Shown here: positions 1 through 64,000 of the stretch, piece by piece
Numbering within the stretch: position 1 is the first letter of the stretch
How the letters are laid out: each line of letters begins with the position of its first letter
Origin: Pseudomonas anuradhapurensis
GTDB taxonomy: Bacteria; Pseudomonadota; Gammaproteobacteria; Pseudomonadales; Pseudomonadaceae
Direction: 5' to 3'
DNA: 64,000 nt
Assembly: GCF_014269225.2 (NCBI RefSeq)
Contig: NZ_CP077097.1
Span: forward strand, 2,801,001-2,865,000
Translations under genes and position numbers: made by a program
The notes under the pieces: model-generated
What the model was told of the DNA's origin: nothing
Seen by the model: the letters and a program-made list of their open reading frames with translations, nothing else
The model's database searches: none

Positions 1-1002
1 GTGCGCGAAGCGTCGCTGGCGGAAAGCCCGCAGATCCAGCTGGAAATCGACCGCCGCCAGGCCAACGCCCTGGGCGTATCGTTCGCCGATATCGGCACGG
101 TCCTGGACGTGGCCGTGGGCTCCAGTTACGTCAACGACTTCCCCAACCAGGGCCGCATGCAGCGGGTGGTGGTGCAGGCCGAAGGCGACCAGCGCAGCCA
201 GGTCGAGGACCTGCTGAGGATCCACGTGCGCAACGACAGCGGCAAGATGGTGCCGTTGGGTGCATTCGTCCAGGCCAGATGGGTCAGCGGCCCGGTGCAG
301 CTGACGCGTTACAACGGCTACCCGGCAGTGTCGATTTCCGGCGAGCCGGCGGCCGGCTACAGCTCGGGCGAAGCCATGGCCGAGATCGAGCGCCTGGTGG
401 CCCAGCTGCCGGCCGGTTCCGGCCTGGAATGGACCGGCCTGTCGCTGCAGGAACGGCTGTCCGGCAGCCAGGCGCCGATGTTGATGGCGCTGTCGTTGCT
501 GGTGGTGTTCCTGTGCCTGGCGGCACTGTACGAAAGCTGGTCGATCCCGACCGCAGTGCTGCTGGTGGTGCCGCTTGGGGTACTCGGCGCGGTGCTGGCC
601 GTGACCCTGCGCGGTATGCCCAACGACGTGTTCTTCAAGGTTGGCCTGATCACCCTGATCGGTTTGTCGGCGAAGAACGCCATTCTCATCATCGAGTTCG
701 CCAAGAGCCTGGTCGACCAGGGCGTCGATGCCGTTGACGCCGCCGTGCAAGCCGCACGCCTGCGCCTGCGCCCGATCGTGATGACCTCGCTGGCGTTCAT
801 TCTTGGCGTGGTCCCCCTGGCCATCGCCAGCGGCGCCAGCTCGGCCAGCCAGCAGGCGATCGGCACCGGGGTGATCGGCGGCATGCTGAGCGCCACCCTG
901 GCGGTGGTGTTCGTGCCGGTGTTCTTCGTCGTGGTGATGCGCCTGGCCGGGCGCCGCCAAGCGCGTGATAGCGACATACCGAGCGTGGCCAGCGAGCGCT
1001 GA
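1..1002 (+). CDS. RND multidrug efflux transporter, C-terminal part (5' end outside window)
   Basis: This is the last 333 residues of an inner-membrane RND (HAE-1 type) proton antiporter, the pump component of a tripartite efflux system. The reading frame is open from base 1, so the true start lies upstream; full members are about 1050 residues. Visible landmarks are the C-terminal membrane block, the family signature around GLITLIGLSAKNAILIIEFA (residues 215-235) and the RLRPIVMTSLAFILGVVPLA segment near residue 255. Substrate cannot be told from this portion. A hairpin terminator follows the stop codon. Confidence 0.93.
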   Translation: MREASLAESPQIQLEIDRRQANALGVSFADIGTVLDVAVGSSYVNDFPNQGRMQRVVVQAEGDQRSQVEDLLRIHVRNDSGKMVPLGAFVQARWVSGPVQLTRYNGYPAVSISGEPAAGYSSGEAMAEIERLVAQLPAGSGLEWTGLSLQERLSGSQAPMLMALSLLVVFLCLAALYESWSIPTAVLLVVPLGVLGAVLAVTLRGMPNDVFFKVGLITLIGLSAKNAILIIEFAKSLVDQGVDAVDAAVQAARLRLRPIVMTSLAFILGVVPLAIASGASSASQQAIGTGVIGGMLSATLAVVFVPVFFVVVMRLAGRRQARDSDIPSVASER

Positions 1003-1028
1003 CTGGACAAGCAGCGCGTGACATGGGA

Positions 1029-1062
1029 GGGTTCCCGGCAATGACTGCCCGGAACCCTTTTT
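1029..1062 (+). terminator. Rho-independent terminator after the RND gene
   Basis: GGGTTCC (1029-1035) pairs with GGAACCC (1051-1057) and is followed by five T residues (1058-1062). The T tract ends two bases before the mobA start codon. Confidence 0.8.
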
Positions 1063-1063
1063 C

Positions 1064-1639
1064 ATGCCTGATGCACTGCCACCCTGCTCGATCCTCATTC
1101 TTGCCGGCGGCCGCGGCCAGCGCATGGGCGGCCGCGACAAGGGCCTGATCGACTGGCAGGGCGAACCGCTGGTGGCGCATGTGCAGCGCGTGGTACGCCC
1201 GCTCAGCGATGACCTGGTGATTTCCTGCAACCGTAACCAGCAGGCCTACCGGGCGTATGCCGACCAGTTGGTGGGCGATGCCGAGGCGGACTACCCCGGG
1301 CCGTTGGCGGGGGTGATTGCCGGGCTCAAGGTGGCGCGGCATGAATGGGTGGTGCTGCTGGCCTGTGATGCGCCGCTGGTTGACCGGGGGTTGATCGAGG
1401 ACCTGCTGCGGCTGGCGGTGCCCCGTGACAGTGCGGCCATGGTGCGCCAGGGTGGCTACTGGCAGCCAATGTTCAGCGTGTTGCCACGTCGGCTGTTGCC
1501 GGTGCTGGAGCAGGCCTGGGCAGCGGGTGAACGGAGTTTGCAGAAGGCCTTGCTGCGTGAAGCGGTGCAAGGGCTGGAATGTAGTGACGATGATCGCAGG
1601 TTGAGCAACTTCAACAGCCCGGAGCTGTTGCAAGGCTGA
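1064..1639 (+). CDS. mobA: Molybdenum cofactor guanylyltransferase MobA
   Basis: The protein (191 aa) transfers GMP from GTP to molybdopterin, making the MGD cofactor used by DMSO-reductase-family enzymes in the cytoplasm. The nucleotidyltransferase loop LAGGRGQRMGGRDKGL (about residues 13-28) is typical, as are the later DQLVGDAEADYPGPLAG and LACDAPLVD segments. Length fits the family. ATG 1064 lies immediately after the T tract of the upstream terminator, so any Shine-Dalgarno sequence would have to be the GGAA inside the terminator stem. No later in-frame start keeps the GTP-binding loop, so the start seems right despite the odd leader. Confidence 0.95.
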   Translation: MPDALPPCSILILAGGRGQRMGGRDKGLIDWQGEPLVAHVQRVVRPLSDDLVISCNRNQQAYRAYADQLVGDAEADYPGPLAGVIAGLKVARHEWVVLLACDAPLVDRGLIEDLLRLAVPRDSAAMVRQGGYWQPMFSVLPRRLLPVLEQAWAAGERSLQKALLREAVQGLECSDDDRRLSNFNSPELLQG

Positions 1640-1689
1640 GATCATCTACTGCCTGTGCCCGCGAAGAGGCCAGTGCAGGCGACACATCA

Positions 1690-1749
1690 TCCGGCAGACA
1701 GCTCCTCGACACTGATCTCGCGCATGCACCTTGCCGGTCACCGGCATCT
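1690..1749 (-). pseudogene. Duplicated remnant of the 3' end of the acyl-CoA ligase gene
   Basis: These roughly 60 bases closely match the last 70 bases of the neighbouring ligase gene (about 1929-2000). Shared blocks include CGACACTGATCTCGCGCATG and ACCTTGCCGGTCACCG. The copy has a few substitutions and lacks 11 bases between two TGC repeats, which fits slippage. No start, no upstream part and no open frame of useful length remain. A REP pair lies between the copy and the intact gene. Confidence 0.75.
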
Positions 1750-1783
1750 GGTTGTTGCCTGACCATCAGGCCTGCGCGGTCCT

Positions 1784-1897
1784 TGTAGGAGCGGCCTTGT
1801 GTCGCGAAAGGGCCGCAAAGCGGCCCCGGGATTTCAGCAGCGATGCATGAATTGCCGGGGCTGCTTTGCAGCCCTTTCGCGACACAAGGCCGCTACA
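1784..1897. repeat. REP-type inverted repeat pair
   Basis: Two arms of about 40 bases face each other around a short spacer. The left arm contains GGAGCGGCCTTGTGTCGCGA and the right arm its complement TCGCGACACAAGGCCGCT. This is the common intergenic palindrome of P. putida; related pairs occur at 18524 and 21211. Confidence 0.85.
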
Positions 1898-1925
1898 GAG
1901 GCCCCATTCCCCTTCAGCTGGTGAT

Positions 1926-3599
<1,674 letters not shown>

Positions 3600-3609
3600 G
3601 GGTGTTCTC

Positions 3610-3617
3610 TTGTTGTT
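3610..3617 (-). promoter_or_regulatory. Candidate Hfq/Crc target motif (CA motif) at the ligase start
   Basis: On the minus strand AACAACAA ends 10 bases before the ATG at 3599 and touches the AAGAG ribosome-binding site. It matches the AAYAAYAA motif bound by Hfq with Crc during catabolite repression in pseudomonads. Inferred from motif and position only. Confidence 0.55.
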
Positions 3618-3635
3618 TTTATAGTGTTTGTACTG

Positions 3636-3724
3636 GCCTCTTCGCGGGTAAGCCCGCTCCCACAGGATCACCACAGGTTTCAGAACTTGCGCCTTACCTG
3701 TGGGAGCGGGCTTGCCCGCGAAGA
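3636..3724. repeat. REP-type inverted repeat, second family
   Basis: CCTCTTCGCGGGTAAGCCCG and its near-complement GCGGGCTTGCCCGCGAAGA form a large palindrome between qhpB and the ligase gene. The arms continue with CTCCCACAGG / CCTGTGGGAG. It may terminate or stabilise the upstream qhp transcript. Confidence 0.8.
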
Positions 3725-3737
3725 AAGCAACACCGGT

Positions 3738-4859
3738 TTAACGAATGAACACCTGCGGCGTCGTGGTCGACATGTCACCACCCGGCAACTTGATGTTCTT
3801 CACTTTCTCCAGCGTATCCGGGTTGAACACCGCCAGGTCGTTGAAGGTGCCGCCCAGGTACAGTTTGTCGCCCTTCTTGTCGAACGTGACGCAGTAATAG
3901 GTGTGCTCCAGATTAGCCGCCTTGATCAGCTTGCGCTGCTTGAGGTCGTACTTGGCCAGGCGGTTGAGTACGCCGTAGATCTGGTTCGGGTCTTTTGGCG
4001 AACGCAGCCCGGTGAAGTACAGCTCGGTCAGGTCGGCGAATTCCTGGGTGTGGGTCCTGCCGGTCTTCAGGTCGACGCTCAGGTAGCCATACAGCAGCTC
4101 GGCAGTGGCCGGGTCCTGCTTGTCATCCTTGAACCTGGCAATGGTGTACAGCATCGAGAACTCATGGCGCGGGCTCTGGTGCGGCCAGAAGTACAGCACG
4201 TCCGGGGCGCTGTAGCCTTTGCGGTTCCAGTTGCGCAGCGGCAAGGCCACCGTGTACTTGCCGGTCTTCACATCCATCTTGTAGATGTCCGGCCCGGCGA
4301 CGTACAGGCTGCCGTCGTCCGCCGCACGCATCAGGTACACCTGGCGCGGCATCGGGAAGGTGCGCACGGGCTTCGCCTGCAGGCCATCGGCAGTGCTGAA
4401 CACTTCCAGCCGCGGTGGCTTGACCACGTAGTGGTCGTTCAGTCGCTGGGTCGGGTTGACCGTGGCATAGACTTCCTTGCCGTCGGGGCTGATGGCAAAC
4501 GAGTACATCGACTTGCCGACCTCGCCCGCCACGCTGGACAGGTTGGCATGGAAGGTGTTCTTGCAGGTGTCCAGGTCGATGCCGTAGATGTCACCGTAGT
4601 GGTTGTTGAGCACGTAGGCGGTACGGTTGTCCGGCGCCATCATCGCGGTGCCTGGGCCGAACTTGTCGGGCATCACGCAGCTCTTGTACACCGTGTCGCT
4701 GGCCACATCGACCACGTGCAGGTTGTTCGGGTAGTTGGTCACGATCATGTATTCGTGGCCAGCCTTCAGCGCCGGCCCGGTGTCGGCGGCCTGTACCAGC
4801 CCGGCACAGGCCGTGGCGGCGATGGTGAGCGCGAGTGACGCGCAGCGTCCAGCTTTCAT
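3738..4859 (-). CDS. qhpB: Quinohemoprotein amine dehydrogenase, beta subunit
   Basis: The 373-residue precursor has a signal peptide ending near residue 24 (AGLVQA). Removing it leaves about 349 residues, the size of the beta-propeller subunit in crystallised P. putida QHNDH. The chain shows repeated propeller blades (for example MIVTNYPNNLHVVDVA and YSFAISPDGKEVYATV). It acts in the periplasm with the diheme alpha and the quinone-bearing gamma subunit in oxidising primary amines to aldehydes. ATG 4859 is chosen because AAGGGGA lies just upstream. It is the last subunit gene of qhpA-D-C-B and starts 32 bases after qhpC. The same system is called pea in strain U. Confidence 0.95.
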   Translation of the reverse strand: MKAGRCASLALTIAATACAGLVQAADTGPALKAGHEYMIVTNYPNNLHVVDVASDTVYKSCVMPDKFGPGTAMMAPDNRTAYVLNNHYGDIYGIDLDTCKNTFHANLSSVAGEVGKSMYSFAISPDGKEVYATVNPTQRLNDHYVVKPPRLEVFSTADGLQAKPVRTFPMPRQVYLMRAADDGSLYVAGPDIYKMDVKTGKYTVALPLRNWNRKGYSAPDVLYFWPHQSPRHEFSMLYTIARFKDDKQDPATAELLYGYLSVDLKTGRTHTQEFADLTELYFTGLRSPKDPNQIYGVLNRLAKYDLKQRKLIKAANLEHTYYCVTFDKKGDKLYLGGTFNDLAVFNPDTLEKVKNIKLPGGDMSTTTPQVFIR

Positions 4860-4891
4860 GCGGTTTCCCCTTGTCATTCTTGTTGGGCCGG

Positions 4892-5215
4892 TCACTTGTC
4901 TTTCGGGAACACGGTGCCGAGGTTGCGCCAGTCTTGCGCCGAGTTGCTCGCCTGGGCGTTCCAGTCCTGGTAGGTGCTCATCATGTCCGGCACCTGGGCC
5001 GGCCACCAGCAAGGGTCGGAGCAGCCATACAGGTCGGCCTCCATCGGCTGGCACAGCGAGCTCACGCCACCAAAGGCGTCCACTTCCCAGCCCGGGTCGG
5101 TGGTGGCGGTGCAGCCCGCCACCGCACTCATGGCCATGACTTCTTCGACGCGGTCTTCGGCGGCGGCCTGTTCGAGGATGCGCGCCTTGTTGTTCAGGGG
5201 CTTCAAGTGCTTCAT
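4892..5215 (-). CDS. qhpC: Quinohemoprotein amine dehydrogenase, gamma subunit (CTQ carrier)
   Basis: This 107-residue protein is the substrate of a post-translational modification pathway and becomes the catalytic gamma subunit. Residues 1-28 form a charged, non-Sec leader removed before use; the 79-residue remainder begins MSAVAGC. Every known cross-link residue is present: C35-E44, C55-D61 and C69-D77 for thioethers, and C65-W71 for cysteine tryptophylquinone (precursor numbering; add 28 to mature numbering). QhpD makes the cross-links, QhpG oxygenates the tryptophan, QhpE cuts the leader and QhpF probably exports it. The start codon follows the qhpD stop by one base (TGACATG), so translation is probably coupled. 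Confidence 0.97.
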
Positions 5216-5216
5216 G

Positions 5217-6647
5217 TCAGTGCGCCTTCCGCGGAGTGATGTAGCGATCGATGAAGGCCGGGTTGGCGGCCATGATGCGGCTGTAGACTTCGATGCCGAA
5301 GTCGACCCAGTCGCGCATCAGTTCGCAATAGTGGTAGGTCGGGTGCTGCGGGTCGCCATAGCGGGCATAGCTTTCGTGGTAGCAGCCGCCGGAGCACAGG
5401 TTGCGGATGCGACAGCTGTCGCAGCCGGTGTTGCTGCGGTCCAGGCGCTGCGACAGGAAGTCGTTGAGCTGCGCCTGCTTCACCCCCTGGTGCACATTGC
5501 CGAAGGTCGGCAGGCTGGAACCGGTGAAGCGATGGCACAGGTTCAGCTCACCTTCGTGGTCCACGGCCAGCATCTTCAGCCCGGCGCCGCACGGCAGGGC
5601 CTTCTTGTGGCCTTCGTGGATGTCGGTAATCAGCTGGTGCAGGTTGGAGAAGCCGATGTTGCGGTGCTCCAGCGCAGCCTCAAGGTAACGCCGGCCCAGC
5701 GCCTTCATGTTGGCGAACACCTGCACCAGCTCTTCGCCGGTGAGGTTGAAGTTGGCCATGTCGCCGGAGGTGACCGGGGCAAAGCCGACTTCAGCGAAGC
5801 CCAGTTCGTTGAACAGGTGGTTCCAGATGGTCTCGACGTCGGTGATGCCACGGGTCAGCGTGACCCGCGCGCCCACCGGGCGGCTGTGGTAGCGCGACAG
5901 CAGCATGTCGACCTTGCGCCGCACCACGTCATAGGTGCCCTGCCCGCCCACGGTGATGCGGTTGCGGTCGTGAACGGTCTTGGGGCCATCGATGCTGACC
6001 GACAGGCCGAAGCGGTGGGCGTTGAGCCAGTCGACGATCTCTTCGCTGAGCAAGGTGGCGTTGGTGGTCATGATGAACTCCACCTGCTTGCCCGCCTCGG
6101 CGAAGCGCCGCTCGCAGTAGGCCACCATATGCTCGATCAGCGGCCGGTTGGACAGCGGCTCGCCACCGAAGAACACCACGCTGTAACGCGGCTCGTCGGG
6201 CGATTCCTTGAGCAGCATCTCCACCGAAGCCTCGGCGGTGGCAGCGCTCATCTTCTTGCCTGCCGACGGCTTGTCCAGGTCTTCTTTGTAGCAATAGGTG
6301 CAGCTGAGGTTGCAGCCGGTGTTGACGTTGAGCACCACAGTGTTCAGCGCGGTGCGTTCGACCTGCCTGAGGGCGATTTCCGGGGTCAGCGGCGAGCCGT
6401 CGCTGACCAGCTCCAGCGCGATCAGCTCGCGCAGGGTGGCCTGGATATCGTCGCCGGCAAACTGCTGGCCAAGGCGCTGCAGCAACTCCTCGGCCGAGCA
6501 GCCTTGCTGGCGCAGGGTGTCGATGATGCCGCCGGTCACCGCATCGGCGCTGAACAGCGAACTGCTGGGGATATGGAAAAGCATGCGGTCGGCATCGACC
6601 TGCACTTCATGCAGGTTGCGTTCGACCAGGTTCAGTAGTGCGCCCAT
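5217..6647 (-). CDS. qhpD: Radical SAM/SPASM peptide-modifying enzyme QhpD
   Basis: A 476-residue cytoplasmic enzyme that forms the intra-peptide thioether bonds in QhpC. The radical-SAM motif CNLSCTYC is at residues 112-119 (C112, C116, C119). The C-terminal SPASM region holds further cysteines ([22 protein letters not shown]) for auxiliary Fe-S clusters. The N-terminal 100 residues resemble a peptide-recognition domain. ATG 6647 has a strong GGGAGG site upstream. The gene lies between qhpA and qhpC in the structural operon, so enzyme and substrate are made from one transcript. Confidence 0.96.
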
Positions 6648-6696
6648 GGCGACCTCCCGATAATCGATCCGTTGGAAAACCGTAAGCCCCCTGCCG

Positions 6697-8262
6697 TTAC
6701 GGCAGCGGCGGGTTGTTCCAGCGCTGTACGGTGACGATCATGTGCCCTTCGCCGGTCGGGCCACCGTCGGCCAGGGTGGCGATGACCTTCAGGTTGCCGG
6801 CGTTGTTGGTCATCATCTTGCGCGCCGGGTTGGGGCCAGCGCCGCCGGGCACGAACACACCATCGGCCTGCATCTGCCCGGCGAACTTGACGTCTTCGTC
6901 CTCGACTGCTCGCTCGTTGAACGGCTCGACCTTCCAGCTGGCCGGCAGGTAGCCGATGCGCAGTGGCTGGCCGTTGGCGTCCTTGCCCCACGCCTCAGCC
7001 TCGAAGCGGCCCTGCACCTTGGGCACCGCGGCGCCGTTTTCGCCGATACGAGCGATGGAGAACGCCGGTACCACCTTCACTGCCTCGACCTTGTCGTACA
7101 CCGCCAGGTTGACGCCCTTGAGCGCCCCCACGGCGACTTCGCGCTGGCCTGGCTTGGCATCAGCTGCGGCGCGGGCCTTCACCCGTACCAGGGTCGGGGT
7201 CTGCTCCAGCACCTCGGTCACCTCCACGCCAGCGCCCAGGTCCGGTTTGCCGGCCAGGCCGCTGCCGACCAAGGTGATCTCGCTTTCGCCACCGGCCTTG
7301 ATGAATGCCGGTTGTACCGCCAGCAGGCGCGCCTTGCCGTCCTTCACTGCGGTGAAGTCCAGGCCACGCTCGTCGTGCTCGGCCTCGAACATGCGGCCTT
7401 TCATTTCGCCATCCAGCGCGGCGAACACCTGGCGCAGGTTGGCGTCGCCGACCTTGACGTTGCCACGCCACTCATAGCCGTTGTAGAGGATCGCCGAACC
7501 GCTGCCATTGAACGGCGTGCCGTCGGCATAAGCGCCTTTGACCTCGACCTTGAAGGTGTCGCCCTGGTCAGGCGTGACGCTCATCACCCCGCGCACATCG
7601 CCCTTGGCCAGCATGTGGCCGCTGAACGCCCACTGGCCCGGCAGCGCATCGGCCTTGGGCCTGGCCTTCTGCCATTCGGCCCACGCCGCGCTTTCCAGCG
7701 GGTAGCGCTTGGCCAGGTCGGGCACCACCTGCTGCAGGGCGATCGGCAGCCAGTCGCGGTCACGCGCCTGGGCCTGGTATTCGAGGGATGGCCATTGGCC
7801 GAGGTGGAAGTTGACCAGGTGTTCCCATTCCTTGGCCGGGCGCCGCTGCAAGGCGACACGGGCACCCGAGTGGCAACGGCCACAGGTTTCGCTGAGTTGG
7901 GTATCGAACTGCTCGACGGTATTCAGCCGGCGCTCCATGGCGTAACGCACACCATCGGTCTCGCTGGGCGCCAGGCCCTGCTTGTCGGCGAGGTATTTGA
8001 CCAGGGTGCGGCGGTCGTCGTCGCTGATCTGCAGGCCGTGCATCACCTGCATGCGGGCGATGCTCATCAGCCAGCCTTCCGGTGTTTTACGCTGATGGCT
8101 GATGCGGCTGTAGGTGTCGTTGCCTTCGGGGATATGGCACCCCATGCACTTGTTCTGCAACAGGCTCGGGCCCTGCTCGGCCGCCATGGCCTGGGTGCTC
8201 AGCAGCGCGGCGGCGACCAGCGCCAGTTTGCCCGCATGCCGCTGGAGTCGAGTCGTCTTCAA
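6697..8262 (-). CDS. qhpA: Quinohemoprotein amine dehydrogenase, alpha subunit (diheme)
   Basis: The alpha subunit carries two c-type hemes that pass electrons out of the CTQ site. Starting at TTG 8262 gives 521 residues with a signal peptide cut after about residue 27 (STQAMA), leaving 494 residues as in the known structure. CxxCH motifs are at residues 39-43 (CMGCH) and 127-131 (CGRCH). The rest is a series of beta domains. The TTG is supported by GGAGGT seven bases upstream; no in-frame ATG lies between that site and the signal peptide. An AACAACAA motif lies four bases ahead of the ribosome-binding site. It is the first gene of qhpA-D-C-B. Confidence 0.95.
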   Translation of the reverse strand: MKTTRLQRHAGKLALVAAALLSTQAMAAEQGPSLLQNKCMGCHIPEGNDTYSRISHQRKTPEGWLMSIARMQVMHGLQISDDDRRTLVKYLADKQGLAPSETDGVRYAMERRLNTVEQFDTQLSETCGRCHSGARVALQRRPAKEWEHLVNFHLGQWPSLEYQAQARDRDWLPIALQQVVPDLAKRYPLESAAWAEWQKARPKADALPGQWAFSGHMLAKGDVRGVMSVTPDQGDTFKVEVKGAYADGTPFNGSGSAILYNGYEWRGNVKVGDANLRQVFAALDGEMKGRMFEAEHDERGLDFTAVKDGKARLLAVQPAFIKAGGESEITLVGSGLAGKPDLGAGVEVTEVLEQTPTLVRVKARAAADAKPGQREVAVGALKGVNLAVYDKVEAVKVVPAFSIARIGENGAAVPKVQGRFEAEAWGKDANGQPLRIGYLPASWKVEPFNERAVEDEDVKFAGQMQADGVFVPGGAGPNPARKMMTNNAGNLKVIATLADGGPTGEGHMIVTVQRWNNPPLP

Positions 8263-8278
8263 GGTCAGACCTCCACGG

Positions 8279-8286
8279 TTGTTGTT
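8279..8286 (-). promoter_or_regulatory. Candidate Hfq/Crc target motif ahead of qhpA
   Basis: AACAACAA on the minus strand sits four bases upstream of the GGAGGT ribosome-binding site of qhpA. Hfq with Crc bound here would cover the ribosome entry site, so the whole amine dehydrogenase operon is a likely catabolite-repression target. Confidence 0.6.
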
Positions 8287-8339
8287 CTTATCGTTTTCGC
8301 ACGCTTTGGAACAGCAGGTGTGCATGTGACGGTTGCGAT

Positions 8340-8354
8340 ACAGGAACTGTGCCA
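8340..8354 (-). promoter_or_regulatory. Possible sigma-54 promoter for the qhpA operon
   Basis: On the minus strand TGGCAC (8354-8349) is followed after five bases by CTGT, an imperfect -12 element (consensus TTGC). Transcription would begin near 8328, giving a leader of about 65 bases. The -24 part is perfect; the -12 part lacks the C of the GC pair, so this is tentative. Confidence 0.35.
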
Positions 8355-8461
8355 GATGTTGTAAAAGTGTTTTCTTTCAACCTGTTAGCCGGTTTTCGGG
8401 CGCTTGATGCCAGCAGCGATGGCCAACTGCAGCGTGCCATTTCGCGACAGCGTGTGTCAGG

Positions 8462-8558
8462 TTGAGACTGGACCGCTACGCAGGCCAGTCGGCAAGCCAG
8501 CGACTGGCCCGGGAGGCCACTGTTGCAACACCGTCTCACAGCGTCTCAATGTGCAACA
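8462..8558. promoter_or_regulatory. Repeat cluster, candidate activator (enhancer) sites between qhpA and the aldehyde dehydrogenase gene
   Basis: The 427-base divergent gap contains TTGAGAC (8462-8468), GTCTCA (8533-8538) and GTCTCAA (8543-8549), the last two exactly 10 bases apart. They are framed by TGTTGCAACA (8521-8530) and TGCAACA (8552-8558). The cluster lies about 80-115 bases upstream of the -24 box of the plus-strand sigma-54 promoter, the usual place for an activator. The likely binder is the activator encoded at 13997-15907. Confidence 0.45.
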
Positions 8559-8634
8559 GCTCCACCCCGCAGTCCCAACCTTTCTCGCCGATAAAACCCA
8601 ACGCCTTCAACGCTTTACCAGCACTTGTCCAGCT

Positions 8635-8649
8635 TGGCACGACCATTGC
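8635..8649 (+). promoter_or_regulatory. Sigma-54 promoter of the aldehyde dehydrogenase gene
   Basis: TGGCAC, five bases (GACCA), then TTGC: a perfect match to the -24/-12 consensus with correct spacing. Transcription should start near 8661, 29 bases before the ATG at 8690. The locus encodes its own sigma-54 activator. Confidence 0.8.
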
Positions 8650-8689
8650 GCCTCTGCCTGTCACATCCAATGACAAGAGGCACAGCCCA

Positions 8690-10183
8690 ATGCTTTCCGA
8701 ACTGCCCATCCTGCCCACCACCCGCGCCTTTCTCGAACGCAAGCTGAAGATGCGCATCGGCGCCGACTGGCAGGATGCCGCCAGCGGTCGCACCATGTCG
8801 TTCCGCAACCCCGCCACTGGTGAGGTACTGGGTGAAGTGCCCGCCGCCGACGCCGAAGATGTCGATCGGGCCGTGCGCGCCGCGCGCCAGGCTTTCGACG
8901 ACTCGCCGTGGAGCCGCCTGCGCCCACGCGAACGGCAGAACCTGCTGTGGCGCCTGGCCGACCTGATGGAGCGCGACGCCCGCCAGCTGGCCGAACTGGA
9001 ATGCCTGAACAACGGCAAGAGCGCCGCCGTGGCCCAGGTGATGGACGTGCAGCTGGCCATCGATTTTCTGCGCTACATGGCAGGCTGGGCCACCAAGATC
9101 GAGGGTAGCACTGTCGAACCCTCGCTGCCGTTGCTGCCCAACGACCAGTTCCACGCGTTCGTCCGCCGCGAAGCGGTAGGCGTGGTCGGTGCCATCGTCG
9201 CCTGGAACTTCCCGTTGCTGCTGGCCTGCTGGAAGCTCGGCCCGGCCCTGGCTAGCGGTTGCACCGTCGTGCTCAAGCCCGCGGACGAAACACCGCTGAG
9301 CGTGCTCAAGCTGGCCGAACTGGTGGACGAAGCCGGCTACCCGGCCGGCGTGTTCAACGTGGTCACCGGCACCGGCCTGAACGCCGGCGCCGCGCTCAGC
9401 CGCCACCCCGGCGTGGACAAGCTGACCTTCACCGGCTCCACCGAGGTTGGCAAGCTGATCGGCAAGGCGGCCATGGACAACATGACCCGTGTCACCCTGG
9501 AACTCGGCGGCAAGTCGCCGACCATTGTCATGCCCGATGCCAACCTGCAGGAGGCGGCTGCCGGCGCCGCCACGGCGATCTTCTTCAACCAGGGCCAGGT
9601 GTGCTGCGCAGGCTCCCGGCTGTATGTACACCGCAAGCACTTCGACAACGTGGTGGCCGACATCGCCGGCATCGCCAACGGCATGAAACTCGGCAACGGA
9701 CTGGACCCGGCGGTGCAGATGGGGCCGTTGATCTCGGCCAAGCAGCAGGACCGGGTCACCGGCTACATCGAGCTTGGCCGTGAACTGGGAGCGACCATCG
9801 CCTGTGGCGGCGAAGGCTTCGGGCCAGGCTACTTCGTCAAGCCGACGGTGATCGTCGACGTCGGCCAGCGCCACCGCCTGGTTCAGGAAGAAATCTTCGG
9901 GCCAGTGCTGGTGGCGATGCCGTTCGACGACATCGACGAAGTGCTCGGCCTGGCCAATGACACCCCCTATGGGCTGGGCGCGAGCATCTGGTCGAACGAC
10001 CTGGCCGCCGTGCACCGGATGATCCCACGCATCAAGTCGGGGTCGGTGTGGGTCAACTGCCACAGCGCGCTGGACCCGGCCCTGCCGTTTGGCGGCTACA
10101 AGATGTCCGGTGTCGGCCGCGAGATGGGCGCGGCGGCCATCGAGCATTACACCGAGCTGAAATCGGTGCTGATCAAGCTCTGA
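8690..10183 (+). CDS. peaE: Aldehyde dehydrogenase (phenylacetaldehyde dehydrogenase-like)
   Basis: A 497-residue NAD(P)-dependent aldehyde dehydrogenase that oxidises an aldehyde to its acid. The active-site regions are the VTLELGGKSP motif with the general-base glutamate (about residue 268) and GQVCCAGSRLY with the nucleophilic cysteine (about residue 302-305). The coenzyme loop FTGSTEVGK is near residue 244. ATG 8690 follows an AAGAGG site. It is divergent from the amine dehydrogenase operon and has its own sigma-54 promoter, so it should act on the aldehydes QHNDH releases, such as phenylacetaldehyde from 2-phenylethylamine. The name follows the pea nomenclature of strain U; substrate is inferred. 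Confidence 0.92.
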   Translation: MLSELPILPTTRAFLERKLKMRIGADWQDAASGRTMSFRNPATGEVLGEVPAADAEDVDRAVRAARQAFDDSPWSRLRPRERQNLLWRLADLMERDARQLAELECLNNGKSAAVAQVMDVQLAIDFLRYMAGWATKIEGSTVEPSLPLLPNDQFHAFVRREAVGVVGAIVAWNFPLLLACWKLGPALASGCTVVLKPADETPLSVLKLAELVDEAGYPAGVFNVVTGTGLNAGAALSRHPGVDKLTFTGSTEVGKLIGKAAMDNMTRVTLELGGKSPTIVMPDANLQEAAAGAATAIFFNQGQVCCAGSRLYVHRKHFDNVVADIAGIANGMKLGNGLDPAVQMGPLISAKQQDRVTGYIELGRELGATIACGGEGFGPGYFVKPTVIVDVGQRHRLVQEEIFGPVLVAMPFDDIDEVLGLANDTPYGLGASIWSNDLAAVHRMIPRIKSGSVWVNCHSALDPALPFGGYKMSGVGREMGAAAIEHYTELKSVLIKL

Positions 10184-10212
10184 CGACGCCCCTGGTCTGG
10201 CCCTGGCGCCAG

Positions 10213-10276
10213 CAAGCCAGCTCCACAGGTAAACCACTGCTCTCGCAGCCTGTGCTGCCCCGGTGGGGCTGGCTTG
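10213..10276. repeat. Imperfect inverted repeat between convergent genes
   Basis: CAAGCCAGCTCCAC (10213-10226) and GTGGGGCTGGCTTG (10263-10276) are complementary except at one base. The hairpin sits between the aldehyde dehydrogenase gene and the end of qhpG. It may be a REP relic or a two-way terminator. Confidence 0.5.
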
Positions 10277-10309
10277 ACGGTGATCGAGCCGCAACACGGC
10301 CCCGGATTT

Positions 10310-11602
10310 TCAGCGATAGCCCTGCTCGGCCAGCCAACGCCGCAACGTCATCTGCTGCCCTACCGGCCGACCGGTCAAGACTGCCTCGAGTGGCCGGCCA
10401 GCCTGCAACGCCCGCACGACTGGCGCCAACTCCAGCCCCTGCAAATGCCACACCCCCAGCGGCTGATCCGCCGTCACCACCACCTCGGCCTCGTCCACCC
10501 AGCCATCGCGCAACACCGGCCGCCGCTCAACCCTGAGCGCCTGCCAGTCTGCCGCCACATGCAACGCTTGCCCATCCGGCCATGCCTGGCGTCGGTCCCA
10601 GAACGGCTGCCCCATCCGAGTCTGTTCCTGACCATAGAAATCCCGCCCGATCCTGGCAAAGCGCAAGAACAGCTGTTCGACCCGCTGCTGGTGAAATTGC
10701 CGCGCCAATGCAGCCCGCTCGGGCCGGCACAGCAACGTATTGATCACCACCGGCGCCTGCAACGCCGAAGACAGCGACTGGAATATGCCGTTGCCCGACA
10801 ACGGGTCAACGGCCATTGCGGCATCGCCCACCCGTATCCAGTCCGGCCCGACGCATTCGCCGGCCAGAATTGCCGTACTACTGCGCGCATGCACCTGCGC
10901 CGGCGCCAATGCGTGGGCGTCGAACAGCTCTGCGACCAGAGCGCTGTGCGCCCGCCGCGCTGCACAGTACGCTGCCAACCCGGCCTTGCCCGGCAGGCCG
11001 GTGGCGTCCAGGGTGACCTGCCAGTAGCAGCGGCCATCTTCCAGTCGCGCCATCCACGCCCAGCCATCCGCCACGCTCTCCACCGCCGATGCTGGCGTAC
11101 CTGGGCTGCCCTGCCAGACATTGAGCAGGCTGACTGTCTCCGGCCCGCGCAGGCGGTCAGCCGTCAATGGCGCCTGACGGCCACGGGCCTCGACCAAAAA
11201 ATCGGCCAGCAATACCTGCCCGTCGTCCATACGCACCTGATGAGCGCCGGCGTGCGAGACGTCGCGCACGCGCCCCTCGACCACGCTTACGCCCGCCTGT
11301 TGAAGATCGTCGCGCAGCGCCCGGTCAAACCGTTGCCGGTCGAGCAGGAATTCCTGGTTCAGTTGCAGTTGCCGGCCGTTCCATTGCACCCGTCGCGTGG
11401 CCGGCAGCGCCGCCTGGCCCAGGGCAGCGCCAAGGCCCGCGTGACGCAGCCCCTCCAGCACCCGTTGTGAAACCCCTTCGACCGCCGCGAAGCGCCGCCA
11501 CTCGGACACCACCGTGACCGGGTAGCCCAGGCGTCGCAAGCCAATGGCCGTGGCCGCGCCCGCCGGGCCTGCGCCCAGCACCACAATGCGCGGTTCAGCC
11601 AT
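10310..11602 (-). CDS. qhpG: FAD-dependent monooxygenase QhpG (CTQ tryptophan oxygenation)
   Basis: A 430-residue flavoprotein of the tryptophan-halogenase/PHBH-like class. The N-terminal FAD loop VLGAGPAGAATAIGLRRLG is at residues 7-25 and the second FAD motif with GDAAMAVDPLSGNGI is near residue 285. In the known pathway QhpG dihydroxylates the gamma-subunit tryptophan to start quinone formation. Its ATG overlaps the end of qhpE by 8 bases, placing it last in the activator-qhpF-qhpE-qhpG operon. Identification rests on family features and the complete qhp context. Confidence 0.88.
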   Translation of the reverse strand: MAEPRIVVLGAGPAGAATAIGLRRLGYPVTVVSEWRRFAAVEGVSQRVLEGLRHAGLGAALGQAALPATRRVQWNGRQLQLNQEFLLDRQRFDRALRDDLQQAGVSVVEGRVRDVSHAGAHQVRMDDGQVLLADFLVEARGRQAPLTADRLRGPETVSLLNVWQGSPGTPASAVESVADGWAWMARLEDGRCYWQVTLDATGLPGKAGLAAYCAARRAHSALVAELFDAHALAPAQVHARSSTAILAGECVGPDWIRVGDAAMAVDPLSGNGIFQSLSSALQAPVVINTLLCRPERAALARQFHQQRVEQLFLRFARIGRDFYGQEQTRMGQPFWDRRQAWPDGQALHVAADWQALRVERRPVLRDGWVDEAEVVVTADQPLGVWHLQGLELAPVVRALQAGRPLEAVLTGRPVGQQMTLRRWLAEQGYR

Positions 11603-12272
11603 GCCCGCCCCCTCGTCGCTCGGGGCCGACGAACGCCGCATGCTGGCGCAACCAGTCATGCACCTGCGGGCGGCCCATGCCGGGCGCCTCACGCAACAGC
11701 GCGGCGATCCGCCCGCTCATGGCCGCGCACCCCAGGCTCGCGCCGGCCCTGCCACCCGCCCCCACATAGCCGCCGAAGTCTGCCTGCCGGGTGCCAAGCC
11801 ACGACCATTGGCCCGGCGCGCAGCGGGCGTCACCAGTGACTCGAATCACCCCTGGGTAGCTCGCCGGATACACCGGTCCGCCTTGTGCCGGGCTGGAGGC
11901 ACACAGCAGCACGCCGGCGGCCACGGCTTCGGCACACGCCTGGTGCAGCACGGGCCGATCCTGCTGCAGGCCAAGGCTGAGGTTGACCAACCTGGCCCCC
12001 GCCTCTACCAGCCACAGCAGCGCGGCCGCGACCTGCAACGCACTGGTACTGGACTGGTCAGTGAACACCTGGGCCACCAGCACCGGCACCGACCCGGCCT
12101 CACGCTGCAAGGCGTCCAGTACCGCGCCCCCGTGCCCGAGCAGGTCGGGTAGTGTCTCACCTTCGCGCAACTGGCCATCCTCCAACCAGAAGCGTCGCGC
12201 CCCCCGCAGCGCGCGGACCTGTTCCGGCGAGCAGCCGCTATCGATGATGCCCACGCACAGATCAGTGCCCAT
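11595..12272 (-). CDS. qhpE: Subtilisin-type protease QhpE (leader peptidase for the gamma subunit)
   Basis: A compact 225-residue S8 family serine protease without signal peptide, so cytoplasmic. The catalytic triad is visible: D11 (VGIIDSG), H47 (LLGHGG) and S179 (GASLGCA, replacing the usual GTSxAxP). In the characterised system this protease removes the leader of QhpC after cross-linking. ATG 12272 overlaps the end of qhpF by 11 bases, and the stop overlaps qhpG by 8, so the three genes are probably translated together. It is shorter than secreted subtilisins, as expected for this specialised group. Confidence 0.9.
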   Translation of the reverse strand: MGTDLCVGIIDSGCSPEQVRALRGARRFWLEDGQLREGETLPDLLGHGGAVLDALQREAGSVPVLVAQVFTDQSSTSALQVAAALLWLVEAGARLVNLSLGLQQDRPVLHQACAEAVAAGVLLCASSPAQGGPVYPASYPGVIRVTGDARCAPGQWSWLGTRQADFGGYVGAGGRAGASLGCAAMSGRIAALLREAPGMGRPQVHDWLRQHAAFVGPERRGGGHG

Positions 12273-13995
12273 GGGTGAGCATCTCCCGCGGCAACACCTG
12301 CAGTTGGCCATCGTGCAGTTGCAGGTGCAGGTCGGCATCGGCCAGGGTCGATGCGCGGTGGCTGATCAGGATCCGCGTACGGCCGGCAAACAATTGGTCG
12401 ATGGCCGCGATCACGTCGCGCTCGGTCGCTTCGTCCACCGCCGACGTGGCCTCGTCCAGTACCAGGATCGCCGGGGCCTGCAGCACCGCGCGGGCGATGG
12501 CGATGCGTTGCTTCTGGCCGCCGGACAATTGCTGGCCACGCTCACCGAGCAGGCCGTCCAGGCCCTGTGGCAAGCTTTCGACCAGGCTGTCCAGCCGTGC
12601 CAGGTGCACGACCCGCTCAAGCTCTGCGCGGGTGGCTTCGGGCATGCCGTAGGCCAGGTTCTGCGCCAGGGTGCCACGGAACAGCACGATGTCCTGACTG
12701 ACCACCGCGATGCACCGGCGCAATGCGACCAGGTCCAGCTCGCGCAGGTCGGTGCCGTCGAGCAGAATGCGCCCGGCATCCGGGTCGTAGAAGCGCTGCA
12801 ACAGGTCGATCAGGGTCGACTTGCCGACCCCCGAAGCACCGCTGATGGCCACTTTCAAGCCTCCGGGCACGCACAGCTGCACGTTGTTCAGCACCATGCC
12901 CTGGCGCCCTTCATGGGCGAAGCTCAGCGCTTCCAGGCGCAGTTCGCCCGAGCCAGCGGGTATCGGCTGAGGATTGGCCGGCGAACGCACGGTTACGGCC
13001 TGCTGCTTGAGTTCCATTACCCGCCCCAGGCTCACGGCCATGCGCTGCACCGCCACGTACAGGCCCAGCAGGCTTTGCACCGGGCCGACCGCCATGCCTA
13101 TGTAGGTGGAAAAAGCGATCAGCGCACCTAGCTGCCAGGTGCCCTGGATCACCCACCAGCCGCCGACCAGGAACGCGCAGGCGCGACACCAGGAGGTCAG
13201 CGTACCGGGGATGGCCTGGGTGAAGAACTCGGTAACCTGTACCTTGAGCAACTGACGCATGTAGCCCTGGCCCAGCTGGTCCAGGCGCCCGGCCTCGCGC
13301 TCTTGCTGGCCGGCCGCCTGGATGAACTTCATCGCCGGCAACGTTTCCACCAGGAACGCCGACACATCTGCCGAACGTTCGCGCAGGTTGCGCACTTCAT
13401 GCTCGACCTTGCGCCGCATCCAGCGCAGCCACAGCACTTCGATCGGCACCAGCAGCGCCAACAGCAGCGACAACTGCCACGACAGCATCAGCATCAACGC
13501 CAACGCGCCCGCCAGGCCAATCACCGCGGACACCGCCGAGAACAGTGAATCCACGGCAAAGCGCTGGATCTCCGCCACGTCACCATCCAGCCGCGACAGC
13601 AGGTCGCCGATACGTCGCCGACCATAGAACGTCGGCGACAATTGCTGCAGGTGCCGATAAAGGTCATCGCGCAGGGCAAACAGGATGCGCCCCGACAAAC
13701 GCGTGTGCAGGTAGCGGTTGACCCCGGCCAGCACAGTGCCCAGCAGGCCGGCAGCGATCATGATCGCCGCCATGTGCCACAGCATCTGGTAGTCCTTGGC
13801 CAGCAAGCCCTCGTCGATCAGTGTCTTGACCAGCCAGGGTTGCGCCAGGGCCAGCAGCGAGGCGCCCAGCGACAAGCCCAGCAACAAGCCGATGGCGCGC
13901 CGATGCGGGCGCACGAAACTGTACAACCAGGCCAACGCCTGGCGCATGAGGACCGGGTTGCTGGACTCTACCAGCCGGGCGAACAGGCTGCCCAT
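12262..13995 (-). CDS. qhpF: ABC transporter QhpF (fused membrane and ATPase domains)
   Basis: A 577-residue half-transporter: six membrane spans in residues 35-310 followed by an ATPase domain. Walker A is GASGVGKST (about residue 385), the signature LSGGQKQRIAIARA (about 490) and Walker B ILVLDEATSAVD (about 512). It most likely moves the modified gamma subunit, which lacks a Sec signal, to the periplasm. ATG 13995 follows the activator stop by one base (TGACATG). The overall form resembles lipid and peptide exporters of the MsbA/HlyB type; its assignment relies on the qhp neighbourhood. Confidence 0.9.
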   Translation of the reverse strand: MGSLFARLVESSNPVLMRQALAWLYSFVRPHRRAIGLLLGLSLGASLLALAQPWLVKTLIDEGLLAKDYQMLWHMAAIMIAAGLLGTVLAGVNRYLHTRLSGRILFALRDDLYRHLQQLSPTFYGRRRIGDLLSRLDGDVAEIQRFAVDSLFSAVSAVIGLAGALALMLMLSWQLSLLLALLVPIEVLWLRWMRRKVEHEVRNLRERSADVSAFLVETLPAMKFIQAAGQQEREAGRLDQLGQGYMRQLLKVQVTEFFTQAIPGTLTSWCRACAFLVGGWWVIQGTWQLGALIAFSTYIGMAVGPVQSLLGLYVAVQRMAVSLGRVMELKQQAVTVRSPANPQPIPAGSGELRLEALSFAHEGRQGMVLNNVQLCVPGGLKVAISGASGVGKSTLIDLLQRFYDPDAGRILLDGTDLRELDLVALRRCIAVVSQDIVLFRGTLAQNLAYGMPEATRAELERVVHLARLDSLVESLPQGLDGLLGERGQQLSGGQKQRIAIARAVLQAPAILVLDEATSAVDEATERDVIAAIDQLFAGRTRILISHRASTLADADLHLQLHDGQLQVLPREMLTHGH

Positions 13996-13996
13996 G

Positions 13997-15907
<1,911 letters not shown>

Positions 15908-16147
15908 TTTCTTCTCCGGCTGTGCCCCACAGGGTGGCGGGGAACGGGCTTGGGAATTTTCCGCAGTGTGCGCGAGAAAACGCTGGGCGTCATCTGGCAG
16001 CTGCGTGGTGCATGGCTTGGGGCAAGACCCGGGCCGCCTGACATCTGGCAATGTTCATGCGGTACTACCTGGCCCTAGGGCCGCGCCCAGTTCGAGGGCC
16101 AGCCGAAACCTTGCTAGAGTGGCGGTAGCGTCGGCCAAGGCAAAAAT

Positions 16148-16207
16148 GCAGAATCCCCCTGCAGATATGTCGATTGTGCACGGCAAATTCGCATGACAGG
16201 ATTCTGC
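16148..16207. promoter_or_regulatory. Inverted repeat in the gap between the activator and the hydrolase gene
   Basis: GCAGAATCC (16148-16156) and GGATTCTGC (16199-16207) are perfect 9-base complements with centres 51 bases apart, near five helical turns. They lie 61-120 bases upstream of the ATG at 16268. Such spacing could suit a looping regulator. The rest of the 15908-16267 gap shows no clear element. Confidence 0.3.
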
Positions 16208-16244
16208 GATCCTCCAGCGAATTCCAGACTTCACTTGGAAAATC

Positions 16245-16252
16245 AATAACAA
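16245..16252 (+). promoter_or_regulatory. Candidate Hfq/Crc target motif ahead of the 16268 gene
   Basis: AATAACAA, an AAYAAYAA match, lies 15 bases before the ATG at 16268 and just upstream of the GGGAGA ribosome-binding site. Confidence 0.5.
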
Positions 16253-16267
16253 AGCAGGGAGAACGCA

Positions 16268-17338
16268 ATGACTGCGCACGCTACTACCTCAGCCACCGCC
16301 CCTGTGCTGGCCGAAGTCCGCAACCACATCGGCCACCTGACCCTGAACCGCCCTGCCGGCCTCAATGCCCTGACCCTGGACATGGTGCGCAGCCTGCGCC
16401 GGCGCTTCGACCTGTGGGCCAACGACCCGCAGGTGCAGGCCGTGGTACTGCGTGGCGAGGGGCCCAAAGGCTTCTGCGCCGGTGGCGACATCCGTTCGCT
16501 GCATGACAGCTTCAAAGCGGGCGAAACGCTGCACGAGACGTTCTTCGTCGAGGAATATGCGCTCGACCTGGTCATCCACCATTACCGCAAGCCGGTGCTG
16601 GTGCTGATGGACGGCTTCACCTTGGGCGGCGGCATGGGCCTGGCCCAGGGCTGCGACCTGCGCGTGGTCACCGAGCGCAGCCGCCTGGGCATGCCCGAAG
16701 TGGGCATCGGTTACTTCCCGGATGTCGGCGGCAGCTACTTCCTGTCGCGCATCCCTGGCGAGCTGGGCACCTATCTGGGCGTCAGCGGCGCGCAGATCCA
16801 GGCAGCCGATGCGCTGTACTGCGGCCTGGCCGACTGGTACCTGGCCAGCGACAAGCTCGCCGCCCTCGACCACGGCCTCGACCAGTTGCGCTTTGGCGAC
16901 CACCCGCTCAAGGACCTGCAGAACCTGCTGGCCAGGCTCGGCACCCAGGTGCTCGACGATGCCCCGCTGGAAAAGCTGCGCCCGGTCATCGACCACTTCT
17001 TCGCCCTGCCCGATGTGCCGGCGATCGTCGAGCAACTGCGCGCAGTCAGCATTGGCGACAGCCACGCCTGGGCCGTGGCCACCGCCGAGCAGCTGGAAAG
17101 CCGCTCGCCGCTGGCCATGGCGGTTACCCTGGAGATGCTGCGCCGCGGCCGCCACCTGGGCCTGGAGGACTGCTTTGCCATGGAGCTGCACCTGGACCGC
17201 CAGTGGTTCCAGCACGGCGACATCATCGAGGGTGTGCGTGCGCTGATCATCGACAAGGACAAGCAGCCACGCTGGAACCCACCGACCCTGGCCGCGTTGC
17301 AGCGCCAGCGCGTCGAACAATTCTTCGAAGGCCTGTGA
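16268..17338 (+). CDS. Enoyl-CoA hydratase/isomerase family protein, 3-hydroxyisobutyryl-CoA hydrolase-like
   Basis: A 356-residue crotonase-fold enzyme. Its length, the [12 protein letters not shown] motif (about residues 74-85), the oxyanion segment [12 protein letters not shown] (about 114-125) and the [21 protein letters not shown] block match the 3-hydroxyisobutyryl-CoA hydrolase branch rather than the shorter hydratases. That enzyme frees 3-hydroxyisobutyrate during valine breakdown. ATG 16268 follows GGGAGA. It is followed after 16 bases by an acyl-CoA dehydrogenase on the same strand, so the two act together on a short or branched acyl-CoA. Confidence 0.87.
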
Positions 17339-17354
17339 GCCGGGGAGTACACAG

Positions 17355-18506
17355 ATGCAAGACCTGGAACTGAGCGAAGAACAGATCATGATCCGCGACA
17401 TGGCCCGGGACTTCTCCCGCGGCGAGATCGCCCCGCATGCCCAGGCCTGGGAAAAGGCCGGCTGGATCGACGATGGCGTGGTGCGCAAGATGGGCGAACT
17501 GGGCCTGCTGGGCATGGTCGTGCCGGAACAATTCGGCGGCAGCTACACCGACTATGTCGCCTACGCCCTGGCCGTCGAAGAGATCGCCGCCGGCTGTGGC
17601 GCCACCGGGGCGATGATGAGCATCCACAATTCGGTGGGCTGTGGCCCGCTGCTGGCCTACGGCACTGCCGAGCAGCAACAGCAGTGGTTGCCGCGCCTGG
17701 CCAGTGGCGAAGTGATCGGCTGCTTCTGCCTGACCGAACCGCAGGCCGGCTCCGAAGCGCACAACCTGCGCACTCGCGCCGAGCTGGTGGACGGCCAGTG
17801 GGTAATCAACGGTGCCAAGCAGTTCGTGAGCAACGCCCGCCGCGCCGGCTTGGCGATCGTCTTCGCGGTGACCGACCCTGAGCTGGGCAAGAAGGGCCTG
17901 TCGGCATTCCTGGTGCCCACCGACAAACCGGGCTTCAAGGTCGACCGCAGCGAGCACAAGATGGGCATCCGCGCCTCCGATACCTGCGCCGTGACCTTCG
18001 ACAACTGCCGCATCCCCGCTGCCAATATCCTCGGTGAACGTGGCAAGGGCCTGGCCATCGCCCTGTCCAACCTCGAAGGCGGCCGCATCGGCATTGCCGC
18101 GCAAGCCTTGGGCATTGCCCGCGCCGCCTTCGAAGCCGCGCTGCTGTACTCACGTGACCGCGTGCAGTTCGGCAAGCCGATCAACGAGCACCAGAGCATC
18201 GCCAACCTGCTGGCCGACATGCAGGTACAGGTGAATGCCGCGCGCCTGCTCATCCTGCATGCCGCGCGCCTGCGCAGCGCCGGCAAGCCGTGCCTGTCGG
18301 AAGCGTCACAGGCCAAGCTGTTCGCTTCGGAAATGGCCGAGCGGGTGTGCTCGATGGCGATCCAGGTGCATGGAGGGTATGGCTACCTGGAGGACTACCC
18401 GGTGGAGCGCTACTACCGCGATGCGCGGATCACGCAGATCTATGAAGGCTCGAGCGAGATCCAGCGGATGCTGATTGCCCGCGAGTTGAAGCACTACCCG
18501 ATTTAA
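17355..18506 (+). CDS. Acyl-CoA dehydrogenase (short/branched-chain type)
   Basis: A 383-residue FAD enzyme that introduces an alpha-beta double bond into an acyl-CoA. Substrate and flavin motifs [13 protein letters not shown] (about residues 126-138) and the C-terminal catalytic-base motif [11 protein letters not shown] (about 364-374) are intact. The glutamate position is that of short and short-branched dehydrogenases. The 5' neighbour is a hydrolase of the 3-hydroxyisobutyryl-CoA type, which suggests an isobutyryl-CoA or similar substrate. GGGGAG supplies the ribosome-binding site. Confidence 0.92.
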
Positions 18507-18523
18507 AGCCTTGCACGCACCCT

Positions 18524-18636
18524 GAGCGGCCTCGTGTCGCGACAGGGCCGCAACGCCGCCCCAGGATGTCAGCTTTGATGCACACATTGCTGGGGCCGCC
18601 ATGCGGCCCTGTCGCGACACAAGGCCGCTCCTACAC
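18524..18636. repeat. REP-type inverted repeat pair
   Basis: The same family as the element at 1784: GTGTCGCGACAGGGCCGC in the left arm and GCGGCCCTGTCGCGACAC in the right arm, around a spacer. It lies between two convergent genes. Confidence 0.85.
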
Positions 18637-18664
18637 AGGCCAGCGTTAACCGCCCCCCACTCGG

Positions 18665-19597
18665 CTATCGCCAATAGCGCGCATCATCCACCACGCTGGC
18701 ATGGCCCTCGAACAACGCCGGCAACTGCTCCTTGAGGTAGTCGATCCAGGTCCGTACCTTGGCATCCAGGTAATGGCGTGACGGGTATACCGCGTACAGC
18801 GCGTTCTCCCGCAGCCGGTACGGGGCCAGCAAGCGGCACAAGCGCCCCTGTTCGATCGCCTGGCTGGCGGTATAGAACGGCAGCAGGCCAATGCCCATGC
18901 CCAACTCGCTGGCCACCAGCATGGCGTCGGCAACGTTGGTGGAGAAACTGTCGCTCGGCGCGATCACGCACTGGTCCACCCCTTGCGGGAATACCCAGTC
19001 CCCTTCGTACATCGGGTAGGCCATGCGCAGGCAGCGGTGCTGGTGCAGGTCTTCCGGGCGCTCGGGTACGCCGTGGGCCTGCAGATAGCTGGGCGCCGCA
19101 CACGGAATGCTGAAGATGTTGCCCAGCGGCACGGCGATCAACTGCGAGTCCGGCAGGGCCCCGTCTACGGTAATCACCACGTCATGCCCTTCGGCCAGTG
19201 GGTCGGGGTTGCGCTGCGACAGGGTCAGCTCGATCACCACCTCCGGGCACAGCGCGTTGTAGCCGGCCACCAGCGGCATCAGCAACAGCCCCAGGCCGTG
19301 CGGGCAATGCAGACGCAGGTGGCCACGCGGGGTCAGGTGCGCACCACGGGCTTCGCCCACCGCTTCTTCGGTCAGCAACAGGATCTGCCGCGAGCGCTCA
19401 AGAAATCGCTCGCCGGCCTCGCTCATGCGTAAACGCCGCGTCGTACGGTGCAGCAGGCGGGTCTGCAGCTGGTTTTCCAGCTCGGCAACAATGCGCGATA
19501 CCTGCGCCGCGGAAATGTCCAGGGCGTTGGCAGCCGCAGCGAAGCTGCCGCATTCCACGACCCGGGCGAAGGTACGCATGGCATGCAGCATGTCCAT
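18665..19597 (-). CDS. LysR-family transcriptional regulator
   Basis: A 310-residue LysR protein. The N-terminal helix-turn-helix covers residues 1-60 (SFAAAANALDISAAQVSRIVAEL), followed by the effector-binding domain. Members of this CrgA-like branch often control a neighbouring gene. Here it is convergent with the acyl-CoA dehydrogenase and divergent from a small secreted protein at 19717, separated by 119 bases. Its target and ligand are not evident. Confidence 0.93.
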   Translation of the reverse strand: MDMLHAMRTFARVVECGSFAAAANALDISAAQVSRIVAELENQLQTRLLHRTTRRLRMSEAGERFLERSRQILLLTEEAVGEARGAHLTPRGHLRLHCPHGLGLLLMPLVAGYNALCPEVVIELTLSQRNPDPLAEGHDVVITVDGALPDSQLIAVPLGNIFSIPCAAPSYLQAHGVPERPEDLHQHRCLRMAYPMYEGDWVFPQGVDQCVIAPSDSFSTNVADAMLVASELGMGIGLLPFYTASQAIEQGRLCRLLAPYRLRENALYAVYPSRHYLDAKVRTWIDYLKEQLPALFEGHASVVDDARYWR

Positions 19598-19716
19598 GAA
19601 TGGGCTCCTTGATCACATTATTCTTGCGCTATAGGCAGGAATCTATCACGGATCAGCCCATTTATTGTGGATGACCAATGAATGGATCATGAGTCATCCA
19701 CTGAAAGGAGCCTGCC

Positions 19717-19977
19717 ATGAAACGCTCGATCACTGTCCTTGCCATAGCCGCCAGCCTCGCCTCGTTCGGCGCTCTCGCCGACACCGCCAGCAGCCAGCCC
19801 GCCAGTACCCACTACGAATACGGCATGCCGCTTGACGTGGCCAAGGTCATTTCCATCACCCCGGCCAGCAACGCCGCCGACTGCCAGGTCGGCACCGCGC
19901 ACATGGTGTATGTCGACCACCAGGGCCAGCAGCGTGAAATCGACTACCGGGAGATGGGCAACTGCTCGCAGCAATGA
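19717..19977 (+). CDS. Small secreted DUF2790 protein
   Basis: An 86-residue protein with a signal peptide ending at about residue 21 (ASFGALA). The mature 65 residues contain two cysteines, at about positions 62 and 83, which could form a disulfide, and the family pattern YGMPLDVAKVISI. Its function is unknown; the DUF2790 family is common in Pseudomonas and usually present in several copies. GAAAGGAG provides a good ribosome-binding site. It ends one base before the end of the convergent trmK-like gene. Confidence 0.85.
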   Translation: MKRSITVLAIAASLASFGALADTASSQPASTHYEYGMPLDVAKVISITPASNAADCQVGTAHMVYVDHQGQQREIDYREMGNCSQQ

Positions 19978-19978
19978 C

Positions 19979-20671
19979 TCAGGCCAGGACTGTGTTGATC
20001 CAGCCCAGCTGTTGCCTGAAGTGGTCGAGCTTCGCTTGAGGCACCGCATCGCGAGCCCGCTCGAAGTTGGCCAGGGTCTGCTGCTTCTGCCGCAGCATGC
20101 GCCGCCACTTGACCAGGAACGCCTCGCTTTTCTCCTGCAACAGCAGCGGGCCGAAATACAGCTGTTCAGCGGTGTACGCCGCCGCACCTGGCTCGGCGAC
20201 GATGATCTCGTAGTCGAAGCGGTTCTCCCGCAGCAGTTCTTCGTTGACGATGCGCAAGCCATTTTCCATCAGCCATTGGCGCAGTTCGCGCTCACCGCCA
20301 TTGGGCTGGAGCACCAGGCGGGTGACGCCAGCCAGGCGCTGCTTGCCGGCTTGGAGAATGTCACACATGGTGTCGCCGCCCATGCCACAGATGCTCACCA
20401 CCGAGATGCGGTCCTGCGGCTCGATCGCTGCCAGGCCATCGGCCAGGCGCACGCTGACCCGGCCGTCCAGGCCGTTCCTGCGCACGTTGCGCTGGGCCGA
20501 GGCGAACGGTGCCTGTGCCACCTCGCCGGCAACCGCTGCCGCCAGCACGCCACGCAACATCAGGGCCACCGGCAGGTAGCCGTGGTCCGAGCCGATGTCG
20601 GCCAGGCGCGCGTCTTGTGGCACATAGGCGGCCACGCGCTCCAGGCGCCTGGACAATGTATGTTCGTTCAC
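19979..20671 (-). CDS. tRNA (adenine22-N1)-methyltransferase family protein (TrmK-like)
   Basis: A 230-residue class I SAM-dependent methyltransferase. The SAM-binding motif LADIGSDHGYLPVAL is near residue 21-35 and the CGMGGDTM region near residue 92. The family methylates A22 of tRNA in other bacteria. I place the start at GTG 20671, giving an N terminus MNEHTLSRRL that fits the family; there is no nearby in-frame ATG that gives a better ribosome-binding site. The C-terminal part is coiled-coil like. It is divergent from the RidA gene. Confidence 0.85.
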   Translation of the reverse strand: MNEHTLSRRLERVAAYVPQDARLADIGSDHGYLPVALMLRGVLAAAVAGEVAQAPFASAQRNVRRNGLDGRVSVRLADGLAAIEPQDRISVVSICGMGGDTMCDILQAGKQRLAGVTRLVLQPNGGERELRQWLMENGLRIVNEELLRENRFDYEIIVAEPGAAAYTAEQLYFGPLLLQEKSEAFLVKWRRMLRQKQQTLANFERARDAVPQAKLDHFRQQLGWINTVLA

Positions 20672-20808
20672 GGTAAACCCCTGGCTTTGCAATGGGGCGC
20701 GATTGTGACGGCGAACGCCAGGCATTTCAAACACCGGGGCGCCCTCGACCGGGCCAGCGCGCTCGCGTAGGCTTGCCGCTTTCCTTCCGTTGCAAGGCAC
20801 GATACACC

Positions 20809-21189
20809 ATGGCAAATGCAGACATCATCTACACCCCGGACCCGGACGCCGAGTCGATCTCATCTGACGTCGCCGAATACAATGGCGTGCTGGTCACCAC
20901 CCAGATCCCGACCCACGCCGATGGCAGCCTGGAGCTGGGTGGCATCGTCGCGCAAAGCGAGTGCACCCTGCAGGCGCTGAAGGTGGCGCTGGAAAAAGCC
21001 GGCAGCGGCATGGACCGCGTGCTGCACCTGACCATCTACCTGACCGACATGGCCGACCGCGCGGCATTCAACGAGGTGTACCAGCGCTACTTCAGCAAGC
21101 CCTGGCCAGTACGCGCCGCCGTGGGCGTGGCCGCGCTGGCGGTCGAAGGCATGCGCGTGGAAGTGACCGCGATGGCCGCCAAGCGCTGA
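20809..21189 (+). CDS. RidA/YjgF-family protein
   Basis: A 126-residue member of the RidA superfamily, trimeric proteins that hydrolyse reactive enamine/imine intermediates. The chain contains the family pattern LHLTIYLTDMADRAAFNEVY and the C-terminal RAAVGVAALAVEGMRVEVTAMA segment. The arginine equivalent to the RidA active-site arginine appears present (PVRAAVGV, about residue 103). It lies alone between a methyltransferase gene and a REP pair. A second RidA-like gene lies at 40646. Confidence 0.9.
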   Translation: MANADIIYTPDPDAESISSDVAEYNGVLVTTQIPTHADGSLELGGIVAQSECTLQALKVALEKAGSGMDRVLHLTIYLTDMADRAAFNEVYQRYFSKPWPVRAAVGVAALAVEGMRVEVTAMAAKR

Positions 21190-21210
21190 GCGGTCCGTAA
21201 CGCAAAATCC

Positions 21211-21329
21211 GTGCAGGAGCGGCCTGGCGTCGCGATGGGCCGCAACGCGGCCCCGGCGATATCGGCGGCGCAGCTGATGGCCTGGGGGCGCTGCGCAGCC
21301 CTTTCGCGACGCAAGGCCGCTCCTGCACA
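21211..21329. repeat. REP-type inverted repeat pair
   Basis: GTGCAGGAGCGGCCTGGCGT in the left arm is mirrored by GCAAGGCCGCTCCTGCAC in the right arm. It is the same general family as those at 1784 and 18524 but more diverged. Confidence 0.85.
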
Positions 21330-21438
21330 GGACTGTATCCGCTACCGACCTGCACCTCTGGGCAGCGCAATGATGTCGCCGTCCGCTTTCGCCGCTACAA
21401 TGCCCGCCTAAACCGTGACAGCCCGAACCTATAACGAC

Positions 21439-23439
21439 ATGTCCCTTCCAAAGAATCACCTGGAACTGCTCAGCCCTGCCCGTGACGTTGCCATCGCCCG
21501 CGAAGCGATCCTGCACGGCGCTGACGCCATCTATATCGGCGGCCCGAGCTTCGGCGCGCGCCATAACGCCTGCAACGAAGTCAGCGATATCGCCGAACTG
21601 GTCGAGTTCGCCCATCGCTACCACGCACGCGTTTTCACCACCATCAACACCATCCTCCACGACAACGAACTGGAACCCGCCCGCACGCTGATCCACCAGT
21701 TGTACGACGCCGGCGTCGATGCCTTGATCGTGCAGGACCTGGGCGTGATGGAACTGGACATCCCGCCGATCGAGCTGCACGCCAGTACGCAGACCGACAT
21801 CCGCACCCTGGAGCGGGCCAAGTTCCTCGACCAGGCCGGCTTCTCCCAGCTGGTGCTGGCCCGCGAGCTGAACCTGCAGCAGATCCGCGCCATTGCCGCC
21901 GAGACCGACGCCGCCATCGAGTTCTTCATCCACGGCGCGTTGTGCGTGGCCTTCTCCGGCCAGTGCAACATCTCCCACGCGCAGACCGGCCGCAGCGCCA
22001 ACCGTGGCGATTGCTCCCAGGCCTGCCGCCTGCCCTACACCCTGAAGGATGACCAGGGCCGCGTGGTGGCCTTCGAGAAGCACCTGCTGTCGATGAAGGA
22101 CAACAACCAGACCGCCAACCTGCGCGACCTGGTCGATGCCGGCGTACGCTCGTTCAAGATCGAAGGCCGCTACAAGGACATGGGCTATGTGAAGAACATC
22201 ACTGCCCACTACCGCAAGGAACTCGACGCCATCCTCGAAGACCGCCCGGAGCTGGCCCGCGCCTCCAGCGGCCGCACCGAGCATTTCTTCGTGCCCGACC
22301 CGGACAAGACCTTCCACCGTGGCAGCACCGACTACTTCGTCACCGAGCGCAAGGTCGACATCGGTGCCTTCGACTCGCCAACCTTCACCGGCCTGCCGGT
22401 AGGTGTGGTGGAGAAGGTCGGCAAGCGCGACCTGCAGGTAGTCACCGAAGTGCCGCTGACCAATGGCGACGGCCTCAACGTGCTGGTCAAGCGCGAAGTG
22501 GTGGGTTTCCGCGCCAACATCGCCGAGCTGCGCAGCGCGTTCGAGGAAGACGGCGAGAAGCGCTACCGTTACCGCGTCGAGCCCAACGAAATGCCCGAAG
22601 GCCTGCACAAGCTGCGGCCCAACCACCCGCTGTCGCGCAACCTCGACCACAACTGGCAGCAGGCCCTGCAACGCACCTCGGCCGAACGCCGGGTCGGCGT
22701 GCACTGGCACGCGGTATTGCGCGAGCAGCGCCTGGCGCTGACCGTCACCAGCGAAGAAGGTGTGAACGCGCAGGTGGCGCTGGACGGCCCGTTCGGCCCG
22801 GCCAACAAGCCGCAGCAGGCGCTGGAGCAGTTGCACGACCTGCTCGGCCAGCTGGGTACTACGATGTACCACGCCGACAGCATCGAACTGGATGCCCCGC
22901 AGGCGTTCTTCATCCCCAACTCGCAGCTCAAGGCCCTGCGCCGCGAAGCCATCGAGGCGTTGACCGCGGCACGTGTGCAGGCGCACCCGCGTGGTGGGCG
23001 CAAGGCCGAGACCACGCCACCGCCGGTATACCCCGAGTCGCATTTGTCGTTCCTGGCCAACGTGTACAACCAGAAGGCCCGTGACTTCTACCACCGCCAC
23101 GGGGTGCAACTGATCGACGCAGCCTACGAGGCCCATGAAGAGCATGGCGAAGTGCCGGTGATGATCACCAAGCACTGCCTGCGTTTCTCCTTCAACCTGT
23201 GCCCCAAGCAGGCCAAGGGCGTGACCGGCGTGCGTACCAAGGTGGCGCCGATGCAGCTGATTCAGGGCGACGAAGTACTGACCCTGAAGTTCGACTGCAA
23301 GCCGTGCGAAATGCATGTGATCGGCAAGATGAAGAGCCACATCATCGACCTGCCGACCCCAGGCAGCGCGGTGGCCCAGGTGGTCGGGCACATCAGCCCG
23401 GAAGACTTGCTCAAGACCATTCCACGCGGGCCGCATTGA
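21439..23439 (+). CDS. rlhA: Peptidase U32 family, 23S rRNA 5-hydroxycytidine C2501 synthase (RlhA)
   Basis: A 666-residue homologue of E. coli RlhA (YdcP), which hydroxylates C2501 in the peptidyl transferase centre of 23S rRNA. From memory the two sequences are alike over almost the full length, with shared blocks such as HGADAIYIGGPSFGARHNA, FFIHGALCVAFSGQC and SANRGDCSQACRLPYTL. Conserved cysteines, including those in GDCSQACR and the C-terminal CLRFSFNLCP and CKPCEMHV, fit Fe-S coordination. ATG 21439 gives MSLPKNHLELLSPARD, aligning with E. coli; a GTG 24 bases upstream is the alternative. Confidence 0.9.
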   Translation: MSLPKNHLELLSPARDVAIAREAILHGADAIYIGGPSFGARHNACNEVSDIAELVEFAHRYHARVFTTINTILHDNELEPARTLIHQLYDAGVDALIVQDLGVMELDIPPIELHASTQTDIRTLERAKFLDQAGFSQLVLARELNLQQIRAIAAETDAAIEFFIHGALCVAFSGQCNISHAQTGRSANRGDCSQACRLPYTLKDDQGRVVAFEKHLLSMKDNNQTANLRDLVDAGVRSFKIEGRYKDMGYVKNITAHYRKELDAILEDRPELARASSGRTEHFFVPDPDKTFHRGSTDYFVTERKVDIGAFDSPTFTGLPVGVVEKVGKRDLQVVTEVPLTNGDGLNVLVKREVVGFRANIAELRSAFEEDGEKRYRYRVEPNEMPEGLHKLRPNHPLSRNLDHNWQQALQRTSAERRVGVHWHAVLREQRLALTVTSEEGVNAQVALDGPFGPANKPQQALEQLHDLLGQLGTTMYHADSIELDAPQAFFIPNSQLKALRREAIEALTAARVQAHPRGGRKAETTPPPVYPESHLSFLANVYNQKARDFYHRHGVQLIDAAYEAHEEHGEVPVMITKHCLRFSFNLCPKQAKGVTGVRTKVAPMQLIQGDEVLTLKFDCKPCEMHVIGKMKSHIIDLPTPGSAVAQVVGHISPEDLLKTIPRGPH

Positions 23440-23491
23440 GCGTAGCGCCAGCGGGTTCGCACGATCCGGCAAGGACCGGGCGAACCCGCCC

Positions 23492-24817
23492 TCAGCGTAT
23501 CTGGTGCTTGTGCAGCAACCGATAGAATGTCGGCCGCGAAATACCCAGCACCTTGGCCGCCACGCTCAGGTTGTCACTGTGCCGGTTGAGCACGTCGCAT
23601 AGCGCCTGGCGCTCGGCCCGGTGCTTGTACTCCTCCAGCGTGCCCAGTGGCGGTTGTGCCGGCTCGAGGGTATCCAGCCCCAGGTCCTGCGCTTCGATTT
23701 GCCGGCCTTCGGCAAGGACCAGCCCGCGGCGTACCCGGTTGGCCAGCTCACGCACGTTACCCGGCCAGTCATGCCGGCCCATGGCCGCCAGGGCGTTGTC
23801 GCTGAACGACCGCGGGCGACGCCCGGTTTCCAGGCTGTAGAACTGGGCAAAATGGCTGGCCAGCATAGCCAAGTCACCATGCCGGTCACGCAGTGGCGCG
23901 GTGACTACCTGCAGGACGTTGAGGCGGTAGTAAAGGTCCTCACGGAAGCGCCCTTGTGCGATGGCCTTTTCCAGGTCCACATGGGTAGCCGCCAGCACCC
24001 GCACGTCCACCGGGATCGGCTGGCTGCCGCCCACGCGCTCGATATGCTTTTCCTGCAGAAAGCGCAGCAGGTTGGCCTGCAGCTCCAGCGGCAGGTCGCC
24101 AATTTCGTCGAGGAACAGCGTGCCGCCGTGGGCGGCTTCGATGCGCCCGGTCTTGCGCTGGTGGGCACCGGTGAACGCCCCTTTTTCGTGGCCGAACAAT
24201 TCCGACTGGATCAGGTGTTCGGGTATCGCCCCGCAGTTGATGGCGATGAACGGTTGCTCGCTGCGCTGCGACTGGCGATGCAGGGTGCGCGCGACCAGCT
24301 CCTTGCCGGTGCCACTTTCACCACGGATCAGCACTGGCGACTCGGTGGGTGCCAGCTTGCCCAGCAGCTTGCGCAGCTCGCGGATCGGGCGGCTTTCACC
24401 CAGCAGCTCGTGGGTGGTTTCCTCGGCCTTGCGCACGCCCCTGCCGCGCAGGCGGGCCATGCCGAAGGCACGGCCCAGGGTGACCTGCACCCGGGATACG
24501 TCGAATGGCAGGGTGTGGAAGTCGAAAAACCATTCGCAGACAAAATCGCCGACCGCCGGCATGCGCAGCTGTTCGGCGCTGAGCACGGCAATCCATTCGG
24601 TGTTGCTGCGGGTGATCAGGTCCTTGACCGCATCCGGATGCCTCAGGTGGCTAGCCTGCAAGCGTAACAGGCCCACATCGCAAGGTTGATCCAGCGCGGC
24701 GCCGAGCCTGCAGCTGTCCACATCCCAGCCTGCGCTGCGCAGGCCTGGCAACAAGCGGTGGCAGTCGTCGCAAGGGTCGACGATGAGCAGACGGCGTTGG
24801 GCGGCTGGCTGTTGCAT
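23492..24817 (-). CDS. Sigma-54-type activator with VpsR-like N-terminal domain
   Basis: A 441-residue regulator. Residues 1-135 form a receiver-like VpsR domain lacking an obvious phosphoacceptor signature. The AAA+ domain has Walker A GESGTGKE (about residue 165) and the sigma-54 contact loop GAFTGAHQRKTG (about 225). The C terminus is a Fis-type helix-turn-helix (NLSVAAKVLGISRPTFYRLL). Relatives control exopolysaccharide and biofilm genes and some bind c-di-GMP. It is divergent from a small protein gene across a 342-base gap. Targets are unknown. Confidence 0.88.
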   Translation of the reverse strand: MQQPAAQRRLLIVDPCDDCHRLLPGLRSAGWDVDSCRLGAALDQPCDVGLLRLQASHLRHPDAVKDLITRSNTEWIAVLSAEQLRMPAVGDFVCEWFFDFHTLPFDVSRVQVTLGRAFGMARLRGRGVRKAEETTHELLGESRPIRELRKLLGKLAPTESPVLIRGESGTGKELVARTLHRQSQRSEQPFIAINCGAIPEHLIQSELFGHEKGAFTGAHQRKTGRIEAAHGGTLFLDEIGDLPLELQANLLRFLQEKHIERVGGSQPIPVDVRVLAATHVDLEKAIAQGRFREDLYYRLNVLQVVTAPLRDRHGDLAMLASHFAQFYSLETGRRPRSFSDNALAAMGRHDWPGNVRELANRVRRGLVLAEGRQIEAQDLGLDTLEPAQPPLGTLEEYKHRAERQALCDVLNRHSDNLSVAAKVLGISRPTFYRLLHKHQIR

Positions 24818-25159
24818 GACCGATCCTTGGCGCCAGTTTTTGGTTTTGTGAAATAAAACAGCAAGTTGTGGCGCCCGATTAACAGTAGCAACGAAGTTGA
24901 CGGTGCCCAGTACCGTCTGTCTGCCGAATCATTTTTTTACAATCTGTCATGGGAATTTTCGCACTTTATCGACATCACATGGCGGCAAGGGCCGGGGTGA
25001 AACACCGCCCTGAAAAATTTTTTACCAACCCTGTGTGACTTGCCCCCGGACATTGAGCATCAGTACACATAACCCCGCGCTGCACTTCGCGACCACTGAG
25101 GCGACTTTAAAGCAACGCGGACTTCATCTGGATGTTTGGGACCATAGAGAGACCGAACC
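24818..25159. other. Divergent intergenic region, AT-rich for this genome
   Basis: This gap between the VpsR-like regulator and the small protein gene must hold promoters for both. It contains T- and A-rich runs (for example around 24930 and 25015). I found no convincing sigma-54 element or long inverted repeat. Confidence 0.5.
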
Positions 25160-25426
25160 ATGAATGCCCCGCTCCGTGTCAACGAAGCACTGCTGATTGC
25201 CGACCACGCCTTCGAACCCTTCCAGTGCGTAGCCTGGGATGCCCCCAACGGTACTGGTGAACTGAGCCTGGCAGTGATCGACCGGACCAGCACCCGCATC
25301 GGCAGCAAGCAAGTGTCGTCGAGCATCTATTCCGACCCGGCCCAGTGGGCCAGCCTGATTGAAGAAGTGCGCGCGGAACTCTGCGAAAAAGGTTACGACC
25401 TGCAACCGTGGTCGATGCCGAAATAA
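25160..25426 (+). CDS. Conserved small hypothetical protein
   Basis: An 88-residue soluble protein with no signal peptide, membrane span or cysteine-rich motif; it has a single cysteine near residue 23 and another near 75. I do not recognise a domain. Codon use is normal for the region and the reading frame is backed by a clear stop and a hairpin just downstream, so it is probably real. It is transcribed away from the VpsR-like activator, which could regulate it. Confidence 0.7.
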   Translation: MNAPLRVNEALLIADHAFEPFQCVAWDAPNGTGELSLAVIDRTSTRIGSKQVSSSIYSDPAQWASLIEEVRAELCEKGYDLQPWSMPK

Positions 25427-25443
25427 TATAACCCGGCAAAAAC

Positions 25444-25468
25444 CAAGTGCGTGCTTGCCACGCACTTG
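25444..25468. terminator. Hairpin between convergent genes
   Basis: CAAGTGCGTG (25444-25453) pairs perfectly with CACGCACTTG (25459-25468) around a 5-base loop. It lies between the small protein gene and the end of the chelatase VWA gene. There is no strong T tract. Confidence 0.6.
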
Positions 25469-25534
25469 TATAACTTCCTCAGTTGCTGTTCTGGCAACGC
25501 TGCTTGTTGCGACATTGTGTCGCGCCGGTACTTT

Positions 25535-26206
25535 TCACTCCCGGATCTTGAACTGTTGCAAGTGCTGATAATCCGCTTGCAGTTGTTCCGCCAGACGCTG
25601 CGCGCGCCCCAGGCGCACCGGCGCCATTTCCATATCCACCAGCAACGTGGTGCACGGCATCGGCTGTACACCATTGCAATGCTGCAGGCGGCCATCGGTA
25701 AACACCAGGCAACGCAACGCTTCCTGCGGGTGGGCGCGTTGCCGCGCCTGGAGCCAATGCCGGGCCTGTTCCAGTGCGGCAAGCAACGGCGTTCCGCCAC
25801 CGGCACCCAAGGCGTGCAGCCACGGCTGCAAGGCGGCCGAAGCCTTCAGGCCGTGACGTTGCCACTGCGGCGTGCGCCCGCTGGCAGTCAGCAGGGCCAG
25901 CCTGGCGCGCTGGCGGTACGCCTGGTCGAACAGTGTCGCCAGCAGCCCCTTGGTCTGCGCCAGTGCCTGGTGGCGCCGGGTCGAGGCCGAGGCATCGACG
26001 ATAACCAGCCACAACTCGGCTGGCCTGGCCTGGCGCAGCTGCCAGCACAGGTCCTGGCGCAGCCGTGGCCGGCCCTTGAGCAAGGTCGGCAGCCAGGCCA
26101 CCCGACCGCTGGCGGCATGCCGCGCACGGCCCGTGCGGGTACCGTGCTGCTTGCCTGCGCCTGCTTTGGCATCCGGCCCCTTGGCAGTTGGCTGGGGGAT
26201 GCTCAG
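25535..26206 (-). CDS. VWA domain of a ChlD-type chelatase subunit (likely made by -1 frameshift from the ChlI-like gene)
   Basis: This frame encodes the C-terminal half of a ChlD/BchD-like chelatase subunit. The MIDAS metal-binding motif DASAS lies in ELWLVIVDASASTRR, preceded by an Arg/Gly-rich linker typical of ChlD. The only ordinary start is GTG 26101, which would cut away linker sequence that resembles the family. No ATG, GTG or TTG lies between there and the end of the upstream gene; the frame can be entered by a -1 slip at the A AAA AAG site at 26209-26215, or at CTG 26206 overlapping the upstream stop. I give the span from CTG 26206; the fused product would cover 27225 down to 25535. 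It would work with CobN in cobalt insertion. Confidence 0.8.
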   Translation of the reverse strand: MSIPQPTAKGPDAKAGAGKQHGTRTGRARHAASGRVAWLPTLLKGRPRLRQDLCWQLRQARPAELWLVIVDASASTRRHQALAQTKGLLATLFDQAYRQRARLALLTASGRTPQWQRHGLKASAALQPWLHALGAGGGTPLLAALEQARHWLQARQRAHPQEALRCLVFTDGRLQHCNGVQPMPCTTLLVDMEMAPVRLGRAQRLAEQLQADYQHLQQFKIRE

Positions 26207-26232
26207 GGCTTTTTTGCCCAGTTCGGCACCTC
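26169..26232 (-). promoter_or_regulatory. Programmed -1 ribosomal frameshift signal
   Basis: Three standard elements occur in order on the minus strand. A Shine-Dalgarno-like GAGGTG (26232-26227) lies 11 bases before the slippery heptamer. The heptamer A AAA AAG (26215-26209) is in the proper phase (GCA AAA AAG) and is the one used by E. coli dnaX. Six bases later a hairpin begins: GCATCC (26202-26197) pairs with GGATGC (26174-26169), extended by CCC/GGG. The zero frame stops at TGA 26205, and a -1 slip enters the VWA frame exactly. Confidence 0.85.
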
Positions 26233-27225
26233 ACGGCGGGCGCCGCTGGCGACCGGCTGCGCCGGCAATGCCCCCCAGTCGCCCTGCCCGGCCTGTTCAC
26301 CCGGGTTACCGGCACCCTGCGGCACAGGCTGCTGCCCAGCTTGCGACGGCGTCGAAGGCGGGTTGGCCTGGGGAGTAACCCGGCGACGATGGCGCAGGGC
26401 GAACTCGGCCACCGCCTCGACATCGGCCTCTTCGATGGCTGCAGCACCGCGCCAGGCGCAGTGCGCGCGCGCAGCCCGCAACCAGACCAGGTCGGCACGC
26501 AGGCCATCGACCCCGGCGGCATAGCAGCGCTCGGTGATCCAGGCCAGCGCCTGGTCGTCCAGGGCGATATCGGCCAGGGCGTGGCGGGCGGCCTGGCAGC
26601 GTTCGCGCAATTGCGCCTGGGCCGGGGCCCATTGCGCACAGAAAGCCTGCGGGTCGCTGTCGAACGCCAGGCGGCGACGAATGATTTGTTGACGCGCTGC
26701 CGGCTCGGGCAAGCCTTCCAGGGCCACGTTCAGGCCGAAGCGGTCGAGCAGCTGCGGGCGCAGTTCGCCTTCCTCCGGGTTCATGGTGCCGATCAATACG
26801 AAGCGGGCACTGTGCCGGTGCGAAATGCCGTCACGCTCGACCCGGTTGGTACCGCTGGCCGCCACGTCGAGCAACAGGTCGACCAGGGTGTCGGGCAGCA
26901 GGTTGACCTCGTCGACGTACAGCACGCCGCCATCGGCCTGGGCCAGCACGCCCGGGGAAAACTGCGCCTTGCCCTGCCCGAGCGCAGCATCCAGGTCGAG
27001 AGTGCCGACCAGGCGTTCCTCGCTGGCCCCCAGCGGCAGGGTGACGAACGGCCCCTCCCCCAGCAGGTCGGCGAGGCCACGGGCCAGGGTGCTCTTGGCC
27101 ATGCCACGCGGCCCCTCGATCAGCACACCACCGATCTTCGGGTCGATAGCCGTCAGGCACAGCGCCAGCTTGAGGTCGTCGGCAGCGACCACGGCGGCCA
27201 GCGGAAATTGCACGGGTTCACTCAT
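26203..27225 (-). CDS. ChlI-like AAA+ chelatase subunit (magnesium/cobalt chelatase small subunit)
   Basis: A 340-residue AAA+ ATPase. Walker A GPRGMAKST is at residues 38-46, Walker B GGVLYVDEVNLL near residue 97-108, and sensor sequences GTMNPEEGELRPQLLDRFGL near 145-165, all typical of ChlI/BchI. The C-terminal 60 residues are a Pro/Gln/Gly-rich linker like that joining AAA+ and VWA parts in ChlD. Its end contains the slippery site, so ribosomes can either stop here, giving a small subunit, or shift to give the medium subunit. ATG 27225 follows the cobN stop by one base. The partner is CobN. Confidence 0.92.
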   Translation of the reverse strand: MSEPVQFPLAAVVAADDLKLALCLTAIDPKIGGVLIEGPRGMAKSTLARGLADLLGEGPFVTLPLGASEERLVGTLDLDAALGQGKAQFSPGVLAQADGGVLYVDEVNLLPDTLVDLLLDVAASGTNRVERDGISHRHSARFVLIGTMNPEEGELRPQLLDRFGLNVALEGLPEPAARQQIIRRRLAFDSDPQAFCAQWAPAQAQLRERCQAARHALADIALDDQALAWITERCYAAGVDGLRADLVWLRAARAHCAWRGAAAIEEADVEAVAEFALRHRRRVTPQANPPSTPSQAGQQPVPQGAGNPGEQAGQGDWGALPAQPVASGARREVPNWAKKP

Positions 27226-27226
27226 T

Positions 27227-30200
27227 TCAAGCCTGTTCCTCGCCGTCGAGCAGTTGCTCCTCGAGGGCTTCGCGGTAATCACCCGGCGCCTGCCACAGGC
27301 CGCGTTGCTGGGCCTCCAGCAGGCGCTCGGTAAGGTCGCGCAAGGCCTCGGGGTTGTGCTCGCGCATGAAGTTGCGGGTCGCCGGGTCGAGCACATAGGC
27401 ATCGGCCAGCGACTGGTAATGATGGTCGTCGATCAGGTGCGTGGTGGCATCGAAGGCAAACAGGTTGTCGACCGTCGCCGCCATCTCGAACGCGCCCTTG
27501 TAGCCATGGCGCTTGACCCCGTCGATCCACTTCGGGTTGAGTGCACGGGCGCGGATGACCCGGTTCAGCTCTTCCTTGAGGGTACGGATGCGCGGTCGGT
27601 CGGCCTGGCTGTGGTCGCCGTGGTAGCTGGCCACCGCCGCAGCGGACAAGGTTTCCGACGCCGCCAGCATGCCACCCTGGAACTGGTAATAGTCGTTGGA
27701 GTCGAGCAGGTCGTGCTCGTGGTTGTCCTGGTTCTGCAACACCGCCTGCACCCTGGCCAGGCGCTGGGCGAACTGGGCGCGGGCCGGTGTCCCGTCGTCG
27801 CTGCCGCCGTAGGCATAGCCGCCATGGTTGAGGTAGACCTCGGCCAGGTCGTCGCGGCTGTGCCACAGGCGCCCGTCGATGGCGTTCTGCACCCCTGCGC
27901 CATAGGCCCCGGGTTTGGCGCCGAACACCCGCCAACCAGCCTGGCGCGCAGCCTGCTCGGCATCCAGCCCTTGCGCCTGCAGCGTGGCACGCTCGCTGCG
28001 CACCCGGGCAGCCAGAGGGTTGAGATCGTCCGGCTCGTCCAGCGCAGCGACCGCCTGCACAGCGGCATCGAACAGGCGAATGAGGTTGCCGAAGGCATCG
28101 CGGAAAAACCCGGAAACGCGCAAGGTCACGTCCACCCGCGGGCGGTCGAGCAGGCTCAACGGCAGGATCTCGAAATCGTCGACACGCTGGCTGCCACTGG
28201 CCCAGACCGGGCGTACCCCCATCAGTGCCATGGCCTGGGCGATGTCGTCGCCACCTGTGCGCATGGTCGCCGTGCCCCATACCGACAGGCCGAGCTGGCG
28301 CAAGTGGTCGCCATGGTCCTGCAGGTGACGTTCGAGGATCAGGTTGGCCGAGGCGAAGCCCAGGCGCCAGGCCGTGGTGGTGGGCAGGTTGCGCACATCC
28401 ACGGTATAGAAGTTACGACCGGTGGGCAGCACATCCAGGCGCCCACGGCTGGGTGCACCACTGGGGCCGGCAGGCACGAAACGCCCTGCCAGCGCGGCCA
28501 GCAGGCCGCTGATTTCGGCGTTACCGCAGGCGTCCAGGCTGGGTGCCACCGTTTCACGCAGGGCCTGCACCACGTCATGGACCGGTTGCCATTCGCCCTC
28601 TGCCGGTAACTGTACGGTGCCATCCAGTGCCTGCTCGATTACCTGCAAGGCCAACAGTTCGAGACGTTCGCGGGTGTCGCCACAGGTACGCCAAGGTTCG
28701 TCGCTCAGGGCCAGCAGTTGCGCGGGTCGCACGCCCTGCCACGGCTGGCCGAGGTCACAATCGAGCGGGTCGAAACCCGGCACCAGCGCCTTGGCCAGCA
28801 CGCGCAGCAGGCTGGCATTGCCGCCGCGACCATCGCCCCGCTCGACCCGTAACAGCGCCAGCAGGGTATCCACGCGCAGCCGCCCTTGCGGCGACTGGCC
28901 GAACACATGCAGGCCATCGCGAATCTGCGATTCCTTCAGGTCGCACAGGTAGGTGTCCAGGCGCGGCAGCCACACGGCGGCATCATCCAGTTGCCCTTCC
29001 AATTGCAATTCGCGGTCGATGTGGTTGGCCTTGACCAGTTCGAGGATGTCGCGCTGCAGCTCGCGGGCACGCCTTGGGTCGAGCAGTTGCGCTTCATAGA
29101 ATTCATCCGCCAGTTGTTCCAGATGGCGCAACGGGCCGTAGGTTTCGGCGCGCGTCAGCGGCGGCATCAGGTGGTCGATGATCACCGCCTGGGTGCGCCG
29201 TTTGGCCTGGGCGCCCTCGCCCGGGTCATTGACGATGAACGGGTAGATGTTCGGCAGCGGGCCGAGCAACGCATCCGGCCAGCATTGCGCTGACAAGCCG
29301 ACGCCCTTGCCGGGCAACCATTCGAGGTTGCCGTGCTTGCCCACGTGGATCACCGCGTCGGCGGCAAAGGCATGGCGCAGCCAGAAGTGAAACGCCAGGT
29401 AGCCGTGGGGCGGCACCAGGTCGGGGTCGTGGTACACCGCGCTGGGGTCCACCTGGTAGCCGCGGGCCGGCTGGATACCGACGAAGGTCAGGCCGAAGCG
29501 CAGGCCGGCCACCATCAGCCGGCCACTGCGGTACATCGGGTCCTGCTGCGGCGGCCCCCAGCGTTCCAGCACGGCCTGGCGGTTGGCCTCTGGCAGGCGC
29601 TCGAAGGCAGCCTGGTAATCGGCCAGGCTCAGGCTTTGCGCGCAGGGGCGCAGGTCCAGCAGGTCAAGGTCATTGGTCACACCACCCAGCAGTTGCTGAA
29701 TCAGTTGCGTGCCGCTGCCCGGCAAATCGGCCAACGGGTAACCTTCGGCCCGCAGCGCCTTGAGGATGTTCAACGCAGCCGCTGGCGTGTCCAGGCCGAC
29801 ACCGTTGCCGATGCGGCCATCCCGGGTCGGGTAGTTGGCCAACACCAGGGCCACCCGCTTCTGGGCATTGGGCAAACGCGCCAGCTCGACCCAGCGGCGG
29901 GCCAGCTCGGCGACGAAATCCATGCGTTCGGGGTGGGCACGGTAGCAGACCACGTCGGACTGGCTGCGCTCGCTGCGCCAGGCCATGTCCTTGAAGCTGA
30001 CCGGGCGGGTGATGATGCGCCCGTCCAGTTCCGGCAAGGCAATGTGCATGGCCAGGTCGCGCGCGCCCAGGCCTTGCTCGCTGGCTTCCCAACCGGGCTG
30101 GTTGTCCTGCGCGCAAATGGCCTGGAGCACCGGGATGTCGCGACGGAACGGGCGCAGGTTGGGCCGTTCGGGGCTGGACAGGGCAAAGCCTGTGGTATTG

Positions 30201-30988
30201 ACCAGCACCTCGGCGCCAACCTCGTCCAGCCAGGCTTCGACCTGTTCCAGGCATGCGCTTTCCTTGAGGCTGGCCACGGCGATCGGCAAGGGGTTGAGGC
30301 CGGCAGCCTGCAGCCGTTGGCAGAACACGTCGATGAACGCGGTGTTGGCCGCCTGCAGGTGCGAGCGGTAGAACAGCAGCGGTGCCACCGGCTGTTCGGG
30401 GTGCCACTGCGGGTACCAGTCCTCCAGCGTGGCGCTGCCCTTGGCCGGGTGATACACGGCGGTGCGCGGCAAAGGCTGCGGCTCGTCCCAGGCATAGTCG
30501 CGGCCCAGCCACTGGCTGGCCAGGCAGTTGAACAGGTTGATGGCATTGGCCTTGCCGCCCTGGCGCAAGTAGTGCCAGAGGCGCTCGGCCTGCTCGCCGC
30601 TGACACTGCCCAGGCTGGTCAGCTCCGGGTCCGGGCGGTCGTCGCCCGGCACCAGGATCAGTTGCACGCCACGGCCGGCCAGTTCGACCAGTTGCTCGAC
30701 GCCATAGCGCCAGTAACCGACGCCACCGTGCAGCGACACCAGGATGACCTTCGCATGGCGCAGTACCTGGTCGACGTACAGGTCGACCGAGGCATGGTTC
30801 TGTACCTGCATCGGGTTGGCCAGGCGCAGGCTGGGGTAATCCTCGGGCAATTGCTCGGCGGTATCGGCGAGCAATGCCAGGTGCGAATCGCCGCTGCAGA
30901 GAATCACCAGCTCGGCGGGCGTCTGGCCGAGGTCGGCAATGCTGTCATCCGGCACGAAGCCGCCGGGCTGGGTCCGCAGCAGGTGCAT
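27227..30988 (-). CDS. cobN: Cobaltochelatase large subunit CobN
   Basis: A 1253-residue protein that binds hydrogenobyrinic acid a,c-diamide and inserts cobalt, in the aerobic route to vitamin B12. Length and blocks such as NYPTRDGRIGNGVGLDTPAA, HVGKHGNLEWLPGKGVGLS and TMRTGGDDIAQAMALMGVRP are those of the CobN/ChlH family. It needs ATPase subunits; no cobS/cobT pair is near, but the ChlI/ChlD-like gene follows directly. It lies 3 bases after cobW and 1 base before the ATPase gene, so all are one operon controlled by the upstream B12 riboswitch. Confidence 0.97.
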   Translation of the reverse strand: MHLLRTQPGGFVPDDSIADLGQTPAELVILCSGDSHLALLADTAEQLPEDYPSLRLANPMQVQNHASVDLYVDQVLRHAKVILVSLHGGVGYWRYGVEQLVELAGRGVQLILVPGDDRPDPELTSLGSVSGEQAERLWHYLRQGGKANAINLFNCLASQWLGRDYAWDEPQPLPRTAVYHPAKGSATLEDWYPQWHPEQPVAPLLFYRSHLQAANTAFIDVFCQRLQAAGLNPLPIAVASLKESACLEQVEAWLDEVGAEVLVNTTGFALSSPERPNLRPFRRDIPVLQAICAQDNQPGWEASEQGLGARDLAMHIALPELDGRIITRPVSFKDMAWRSERSQSDVVCYRAHPERMDFVAELARRWVELARLPNAQKRVALVLANYPTRDGRIGNGVGLDTPAAALNILKALRAEGYPLADLPGSGTQLIQQLLGGVTNDLDLLDLRPCAQSLSLADYQAAFERLPEANRQAVLERWGPPQQDPMYRSGRLMVAGLRFGLTFVGIQPARGYQVDPSAVYHDPDLVPPHGYLAFHFWLRHAFAADAVIHVGKHGNLEWLPGKGVGLSAQCWPDALLGPLPNIYPFIVNDPGEGAQAKRRTQAVIIDHLMPPLTRAETYGPLRHLEQLADEFYEAQLLDPRRARELQRDILELVKANHIDRELQLEGQLDDAAVWLPRLDTYLCDLKESQIRDGLHVFGQSPQGRLRVDTLLALLRVERGDGRGGNASLLRVLAKALVPGFDPLDCDLGQPWQGVRPAQLLALSDEPWRTCGDTRERLELLALQVIEQALDGTVQLPAEGEWQPVHDVVQALRETVAPSLDACGNAEISGLLAALAGRFVPAGPSGAPSRGRLDVLPTGRNFYTVDVRNLPTTTAWRLGFASANLILERHLQDHGDHLRQLGLSVWGTATMRTGGDDIAQAMALMGVRPVWASGSQRVDDFEILPLSLLDRPRVDVTLRVSGFFRDAFGNLIRLFDAAVQAVAALDEPDDLNPLAARVRSERATLQAQGLDAEQAARQAGWRVFGAKPGAYGAGVQNAIDGRLWHSRDDLAEVYLNHGGYAYGGSDDGTPARAQFAQRLARVQAVLQNQDNHEHDLLDSNDYYQFQGGMLAASETLSAAAVASYHGDHSQADRPRIRTLKEELNRVIRARALNPKWIDGVKRHGYKGAFEMAATVDNLFAFDATTHLIDDHHYQSLADAYVLDPATRNFMREHNPEALRDLTERLLEAQQRGLWQAPGDYREALEEQLLDGEEQA

Positions 30989-30991
30989 GGG

Positions 30992-32059
30992 TCAGGCGCC
31001 TAGTGCCTGGCGCAGGCGCGCTTCCAGCTGGGCGGCGTCGAGGTCCTGGCCAATCAGCACCAGGCGGGTGATGCGCGGCTCGTCGGCGCGCCAGGCGCGG
31101 TCGAAGTGCTTGTCGAAACGGGTACCCACGCCTTGCACCAGCAGGCGCATCGGTTTGCCGGGGATTGCAGCGAAGCCTTTGGCGCGCAGGATGCCGAACT
31201 CCACCACCAGCTGGGTCAGGGCATCGAGCAGCAGGCTTTCGTCGGCTTCGGGCAGGTCGATGGAGATGGAGTCGAAGGCGTCGTGGTCATGATCGTCATG
31301 GTCATCACCGTCATGGTGGGAATCATGGTGGGTACGGCGGCCATCGATGTGCGCCTCGGACTCGGCGCCCACACCCAGCAGCACCTCCAGCGGCAGCTTG
31401 CCGCTGCTGGCCTCGACAACCTTGACCGCCGGAGGCAGTTCTTCGGCCACCTCGGTGCGGACCTTGGCCAGGCCTTCGGCGTCGATCAGGTCGGCCTTGT
31501 TCAGCACCACCAGGTCGGCGCTGGCCAACTGGTCGGCGAACAGTTCGTGCAGTGGCGACTCGTGGTCCAGGTTGGGGTCGAGCTTGCGCTGGGCATCGAC
31601 CTGGTCCGGGTAGGCGGCGAAGGTGCCGGCGGCCACCGCAGGGCTGTCGACCACAGTGATCACCGCGTCGACTGTGCAAGCATTGCGGATTTCCGGCCAC
31701 TGGAAGGCTTGCACCAGCGGTTTGGGCAGCGCCAGGCCGCTGGTTTCGATGAGGATATGGTCCAAGTCGCCACGGCGTGCCACCAACTCGCGCATCACCG
31801 GGAAGAACTCTTCCTGCACGGTGCAGCACAGGCAGCCGTTGGCCAGTTCGTAGACCCGACCGCTGGCTTCTTCCTCGGTGCAACCGATGCTGCACTGCTT
31901 GAGGATTTCACCGTCGATGCCCAGTTCGCCGAACTCGTTGACGATTACCGCGATGCGGCGGCCCTGGGCGTTGTCGAGCATGTGCCGCAGCAAGGTGGTC
32001 TTGCCCGAGCCGAGGAAGCCGGTGACGATGGTGACGGGGAGCTTGGCCAGTGTTTTCAT
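30992..32059 (-). CDS. cobW: CobW, COG0523-family GTPase metal chaperone
   Basis: A 355-residue G3E GTPase believed to deliver cobalt for cobalamin synthesis. The P-loop GFLGSGKTT is at residues 14-22, the metal-binding CxCC motif (NGCLCCTVQ) near residue 75, and a histidine/aspartate-rich stretch at about residues 244-270, probably extra metal ligands. ATG 32059 (MKTLAKLP) is chosen because the G-domain starts at once; the frame continues upstream without ribosome-binding support. It is the first gene after the cobalamin riboswitch and precedes cobN by 3 bases. Confidence 0.96.
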   Translation of the reverse strand: MKTLAKLPVTIVTGFLGSGKTTLLRHMLDNAQGRRIAVIVNEFGELGIDGEILKQCSIGCTEEEASGRVYELANGCLCCTVQEEFFPVMRELVARRGDLDHILIETSGLALPKPLVQAFQWPEIRNACTVDAVITVVDSPAVAAGTFAAYPDQVDAQRKLDPNLDHESPLHELFADQLASADLVVLNKADLIDAEGLAKVRTEVAEELPPAVKVVEASSGKLPLEVLLGVGAESEAHIDGRRTHHDSHHDGDDHDDHDHDAFDSISIDLPEADESLLLDALTQLVVEFGILRAKGFAAIPGKPMRLLVQGVGTRFDKHFDRAWRADEPRITRLVLIGQDLDAAQLEARLRQALGA

Positions 32060-32169
32060 GTCGCATTGCCCTTGGCAGATTGGCGCGGGCATGCAGGACG
32101 ACAGCCGCAGGCCAGGCCGGCCGGGCTTGTTCGCCACCGGATCACCCCGCCCGGTTGAAAGTCGAAAAC

Positions 32170-32362
32170 GTGCCGAGGCAGGTCTCCTGGCTCGCACCGT
32201 TCCAGTTGCTCGCCAATGCGGCAGGCTGGCGGGATGACGCCTTCCCGCGCGCGGGCGCAGTGGCTGTGTCGATCCGTTGTCGGTGCTTACAGTTGCGGGG
32301 GCAGCCGCGGCTTGTACCGCGTTCCCGTCTTAGCTTCGGCCTGGCCGAAGAACCTCGAAGTG
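32170..32362 (-). promoter_or_regulatory. Cobalamin (AdoCbl) riboswitch upstream of cobW
   Basis: On the minus strand the region contains the conserved parts in order: CGGGAACGCGGTACAAGCCG, CCCCCGCAACTGTAAGC, the core GCCACTG, GCGCGGGAAGGCGTCAT and, at the 3' end, AGCCAGGAGACCTGCC (the B12 box). The fold ends about 110 bases before the cobW ATG. It should shut off cobW-cobN-chlID when B12 is plentiful. Boundaries are approximate. Confidence 0.92.
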
Positions 32363-32544
32363 GCAAGGCTACGCAGTGGTTGGCGGGTGGTCAACCATTG
32401 CCGCTGGGGCTTGCCTCGATATGTTCAGCGCCTGGGAGTTTCGTGACTGGCCGTTCCCGATCTGCCGCGGATGTATTATGGTGGCGTGGTGCGCATATAA
32501 CAGCAGCCCGAGTGATTGGGCACTTGCAAGACAATGAGGGTGTC

Positions 32545-33564
32545 ATGAGCAACGAAAGCATTAATTGGGACAAGCTGGGTTTCGACTACATCAAGACCGA
32601 CAAACGCTACCTGTCCGTATGGCGCAATGGCGAGTGGGACAAAGGCACCCTGACCGAAGACAACGTGCTGCACATCAGTGAAGGCTCCACGGCCCTGCAC
32701 TACGGCCAGCAATGCTTCGAAGGCCTCAAGGCCTACCGCTGCAAGGACGGTTCGATCAACCTGTTCCGCCCGGACCAGAACGCCGCACGCATGCAACGCA
32801 GCTGCGCCCGCCTGCTGATGCCGCAGGTGCCGACCGATGCGTTCATCGAGGCGTGCAAGCAAGTGGTCAAGGCCAACGAGAAGTTCGTCCCGCCACATGG
32901 CAAAGGCGCCCTCTACCTGCGCCCGTTCGTGATCGGCACCGGTGACAACATTGGCGTGCGCACCGCCCCCGAGTTCATCTTCTCGATCTTCGCCATCCCG
33001 GTGGGCTCGTACTTCAAGGGTGGCATGAAGCCGCACAACTTCCAGATTTCCAGCTTCGACCGCGCGGCCCCGCAAGGCACGGGCGCGGCCAAGGTCGGTG
33101 GCAACTACGCCGCCAGCCTGCAGCCGGGTGCCGAAGCGAAGAAGGCCAATTTCGCCGACGCGATCTACCTCGACCCGCTGACCCACACCAAGATCGAGGA
33201 AGTCGGTTCGGCCAACTTCTTCGGCATCACCGCCAACAACGAGTTCGTCACGCCGAAATCGGCCTCGGTGCTGCCAGGCATCACCCGCCTGTCGCTGATG
33301 GAACTGGCGCAATCGCGCCTGGGCCTGACCGTGATCGAAGGCGATGTCGAAATCAACAAGCTGGACCGTTTCGTCGAAGCCGGCGCCTGCGGTACTGCTG
33401 CGGTGATTACCCCGATCGGCGGCATCGAGTACAACGGCAAGCTGCACGTGTTCCATGACTTGGAAAAGGTCGGCCCGGTTACCCAGAAGCTCTACAACGA
33501 GCTGACCGGCATCCAGAGCGGTGATATCGAAGCACCGGCAGGCTGGATCGTCAAAGTCGCCTGA
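32545..33564 (+). CDS. ilvE: Branched-chain amino acid aminotransferase IlvE
   Basis: A 339-residue class IV PLP aminotransferase that interconverts leucine, isoleucine and valine with their 2-oxo acids. The length and sequence fit the long (group II) BCAT type: LHYGQQCFEGLKAYR near residue 51, the PLP lysine in AAKVGGNYAASL (about residue 190), and VEEVGSANFFGI-like EEVGSANFF. ATG 32545 lies downstream of AATGAGGGTG, which can serve as a ribosome-binding site. A strong terminator follows. It is divergent from the cobalamin operon. Confidence 0.96.
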   Translation: MSNESINWDKLGFDYIKTDKRYLSVWRNGEWDKGTLTEDNVLHISEGSTALHYGQQCFEGLKAYRCKDGSINLFRPDQNAARMQRSCARLLMPQVPTDAFIEACKQVVKANEKFVPPHGKGALYLRPFVIGTGDNIGVRTAPEFIFSIFAIPVGSYFKGGMKPHNFQISSFDRAAPQGTGAAKVGGNYAASLQPGAEAKKANFADAIYLDPLTHTKIEEVGSANFFGITANNEFVTPKSASVLPGITRLSLMELAQSRLGLTVIEGDVEINKLDRFVEAGACGTAAVITPIGGIEYNGKLHVFHDLEKVGPVTQKLYNELTGIQSGDIEAPAGWIVKVA

Positions 33565-33581
33565 GGCGCCTTGGCGGAATG

Positions 33582-33620
33582 AAAACGGGGCATGCCAGCG
33601 ATGGCATGCCCCGTTTTTTG
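33582..33620. terminator. Strong Rho-independent terminator, probably bidirectional
   Basis: ACGGGGCATGCC and GGCATGCCCCGT form a perfect stem around a 6-base loop, with an A run before and six T residues after. It separates ilvE from the convergent PACE gene. Confidence 0.92.
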
Positions 33621-33643
33621 GCATTCAAGGAACTTGCGCGCGC

Positions 33644-34099
33644 CTACAGGGTGCGTGTCGGGCTGGTGACTGGTGCAGCACGGCGCTGCAGGAACAGGTG
33701 CCGTGCCCTGTCGAACGCCCAGTTGTACAGCACGGTGTAAGGCAGGATGATCACGAAGAAGCCCAGCTCCACCATGAACGCCTGCACCAGGGAGATATCC
33801 AGCATCCACGCCGCCAGCGGCAGGCACCAGACCACCAGCCCCGCCTCGAAACCCAGGCCGTGCACGAACCGTGCGCGGGCCGTCCAGTGGATCCGCTCAA
33901 GCCGTACATGGCGATCGACCAGCGCGTTGTAGACCATGTTCCACAGCATCGCGATCAGCGACAGCAGCACCGCCAGCATCCCTGTCGTTGCCAGCGACTT
34001 GCCCATGATCCAGGACAACAGCGGCGCACACAGCAGCACGGCGAACACTTCATAACCAACGGCATGAACCAGGCGTTCAATGAAGGAAACGTTTTTCAT
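33644..34099 (-). CDS. PACE-family (AceI-like) multidrug efflux transporter
   Basis: A 151-residue inner-membrane protein with four predicted spans arranged as two repeats, each the bacterial transmembrane pair domain. Family marks are HAVGYEVFA near the N terminus, LWNMVYN, HGLGFEAGLV and LPYTVLYNWAFD. PACE pumps export chlorhexidine and other biocides by proton exchange in relatives. I favour ATG 34099 (MKNVSF); ATG 34114 adds five residues. A LysR gene is divergent and 93 bases away, a usual arrangement for control of such pumps. Confidence 0.9.
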   Translation of the reverse strand: MKNVSFIERLVHAVGYEVFAVLLCAPLLSWIMGKSLATTGMLAVLLSLIAMLWNMVYNALVDRHVRLERIHWTARARFVHGLGFEAGLVVWCLPLAAWMLDISLVQAFMVELGFFVIILPYTVLYNWAFDRARHLFLQRRAAPVTSPTRTL

Positions 34100-34192
34100 G
34101 GCAAAGCCCATCATATTGCTTGAGTCGTGCTTCCCATTTTCTTTGTTAAAACTGATACTCGCGACATAGCTACCATCGGTTTTATCAATACC

Positions 34193-35047
34193 ATGCGCTA
34201 CTCACCCGAAGCTCTGCTCGCCTTTGTCGAAGCCGCATCGCTGGGCTCGTTCTCCGCGGCAGCGCGCAAGCTGCGTAAAAGCCAGTCCACCATCAGCATC
34301 GCCATCGCCAATTTCGAGGCTGATATCGGCTGCCCATTGTTCGACCGCAGCGGTCGCCACCCCACCTTGAACCAAGCGGGCCGGCAAGTGTTGAGCCATG
34401 TCGAGGCGATTCTCGATGCCAGCGCCCAGCTTGATGCCTTGGCGGTACGGCTGGCGGAAAAGGTCGAGGCATTGGTGTCGGTGGTGATGTCGGACAGTTA
34501 CAGCGTCACCTTCCAGGGCGCGCTGATGGCCCGCTTTGCCGAGCGTTATCCGCATACCGAACTGCGCTGCGGCCCGTCCGAAGATGCCGATGTCATCGAG
34601 CTGATCCAGCAGGGCCTGGCGCAGATCGGCATCCTTGCCGCGCAACCTGGATACCCCGCAGACGTGGCCGTCGCCCGCTTGCCGGAGCAGGCGGAGTTCG
34701 GTGTGTACGTGGCCAGCGATCACCCGTTGGCGAACCGGGCTCCGTTGCAAATGCAGCACCTTGAAAGCACGCGCCAGCTGTACATCAGGACCTATGCCCC
34801 CAGCCCGCATCAAGGCCGCGGCCAGGCCTGGTCGGCGCCGGACTACCTCACCCTGCTGGAGTTCGCCGTGCGCGGATTCGGCTGGGCCGAACTGCCCAGG
34901 GCGCTGGTGGCGCGGTTTGGCAACGGGTTGCTGGAGCTGCAGGTGGCCGGTTACCCACGGCGTGTCGCCATGGATGTGGTCTGGTCAGGCAGGCAGGCGC
35001 TGGGGCCTGCTGGGCAGTGGCTGGTGCGGCAGATGTTGAGGCAGTAG
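34193..35047 (+). CDS. LysR-family regulator next to the PACE pump
   Basis: A 284-residue LysR protein with the helix-turn-helix at residues 3-60 (SFSAAARKLRKSQSTISIAIANFE). ATG 34193 (MRYSPEALLAF) fits the family; the upstream ATG 34127 would add 22 unusual residues. The gene is divergent from the PACE transporter and is likely its regulator. The following 254 bases (35048-35301) contain no recognisable gene. Confidence 0.9.
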   Translation: MRYSPEALLAFVEAASLGSFSAAARKLRKSQSTISIAIANFEADIGCPLFDRSGRHPTLNQAGRQVLSHVEAILDASAQLDALAVRLAEKVEALVSVVMSDSYSVTFQGALMARFAERYPHTELRCGPSEDADVIELIQQGLAQIGILAAQPGYPADVAVARLPEQAEFGVYVASDHPLANRAPLQMQHLESTRQLYIRTYAPSPHQGRGQAWSAPDYLTLLEFAVRGFGWAELPRALVARFGNGLLELQVAGYPRRVAMDVVWSGRQALGPAGQWLVRQMLRQ

Positions 35048-35301
35048 GCGGATCGCGCCGGCAGCCAGCCGAAGCTGCTGGGCAGCCCGCTCGCACAAGA
35101 GCGCTAAACCGAAGATTCCTACGATGTTTTAGGAAGCTTGTTGCTCGCCCTTCAGCCCTGCCGCCACCCGGCGAACCCAGAGACCACGACGACGTGCTTT
35201 GGCGTGAATTCGCTCTGCGTTTGGCCCCGAAGGTGAACTGGCCGGTCGACATGGACCTGGAATCGCGAACCGCGCCCTGAACCCTCACGGGACTCGCCCC
35301 C

Positions 35302-36195
35302 TCAATCCTCCGCCGGCACCTCCACCACCTTCCAGCTGTCATCCGGGTCGAAGCGCTTCATCTGCCTGGCCAGGTGGTCACCTTGCGGCCCGAGGTCCTT
35401 CTCGAACACCTCGCCGTCATGGCTGATCATGAAGCTCATCACCCCGCTGTCGTCGTACTTCGCCGGCCAGGCGACCATGGCAAAGCCGCGGCTCATGTGC
35501 TTGCCGATCAGGTAGCTGTAGGCACCGCCGGGGGCGGATGGGCCTTGTGCGTCGAGGATGCGGAAGTGGTAGCCATACCACGCGTCGCCGACCACGTCCT
35601 GGCCAAACAGCGGGCCCAGTGGGCTGACTTGCCCGTCGCCGTCATCATCCCAGTACAACCCGTCATGCTTGCCAGGTTCGCTGAAGATCTTCTGCGCATA
35701 TTCCAGCGCGCCGTCACCGTTACGGTCCTGAGTGGCGTAGTCCATCTGCGCGTCGTGGTAGGCCAATAGTGATTGCATGGCCCCCAACTCGTTGCGGCCA
35801 ATACGCCGGGCGCGGATTTCGGCACTGCCGGCCTTGAGGTCGAAGCGCCAGCCCTGGCTACCTTGAGTTAGCGGGATGGGCAGCGTCCAGTGTTCACTGC
35901 CCACCGCGAGGATGGCCTTGCCATCCCCCGACCTGTCGATGCTGTGCTGCGCGCGATACTGCTCCAGGAACGTGTCCACGTCACTGCGTTGCACACCGCC
36001 GCGCGGTATGTAGATACGCCAGTCATCGCCCAGCAGCTGGGCCAGACGGGCTTCATCGGGTTTCTCCTCGCCCAGCGCCGCAACGAAGGCGTCCACGGCC
36101 TTTTCTGGCGTGGCGAAGGCTTCCTGCGCCGCAGCCACGGTTGGCCAAAGCAGACCCGCTGCGATTAGCAGCGCCGCTATCGATAGACGGTTCAT
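35302..36195 (-). CDS. Secreted DUF2950 protein with EF-hand-like loops
   Basis: A 297-residue protein with a signal peptide (residues 1-23). The DUF2950 domain covers most of the rest; its role is not known. Three Asp-rich loops resemble calcium-binding EF-hand loops: DRSGDGKAI (87-95), DRNGDGALEY (157-166) and DDDGDGQVS (183-191). The start overlaps the stop of the upstream DUF3300 gene by 4 bases (ATGA), so the two are translated as a unit. The pair is usually found together, which suggests a joint envelope function. Confidence 0.85.
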   Translation of the reverse strand: MNRLSIAALLIAAGLLWPTVAAAQEAFATPEKAVDAFVAALGEEKPDEARLAQLLGDDWRIYIPRGGVQRSDVDTFLEQYRAQHSIDRSGDGKAILAVGSEHWTLPIPLTQGSQGWRFDLKAGSAEIRARRIGRNELGAMQSLLAYHDAQMDYATQDRNGDGALEYAQKIFSEPGKHDGLYWDDDGDGQVSPLGPLFGQDVVGDAWYGYHFRILDAQGPSAPGGAYSYLIGKHMSRGFAMVAWPAKYDDSGVMSFMISHDGEVFEKDLGPQGDHLARQMKRFDPDDSWKVVEVPAED

Positions 36196-37655
36196 CGACG
36201 GCCACCTCCCCCGCGGCGTACAGGCGCACTGGGCCGGAAGATCGTGTGCCCGGCGGCACGCGACGCGCCTGGCCGCTGGGCGAACGACTGGCTGGTGCGA
36301 CCACGGCTGGCCTGCATGCTGGTGCGCGACGGCGCTCGCACGCCATCAAAGGCATTGTTGCGGGCCCGACCGGCACTGCTGCCGGGCCGGTTCTGCGCGA
36401 GTTGCCGCGCCTGGCCTTCACCCTGCCTGCGCGGGGTCACCTGGTTGTTCTGCAGGCGCGCCTGAGTGCTGCGAGCGTCCTGACGGCGCTCGGCTGCCCT
36501 GGTGTCGTTGGCACGCGTTTGCAGGCGGTTGCCCACCGTATTGCCTGCTTGCGCCTCGCGCATCTGCTGGCGCGCCTGGCGATTGCTGGTGGCCGGCCGT
36601 TCGATACCAGCCCGGTCCATGGACGCTCGGGCCTTGTCGCGGGCCTGGGCGCGCTGGGCGTCATCACCACGGAAGGCGGTACGCTGGCTGGCACCGTCGA
36701 GCTGGCGACCATATTGCTGCCGGCTGCGGGCATCGCGGTACGGCACGCCGTCGCGGTTGGCGGCGTTGTGCTGCCATTTGTTCTGGGTGTTGCTGATGCG
36801 GTTGTTGGCATTGATGTTGTTGTAGCGGTCGACGTCGATATCGATGTCGTGGTTGTCCCAGTCGCAGTCCCCCCACAACGAGGCGACGATCGCCACGCCG
36901 GTACCAAAGGCCAGGCCGGCAACCAGCGCGGAACCGGGGTAGTACATGGGCGGCGGCGGGTAATACGGCGGCGGCGAGGCTGGGTAGGCCCAGCTGCCAT
37001 AAGCAGTGGTTGGGTTATAGCTGGGCACGTACACCACTTGCGGGTCGGCCGGCTCGATGACGATGGTGGTGGGCGGGCTGCTGGCCGCGACCACCTGGGT
37101 TGTGCCACTGCTGGCGGCCGGCGCTGGTGCCGGGGCGGCCTGCACGGTCACGTTCTGGTACTGGTTGCTCTGCAGGTTACCCGCCGCCTGGGCCTGGTGA
37201 CGCAGGCGCTGCACGCCGCCCATGACATCGTCGGGCTGCGCGAGGAAGGCATCGCCCAGCCGCTGCACCCACACCGGGTCCTGGCCCAAGGTGGCCAAAA
37301 CCTGGGGGAAGGCCACCAACGCTTGTACGCTGGGGTCCCAGGGCTGGTTCGCCACCTGCTTGACGGCCGCGTCACCAGAGGCCTTGGGGTTGGCCTTGGA
37401 CCAGCTCACCGCTTCGCTGACCTGCCCAGGGTAGGTGGCGGCCATCAGCACCTGGGCCAGCAAGGCATCGGGGTACAGGGCAATGGGCGCGAGCATCTGG
37501 TCCAGTTGTTCCTGGCTGAACACCGGGTCCTTGGCCACCACCGTCTCGGCTTGCGGTGCCGGGTCCGGGGCGGGTACGTCTTCTGCCGACACCGGGCCAG
37601 GCATTGCGCTCAGATACAGCAGCACCGACAACACCATTGACAATGGCTTGCGCAT
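36192..37655 (-). CDS. Secreted DUF3300 protein
   Basis: A 487-residue exported protein, signal peptide about residues 1-24 (MRKPLSMVLSVLLYLSA). The conserved DUF3300 domain fills residues 45-280 (FSQEQLDQMLAPIALYPDALLAQVLMAATYP). A Pro/Tyr stretch (SPPPYYPPPPMYYPG), a possible membrane or glycine-rich span and a long basic, Gln/Arg-rich tail follow. The tail is low-complexity and probably disordered. ATG 37655 is chosen because upstream frame lacks a signal peptide. It forms a two-gene operon with the DUF2950 gene. Confidence 0.85.
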   Translation of the reverse strand: MRKPLSMVLSVLLYLSAMPGPVSAEDVPAPDPAPQAETVVAKDPVFSQEQLDQMLAPIALYPDALLAQVLMAATYPGQVSEAVSWSKANPKASGDAAVKQVANQPWDPSVQALVAFPQVLATLGQDPVWVQRLGDAFLAQPDDVMGGVQRLRHQAQAAGNLQSNQYQNVTVQAAPAPAPAASSGTTQVVAASSPPTTIVIEPADPQVVYVPSYNPTTAYGSWAYPASPPPYYPPPPMYYPGSALVAGLAFGTGVAIVASLWGDCDWDNHDIDIDVDRYNNINANNRISNTQNKWQHNAANRDGVPYRDARSRQQYGRQLDGASQRTAFRGDDAQRAQARDKARASMDRAGIERPATSNRQARQQMREAQAGNTVGNRLQTRANDTRAAERRQDARSTQARLQNNQVTPRRQGEGQARQLAQNRPGSSAGRARNNAFDGVRAPSRTSMQASRGRTSQSFAQRPGASRAAGHTIFRPSAPVRRGGGGRR

Positions 37656-37826
37656 CGCTTCTCTCCACGAGGCCGGACCGCGTGGGTTAAGGGTAGCAAC
37701 GGCCATGCTTTTGGCCAGATGCACAGGCGCAAACTTTTCATGCACCAAAGTTGCCAGCTGCAGCAGCTCGTTACCGGCCTCTTCGCGGGTGATGCAGTGC
37801 CCATCCAGGTCCTTGGAGAAGGCACC

Positions 37827-38486
37827 TCAACCCCCCAGGGCAATGATCGCCAGGATCAACGCCGCCCCGACAGCCGCCAGGACCACTCCGGTCAACTGGG
37901 TGCGACCACCGGAATACCGCGCCAGCAGCCAGCCTGCCAGGTACAGCATGGCCAGGGCCACCAGGTGAGATACGCGGATGGCCGTGGCAGTGGTATCGAT
38001 CAGCAAGAACGGGATCACCACCGGGAACGTCGCCACCACCACCAGCAGGAACGTGGCCAGGGCGGCCTTGAAATCGTCCAGCCCCAGGCGGGCCGGTATC
38101 GGGCGGGCGGCATCCCGCAGCATACGCTCGCGCAGCACTTCAAGCCCGTCCTCATCCAACGCCAGGCTGATGCGCGCCGGCAACGCAGCGGCAATCAGCC
38201 TGCGCGCCTGGCTGCCCTCGCCGGCCTGCATGCGGGCCAGCAGCGTACGGCTGCGGGTGCGCTCGGTCCAGGTGCGCAGCAGGTAGATGACTGCATCGGC
38301 CAGGCCCCAGGCCAGGTTGCAGCCGAACGCGGCAATCAGCATCAGCCGGGCATCTTCGCGCCCCGCCGTGGCTACGCTCAGCGAGCCGATGAAGGTCATG
38401 GCCATCAACAGCCCGAAGATCACTTCGGTAATACGGTCAATCGGCTCCAGCACTCCCCATTTGCGCGGTTGCTCGTCTTGCCCCAT
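37827..38486 (-). CDS. VIT1/CCC1-like membrane protein
   Basis: A 219-residue protein with five predicted membrane spans: about residues 18-37, 47-70, 145-168, 175-195 and 198-218, separated by a charged cytoplasmic region (75-140). The topology is that of vacuolar-iron-transporter family proteins, which move Fe or Mn, but the metal-binding residues of plant VIT1 are not obvious, so transport is unproven. ATG 38486 has GGGAGGG upstream; the adjacent GTG at 38489 is too close. It stands alone. Confidence 0.75.
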   Translation of the reverse strand: MGQDEQPRKWGVLEPIDRITEVIFGLLMAMTFIGSLSVATAGREDARLMLIAAFGCNLAWGLADAVIYLLRTWTERTRSRTLLARMQAGEGSQARRLIAAALPARISLALDEDGLEVLRERMLRDAARPIPARLGLDDFKAALATFLLVVVATFPVVIPFLLIDTTATAIRVSHLVALAMLYLAGWLLARYSGGRTQLTGVVLAAVGAALILAIIALGG

Positions 38487-38615
38487 CACGCCCTCCCGGT
38501 TCTGCAGGAACCATCGATAGTCACTATCAAGAACGGCAATTTCTGCCCAATGGCCTGGCCGAATACCCTGGCTCCATCGACTTGACCTTCACCACACCGT
38601 TCCTGGAGCTACCCG

Positions 38616-38867
38616 ATGAACACCCTGGCCCGCCTGCTGTCCGCCACCCTTGCCACTGTTGCGATCGCCAGCGCCAGCGGCTGTGCCAACCACCCCGAAC
38701 TGCGCCCCTACAGCGCCGAAGAAACCCGCCAGCTGCAACTCGAGGCGCTGCAACGGCGTGGCCTGTCGCTGGACGATTACGAGCAGCAACGGCGGGTGAT
38801 CCAGCGTGCCGGCAGCCTGCCTGTGGTGACCGAAGCCACCGACAGCGACGGTTCGCGCAACGGCTGA
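38616..38867 (+). CDS. Small predicted lipoprotein
   Basis: An 83-residue protein whose first 22 residues form a lipoprotein signal ending in ASASGC, the cysteine being residue 23. The mature part is short, charged and probably helical (SAEETRQLQLEALQRRGLS). Its function is unknown. It has a reasonable ribosome-binding site (GGAGCTACCCG) and precedes the porin gene by 81 bases on the same strand. Confidence 0.8.
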   Translation: MNTLARLLSATLATVAIASASGCANHPELRPYSAEETRQLQLEALQRRGLSLDDYEQQRRVIQRAGSLPVVTEATDSDGSRNG

Positions 38868-38948
38868 ACAGGCCCGCCAGAGGTTCCCTCCGTCCTCCCG
38901 CACCGGTATGCTTTACCGCTCAAGCACAAGCCTTCCAGGATGGAGACC

Positions 38949-39668
38949 ATGACCAGGCCCCTTCTGTTGTTGGGTGCGGCACTGCTGTTCTGCCCTGTGC
39001 TGCTGGCCCAACAGATCAAACGCGAACTGGGCGATTTCGACTTCACCCTCGGCACCAGCCCCTCACGCAGCATGGCCCAAGGGCTGATCTCGCCCACGGC
39101 GATCGGTGCGTTCCACGGTGGTCTCGACTTCAACCACCCCAGTGGCTGGTACCTCGGCCAATACGCCCCAAGCATGGGCGTGTCACCTGATTCCACCCTG
39201 CGCCTGGACAGTTACCTCGGCTACAAGCAGCGCTTCGACAGCAGCCTGGGCTACGAGGTGGGGTTGATCCAGTATAGCCAGCCAAACATCGCCGGCTCCG
39301 ACAGTTATGCCCTGTACGGTGGGGTGTCGGTACTGGGCAGCCGTTTCGGTGGCGCGCTGCGCGACAGCCCTGACCATCGCACCGGCACGCTGTTCGCCGA
39401 TTTCGGCCAATTGCCGCTGTTCGGCGTCGAGCTCACCGCCAAGCTCGCTCATCACCGCCTGGGCCAGCCCTTCACCCTTGGCGATGGTAGCCAGGTGAAC
39501 GGCTTTTCCGATTGGTCGCTGGCGTTGTCCCGGCCCTGGCTTGGCATTGACCTGGACCTGATCTACAGCGACTCCAACCTCAGTGGTGGCGCTTGCGATG
39601 CGTATTCCGGCAGCAACAGCTATTGCGACAGCATGGTCACGCTGAAGGCGCAGCGCAGGTTCTTCTAG
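38949..39668 (+). CDS. TorF-family putative porin
   Basis: A 239-residue protein with a signal peptide (about residues 1-20) and a mature part rich in alternating beta-strand patterns, ending in phenylalanine (QRRFF) as expected for an outer-membrane barrel. The TorF/Gcw_chp family pattern GTSPSRSMAQG and the GYKQRFDSSLGYEVGLIQYS block are present. ATG 38949 is preferred over 38940 because GGAG lies six bases before it. The 3' end overlaps the convergent EamA gene by 4 bases. Confidence 0.82.
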   Translation: MTRPLLLLGAALLFCPVLLAQQIKRELGDFDFTLGTSPSRSMAQGLISPTAIGAFHGGLDFNHPSGWYLGQYAPSMGVSPDSTLRLDSYLGYKQRFDSSLGYEVGLIQYSQPNIAGSDSYALYGGVSVLGSRFGGALRDSPDHRTGTLFADFGQLPLFGVELTAKLAHHRLGQPFTLGDGSQVNGFSDWSLALSRPWLGIDLDLIYSDSNLSGGACDAYSGSNSYCDSMVTLKAQRRFF

Positions 39669-40537
39669 CGTTTTCGCACCAGGGCCAGGGCTATGCCGCC
39701 GAGCACAACGACGCACGCCAGCAGCAAGCGCAACGACAACGTTTCACCGATCAGGGCAACCCCACCCAGTGCGGCGATCACCGGTACGCTTAGCTGCAAG
39801 GTTGCCGCCTGTTGTGCACTGATCTGCCTGACCACGCTGTACCACACGGCATAGCCGGCACCTGATGCCAGGACGCCGGAGCCCAGGGCAAACAACACGC
39901 CCAATGGGGTCACCTGCAGCTCGGCGCCCAGTAACAGCATCGGTGCCAGCAGTACCAGGCACGGCAAGCTCCGGGCGAAATTGCCAGCAGTGTCCGCCAG
40001 CGGCCTGGGCGAGCCTTTGCCGAGTAGCGAATACACCCCCCAGGACACGCCGGACGCCGCCATCAGCAAGGCACTGGCCAAGGGTGGCGCTGCGCTGCCG
40101 GGCAACAGCAGCAGCAAAAGCCCGGCAAAGGCAATCAGCATGCCCAGCAACATCCGCGCGGTAATCCGTTCACCGGAGTACCAGGCGAAACCGAACATGG
40201 TGATCTGCACTGCACCGAACAACAGCAACGCACCGGCACCGGCGCCCAGTTGCAGGTACGCGGCAGAAAACAGGAACGCATAGAGGAACAAGGCCAGGCC
40301 ACCCCGCCAGCTGCCGCCCATGGCCAACACCGGCTTGCGCAGGCGGATCAGGACCAGCAAAAACAGTGCGCCACTGGCCAGGCGCACCACCGTGAAGGAT
40401 GCCGGGTCGATGGCGCCATCCTTCAGCGCCAGGCGACAGAACACCGAGTTGGCAGCAAAGGCCACCAGGCTGAACAGTGCAGGCCACAGCCAGGGCCGGG
40501 CCTTGCGGTGGTAGAGCGTGGTGGTGCCGGTACTCAT
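39665..40537 (-). CDS. EamA/DMT-family permease
   Basis: A 290-residue inner-membrane protein with ten predicted spans in two EamA repeats. It belongs to the drug/metabolite transporters, most of which export amino acids or small metabolites; the substrate is unknown. The N-terminal repeat begins FSLVAFAANSVFCRLALK. An AACAACAA motif lies 25 bases before the start. The 3' end overlaps the TorF gene by 4 bases. Confidence 0.88.
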   Translation of the reverse strand: MSTGTTTLYHRKARPWLWPALFSLVAFAANSVFCRLALKDGAIDPASFTVVRLASGALFLLVLIRLRKPVLAMGGSWRGGLALFLYAFLFSAAYLQLGAGAGALLLFGAVQITMFGFAWYSGERITARMLLGMLIAFAGLLLLLLPGSAAPPLASALLMAASGVSWGVYSLLGKGSPRPLADTAGNFARSLPCLVLLAPMLLLGAELQVTPLGVLFALGSGVLASGAGYAVWYSVVRQISAQQAATLQLSVPVIAALGGVALIGETLSLRLLLACVVVLGGIALALVRKR

Positions 40538-40561
40538 GGTGTGGTCACCTCTGAGAAGGAA

Positions 40562-40569
40562 TTGTTGTT
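40562..40569 (-). promoter_or_regulatory. Candidate Hfq/Crc target motif ahead of the EamA gene
   Basis: AACAACAA on the minus strand lies 24 bases before the ATG at 40537 and about 10 bases before the AGAGGTG ribosome-binding site. Confidence 0.4.
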
Positions 40570-40645
40570 ATAGCGGCCATGCTGATCTGACCAGCACCGA
40601 TATACAACAGCCTGTTCCGTTGCCGCCACCAGCGCATCGTCGGCG

Positions 40646-41056
40646 CTACAGCGCTGCCACCGCCTCAATCTCCACCAGCATGCCGTCCAGCGCAAGCCGC
40701 GCTACCGGTATCAACGTGCAGGTCGGTTTCAGGTGCGGGCCCCAAGCCTTGTCAGCCTCGGCGACCCACTCCCGCAGGCGCGTTTCGGAGTGGTCGACGA
40801 TCAACAGCGTCAATTTGAACACCTGGGCCAAGTTGGCTCCTTTTGAGGCCAGGGCCACTTCCAGGTTGGCCAGCGCCTGGCGTGCCTGCTCGGCGAACAG
40901 CGGCGACAGCTGCCCGTCGCGGCCTTCCCCGCCCTGGCCGGCGATGAACAGCAGACGGGTGCCGGCCCGGACCTCGGCGACATGGGAATAGGCATTGTCG
41001 CTGGGGTCGTACAGGCCTTCGGGATTGCTCAGCTGGAACGCGGTTGAATGGGTCAC
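40646..41056 (-). CDS. RidA-family protein
   Basis: A 136-residue member of the RidA/Rid superfamily, with the family segment LFIAGQGGEGRDGQL and the C-terminal PTCTLIPVARLALDGMLVEIEAVA. The conserved RidA arginine is replaced by the region VARLALDG, so it fits a Rid subgroup that may not act as an imine deaminase. It stands alone next to a DMT permease gene. The gene has no clear operon partner. Confidence 0.87.
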   Translation of the reverse strand: MTHSTAFQLSNPEGLYDPSDNAYSHVAEVRAGTRLLFIAGQGGEGRDGQLSPLFAEQARQALANLEVALASKGANLAQVFKLTLLIVDHSETRLREWVAEADKAWGPHLKPTCTLIPVARLALDGMLVEIEAVAAL

Positions 41057-41156
41057 GGTCAGTCCTCGATTGGTTGAAAGCGTGACGCAGTATCGGACCT
41101 CGAGTTAACTCGAGGTCAAGGGCGATCAGGCGCCCCCGCGCCTGATGCCGATCAGC

Positions 41157-41369
41157 TTATTTTTCCTCCAGTACCGCCCTGCCCTTCACCGCCCGCGGCC
41201 CGCGCCAGGCCCAGAACAGCAGGCCGGGGAATGGCGCGTAGACCACGAACACTACCCACAGCATCTTGCGCTCGGCGCGCCGGTCACTGCCAATGATGTG
41301 CCAGATGGCCCAGATTTCCAGCACGATCACCAGCATGGCGACGATGAACCAGATCGTTCCAATTTCCAT
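41157..41369 (-). CDS. Small membrane protein, PLDc_N type
   Basis: A 70-residue protein with two predicted spans (about residues 4-25 and 38-56) matching the PLDc_N domain named after the N terminus of cardiolipin synthases, but without the catalytic part. The function is unknown. ATG 41369 follows GGGAGG by six bases; an ATG two codons upstream overlaps that site. Confidence 0.78.
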   Translation of the reverse strand: MEIGTIWFIVAMLVIVLEIWAIWHIIGSDRRAERKMLWVVFVVYAPFPGLLFWAWRGPRAVKGRAVLEEK

Positions 41370-41474
41370 GAGCATCCTCCCAATGGCATGTAATGCATTT
41401 GGGTTTCGGAGGACGCCCGGGGTTCAGATTTATTTGTCCAGGCTCACCGACAACAAGGCCGCCCCCGGCCGGCT

Positions 41475-41945
41475 TCAGTGGCGGGGTGCATTTTCCAGCG
41501 CCGCCTTCAACGCCGCCGCATCGGCAAACGCCTGCTGGCTCACCAGCTTGCCCTGCTCCAGCTGCAGCCACTGCACCTGGCCGTCCTGCCCGGGATAACG
41601 GCTGGCTACCCGCCCATCACGGTCAAGCAGCACGCGGTAGTGGTAGTCACGCATGGCGGGAATGGCGAACAGCTTGCTGATCAGCGCCGGCATGCGCTGG
41701 ATATCGGCGACGAATACCGCATCGCGCGCTTCCAGGTAACCCTTGGGCTGGTCGGCCAACGCCGCCTTGACCAGCTTGGCTCCGTCCATGTCGCGGGTTA
41801 CCAGCAGGATATGCGTGCCGACATCGAGGCTGTAGGCCTGGTCGTATTGGTCGAGCAACGTCCACGGTGCGAGCTTTTCGCCCGGTTCCAGGGCATTGGC
41901 CAGCAGTGGCATCAGGCAAAGCAACACGGCAGCGGCGTATTTCAT
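41475..41945 (-). CDS. Periplasmic hypothetical protein
   Basis: A 156-residue protein with a signal peptide (about residues 1-18). The mature part resembles a thioredoxin-like fold (EPGEKLAPWTLLDQYDQAY, then ILLVTRDMDGAKLVKAAL), with no cysteine. Homologues in pseudomonads are often labelled FAD/FMN-containing dehydrogenase, but I see no nucleotide-binding motif. The gene is divergent from a GlxA-type regulator across 205 bases. Confidence 0.78.
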   Translation of the reverse strand: MKYAAAVLLCLMPLLANALEPGEKLAPWTLLDQYDQAYSLDVGTHILLVTRDMDGAKLVKAALADQPKGYLEARDAVFVADIQRMPALISKLFAIPAMRDYHYRVLLDRDGRVASRYPGQDGQVQWLQLEQGKLVSQQAFADAAALKAALENAPRH

Positions 41946-42150
41946 CAAGGCATCCTCAGTGGCGGGAGCATCAGCATAACGGTAACCGACCCAGCCAGAC
42001 AGCTTGCCTGAACACGACCTCGAATATGCCAGCGCCACCCACGAGATTGTCTTTCCAACGGCCACCCGCCACACTCTCCAGGCCAGCCCGGAAGCGGAGT
42101 CCAGAGTGCCCACGCCACGCCAGTTCAGCAAGAAGACCAGTACCAGCAAC

Positions 42151-43113
42151 ATGCTGCGGCTGAAGTCCAACAGCGCCAGTGCCCAGGCCCCTTACCGGGT
42201 CGATTTCGTACTGCTCGAACACTTTTCGATGGCCAGCTTCACCGTGGCCATGGACGTGCTGGTCACGGCCAACCTGCTGCGTGCCGACAGTTTCCGCTTC
42301 ACCCCGCTGTCACTGGACGGCGACCGTGTGCTCAGCGACCTGGGGCTGGAGCTGGTGGCCAGCGAAATGTCTGCCGAGGCGTTGAAGGAACTGGACCTGT
42401 TGATTATCTGCGGCGGCTTGCGCACGCCGCTGAAATACCCCGAGCTGGACCGCCTGCTGGGTGACTGCGCTGCTCACGGCATGGCCTTGGGCGGCCTGTG
42501 GAACGGTGCCTGGTTCCTTGGCCGCGCCGGGGTGCTGGACGATTATGGCTGCAGCATCCACCCCGAACAGCGCGCCAGCCTGTGTGAACGCAGCCCACAA
42601 ACCCGCATCACCCCGGCCAGCTTCACCCTCGATCGCGACCGCCTCAGTGCCGCCAGCCCCAATGGCGCCATGGAGCTGATGCTGGGCCTTGTGCGCCGGC
42701 TGTATGGCGACGGCCTGGCCGAGGGCGTGGAAGAGATCCTGTCGTTCTCCGGCGCGCGCTACCGCCAGGTTGGCCCAGGGGCGAAGAAATCCATGAGCCT
42801 GCACCTGCGCACCATCGTCGAGCTGATGGAGAACAACCTCGAGGAAACCCTCAGCCTCGACCAGCTGGCCGTCTACAGTGGGCGCTCGCGCCGGCAGATC
42901 GACCGCCTGTTCCAGGCCCAGCTGGGTACCTCGCCGCGGCGCTACTACATGGAGTTGCGCATCACCAAGAGCCGCCGCCTGCTGCAGTACTCCGACCTGT
43001 CGGTGATGGAGGTTGCAGTGGCCTGCGGTTTCGTCTCGGTATCACACTTCAGCAAGTGCTATGCGGCGTACTTCGGCTACCCACCATCGCGTGAGCAGCG
43101 ACTCGGCGAATGA
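42151..43113 (+). CDS. AraC-family regulator with DJ-1/PfpI domain (GlxA type)
   Basis: A 320-residue regulator. Residues 15-190 form a class I amidotransferase-like (DJ-1/PfpI) domain, but the nucleophilic cysteine region reads GGLWNGAWFLG, so it is not catalytic. Residues 215-315 contain two helix-turn-helix units (SLDQLAVYSGRSRRQIDRLF; SVMEVAVACGFVSVSHFSKC). Such proteins often control catabolism of quaternary amines or amino acids. ATG 42151 starts at the family N terminus. Its target is not clear. Confidence 0.88.
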   Translation: MLRLKSNSASAQAPYRVDFVLLEHFSMASFTVAMDVLVTANLLRADSFRFTPLSLDGDRVLSDLGLELVASEMSAEALKELDLLIICGGLRTPLKYPELDRLLGDCAAHGMALGGLWNGAWFLGRAGVLDDYGCSIHPEQRASLCERSPQTRITPASFTLDRDRLSAASPNGAMELMLGLVRRLYGDGLAEGVEEILSFSGARYRQVGPGAKKSMSLHLRTIVELMENNLEETLSLDQLAVYSGRSRRQIDRLFQAQLGTSPRRYYMELRITKSRRLLQYSDLSVMEVAVACGFVSVSHFSKCYAAYFGYPPSREQRLGE

Positions 43114-43143
43114 CGGCCCGCCCAAGCATCCAGAAAATACCGA

Positions 43144-43815
43144 TCAGGCGCGGATATAGCGCAGCACTGCATCACAGATCATGGCTTTGTGGCGCTGCTT
43201 GACCTCGTCAGCGGCGAGGTCGATCTGGAAGATCTCGCCAAAGGTATGGCGATTCGATACCCGGTAGAAGCAGAACGAACTCATCAGCATGTGCAGGTCG
43301 ATGACCTCGATGCCGGCGCGGAACACACCTTCCTCGACACCCCGGCGCAGGGTATTGCCCAGGGCCTCGAGCACCAGGCTGCTCATTTCGCGGATCGTCG
43401 GCGACTGCTTCACGTACTCGCCATAGTGGATGTTCTCGGTACAGATGATCCGCACGAAGTCGACGTTGCGGTCGTGGTGATCGAAAGTGAACTCCACCAG
43501 CCGGCGGATCGCCTGCTCGGCCGGCAGCGACTCCAGGTCCAGGCTCTGCTCGGTCTTGCGGATATCCCCGTACAACTTGACCAGGCACTCGCAGTACAGC
43601 TGCTCCTTGCTGCCGAAGTAGTAGTAGATCATGCGCTTGGAGGTGGCGGTGCGCTCGGCGATGGCGTCAACACGAGCACCGGCCAGCCCTTGCTGGACGA
43701 ACTCGTGGATGGCGGCCTGAAGGATGTCCTCACGCGTTTTCTCGGGGTTGTTCTTGCGCGTCTTGCGCCCCCCTTCGATTTCAGGCTGGCCGAGGCTGAC
43801 TACGGAATCACTCAT
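43144..43815 (-). CDS. TetR-family regulator
   Basis: A 223-residue TetR protein. The helix-turn-helix is at about residues 25-70 (EDILQAAIHEFVQQGLAG; ATSKRMIYYYFGSKEQLY), followed by a C-terminal ligand-binding domain. ATG 43815 (MSDSVVS) is preferred to the GTG two codons upstream. It is divergent from the binding-protein gene at 44064 across a 248-base AT-rich gap and is its likely regulator, along with the monooxygenase. Confidence 0.9.
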   Translation of the reverse strand: MSDSVVSLGQPEIEGGRKTRKNNPEKTREDILQAAIHEFVQQGLAGARVDAIAERTATSKRMIYYYFGSKEQLYCECLVKLYGDIRKTEQSLDLESLPAEQAIRRLVEFTFDHHDRNVDFVRIICTENIHYGEYVKQSPTIREMSSLVLEALGNTLRRGVEEGVFRAGIEVIDLHMLMSSFCFYRVSNRHTFGEIFQIDLAADEVKQRHKAMICDAVLRYIRA

Positions 43816-44063
43816 ACCCACTCACAGGCTGTTCATTGGATTGCCCGGATTATCCGTGAGCAGGGCCATACAGGGAAGCGCGCCGTTGGTATGGCGGCCA
43901 GACGCTTTCCGGGCCGCTGACGCGTCGGGCACATTTCACATAAAACAAAATGATATGTAAATGACTAAACATTCTAACGAAATGGAATATAAAAATTGAA
44001 AGCCCAACGCCAGCTCCTTAGTCTGGACGCACCGTTTCCCTACCGACTCAAGGAGCAATGCCC

Positions 44064-45044
44064 ATGCCCAACCGTGCTTTCTCCCCCCTACGCCGCCTGC
44101 TGCTCGGCGGTCTGCTGGCCAGTGCCGCCAGCGCCCTGCTGCCTTGGTCGCAAGCCTTGGCCGACGAGGCCAGGACACTGCGCATTGGCTACCAGAAGTT
44201 CAACAGTATCAACATCCTCAAGGGCAGCGGCGCCCTGGAGAAGGCTCTGGCACCACAAGGCGTAACCGTCAGCTGGCATGAGTTCGCCGCTGGCCCGCAA
44301 CTGCTCGAAGCGCTGAGCACGGGCGCCATCGACCTTGGCCATGCCGCCGATGCCCCCTCGGTATTCGCCCAGGCCGCAGGCAAGCCGGTGGTGTACCTGG
44401 CTGCCGAGCAGCCCTACCCACGTGGCATCGGCCTGGTGGTGCGCGAGCAGGATCACCTGGCCAGTGTCCAGGACCTCAAGGGCAAGCGCGTCGCCACGGG
44501 TCGCGGCTGGAATGCCCAATACCTGCTGGCGGTTGCGCTGGAGCAGGCCGGCCTCAGCTACCGTGACATCACTCCAGCCTACGTCAACAACGCCGCCGAT
44601 GCCGTGGCCGCCCTGCAATCAGGCAGCGTCCAGGCCGTGACCCTGTGGGACCCGTTCCTGGCTGCGGCAGAAAGCCAGCCAGGCCTGAAAAACCTGCGCG
44701 ACGGCAGCGGCCTGTCCAACAACCGCACCTTCTACCTGTCCACCGCCAGCTTCGCCGACCAGCACCGTGACCTGCTGAAAACCTTCTTCAGCGAACTGGG
44801 CAAGGTCAGCCAGTGGGCCAATGCCAAGCCTGATGAAGTCGCCGCGCTGCTGGCCCCCCAACTGGGGATCAGCGCCGACGTGCTGCAAGTGGCCAGCGAG
44901 CGCCGCAACTACAACGCCGTGGCGATCACCCCGCAGATCGTGGCCGAGCAGCAGAAGCTGGCCGATACCTTCCAGGGCCTGGGCCTGATTCCGCGCAGGC
45001 TGCAGGTGGCCGATGCGGTCTACCCGGCTTCCGTGCTGCCTTGA
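44064..45044 (+). CDS. Sulfonate-type ABC transporter substrate-binding protein (SsuA-like), orphan
   Basis: A 326-residue periplasmic binding protein, signal peptide about residues 1-33. The motif TLRIGYQKFNSINILKGSGALEK and the later DLGHAADAPSVFAQAAGKPVVYLAAE segment are those of the SsuA/TauA group, which capture alkanesulfonates, taurine or nitrate. No permease or ATPase gene is present. ATG 44064 lies eight bases after AAGGAG; the ATG at 44058 is too close to it. A flavin monooxygenase starts 15 bases after the stop. Confidence 0.88.
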   Translation: MPNRAFSPLRRLLLGGLLASAASALLPWSQALADEARTLRIGYQKFNSINILKGSGALEKALAPQGVTVSWHEFAAGPQLLEALSTGAIDLGHAADAPSVFAQAAGKPVVYLAAEQPYPRGIGLVVREQDHLASVQDLKGKRVATGRGWNAQYLLAVALEQAGLSYRDITPAYVNNAADAVAALQSGSVQAVTLWDPFLAAAESQPGLKNLRDGSGLSNNRTFYLSTASFADQHRDLLKTFFSELGKVSQWANAKPDEVAALLAPQLGISADVLQVASERRNYNAVAITPQIVAEQQKLADTFQGLGLIPRRLQVADAVYPASVLP

Positions 45045-45058
45045 ACGGAGCCCACAGC

Positions 45059-46420
45059 ATGCCCCGCCCGATCCGCTTCAATGCCTTCAGCATGAACGCC
45101 GCCAGCCACCAGTCGCCCGGCCTGTGGCGCCACCCGCGCAACACCAGTGTGAACTTCAACCGCCTGGGTTACTGGACCGACCTGGCCCGCCTGCTCGAAC
45201 GCGGCCTGTTCGACGCCCTGTTCATCGCCGATGTGCTGGGCATCTACGACGTCTACCAGGGCGGCCCCGAAGCCGCCCTGCGCGGCGGCGTGCAGGTGCC
45301 GGTCAACGACCCGCTGCTGCTGGTGCCGGCCATGGCCGGGGTTACCGAACACCTGGGCTTTGGCGTCACCTTCTCGCTCACCTACGAACACCCCTACCCG
45401 TTCGCCCGGCGCATGTCCACGCTCGACCACCTGAGCAATGGCCGCGTCGGCTGGAACATCGTCACCGGCTACCTCGACAGCGCTGCAAGGAACCTGGGCC
45501 TGGCGCAGCAACTGGGCCACGACCAGCGCTACGACCTGGCCGAGGAATACCTGCAGGTGCTGTACAAGCTGTGGGAAAAAAGCTGGGACGAAGACGCGGT
45601 GCTGCTGGAGCGTGACAGCGGGCGGTATATCGAGCCATCCCGGGTGCACCCTATCAGGCATGCCGGCGAGCACTTTCAGGTACCCGGCATGCACCTGTGC
45701 CAGCCGTCGCCCCAGCGCACGCCAGTGCTGTTCCAGGCCGGCGCTTCGCCGCGCGGCCAGCAGTTCGCGGCGCGCCACGCCGAGTGCGTGTTCATCAGCG
45801 GGCCGACGCCCACGGTGCTGTGCCGCTACGCCGACGGCATTCGCCAGGCCTGCGAGGCCGCCGGGCGCGACCGTGACGCCGTGCTGATCTACGCCCAGGC
45901 CCTGGTGATTGTCGCCCCCACCCAAGAACAAGCCGAAGCACGCTTCGCCGAGTACCGCCGTCATGTGGACCTGGACGCCGCCCTGGCGCTGCTGTCGGGC
46001 TGGACCGGCATCGACTTTGCTGGCCTCGATCCCGACGCGCCGATCGAATATGTCGAGAACGATGCCGGCCGCGCAGCCCTGGCCGCCTTTACCGCGGCCG
46101 ACCCGAACCGCCGCTGGACCGTGCGCGAGGCCGCCGAATTCGTCGGCCTGGGTGGCCGGGGCCCGGTGCTGGTCGGAGCTCCCAGCGAAGTCGCCGACCA
46201 GTTGGAAAGCTGGTTGGAGGAGACCGGCATCGATGGTTTCAACCTGACCTACGCCGTGCAACCGGACGACCTCGCCCAGGTGGTGGAGCTGCTGGTACCC
46301 GAGCTGCAACGGCGTGGCCGCTACCCGCTGAGCTATGCCGAGGGCAGCTTGCGGCACAAGCTGTTCGGCCACGGTGACCGTTTGCCGGAAGCGCACGCAG
46401 GTCGCCAGGTCAGCATTTAG
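45059..46420 (+). CDS. LLM-class flavin-dependent monooxygenase (NtaA/SnaA/DszA family)
   Basis: A 453-residue bacterial luciferase-like enzyme using reduced FMN. The patterns GLFDALFIADVLGIYD, VTFSLTYEHPYPFARRMSTLDHLSNGR (about residues 100-125) and GWNIVTGYLDSAARNLG are diagnostic of the NtaA/DszA branch, whose members oxidise chelators, sulfones or other C-N and C-S compounds. No flavin reductase gene is adjacent. ATG 45059 has GGAG nine bases upstream. The gene is close to the SsuA-like gene, suggesting a joint transport and oxidation system. Confidence 0.9.
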   Translation: MPRPIRFNAFSMNAASHQSPGLWRHPRNTSVNFNRLGYWTDLARLLERGLFDALFIADVLGIYDVYQGGPEAALRGGVQVPVNDPLLLVPAMAGVTEHLGFGVTFSLTYEHPYPFARRMSTLDHLSNGRVGWNIVTGYLDSAARNLGLAQQLGHDQRYDLAEEYLQVLYKLWEKSWDEDAVLLERDSGRYIEPSRVHPIRHAGEHFQVPGMHLCQPSPQRTPVLFQAGASPRGQQFAARHAECVFISGPTPTVLCRYADGIRQACEAAGRDRDAVLIYAQALVIVAPTQEQAEARFAEYRRHVDLDAALALLSGWTGIDFAGLDPDAPIEYVENDAGRAALAAFTAADPNRRWTVREAAEFVGLGGRGPVLVGAPSEVADQLESWLEETGIDGFNLTYAVQPDDLAQVVELLVPELQRRGRYPLSYAEGSLRHKLFGHGDRLPEAHAGRQVSI

Positions 46421-46499
46421 CTGGCAAATACCGGGTATTCCAACATTTAATTTGTGGATGGAACGCTCTCGCCCCTATTCTGTCGCCACATCCCCTGCG

Positions 46500-46517
46500 C
46501 CGCACCGGCCGGTGCGG
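46500..46517. promoter_or_regulatory. Perfect 18-base palindrome upstream of allE
   Basis: CCGCACCGGCCGGTGCGG reads the same on both strands. It lies 39 bases before the allE ATG and 80 bases after the monooxygenase stop. It could be an operator or a hairpin in the leader RNA. Confidence 0.45.
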
Positions 46518-46535
46518 TTCACGGCATGGGGAGAG

Positions 46536-46543
46536 AACAACAA
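46536..46543 (+). promoter_or_regulatory. Candidate Hfq/Crc target motif in the allE leader
   Basis: AACAACAA ends 13 bases before the allE ATG, within the region a ribosome must contact. The nearest purine-rich sequence (GGGGAGAG) overlaps its 5' side. Confidence 0.5.
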
Positions 46544-46556
46544 GTCGAGATCGTCC

Positions 46557-47393
46557 ATGTCGAACCATTCCTACTTCGCCCCCCACGGTGGGCACCCGGC
46601 TCAGACCGAGCTGCTGACTGACCGTGCCATGTTCACCGAAGCCTATGCCGTCATCCCCAAGGGTGTGATGCGCGACATCGTCACCAGCCACCTGCCGTTC
46701 TGGGACAAGATGCGCATGTGGGTCATCGCCCGCCCGCTGACCGGCTTTGCCGAGACCTTCTCGCAGTACATCGTCGAAGTCGCCCCGGAAGGCGGCAGCG
46801 AGCGCCCCGAGCTGGACCCGAACGCCGAAGCGGTGGTGTTCATCGTCGAAGGCGAACTGGACATCACCGTCGAAGGCAAGCACCACACCCTGGTACCGGG
46901 CGGCTACGCCTTCCTGGCACCCGGCGCCGAGTGGAGCCTGCGCAACAACAGCAAGGCCAACGTCACCTTCCACTGGCTGCGCAAGCATTACCAGAAAGTC
47001 GAAGGCCTGGACGTTCCGGAATCCTTCGTGACCCACCGTGACAACGCCACCGTCATCGAAATGCCAGGCACCGAAGGCCGCTGGGTCACCACCCGCTTCG
47101 TCGACATGGCCGACATGCGCCATGACATGCATGTGAACATCGTCACATTCCAGCCGGGCGGTGTGATTCCGTTTGCTGAAACCCACGTGATGGAGCACGG
47201 CCTGTACGTGCTCGAAGGAAAGGCGGTGTACCGCCTGAACCAGGACTGGGTCGAAGTGGAAGCCGGCGACTTCATGTGGCTGCGCGCCTTCTGCCCGCAA
47301 GCCTGTTACGCCGGTGGCCCAGGCAAGTTCAGCTACCTGCTGTACAAGGACGTGAACCGCCACGTGCACCTGACCTTGAACCCCAAGCGCTAA
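46557..47393 (+). CDS. allE: (S)-Ureidoglycine aminohydrolase
   Basis: A 278-residue bicupin enzyme that releases ammonia from (S)-ureidoglycine, giving (S)-ureidoglycolate in allantoin breakdown. Two cupin repeats are seen: VEGELDITVEGKHHTLVPGGY near residue 99 and HVMEHGLYVLEGKAVYRL near 210, the latter with the metal-binding HxxxE-type residues ETHVMEHG. No other purine gene is next to it. The leader carries a CA motif and a palindrome, so it probably has its own promoter. A terminator follows. Confidence 0.93.
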   Translation: MSNHSYFAPHGGHPAQTELLTDRAMFTEAYAVIPKGVMRDIVTSHLPFWDKMRMWVIARPLTGFAETFSQYIVEVAPEGGSERPELDPNAEAVVFIVEGELDITVEGKHHTLVPGGYAFLAPGAEWSLRNNSKANVTFHWLRKHYQKVEGLDVPESFVTHRDNATVIEMPGTEGRWVTTRFVDMADMRHDMHVNIVTFQPGGVIPFAETHVMEHGLYVLEGKAVYRLNQDWVEVEAGDFMWLRAFCPQACYAGGPGKFSYLLYKDVNRHVHLTLNPKR

Positions 47394-47412
47394 GCCCTGG
47401 CTGATGCCCACA

Positions 47413-47440
47413 AGCCCGCCAATCTGGCGGGCTTTCTTTT
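47413..47440 (+). terminator. Rho-independent terminator after allE
   Basis: AGCCCGCC (47413-47420) pairs with GGCGGGCT (47426-47433), followed by a T-rich tail TTTCTTTT. Confidence 0.88.
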
Positions 47441-47481
47441 GGCCGCGCATACTGGAGCCTCGTCCCCGCGCGGTACTTGTC

Positions 47482-48081
47482 ATGAACCGCTGCCTGCTGC
47501 TTGCCGCCCTGCTGCTCTGGTCCCGCGCCCCGGCCGCCGATGACTGGAACCTGGCCTATGATCGCGAAGGCATTCGCGTGTACCTGAGTGGTGTCGCCGG
47601 TTCGCCGTACCAGCAATTTCGCGGTGTCAGCACCATGAAAGCCAGCCTGCGCACGCTCACCGACCTGCAGGAGAACCTGCGGGTCGCCTGCAAATGGCTG
47701 TATGCCTGTGCCCAGATGCGCCTGCTGGAGGTAAACGGTGCCGATACCTGGGTCTACCTGACCACTAACCTGCCGTGGCCGACGATGCCACGGGACATCG
47801 TGCTGAAGGTGACCACCGAGCGGCTCGACGATGGCACCCTGGTACGACACCTGAGCGCCGAGCCGGGCCGCTTGCCGGAAGCGCCCGGGCTGATCCGCGT
47901 GCAGCACCTGTCCGGCGAATGGATCATGAGACCGCTCGGCAAGCGGGAAACCGAGGTGATCTACCAGCTGCAAGCCGACCCTGCAGGGGATGTGCCGGCT
48001 TGGCTGGCCAATCGGTTCGTGGTCGATGCGCCGGTGGTCACCCTCAGAACCCTGAGGGCCGTAGCCGAGCGTCAGCCTTGA
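47482..48081 (+). CDS. START-domain protein, secreted
   Basis: A 199-residue protein with a signal peptide (about residues 1-19). The rest looks like a START lipid-binding domain (WNLAYDREGIRVYLSGVAGS; TTNLPWPTMPRDIVLKVTTE; GEWIMRPLGKRETEVIYQL). Ligand and function are unknown; relatives are common as single genes in pseudomonads. It follows the allE terminator, so it is transcribed separately. Confidence 0.85.
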   Translation: MNRCLLLAALLLWSRAPAADDWNLAYDREGIRVYLSGVAGSPYQQFRGVSTMKASLRTLTDLQENLRVACKWLYACAQMRLLEVNGADTWVYLTTNLPWPTMPRDIVLKVTTERLDDGTLVRHLSAEPGRLPEAPGLIRVQHLSGEWIMRPLGKRETEVIYQLQADPAGDVPAWLANRFVVDAPVVTLRTLRAVAERQP

Positions 48082-48500
48082 GGCTTCAGTCAAACTCGAA
48101 GGACGGGTTGCAATGGCCGGTTTCAGTCAGGTAGGTACCTTCAGGGGCAGGGTGTGCTTGGCACGCCAATGCTCCGGACGCTCCGACGACGGGCTTCAGG
48201 CTGTTCGGTACACGCTGCAGTCGTTTCGCTGATGGCAGTATCCGCATCTTCACGCTCGTTGCCGTGAGCTACTTGAACCAGGCCTGCGGCGGCCAGTGCG
48301 ATCTTTTTCACAGGGTCTCCGGAATGAGATCAAAGGGGTTGCGCAGCAGATCCTATGTTTTGCCAAGCCTGGATGACTTTAGCCAGATTCCCCGCGAATC
48401 ATTCAGAAACCCGCTCCTGCCTTGCGGGAAGGATCGAGGCAGCAGTCATCGCTCCAAGGCAATCGACGCGTCACCGAACCCGCTACCGCAGTTGCAGCGC
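48082..48500. other. Intergenic region without a recognised gene
   Basis: These 419 bases separate the START gene from the convergent LysR gene. I see no supported reading frame, REP pair or strong terminator. A plus-strand frame that begins here continues antisense through the LysR gene and is a shadow. Confidence 0.5.
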
Positions 48501-49382
48501 TCAGATGCCGCCACCCGCCAACAATTGCGTCATCACTTCGGCCAGGGCCTTGACCATGACATCCGCGGTCGGCCGGTGGACGATGACGATTTCGTAGCTG
48601 TCGACCTCCGGCAGTCCCTGGCCTGCCCCCAGCACCCGGTGCTCGCCGGTCGCCGCCCGCGGTGGCAGCAGGCTGATGCCCATGCCGTCGGCCACCGCAG
48701 CCTGGATACCACTGAGGCTCGAGCTGGTGAAGCTGATGCGCCAGCGGCGGCCGATGCCCTCGATGGCGTTGATCATATCGTCGCGGTACAGGCCCCGTGG
48801 CGGGAAGGTCACCAGCGGGATCGGGTCCAGCTCGAAGGCCGGCGTGCGCGCGCTGTCGATCCATTGCAGGCGCTCCGGCCAGCAAGCCACGCCCTCGCGG
48901 GCGTTGCGCCGCTGCTTGAGCAGCACCAGGTCGAGTTCACCGTTGTCGTAGGCCTGGCTGAGGTCGCGGCACAGGCCGCTGGTCACTTCCAGCTTTACCT
49001 GCGGGTTGCGCCTGCTGAATGCCGACAGCGCATTGGTGGTGCGCCCGCCGACGAAGTCCTCGGGCACCCCCAGGCGTACGGTCACCCCGACCATCGCCCC
49101 GGCCAGGGCTTCGAGCATCTGGTCGTTCAGGGCCAGCATGTGCCGGGCATAGCCGAGCAAGGTCTGCCCGGCGTCGGTCGGCAACACATCACGATTGCCA
49201 CGCACCAGCAGGCGATGCCCGACCATGTCCTCAAGGCGCCGCACTTTCTGGCTGATGGTCGATTGGGTCGAGTGCAGGCGGGCCGCAGCCGTGGTGAAAC
49301 TGCCACAATCGGCCACCACCACGATTGCACGCAGCAGGTCGAGGTCGAACAGGGCCCTATTCGATTTCACGCCAGTAGACAT
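48501..49382 (-). CDS. LysR-family regulator
   Basis: A 293-residue LysR protein. Its helix-turn-helix is near residues 14-60 (SFTTAAARLHSTQSTISQKVRRLE), the rest being the effector domain. ATG 49382 (MSTGVKSN) is used; the upstream part of the frame is not LysR-like. It lies downstream of ggt on the same strand with a 70-base gap, and could be cotranscribed. Target unknown. Confidence 0.9.
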   Translation of the reverse strand: MSTGVKSNRALFDLDLLRAIVVVADCGSFTTAAARLHSTQSTISQKVRRLEDMVGHRLLVRGNRDVLPTDAGQTLLGYARHMLALNDQMLEALAGAMVGVTVRLGVPEDFVGGRTTNALSAFSRRNPQVKLEVTSGLCRDLSQAYDNGELDLVLLKQRRNAREGVACWPERLQWIDSARTPAFELDPIPLVTFPPRGLYRDDMINAIEGIGRRWRISFTSSSLSGIQAAVADGMGISLLPPRAATGEHRVLGAGQGLPEVDSYEIVIVHRPTADVMVKALAEVMTQLLAGGGI

Positions 49383-49452
49383 CCCGGTATTCAACTTCTG
49401 AATGGCAAGGCTGTTTTCTATCACGCCCCTCCCTATGCCGCAACGCGCACCG

Positions 49453-51243
49453 CTAGTCACCCAGTGCCACGCCCTCACGCCGTGGATCGGCACCGCCCGA
49501 CCAGCCCTCGCCGCTGCGCTGGATGATCTGCATGCCACTGGTCATGGTCATCGGCGTTACCGCATGGCCCCAGGTTGCCAACTGGCGGATCAGCGCCGGG
49601 CTGGCCAGCCCCGCCTCCACTTCGGTGTCGGCATTGCGGCTGCCGAAGTTTGGCAGGCTAGCGGCCTGCTGCGGATCAAGCTGCCAATCCAGCAGGCCGA
49701 TCAGCGCCTTGTTGACGTAACCGATGATCTGCGAGCCGCCGGGCGAGCCGAGGCTGGCCACCAGTTCGCCGGAGGCCCGCGAGAACACCAGGGTCGGCGC
49801 CATGGACGACAGCGGCCGCTTGCCCGGCTGTACCCGATTGGCCACAGGCTTGCCCTGCTCCTGTGCAATGAACGAGAAGTCGGTCAGGTGATTGTTGAGC
49901 AGAAAGCCCTTGACCATCAGGTGCGCACCGAATGCCGCTTCCACGGAAGTGGTCATGGCCAGCGCCTGGCCGTGGTCATCCACCGCGCTGAGGTGCGAGG
50001 TGGAAATGCGCAGTGGCGAGCGGTCGGGGGCCATGGCCAGGTCGGCGCCCTGCGGCTGGCCAGGGCGGGCGCGCTTCATGCTGTATTCGCCGACCTGTGC
50101 GGCGCGGGCGGCCAGGTAGGCGGGGTCGGTCAACGCCTTGACCGGGACCGGCACATAATCGCTGTCGGCCAGGTACTGGGCACGGTCGGCATAGGCCAGG
50201 CGCTCGGCCTCGGCAACCAGGTGCACGGCCAACGGCGGCGCCTCCAGCCCGGCTGCGGATGAGCTGGGCAACGGCCGCATGGCGGCAAGGTCGCGTGACG
50301 GCGAAGCCCGCTGCAGCGCTTCGAGAATGCCCAGGGTCTGCAGCACCGCTACCCCACCCGACGAAGGCGGCGGCATGCCGCAGATGCGCCAGGCCTTGTA
50401 GGGGCCGCAGACCGGCTCGCGCACCTTGGCCTGGTACTGCTGCAGGTCCTGCAACGACAGGTAGCCGCGGTTGGCATGGCTGCGCACCCTGGCCACCATG
50501 GCTTCGGCGATTGCGCCGGTGTAGAACGCCTCGGCGCCATGCGCGGCAATCTGCTCGAAGGTGTCCGCCAGTTCGGGGTTGCGCAAGGTCGTGCCGACCG
50601 CCAGCGGCTTGCCATGCTCATCCAGGAAATAGCGGGCCATGGCCGCTGACTGAGCAATGAACGGGTCGCTCGCCACCAGGGCATGAAGGCGTTCGGAAAC
50701 CGGGAAACCGTTGCGCGCCAACCTGATCGCCGGGGTGAACAACTCACGCCAGGGCAGCTTGCCGTGTTGCGCATGGGCCAGTTGCAACGCCCGCAGGACC
50801 CCTGGCACCCCCACCGAACGCCCGCCGATCTGCGCAGCCCTGAAAGGCATCGGTGAGCCGTCGGCTTGCAGGAACAGATTTTCCGACACCGCCGCCGGGG
50901 CGGCCTCGCGGCCATCGTAGGCCTGCACGCGGTGGCCGTCCCAGTACAAGATGAACGCCCCGCCACCAATGCCACTGGATTGCGGCTCGACCAGGGTCAG
51001 CACCATCTGCATGGCGATGGCCGCGTCGATGGCGCTACCACCGGCACGCAGCATTGCTCGCCCCGCCTCGCTGGCCAGCGGGTTGGCGGCTGCGACCATG
51101 TGCCGGCTGGCGTGCACCGGCTGCAGGCCCGTTCGGTAGCCAGAGGCCAGTTCCGGTGGTGCGGGCAACACCGTGTCGGCACAGGCCCAACCACTGGCAA
51201 CCAGCAGCCACAGGGCGCCCGTCAGGGGCGTGAAGAATGTCAT
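49453..51243 (-). CDS. ggt: Gamma-glutamyltransferase/glutathione hydrolase
   Basis: A 596-residue periplasmic enzyme, signal peptide about residues 1-22. It transfers or hydrolyses the gamma-glutamyl group of glutathione. The self-cleavage site and nucleophile is the threonine in STSHLSAVDDHG (about residue 411). The glycine loop LGSPGGSQIIGYV and PLSSMAPTLVF, which line the active site, follow. The large subunit begins MVAAANPLASEAGRAMLRAGGSAIDAAIA. No neighbouring gene suggests a special role. Confidence 0.94.
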   Translation of the reverse strand: MTFFTPLTGALWLLVASGWACADTVLPAPPELASGYRTGLQPVHASRHMVAAANPLASEAGRAMLRAGGSAIDAAIAMQMVLTLVEPQSSGIGGGAFILYWDGHRVQAYDGREAAPAAVSENLFLQADGSPMPFRAAQIGGRSVGVPGVLRALQLAHAQHGKLPWRELFTPAIRLARNGFPVSERLHALVASDPFIAQSAAMARYFLDEHGKPLAVGTTLRNPELADTFEQIAAHGAEAFYTGAIAEAMVARVRSHANRGYLSLQDLQQYQAKVREPVCGPYKAWRICGMPPPSSGGVAVLQTLGILEALQRASPSRDLAAMRPLPSSSAAGLEAPPLAVHLVAEAERLAYADRAQYLADSDYVPVPVKALTDPAYLAARAAQVGEYSMKRARPGQPQGADLAMAPDRSPLRISTSHLSAVDDHGQALAMTTSVEAAFGAHLMVKGFLLNNHLTDFSFIAQEQGKPVANRVQPGKRPLSSMAPTLVFSRASGELVASLGSPGGSQIIGYVNKALIGLLDWQLDPQQAASLPNFGSRNADTEVEAGLASPALIRQLATWGHAVTPMTMTSGMQIIQRSGEGWSGGADPRREGVALGD

Positions 51244-51350
51244 CGTTTGCTTCCTGCGATTACCTGTTCAGCGAGGCACTGTCGGTCATCCGCGGACCGG
51301 TCTGCAAGTGCTGGTGGTTTTTCCAGCCTGCCGGCAGCCAGGCACGGGCC

Positions 51351-52598
<1,248 letters not shown>

Positions 52599-52710
52599 TT
52601 AGGGTTTGCCCTTGCATTTTTACTGGCAAAAACAGCCATTGAAGTGTGCTATTCCATGCATAACCTGCACTTTTACAAAAAACGTTCGATTAACGGACAG
52701 GCGTGCACAC

Positions 52711-53589
52711 ATGAAATCCACCCTCCCCGGCGTCCCCTTGTTCAAGTTGTACGGTGAAAACCAGGCCTGGCCCGGCACCGACCTGCTGCACTGCGAGTCG
52801 ATCCCGGCGCGTAGCCGTTTGCATCACTGGGAAATCAAACCGCACCAGCACGCGGAGCTGTTCCAGCTGCTGTACGTGCAGCGCGGCCGGGCCGAGGTGG
52901 AAATCGAGGGGGTACGCAATACCATCGGCGAAGCGGCGATCCAGGTGGTGCCACCGCTGACCGTGCATGGCTTTCGCTTCAGTGCCGACATTCAGGGTTA
53001 TGTACTGACCTTCGGTACGGCGCTGGTGGCGAACCTGGAACAGCGCCTGGAGGCACCCCTGGCCGTGCTGGCGAAAGCGGCGTGTTACCCGCTGGGCCAG
53101 GACCGTGCGCGCCTGCGCAGCCTGATCGACACCCTGCAGCAGGAATACCAGGGCAACGCGCCGGCCCGCGCGGCGCTGCTCGAGGCCCTGGTAACAGCGC
53201 TGATGGTGTGGATCAGCCGTCGCCAGCAGTCGGGGCAGACGCCGCGCAACCGGGATGAGCGTGACCGGCACTTGCTGGGGCAGTATCTGCGTTTGGTCGA
53301 GGCGCACTATCGCGAGCACCTGTCGGTGGAGGACTTTGCCGCCCGGCTGAATATTCCCAGCCTGCAACTGAACCAGCTGTGCCGCGCACTGAGTGGGCAA
53401 ACGGCACTGCAGGTGGTGCACCAGCGGTTGCTGCTGGAGGCGCGGCGCAATCTGGCCTACACACGGATGAGTATCGGGCAGTTGTCGGATACCCTGGGGT
53501 TCACCGACCCGACGTACTTTGCCCGCTGGTTCAAGCGCTTGAGTGGGCAGACACCCAATGGCTATCGGCGGGCGGTGCAGCTGGGCTGA
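52711..53589 (+). CDS. pobC: AraC/XylS-family activator of pobA
   Basis: A 292-residue regulator with an N-terminal cupin-like ligand domain (HQHAELFQLLYVQRGRAEVEI near residue 45) and a C-terminal AraC helix-turn-helix (SVEDFAARLNIPSLQLNQLC; SIGQLSDTLGFTDPTYFARW). It is divergent from pobA, the arrangement in which P. putida PobC responds to 4-hydroxybenzoate. The 172-base intergenic region should hold both promoters and its binding sites. Confidence 0.92.
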   Translation: MKSTLPGVPLFKLYGENQAWPGTDLLHCESIPARSRLHHWEIKPHQHAELFQLLYVQRGRAEVEIEGVRNTIGEAAIQVVPPLTVHGFRFSADIQGYVLTFGTALVANLEQRLEAPLAVLAKAACYPLGQDRARLRSLIDTLQQEYQGNAPARAALLEALVTALMVWISRRQQSGQTPRNRDERDRHLLGQYLRLVEAHYREHLSVEDFAARLNIPSLQLNQLCRALSGQTALQVVHQRLLLEARRNLAYTRMSIGQLSDTLGFTDPTYFARWFKRLSGQTPNGYRRAVQLG

Positions 53590-53631
53590 TTGGCTATCGC
53601 CGGTACAGGCGATAAACATACCCACCCCTGC

Positions 53632-53647
53632 TTGACGTTTACGTCAA
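53632..53647 (+). promoter_or_regulatory. Candidate LiuR operator in the liuR-mvaB promoter
   Basis: TTGACGT-TT-ACGTCAA has two 7-base complementary arms. It overlaps a -35-like TTGACG and ends 43 bases before the liuR ATG. A dyad at the -35 with a long spacer is the usual site of MerR-family regulators, and a similar motif is known for LiuR. Confidence 0.6.
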
Positions 53648-53689
53648 CCTGCGGTCAGGATAGCCGCATACACCACGCCGAGCCCCAGC

Positions 53690-54088
53690 ATGAGCACCCA
53701 CACCTACAGCATTTCCGACCTGTCCCGCGAGCTGGACATCACCACCCGCGCCATCCGCTTCTATGAAGAACAGGGCCTGCTGAGCCCTGAACGCCGCGGC
53801 TTGGAACGTATCTATTCGGCGCGCGACAAGGTCAGCCTGAAGCTCATCCTGCGCGGCAAGCGCATCGGCTTTTCCCTGGCTGAATGCCGTGAGCTGATCG
53901 AGCTGTACGACCCGTCCAGCGGCAACCTCAAGCAGCTCAACAGCATGCTGGCGAAAATCGCCGAGCGCCGCGCCCAGCTGGAACAGCAGATGCTCGACAT
54001 CCACCAGATGCAACTGGAACTGGATACCGCCCAGGAGCGCTGCGAGCAGGCCCTGGCCGCCACCCTGAACAACAAAGACAACCGCTGA
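53690..54088 (+). CDS. liuR: MerR-family regulator LiuR
   Basis: A 132-residue MerR-family regulator. The helix-turn-helix and wing are at residues 7-50 (YSISDLSRELDITTRAIRFYEEQG), followed by a long coiled coil (about 80-120) for dimerisation. LiuR controls leucine/isovalerate catabolism. Here it is followed by mvaB only; the other liu genes are not in this window. The 3' end includes an AACAACAA motif ahead of mvaB. Confidence 0.88.
   Translation: MSTHTYSISDLSRELDITTRAIRFYEEQGLLSPERRGLERIYSARDKVSLKLILRGKRIGFSLAECRELIELYDPSSGNLKQLNSMLAKIAERRAQLEQQMLDIHQMQLELDTAQERCEQALAATLNNKDNR
54068..54075 (+). promoter_or_regulatory. Candidate Hfq/Crc motif upstream of mvaB
   Basis: AACAACAA lies inside the last codons of liuR, 33 bases before the mvaB ATG and about 15 bases before its AGGAAA ribosome-binding site. 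Distance makes it weaker than the other copies. Confidence 0.35.
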
Positions 54089-54107
54089 AAGCCACAGGAA
54101 ACCCGCC

Positions 54108-55007
54108 ATGTCCTTGCCCAAACACGTTCGCCTGGTCGAAGTCGGCCCTCGCGACGGCCTGCAGAACGAAGCCCAGCCCATCAGCGTCGCCGACAAGGTA
54201 CGCCTGGTGGATGACCTTACCGAGGCGGGCCTGGCCTACATCGAAGTGGGCAGTTTCGTCTCGCCCAAATGGGTGCCGCAGATGGCCGGTTCCGCAGAAG
54301 TGTTCGCCGGCATCCAGCAACGCCCGGGTGTCACCTATGCCGCGCTGGCGCCCAACCTGCGCGGTTTCGAAGATGCCCTGGCTGCCGGGGTAAAGGAAGT
54401 GGCGGTATTCGCCGCGGCTTCGGAAGCCTTCTCGCAGCGCAACATCAATTGCTCGATCAGCGACAGCCTCAAGCGCTTCGAGCCGATCATGGAAGCCGCC
54501 CGTCACCACGGCGTGCGTGTGCGGGGCTATGTTTCTTGCGTACTTGGCTGCCCCTATGAAGGCAAGGTCGATGCCGGCCAGGTCGCGCCGGTGGCTCGCG
54601 CCCTGTACGACATGGGCTGCTACGAGGTCTCGCTGGGCGATACCATCGGCACCGGCACCGCAGGTGATACCCGACGCCTGTTCGACACAGTGTCGGCACA
54701 AGTACCGCGCGAGCGGCTGGCCGGGCACTTCCACGACACCTACGGCCAGGCCTTGGCCAATGTGTATGCCAGCCTGCTCGAAGGCATCAGCGTGTTCGAC
54801 AGCTCGGTCGCCGGGCTGGGCGGTTGCCCTTACGCCAAGGGCGCGACTGGCAATGTCGCCAGCGAAGATGTGGTGTACCTGCTACAGGGGCTGGGCATCG
54901 AAACCGGCATCGACCTGCAGCGGCTGATCGCTGCCGGCCAGCGCATCAGCGCTGTGCTGGGCCGCGACAACGGGTCGCGGGTCGCACGCGCATGCAGCGC
55001 ACGATAG
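54108..55007 (+). CDS. mvaB: Hydroxymethylglutaryl-CoA lyase
   Basis: A 299-residue TIM-barrel enzyme that cleaves HMG-CoA to acetoacetate and acetyl-CoA, the last step of leucine breakdown. The catalytic motif VEVGPRDGLQNE is at residues 8-19 and the signature GGCPYAKGATGNVASEDVVY near residue 240. It follows liuR by 19 bases and is probably cotranscribed and repressed by it. Confidence 0.95.
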   Translation: MSLPKHVRLVEVGPRDGLQNEAQPISVADKVRLVDDLTEAGLAYIEVGSFVSPKWVPQMAGSAEVFAGIQQRPGVTYAALAPNLRGFEDALAAGVKEVAVFAAASEAFSQRNINCSISDSLKRFEPIMEAARHHGVRVRGYVSCVLGCPYEGKVDAGQVAPVARALYDMGCYEVSLGDTIGTGTAGDTRRLFDTVSAQVPRERLAGHFHDTYGQALANVYASLLEGISVFDSSVAGLGGCPYAKGATGNVASEDVVYLLQGLGIETGIDLQRLIAAGQRISAVLGRDNGSRVARACSAR

Positions 55008-55038
55008 TCATACGGGTGTCACATCGATGTGGGTGAAG

Positions 55039-55079
55039 TGTTACCGCCGCCACGTTTCACAGCAAAAAATCGGGTAACA
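55039..55079 (+). promoter_or_regulatory. Candidate CbrB binding half-sites upstream of crcY
   Basis: TGTTAC (55039-55044) and GTAACA (55074-55079) are complementary half-sites like those bound by the CbrB activator. They lie about 83-123 bases upstream of the -24 box. The spacing (29 bases) differs from the N14 arrangement I recall, so each may pair with a weaker partner. Confidence 0.45.
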
Positions 55080-55161
55080 GGGAAACAAATCGGCAAAATC
55101 TCAGGCCAGGCGATTCCGATGAAAATCACTAAGTGCTTGTTTTTAAAGGAATTTAAAAAGT

Positions 55162-55176
55162 TGGCACGCACCCTGC
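55162..55176 (+). promoter_or_regulatory. Sigma-54 promoter of crcY
   Basis: TGGCAC, five bases (GCACC), CTGC: a near-perfect -24/-12 element. Transcription would begin near 55187 with GCACAACAACAA, the way CrcZ-type RNAs begin. Confidence 0.85.
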
Positions 55177-55186
55177 TAAATCTCTG

Positions 55187-55541
55187 GCACAACAACAAAA
55201 AAAACGTGACACCCAATAAAAACAACAGGTAACGGCTCTGACATAACAAGAACAACACGGCAGAGGCGTAGCAAGCAGATTTTTTTGGAGTCGACACGCT
55301 TTTCAGGGGTACGCCCCGCGGTCTGGCACAGAACAATAAAACTACCTCAAGGTAGCGGCAGCCAGGTTCGGATCAGCCATGATGAAAGCAGGTCAGCGCT
55401 CAAAAAAATACGTTTGCTCTTGACCCCGAATGGGGGTCACCCGCAACACCCGGACAGGCTGACAAAAACAACAACAGGCCGGTCCCAATAATAAAAATAG
55501 AGCAGGCAACAACGCTTTGAGGGGAGCTTCGGCTCCCCTCA
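55187..55541 (+). ncRNA. crcY: CrcY small RNA (Hfq/Crc decoy)
   Basis: The gap between mvaB and mgtC is the crcY locus of P. putida. The predicted RNA of about 355 nt is A-rich and carries at least four exact AAYAAYAA motifs: 55191-55198, 55332-55339, 55467-55474 and 55487-55494, plus near matches around 55219, 55249 and 55509. CrcY and CrcZ bind Hfq with Crc and relieve catabolite repression when CbrA/CbrB is active. A perfect hairpin with a TTCG loop closes the 3' end. No protein-coding frame is supported here. Confidence 0.88.
55518..55541. terminator. Hairpin at the end of crcY, shared with mgtC
   Basis: TGAGGGGAGC-TTCG-GCTCCCCTCA is a perfect 10-base stem. Its right arm includes the stop codon of the convergent mgtC gene (55539-55541). 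No T run follows on either strand, so termination strength is uncertain. Confidence 0.65.
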
Positions 55542-56057
55542 GTGCTTCCTGCCCTCTTCCTCTTCCTGTTTTTTCTCATCCTGCCCTTCAAGCTTCTCTA
55601 CCAGCAACGGCATCGTGCCCAGCACCAGCAGGGCCAGCACCGTGCTGATCAGCGCCGTGGCTTCGCGGCCCATGCCGGCGGCCGTGCCGATGGCGGCAGT
55701 CATCCATAACCCGGCGGCCGTCGTCAGTCCTTTGACATGGCTGGGGTCCTGGCCGTTACCTTTCAAGATGGTACCTGCACCGAGAAAGCCGATACCGGCG
55801 ACGATACCCTGGATCACCCTGCTCAAGGCATCTTCCTCGGCACCGGCCATGCTCGGCGCCAGCACGAACAGTGCCGCTCCCAGCGACACCAGCATATGCG
55901 TGCGCACGCCAGCCGACTTGCCCTTGTGTTCACGCTCGAAGCCCAGCACCGCACCGAGCAAGGCGGCCATCAGCAGGCGCACGAGTATCTGCGTGACTTC
56001 CCGGGCGTCGGTGATATCGGCGAATTCGGCCTGGATTGCTTGCCAGATGAGGTCCAT
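55539..56057 (-). CDS. mgtC: MgtC/SapB-family membrane protein
   Basis: A 172-residue inner-membrane protein with four or more spans. The family signature LLMAALLGAVLGFEREHKGKSAGVRTHMLV is near residues 28-57 and GFLGAGTILKGNG near 93. MgtC proteins affect growth in low Mg2+ and inhibit F-type ATP synthase in other bacteria. The C terminus is a charged tail (KKQEEEEGRKH). ATG 56057 has GGGAA upstream; ATG 56072 would add five residues. The stop lies in the crcY hairpin. Confidence 0.87.
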   Translation of the reverse strand: MDLIWQAIQAEFADITDAREVTQILVRLLMAALLGAVLGFEREHKGKSAGVRTHMLVSLGAALFVLAPSMAGAEEDALSRVIQGIVAGIGFLGAGTILKGNGQDPSHVKGLTTAAGLWMTAAIGTAAGMGREATALISTVLALLVLGTMPLLVEKLEGQDEKKQEEEEGRKH

Positions 56058-56240
56058 CGCGGTCGTTCCCATGCCTGAACTTGGTGTTACCAGGCCCACG
56101 GGTTCACCTGCGAAGAGGCCGGGCCTGGCATCTGCAACGATTGACCAGCATAGCCAGGGCAAAGTGCCGCTGAACCTGCCGATGCAGCAACCGGCCCGAT
56201 TCCGTGGTCCACCCCTTAACCGCTGATGGAGGACCACCCC

Positions 56241-56480
56241 ATGCCCGTTGAAATCGACCCAACCACCCGCCGCTGCACCCTCATCGGCGCGGATCTGCGC
56301 ATCGAAGGCGAAGGCCCGGCCATCGAGATCATCACCGATGAACAGCTGCGCATGTCGGTAGCCCTGCTCGCCGGCCAGCGCGTGCCGATCACCGAGGCTG
56401 AGGCCGATGCGCTGACCGTAGCCGGTGCGGTGGATAGCCGCAGGCATCTGAAGTCCAGCGCGCCAGGCTCGGTAATCTAG
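56241..56480 (+). CDS. DUF3203 family small protein
   Basis: A 79-residue soluble protein of the DUF3203 family, function unknown. It contains VEIDPTTRRCTLIGADLRI and a conserved ITEAEADALTVAGAVD segment. ATG 56241 follows GGAGG by eight bases; an earlier ATG at 56226 overlaps that site. It stands alone between mgtC and ccoG. Confidence 0.78.
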   Translation: MPVEIDPTTRRCTLIGADLRIEGEGPAIEIITDEQLRMSVALLAGQRVPITEAEADALTVAGAVDSRRHLKSSAPGSVI

Positions 56481-56601
56481 GGCCTGGCGAGGCAAGCCGG
56501 GCAATCTGATCCGGTTTTTATCGTAAAATCTGAGCCTGTGCTGATAACAGGCTCAGGGCCATAGTGTTCACGCCTGATCGAGGCCTGATGAGCACCGAGC
56601 C

Positions 56602-58005
56602 ATGACCGATAGAATCCTTTGCACAGAGATCGCCACTGCCCCAGCCAGCGCCCAGCCACGACATACCGACACCGGCATCCATACCCGCAGCTTCTCCGGG
56701 CGGTACCGCAACCTGCGCATCGGCTTCGCCGGCGCCCTGTTCCTGCTGTTCTTCGGCACTGCCTGGCTGGACTGGGACGGTCGCCAGGCCGTGCTCTGGG
56801 ACCTGGGCAACAGCAAGTTCCACATCTTTGCCGCCACCTTCTGGCCGCAGGACTTCATCCTGTTGTCGGCGCTGCTGATCATCTGTGCCTTCGGCCTGTT
56901 CGCCATCACGGTGTACGCTGGCCGCGTGTGGTGCGGCTACAGCTGCCCGCAAAGCACCTGGACCTGGTTGTTCATGTGGTGCGAAAAGGTCACCGAGGGT
57001 GACCGCAACCAGCGCATCAAGCTGGCCGCCGCCCCCTGGAGCCTGAACAAACTGGGCCGCCGCGCGCTGAAGCACAGCCTGTGGTTGGCCATCGGCCTGC
57101 TCACCGGCCTGACCTTCGTCGGCTATTTCACCCCGATCCGCCCACTGGCCGCAGAGCTGTTCACCTTGCAACTGGGCGGTGTGGCGCTGTTCTGGGTACT
57201 GTTCTTCACCGCCGCCACCTACCTCAACGCCGGCCTGCTGCGCGAAGCGGTGTGCCTGCACATGTGCCCCTATGCCCGCTTCCAGAGCGTGATGTTCGAC
57301 AAGGACACCCTGGCGGTCGCCTATGACCCGCGGCGTGGCGAGGCCCGTGGCGCGCGCAAGAAAGGCAGCGATGCCCGCGCGCAGGGCCTGGGTGATTGCA
57401 TCGATTGCACCTTGTGCGTGCAGGTATGCCCCACCGGCATTGATATCCGTGACGGTTTGCAGATGGCTTGCATCGGTTGTGCCGCCTGCATCGACGCCTG
57501 TGACGCAGTCATGGACAAGATGGGCTACGCCCGTGGCCTGATCGGCTACAAGTCCGAACACAGCCTGCAAGGTGGCACCACCCATTGGTGGCGCCCGCGC
57601 CTGCTGGGCTATGCCGCCGCCCTGGGGGTGATGATTGCGGCACTGGTGCTGGCCTTGCACCTGCGGCCAATGGTATCGCTGGACGTGATCAAGGACCGCA
57701 GCCTGTTCCGCGAGAATGCCCTCGGCCAGATCGAGAACATCTATCTGCTCAAGGTCATCAACAAGACCGCCCGCCCGCAGCACTACGCGTTGCGCCTGCT
57801 GGACGCCGATGGCTTGCGCTTGCAGGGCAAGACCGCATTCACCCTCGCGGCCGGCGAAATGAGCGAACTGCCAGTATCGGTGGCGCTGTTGACCGAGCGC
57901 CCGGCCAGCAGCTCGCAGACGCTGAGCTTCGAAATCAGCGAGCGCGACGATCCGGCCATCCGCAGTGTGGCCCACAGCCGCTTCGTCGCACCGCTGAACC
58001 GTTGA
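56602..58005 (+). CDS. ccoG: Cytochrome c oxidase accessory protein CcoG (FixG/RdxA)
   Basis: A 467-residue inner-membrane ferredoxin-like protein needed for assembly of cbb3-type cytochrome oxidase, likely in copper handling. Several spans (about residues 37-60, 85-105, 158-178, 195-215 and 330-350) flank a CGYSCPQ motif and two [4Fe-4S] clusters in CIDCTLCVQVCP and CIGCAACIDACD (about residues 265-300). The C-terminal domain is periplasmic and Ig-like. The cbb3 operon is not in this window. Confidence 0.94.
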   Translation: MTDRILCTEIATAPASAQPRHTDTGIHTRSFSGRYRNLRIGFAGALFLLFFGTAWLDWDGRQAVLWDLGNSKFHIFAATFWPQDFILLSALLIICAFGLFAITVYAGRVWCGYSCPQSTWTWLFMWCEKVTEGDRNQRIKLAAAPWSLNKLGRRALKHSLWLAIGLLTGLTFVGYFTPIRPLAAELFTLQLGGVALFWVLFFTAATYLNAGLLREAVCLHMCPYARFQSVMFDKDTLAVAYDPRRGEARGARKKGSDARAQGLGDCIDCTLCVQVCPTGIDIRDGLQMACIGCAACIDACDAVMDKMGYARGLIGYKSEHSLQGGTTHWWRPRLLGYAAALGVMIAALVLALHLRPMVSLDVIKDRSLFRENALGQIENIYLLKVINKTARPQHYALRLLDADGLRLQGKTAFTLAAGEMSELPVSVALLTERPASSSQTLSFEISERDDPAIRSVAHSRFVAPLNR

Positions 58006-58055
58006 TCCCTTACACTGACCCCACCTTGCCTGCCAGGCTTCGACAGAAGGCCAGA

Positions 58056-59465
58056 ATGAAACGCTACGAACGCTTTGCCGATGACATTGCCGAACTGATT
58101 CGCTCCGGGGTGCTGGGCCCCGGCCAGCGCGTGCCCTCGGTGCGCTATGCCAGCCAGACCCACGGGGTCAGCCCGTCCACCGTGTTCCAGGCCTACTACC
58201 TGCTGGAGCGGCGCGGCCTGATCCGCGCGCGGCCGCGTTCAGGTTACTTCGTCAACGCCTACGCCCCACGCCAGTTCAGCGAGCCGCAGGGCTTGCAGCC
58301 GGTCAGCGAGTCCACCACCGTCGACGTCAGCGCGCTGGTGTTCTCGATCCTCGACTCGATCAAGGACCCCAACACCGTGCCGTTCGGTTCGGCCTTCCCC
58401 AGCCCAGAGCTGTTCCCGCTGCAGCGTCTGTCGCGTTCGCTGGCCAGCGCCGGCCGCAGCATGGACCCGCGCATGGTGGTCACCGACCTGTCGCCGGGCA
58501 ACCCGCAGTTGCGCCGGCAGATTGCCTTGCGCTACATGGTCGGCGGGCTGATGTTGCCGATGGAGGAACTGCTGATCACCAACGGCGCGCTGGAAGCATT
58601 GAACCTGTGCCTGCAAGCGGTCACCCAGCCTGGCGACCTGGTGGCCATCGAGGCACCGGCGTTCTACGCCTGCCTGCAGGTGCTGGAGCGGCTCAAGCTC
58701 AAGGCGGTAGAAATACCCGTGCATCCGCGCGAAGGCATCGACCTTGGCGTGCTTGCGCAAACCCTGGAAAAACACCCGGTCAAAGCCGTATGGTGCATGA
58801 CCAATTTCCAGAACCCAGTGGGCGCCAGCATGCCGGAAGCGAAAAAGCAGGCGCTGGTGGCGCTGCTGACCCGGCATCAGGTGCCCTTGATCGAAGACGA
58901 TGTGTATGCCGAGCTGTACTACGCCCAGCAGGCCCCCAAACCGGCCAAGGCTTTCGATACCCAGGGCCTGGTGATGCATTGTGGTTCGTTCGCCAAGAGC
59001 CTGGCACCGGGCTACCGTATCGGTTGGGTCGCCGCCGGGCGCTTCGCGCAAAAAATCGAGCGCCTGAAACTGATGACCTCGCTGTGTGCATCGATGCCGG
59101 CCCAGGCAGCCATTGCCGACTACCTGCAGCACGGCGGCTACGACCGCCACCTGCGCAAGCTGCGCTACGCCCTGGAAGGCCAGCAGGCCAACATGCTGGC
59201 GGCCATCGCGCGGCATTTCCCGGCGCAGACGCGGGTCAGCCAGCCCTCCGGCGGTTACTTCCTGTGGCTGGAGCTGCCCGAACGGATGGATGCGCTGAAG
59301 CTGTTTCACATGGCCCTGGCCCAAGGCATCAGCATCGCTCCAGGGCCGATCTTCTCGCCCACCCGGCGTTTCGGCAACTGCATCCGCCTGAACTACGGCA
59401 GCCCCTGGCATGACGACGCCGAGCGGGCCATGGAGACCCTGGGGCGGATCATTCGCTCGTTCTGA
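58056..59465 (+). CDS. GntR/MocR-type regulator with aminotransferase-like domain
   Basis: A 469-residue protein. Residues 1-70 form a GntR winged helix (RVPSVRYASQTHGVSPSTVFQAYY) and residues 95-469 a class I aminotransferase fold. The PLP lysine motif HCGSFAKSLAPGYRIGW is near residue 308-324. MocR regulators sense amino acids or vitamin B6 compounds by PLP. ATG 58056 follows AGAAGG. The gene starts 50 bases after ccoG and may be its own transcription unit; its target is unknown. Confidence 0.92.
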   Translation: MKRYERFADDIAELIRSGVLGPGQRVPSVRYASQTHGVSPSTVFQAYYLLERRGLIRARPRSGYFVNAYAPRQFSEPQGLQPVSESTTVDVSALVFSILDSIKDPNTVPFGSAFPSPELFPLQRLSRSLASAGRSMDPRMVVTDLSPGNPQLRRQIALRYMVGGLMLPMEELLITNGALEALNLCLQAVTQPGDLVAIEAPAFYACLQVLERLKLKAVEIPVHPREGIDLGVLAQTLEKHPVKAVWCMTNFQNPVGASMPEAKKQALVALLTRHQVPLIEDDVYAELYYAQQAPKPAKAFDTQGLVMHCGSFAKSLAPGYRIGWVAAGRFAQKIERLKLMTSLCASMPAQAAIADYLQHGGYDRHLRKLRYALEGQQANMLAAIARHFPAQTRVSQPSGGYFLWLELPERMDALKLFHMALAQGISIAPGPIFSPTRRFGNCIRLNYGSPWHDDAERAMETLGRIIRSF

Positions 59466-59522
59466 TGGTTGATGGCCCGGCAGGCGACCATAGTTGCCCG
59501 ATCCGTACACCGGGACTTCGTC

Positions 59523-61178
59523 ATGCAACCAGATTCGCTCACGTCGTTGGCGCAACTGCAGGCGCGTGTCGCCGAGCTGGAAGCACGCCTGGCCGAGCGC
59601 GACGACGGCGCCCTGGCCCACAACCGCTTGCTGGGCGAACTGCTCGATAACAGCCGAGCCAACGTGTTCGCCGCCGACCGCAAGTTGCGCCTGGTGGCGA
59701 TCAACCGGACGGCCCGGGAAACCTTCGAGCGTTATCGTGGCTTTGTGCCGCAGATTGGCGACTACGTGCCGCAGTTTCTGCTTAACCAACCCGACCTCAT
59801 GGGCCGCCTGGCACCGGTGTGGCCACGCGTGCTGGCCGGTGAAGCGTTCATCGATACCATTACCCTCGGGCCGCCTGACGCCCCGCGCCATTACGAAATC
59901 CGCTACCACCCGTGGCGCGACGCTGAGCAGCGGATCCAGGGTGGCTACATGTTCGCTTATGACATCACCGAGCGCATGGCCAATCAGCAGCGCCTGCGCC
60001 AGGCTGAGGAAGCACTGCGCCAGGCGCAGAAAATGGAAGCCGTCGGCCAGTTGACCGGGGGCATCGCACACGACTTCAACAATCTGCTGGGCAGCTTGCT
60101 GGGCTCGCTGGAACTCGCCGGGCAACGCCTGGGCCAGCAGCGCCTCGCTGACACCGCGCGCATGCTCGAACTCAGCCGCAACAACGTCTTGCGCGCCACC
60201 GCCCTGGTGCAGCACCTGCTGGCTTTTTCACGCCAGCAGGCCCTCGTGCCGCAAGCCGTCGATGTGCACCAGCTGGTTGCCGACATGCACGACCTGATCC
60301 GCAGCTCGACCGGCCCGCACATCGCGTTCCAGGACCAAACGCTGGCCGGACAATGGCCGATCCGTATCGACCCGCAGCAGCTGGAAAGCGTCTTGCTCAA
60401 CCTGTGTATCAACGCCCGTGACGCCATGCCAAGCGGCGGTAACCTGCGCATCAGCTGTGCAAGCGTCAATCTCGCAGCGGCCGAGGCCAAGCGCCTGGAC
60501 CTGCCACCAGGCCACTACCTGCACATTGCTGTCGAGGACAACGGCCTGGGCATGCCCAGTTCGGTACTGCAGCGCGCCGTCGAACCGTTCTTCACCACCA
60601 AGCCACTGGGCCAGGGCACCGGCCTGGGCTTGTCGATGGCCTATGGCTTTGCTCGCCAGTCCGGTGGGCAGTTGCTGATCGACAGCATCGCCGGGCGGGG
60701 CACCTGCGTTCATCTGTACTTTCCCCGGCACCAACACCCGGGTGTTGCTGATAGCCCGCTGGCTGGCGCAGCCCATGGCGAACCCGCAGGTCCACGCGGG
60801 CAGCGCATCATGCGGGTAGAGGACCAGCCGGCGCTGCGCCTGGTGCTGGTAGAAGTGCTGACCGAGCTGGGCCATGAGGTGCAGGCCCTGGAAGATGGCC
60901 GCCAGGCCGTCGAGGCGCTGCGCCAGCCCCCACCGCCGGACTTGCTGGTCGCGGATATCGGCCTGCCCGGAGGAACCGACGGCTACCAGCTGGCAGAGAT
61001 TTATCAGAAACTTGTGAAAGACGCCCCGGTATTGCTGATTACCGGTTACGAAATGACCGATGCGCTACCCGAGGCCGGGCTTGGCCAGCGCACCGCCCTG
61101 TTGGCCAAGCCGTTCACGCTGCAGACCCTTGGCGAACGGCTTGGCCAGCTTCTGGGCACCCACGCGCAGCCGCGCTGA
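59523..61178 (+). CDS. Hybrid sensor histidine kinase (PAS-HisKA-HATPase-REC)
   Basis: A 551-residue cytoplasmic sensor. It contains an N-terminal coiled coil, a PAS domain (about residues 40-150), the HisKA box with phosphorylated histidine in GGIAHDFNNLLG (about residue 181), an ATPase domain with the N box LLNLCINARDAM and G boxes (DNGLGM, GQGTGLGLS), and a receiver domain at about 425-545 with aspartate in VADIGLPGG. There is no output domain. The start is uncertain; ATG 59472 would add 17 residues. A paralogue follows at 61241. Confidence 0.9.
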   Translation: MQPDSLTSLAQLQARVAELEARLAERDDGALAHNRLLGELLDNSRANVFAADRKLRLVAINRTARETFERYRGFVPQIGDYVPQFLLNQPDLMGRLAPVWPRVLAGEAFIDTITLGPPDAPRHYEIRYHPWRDAEQRIQGGYMFAYDITERMANQQRLRQAEEALRQAQKMEAVGQLTGGIAHDFNNLLGSLLGSLELAGQRLGQQRLADTARMLELSRNNVLRATALVQHLLAFSRQQALVPQAVDVHQLVADMHDLIRSSTGPHIAFQDQTLAGQWPIRIDPQQLESVLLNLCINARDAMPSGGNLRISCASVNLAAAEAKRLDLPPGHYLHIAVEDNGLGMPSSVLQRAVEPFFTTKPLGQGTGLGLSMAYGFARQSGGQLLIDSIAGRGTCVHLYFPRHQHPGVADSPLAGAAHGEPAGPRGQRIMRVEDQPALRLVLVEVLTELGHEVQALEDGRQAVEALRQPPPPDLLVADIGLPGGTDGYQLAEIYQKLVKDAPVLLITGYEMTDALPEAGLGQRTALLAKPFTLQTLGERLGQLLGTHAQPR

Positions 61179-61240
61179 ACGCTATTCGGCGGCAGGTTAA
61201 CACGCTAAAGTCAGGGCGTTACCTTTTGTCGGATAGCGAC

Positions 61241-63307
61241 ATGCCTCATCGCGACCTGCTCACCCTGCGTCAACAAGTCGAAGACCTGCAACGGCAGAAC
61301 GCGTTGTTGGAAGCACGGCTTTCGAGCCTGCAGGACCACGGCCAGGACTTCTACCGCTGGTTGTTCGACACCATGGACGAAGGCTTCTGCATCATCGAGT
61401 TCTTCGACGGCCCGCACGGCCCGCTCAGTGACTACGTGCATGTGCTGGCCAACGCGGCCTATACCAAGCATGCTGGCATTGCCAATGTGGTCGGGCAGAA
61501 GCTGCGCGAAATGGTGCCTGATGAGGCCGATGACTGGGCAGCGCGCTATGGCGCCGTGCTGCGCACCGGCGAACCCTTGCATTTCGAGCAGGAACTGGTG
61601 GCTACCGGGCGGGTGTTGTCCATCACCACGTTCCGCGTGGAGCCCGCCGAGAAACGCCAGGTGGCCGTGCTGTTCAAGGACGTCACCGAACGGCGCCGGG
61701 CAGAGCAAGCCGTGCAGCGCCTGAACGAAGAGCTCGAGCAGCGGGTAAGCACTGCGCTGGCAGAGCGCAGGCTGTTTGCCGAGCTGGTCGATCACAGCGT
61801 GGTCAACGTGCATGTGATCGACAAGGACATGCGCTGGCTGGCGGTCAATCGGCAGGCCAGGCACGATTTCCAGTTGCTGTACGGGCAAACGCCGGAGATC
61901 GGCGACTACATGCCCGGGCTGATCGATGACGGCCAGCCCGAGCAGACGCCGATCCTGCCCCTGTGGCAACGCGCACTGCAGGGCGAGCAGTTCATCGAGA
62001 CCGGCGCTTTTGGCCAGGCCCCCGCGCAGCGCCATTACGAGCTGCGCTTCAACGCCCTGCGCGACCATGAAGGCGAGATCCAGGGCGCCTATCTGTTCGC
62101 CTATGACATCAGCCAGCGGGTGCAGGAGCAAGCGCGGCTGGCCAAGGCCGAGGAGGCCCTGCGCCAGGCGCAGAAAATGGAAGCAGTAGGCCAGCTCAGC
62201 GGTGGCATCGCCCACGACTTCAACAACCTGCTGGGCGGCATCCTGGGTGCCCAGGAACTGATGCGCCAGCACCTGGAGCAGGCGCGGTTCGACAGCCTGG
62301 AGCCGTTGCTGGCATTGTCCAGTGGCTCGGCGCAACGGGCTTCTGCGCTGGTGCACCGGCTGCTGGCGTTTTCCCGCCAGCAAACCCTGCAACCCCGCTC
62401 CACCCAGGTGGCCACGCTGGTGGCTGGCCTGGAAGACCTGCTGCGCCGCACCATCGGCCCGTCCATCAACCTGACCAGCTGCTTCCCCTGCCAGCTGTGG
62501 CCGACGTTCATCGACCCGCCGCAACTGGAAAGCGCCCTGCTCAACGTCTGCATCAATGCCCGCGATGCCATGCCTGACGGTGGCGTGATCGATATCCATG
62601 GCGACAACCTGCTGCTGGACGACGAGCACGCCCGCGCCCTGGAACTGCCGGCCGGTGAATACGTGCGGCTGAGCATCAGCGACAACGGCAAGGGCATGTC
62701 GGCAGAGGTGGCCCAGCGTGCAGTGGACCCGTTCTTCACCACCAAGCCGATGGGCCAGGGCACTGGCCTGGGCTTGTCGATGACCTACGGTTTCGTGCGC
62801 CAGTCGGGCGGGCAATTGCGGCTGTTGTCGACGCTTGGCGAAGGGACCCGCATCGAGCTGCTGTTGCCCCGCCACCATGAGCCAGCTGAAGTACCGGCGC
62901 CCACGCCGCAGCGCACGGCGCCGGAAAAACCCAGCACGGCGGCGCAACGCATCCTGCTGATCGAAGACCAGATCGCCTTGCGCGTGGTGGTCTGCGAAGT
63001 GCTGCAAGAGCTGGGCTACCAGGTCGATGCTTTCGAGAACGGCCCGGCCGCCCTCGCCCACCTGCAAACCGGCGCGCGGCCAGACCTGTTGCTGAGCGAT
63101 ATCGGCCTGCCGGGAGGGCTGAATGGTCGCCAGGTGGCGGAACGTTGCCGCGAGCGCTACCCCGACCTCAAGGTACTGTTCATCACCGGCTACGATGAAA
63201 GCGCGGCGCTCAGAGACGGCCAGCTGCTACAAGGCACGCTGGTGCTGACCAAGCCGTTCGAGCTGCAGGTACTGGCCGAACGGATACGCACACTGCTGGA
63301 CGGTTGA
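61241..63307 (+). CDS. Hybrid sensor histidine kinase, paralogue of the upstream kinase
   Basis: A 688-residue kinase with two PAS domains (about residues 30-160 and 180-290), HisKA (GGIAHDFNNLLGG, about 322), ATPase (DNGKGM, GQGTGLGLS) and a C-terminal receiver (LLSDIGLPGG). The HisKA and receiver regions are very similar to those of the upstream protein (shared AEEALRQAQKMEAVGQL), so the two arose by tandem duplication. The second PAS of this protein matches the only PAS of the first. ATG 61241 is used; TTG 61226 is possible. No response regulator gene is near. Confidence 0.9.
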   Translation: MPHRDLLTLRQQVEDLQRQNALLEARLSSLQDHGQDFYRWLFDTMDEGFCIIEFFDGPHGPLSDYVHVLANAAYTKHAGIANVVGQKLREMVPDEADDWAARYGAVLRTGEPLHFEQELVATGRVLSITTFRVEPAEKRQVAVLFKDVTERRRAEQAVQRLNEELEQRVSTALAERRLFAELVDHSVVNVHVIDKDMRWLAVNRQARHDFQLLYGQTPEIGDYMPGLIDDGQPEQTPILPLWQRALQGEQFIETGAFGQAPAQRHYELRFNALRDHEGEIQGAYLFAYDISQRVQEQARLAKAEEALRQAQKMEAVGQLSGGIAHDFNNLLGGILGAQELMRQHLEQARFDSLEPLLALSSGSAQRASALVHRLLAFSRQQTLQPRSTQVATLVAGLEDLLRRTIGPSINLTSCFPCQLWPTFIDPPQLESALLNVCINARDAMPDGGVIDIHGDNLLLDDEHARALELPAGEYVRLSISDNGKGMSAEVAQRAVDPFFTTKPMGQGTGLGLSMTYGFVRQSGGQLRLLSTLGEGTRIELLLPRHHEPAEVPAPTPQRTAPEKPSTAAQRILLIEDQIALRVVVCEVLQELGYQVDAFENGPAALAHLQTGARPDLLLSDIGLPGGLNGRQVAERCRERYPDLKVLFITGYDESAALRDGQLLQGTLVLTKPFELQVLAERIRTLLDG

Positions 63308-63314
63308 CGGCGGC

Positions 63315-64000
63315 TCAGCGCCCGCCGCCCAGGTCGACGAAACTACCGGTAGCGTACGACGCCTTGTCCGAGAGCAACCAGAGGATGGCCTCGGCGACTT
63401 CCTCGGGGCGCCCGCCGCGGCCCATGGGCAAGCCGGGCTCAAGTTTGCTGACCCGCTCGGGGTCGCCGGAAAGCGCGTGGAACCCGGTATGGATATAGCC
63501 TGGCCGAACGCCATTGACCCGCACGCCCTCGCCTGCCACTTCCTTGGCCAGGCCGATGGTAAAGGTATCGAGCGCGCCCTTGGAGGCGGCGTAGTCCACG
63601 TATTCACTGGGTGAGCCCAGGCGTGCAGCCACCGATGACACGTTGACGATGGCCCCACCCTGGCCGCCGTGTCGGCGCGCCATGCGCAGCAAGGCGTGCT
63701 TGGCGCAGAGCATGGGGCCGACGATGTTGGTTTTCATGACCTTGAGCAGGCGGAATTCGGACATGTCCTCGACCCGGCTCTGCTGGCCGATGGTGCCAGC
63801 ATTGTTGACCAGCGCGGTGACCGGGCCGAGTTCCTGGTCGACACGCAGGAACAGCTGTATGACCTCGTCTTCGACGCTGGCGTCGGCCCGCACGGCAATG
63901 GCCTCGGCGCCCAGGGCGCGGACCTGGCCGAGGATGTCAGCCGCAGCCTGATCGTCAGCGTGGTAATTGATGCAGATGCGGTAGCCCTGGCGGGCGGCCA
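63315..64000 (-). CDS. Short-chain dehydrogenase/reductase, 5' end outside the window
   Basis: The last 228 residues of an SDR enzyme; the Rossmann N terminus with its glycine motif lies beyond base 64000. NNAGTIG, the catalytic serine segment NVSSVAARLG and the YxxxK site YAASKGALD are visible. The C terminus ends ATGSFVDLGGGR, common for glucose or 3-oxoacyl-type SDRs. It reads convergently with the kinase gene, with a 7-base gap. Substrate unknown. Confidence 0.92.
   Translation of the reverse strand, partial: AARQGYRICINYHADDQAAADILGQVRALGAEAIAVRADASVEDEVIQLFLRVDQELGPVTALVNNAGTIGQQSRVEDMSEFRLLKVMKTNIVGPMLCAKHALLRMARRHGGQGGAIVNVSSVAARLGSPSEYVDYAASKGALDTFTIGLAKEVAGEGVRVNGVRPGYIHTGFHALSGDPERVSKLEPGLPMGRGGRPEEVAEAILWLLSDKASYATGSFVDLGGGR

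Follow-up and report, generated by a model that had tools for sequence, protein, structure and literature searches.

In the 64,000-nucleotide stretch of Pseudomonas anuradhapurensis DNA analysed here (the window), the genes of an aerobic cobalt chelatase lie together on the minus strand (Table 1). The cobN stop is followed, after a single base, by the ATG of a chlD gene at 27225, and this gene consists of two open reading frames: an AAA+ part and, in a different frame, a VWA part. The cobalamin riboswitch stands 5′ of cobW, so the operon is probably under B12 control. Elsewhere in the window there is a CrcZ small RNA gene (55189-55573, plus strand; RF01675, 329 bits).

The two halves of chlD resemble magnesium chelatase subunits. 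By sequence, the closest solved structures to the AAA+ half are those of ChlI and of the 38-kDa magnesium chelatase subunit; the VWA half matches Pfam VWA_2 and the solved 60-kDa magnesium chelatase subunit, which we take to be BchD. Read as one protein of 563 aa, the gene finds its best NCBIfam match in TIGR02442 (putative cobaltochelatase, fused form) with 470 bits, below the curated cut-off of 779, and the 340-aa AAA+ product scores 326 bits with TIGR02030 BchI-ChlI (magnesium chelatase subunit I), for which the cut-off is 467. When the whole genome was compared with the ChlI model (cut-off 467), the chlD locus was the sole strong match, with 277 bits for its main stretch; two more places gave 26 and 25 bits.

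The large subunit belongs to the cobalt enzyme: the CobN protein passes the TIGR02257 cut-off and stays below that of the BchH model (700 bits versus 829), and it is the only protein that a PF02514 search of the genome returned. At an E threshold of 0.001 the genome search gave nothing for CobS or CobT (TIGR01650, TIGR01651), and a Caulobacter control was positive for both. The genome search thus gave the combination that marks the frameshifted chlD (fs-chlD) genes, CobN present with CobS and CobT absent, and in a genome without detected CobS/CobT one gene could be the source of the small as well as the medium motor subunit of this aerobic enzyme. A CobB-type protein of the same genome scores 260.3 bits, slightly below its cut-off of 261.4.

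Table 1. Features of the chlD-cobN-cobW region, in window positions
Feature	Position	Strand	Remarks
VWA part in the -1 frame, entered via the heptamer; MIDAS-like DASAS	25535..26215	-	with the AAA+ part, would form a 563-aa medium subunit
Stem-loop, arms GCATCC and GGATGC, beginning 6 bases after the heptamer	26169..26202	-	best anchored placement pairs 7/7 in 112 and 6/7 in 22 of 134 loci
0-frame stop TGA, second codon past the heptamer	26203..26205	-	stop at this place in 131/134 loci
0-frame AAA+ ORF, ChlI-like putative small subunit, 340 aa	26203..27225	-	Walker A GPRGMAKST, Walker B LYVDEVN
Slippery heptamer A AAA AAG	26209..26215	-	in phase in 152/152 -1-related loci
SD-like GAGGTG, 11 bases 5′ of the heptamer	26227..26232	-	GAGGT in 68/134 loci
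cobN, aerobic cobaltochelatase large subunit	27227..30988	-	TIGR02257, 1728 bits (cut-off 822)
cobW, ORF as listed; true start probably further in	30992..32197	-	TIGR02475, 530 bits (cut-off 332)
Cobalamin riboswitch, 5′ of cobW	32160..32372	-	RF00174, 102 bits (gathering score 31.5)

The AAA+ ORF ends in GCA AAA AAG CCC TGA, and the AAAAAAG within it stands in the phase A AAA AAG. The original prediction, made from the letters of this DNA, had proposed that ribosomes slip at this heptamer and that a -1 slip leads exactly into the VWA frame. The sequence confirms the heptamer, its phase and the frame relation, with predicted products of 340 and 563 aa, and the order of the two ORFs, AAA+ first and VWA after it in the -1 frame, is the arrangement known from fs-chlD genes. 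Reading in the -1 frame from 26230 meets no stop before a TGA at 25537-25535, and another TGA lies just ahead of the open stretch at 26233-26231. As a bare string, AAAAAAG occurs in the window about as often as expected (2 observed, 1.77 expected); what gives the heptamer its significance is its phase, its position and its conservation. The observation as a whole is far beyond chance.

Conservation of the shift site in the genus and beyond

A search of the genus covered 398 genomes, of which 374 have a match with E below 1e-80, 21 have only a weaker match and 3 have none (counted by hand). Among the 24 without a strong chlD match, some are incomplete assemblies, and loss of aerobic B12 synthesis may account for others. 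DNA was inspected for 160 genomes of the genus, a sample that is not random: it consists of the P. anuradhapurensis genome itself, 109 of the best-scoring genomes listed (the order of scores was not followed strictly), 30 loci obtained from 40 hand-picked and mostly low-scoring genomes, and 20 later ones, three of which are among the most divergent. Both halves of the gene are visible in 157 of the 160 (L074, L141 and L142 lack the VWA half in the fetched DNA). The statistics on conservation, stem, SD-like element and start codons use 134 loci, which exclude the 20 later ones and the loci that are not in a simple -1 relation (L004, L020, L032, L245 and L258, five of the 157).

Comparison with these other Pseudomonas loci strongly supports the prediction. 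The halves stand in a -1 relation in 152 of the 157 loci, and all 152 (the 134 and 18 later ones) carry A AAA AAG in phase, among them three later loci with only about 60% AAA+ identity; the conserved in-phase A-rich heptamer at the junction is another mark of fs-chlD genes. On a tree of the AAA+ domain from the 134 loci, the seven heptamer bases show 0 Fitch changes. Third codon positions of the domain average 26.5, and only 2% of their 298 columns are free of change. The codon that holds the heptamer's first A is GCA in 65 loci, CCA in 63, ACA in 3, TCA in 2 and GAA in 1; its residue varies (Ala, Pro, Thr, Ser, Glu) yet its final A is present in 134/134, and background usage is 0.075 for GCA among Ala codons, 0.110 for CCA among Pro codons and 0.23 for AAA among Lys codons. 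An A kept at the end of a codon whose residue changes is a product of selection on nucleotides rather than on protein. Two of the divergent later loci (L242 and L243) have CTA at this codon, as judged by eye.

Over the 134 loci, not one stop interrupts the 4500 codons of the -1 linker; stops number 171 in 4366 codons of the 0 frame (its own terminators included) and 66 in 4366 of the third frame. The run of A at the heptamer is six long in 133 of the 134 loci, and motifs are intact on both sides of the junction (Walker A and B in 134/134, DxSxS in 134/134). In L088 and L096 the 0-frame stop, usually two codons past the heptamer, follows it directly (AAG TAA). A P. koreensis locus (L195) likewise reads AAG TAA, and in L091 a CAG replaces the 0-frame TAG, so that the short product gains the tail QASALD before the next stop.

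The five loci outside the simple -1 relation look broken or misread, through sequencing error or real decay. In L004 an upstream shift brings the AAA+ frame to a TGA ahead of an intact heptamer; in L032 the heptamer is present and the shift lies elsewhere; in L245 it is present and the AAA+ half is broken. The two without A AAA AAG are L020, which has C AAA AAG, a VWA part that begins in the AAA+ frame after a TAG and a further frame change within that part, and L258, in which the heptamer is disrupted (an A run of five, with two extra bases before it), the VWA part is in a +1 relation and the downstream stem is intact. L020 also has, between cobN and chlD, a spacer in which a short repeat occurs in inverted copies. 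These five are the loci that lend some colour to the idea that the split in the window is itself a sequencing error or a pseudogene decaying by frameshift. The same site and frame relation recur in 152 genomes, with motifs intact on both sides in 134; conservation refutes the idea for the window, and its probability is negligible.

Outside the genus sample, 80 loci were taken from named records, with some overlap between the two sets (for example, L156 and L012). Sixty-seven of them are Pseudomonas or Pseudomonas-like, including records titled Paucimonas and Pantoea and one Pseudomonadaceae MAG, and the heptamer is present in 63/63 of the Pseudomonas-like loci that show both halves; L194, L217, L221 and L222, also Pseudomonas-like, have no VWA match, and L222 has the heptamer. 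In Burkholderiaceae the same junction reads A AAA AAA in 5/5 loci (L227, L228, L229, L231, L233; by eye). L227 and L229 have inverted CCATCGA and TCGATGG-like arms after it. Both halves lie in one frame in two gammaproteobacterial loci (L220, L224) and four actinobacterial ones (L226, L230, L234, L235), the six being from Marinomonas, a gammaproteobacterial MAG, one Mycobacterium, Streptomyces and two Nocardia; two further Mycobacterium loci (L225, L232) had no match to the VWA bait. In a class-level search of 185 genomes, 12 reached E 1e-40 or better, our own included. Here L144 and L146 have an in-phase A AAA AAG with VWA in the -1 frame, and in L145, L147, L148 and L149 the VWA match shares its frame with AAA+. 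L143 is matched over residues 6-446 without a stop, though the short VWA bait matched in the +1 frame, and the DNA fetched for L150-L153 showed no VWA match.

These comparisons bear on a second reading, in which the halves are two separate genes and the VWA protein arises by internal initiation or re-initiation, for example at GTG 26101. The VWA frame had been said to lack an ATG, GTG or TTG until well inside the domain. The first such codon past the heptamer is indeed GTG 26101, residue 38 of the 225-residue downstream reading, but it does not lie inside the domain: the VWA_2 match begins at residue 69, about 31 residues further on, so a protein begun there, of 188 aa, would keep the entire match. 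Some possible start between the heptamer and ten residues before DxSxS exists in 123 of the 134 loci, and in 26 of the 134 such a start has a 4-base SD-like match upstream. Starts of this kind share no position, however: the commonest first ones are GTG at +36 and TTG at +42 codons, with 21/134 each, and 11/134 loci have none before the domain. GTG 26101 itself has no SD-like sequence upstream, the linker ahead of it is open in the -1 frame in 134/134, and internal initiation leaves the invariant heptamer unexplained. The in-frame single-gene relatives also argue against separate genes. With no start common to the 134 loci, internal initiation was rejected as a general mechanism, and we consider it very unlikely that the VWA protein is made in this way.

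The downstream stem and the SD-like element

A hairpin with 6-base arms, predicted to start 6 bases past the heptamer, is present in the window (GCATCC at 26202-26197, GGATGC at 26174-26169). Compared with dinucleotide shuffles its z is +1.96, and 194/200 shuffles fold at least as well; compared with synonymous recoding the stem scores 16 versus 11.4, with an MFE z of -0.52. The stability of the window copy alone, no better than that of shuffles, was set aside as uninformative.

Across the genus, three results bear on the stem. First, the position of the stem is nearly constant, the best one beginning +5 or +6 after the heptamer in 130 of the 134 loci. Second, its score exceeds expectation, with a mean of 26.0 versus 14.2 in synonymous controls; individually, p is below 0.05 in 85/134 loci and below 0.01 in 41/134, and the folding energy z versus synonymous recoding has a mean of -1.67 and falls below -2 in only 48/134. 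Third, the anchored stem at its best placement has 7/7 pairs in 112 loci and 6/7 in 22, versus 7 pairs in 8.5% and 6 or more in 47.6% of synonymous controls, the 3′ arm being the best of many placements in loci and controls alike. Compensatory states occur at stem pairs 3, 4 and 5 (pair 7 is unpaired in 20/134 loci and pair 8 in 13/134), and covariation is modest: 0.967 of cells are paired, versus 0.940 when the 3′ arms are redealt (maximum 0.947 of 500). By eye, 15 of the 18 later -1 loci have GCATCC or GCATTC at the same position. The most divergent copies, L241-L243 (about 60% AAA+ identity), keep the heptamer and have other GC-rich sequence in place of the GCATCC arms. Downstream RNA structure, a further mark of fs-chlD genes, is therefore widespread in Pseudomonas, but weak and by itself not significant in the window and of a different kind in three divergent genomes.

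The SD-like GAGGTG that the prediction placed 11 bases upstream of the heptamer is also there, but as a general part of the signal it did not hold up. GAGGT occurs upstream in 68/134 loci (background, 0.17 of sequence windows), and in 66/134 the 20 bases before the heptamer contain no SD-like match as long as 4 bases; loci without GAGGT have GAAGTG, GAACCG or GTACCG at that position. The element, clade-limited and missing in these 66 loci, was rejected as a general stimulator. Because GAGGT is found in only 68 of the loci, the commoner feature is the stem, which is taken as the probable general stimulator, with the SD-like element as an apparent extra in one clade.

The stem also bears on whether slippage occurs on the ribosome or in transcription. 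Since the site is an A homopolymer, RNA polymerase could in principle slip on the A run and so give the long product, and both mechanisms are treated for such sites in Antonov 2013 (PMC3711429). According to that paper, sites of transcriptional slippage often appear to be homopolymers of at least eight, so the run of only six found here in nearly every locus counts against this mechanism. A codon phase that does not vary, an invariant final G and a stem at constant distance speak for the ribosome, and a transcriptional origin is extremely unlikely. In the same paper, three cassettes from the magnesium chelatase cluster, with A runs of 11, 9 and 7, gave 63, 40 and 10% in E. coli; efficiency rose with the run, the 7-A cassette giving the 10%, and with regard to this trend the run of six is a point against efficient frameshifting here.

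Two probable subunits from one gene and the known systems

The reading that best accounts for these observations, and that is very probably correct, is a programmed -1 ribosomal frameshift in a ChlI/ChlD-type gene serving CobN. Ribosomes that do not slip would read to the TGA two codons past the heptamer and release the 340-aa AAA+ small subunit. In a fraction of ribosomes, both tRNAs on A AAA AAG would move back one base, and translation would continue in the VWA frame to the 563-aa AAA+-VWA medium subunit. The two proteins would carry the same, apparently intact ATPase module and would form a CobN motor complex for the insertion of cobalt in aerobic B12 synthesis. The frame relation, the in-phase heptamer, the open linker, the stem, the absence of detectable CobS/CobT and the riboswitch-cobW-cobN context can be read directly from the sequences; that slippage occurs in P. 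anuradhapurensis, that both proteins are made and that the complex forms is what we infer from them. The original claim that one gene yields a small and a medium subunit for CobN is in this sense supported comparatively.

One extension concerns the stem. Lying after the 0-frame stop, it might also be a sensor, its stability shifted by cobalt, another divalent cation or a corrin intermediate; a divalent-cation role has been suggested for the P. protegens-type stem (Atkins 2016, PMC5009743). Such a stem would tune the ratio of small to medium subunit and add a second layer of control below the cobalamin riboswitch. This extension is decidedly unlikely.

The find is real but already published, Pseudomonas included, so the prediction is a correct rediscovery. 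It had rightly noted that the principle was known for chlD genes, and the published work extends to Pseudomonas itself. Antonov 2013 describes a magnesium chelatase frameshift cluster of 23 genes from six genera, Pseudomonas among them, and reports that in RefSeq each gene of this kind had been entered as a pair of neighbouring genes (PMC3711429), which makes the medium subunit easy to miss. Atkins 2016 describes A_AAA_AAR in Pseudomonas as under purifying selection and gives a stem for P. protegens (PMC5009743). Kuznetsov 2022 treats the small and medium CobNST subunits (PMC9227772), and Antonov 2020 is cited for mosaic cobaltochelatases (PMC8651126). What the present analysis adds is quantitative: the heptamer is invariant among the 152 -1 loci, the stem spacing is mostly fixed and the SD-like element is dispensable.

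The closest comparison is with the fs-chlD genes as a group. In them too, a -1 shift at an A-rich site connects an AAA+ ORF with a VWA ORF, and there is downstream structure (PMC3711429, PMC9227772), and small and medium subunits for CobN have been proposed for them (PMC9227772). There is no essential difference: P. anuradhapurensis is one more instance, in which the SD-like element is a clade feature. The P. protegens shift site is of the same A_AAA_AAR form, and the GGCATCC/GGATGCC arms printed for it (PMC5009743) are also those of L080 and L083. Relative to P. protegens, the window is among the loci with TGA and GCATCCCCC, in which the inner stem is weaker. The same paper does not regard the sequence as strongly conserved, whereas our 134 loci show good preservation of the outer arms. 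Outside the chelatases, E. coli dnaX shares A AAA AAG, an upstream SD-like sequence and a downstream hairpin; the dnaX shift leads to a shorter product (PMC3711429), whereas the shift at chlD would lead to a longer one.
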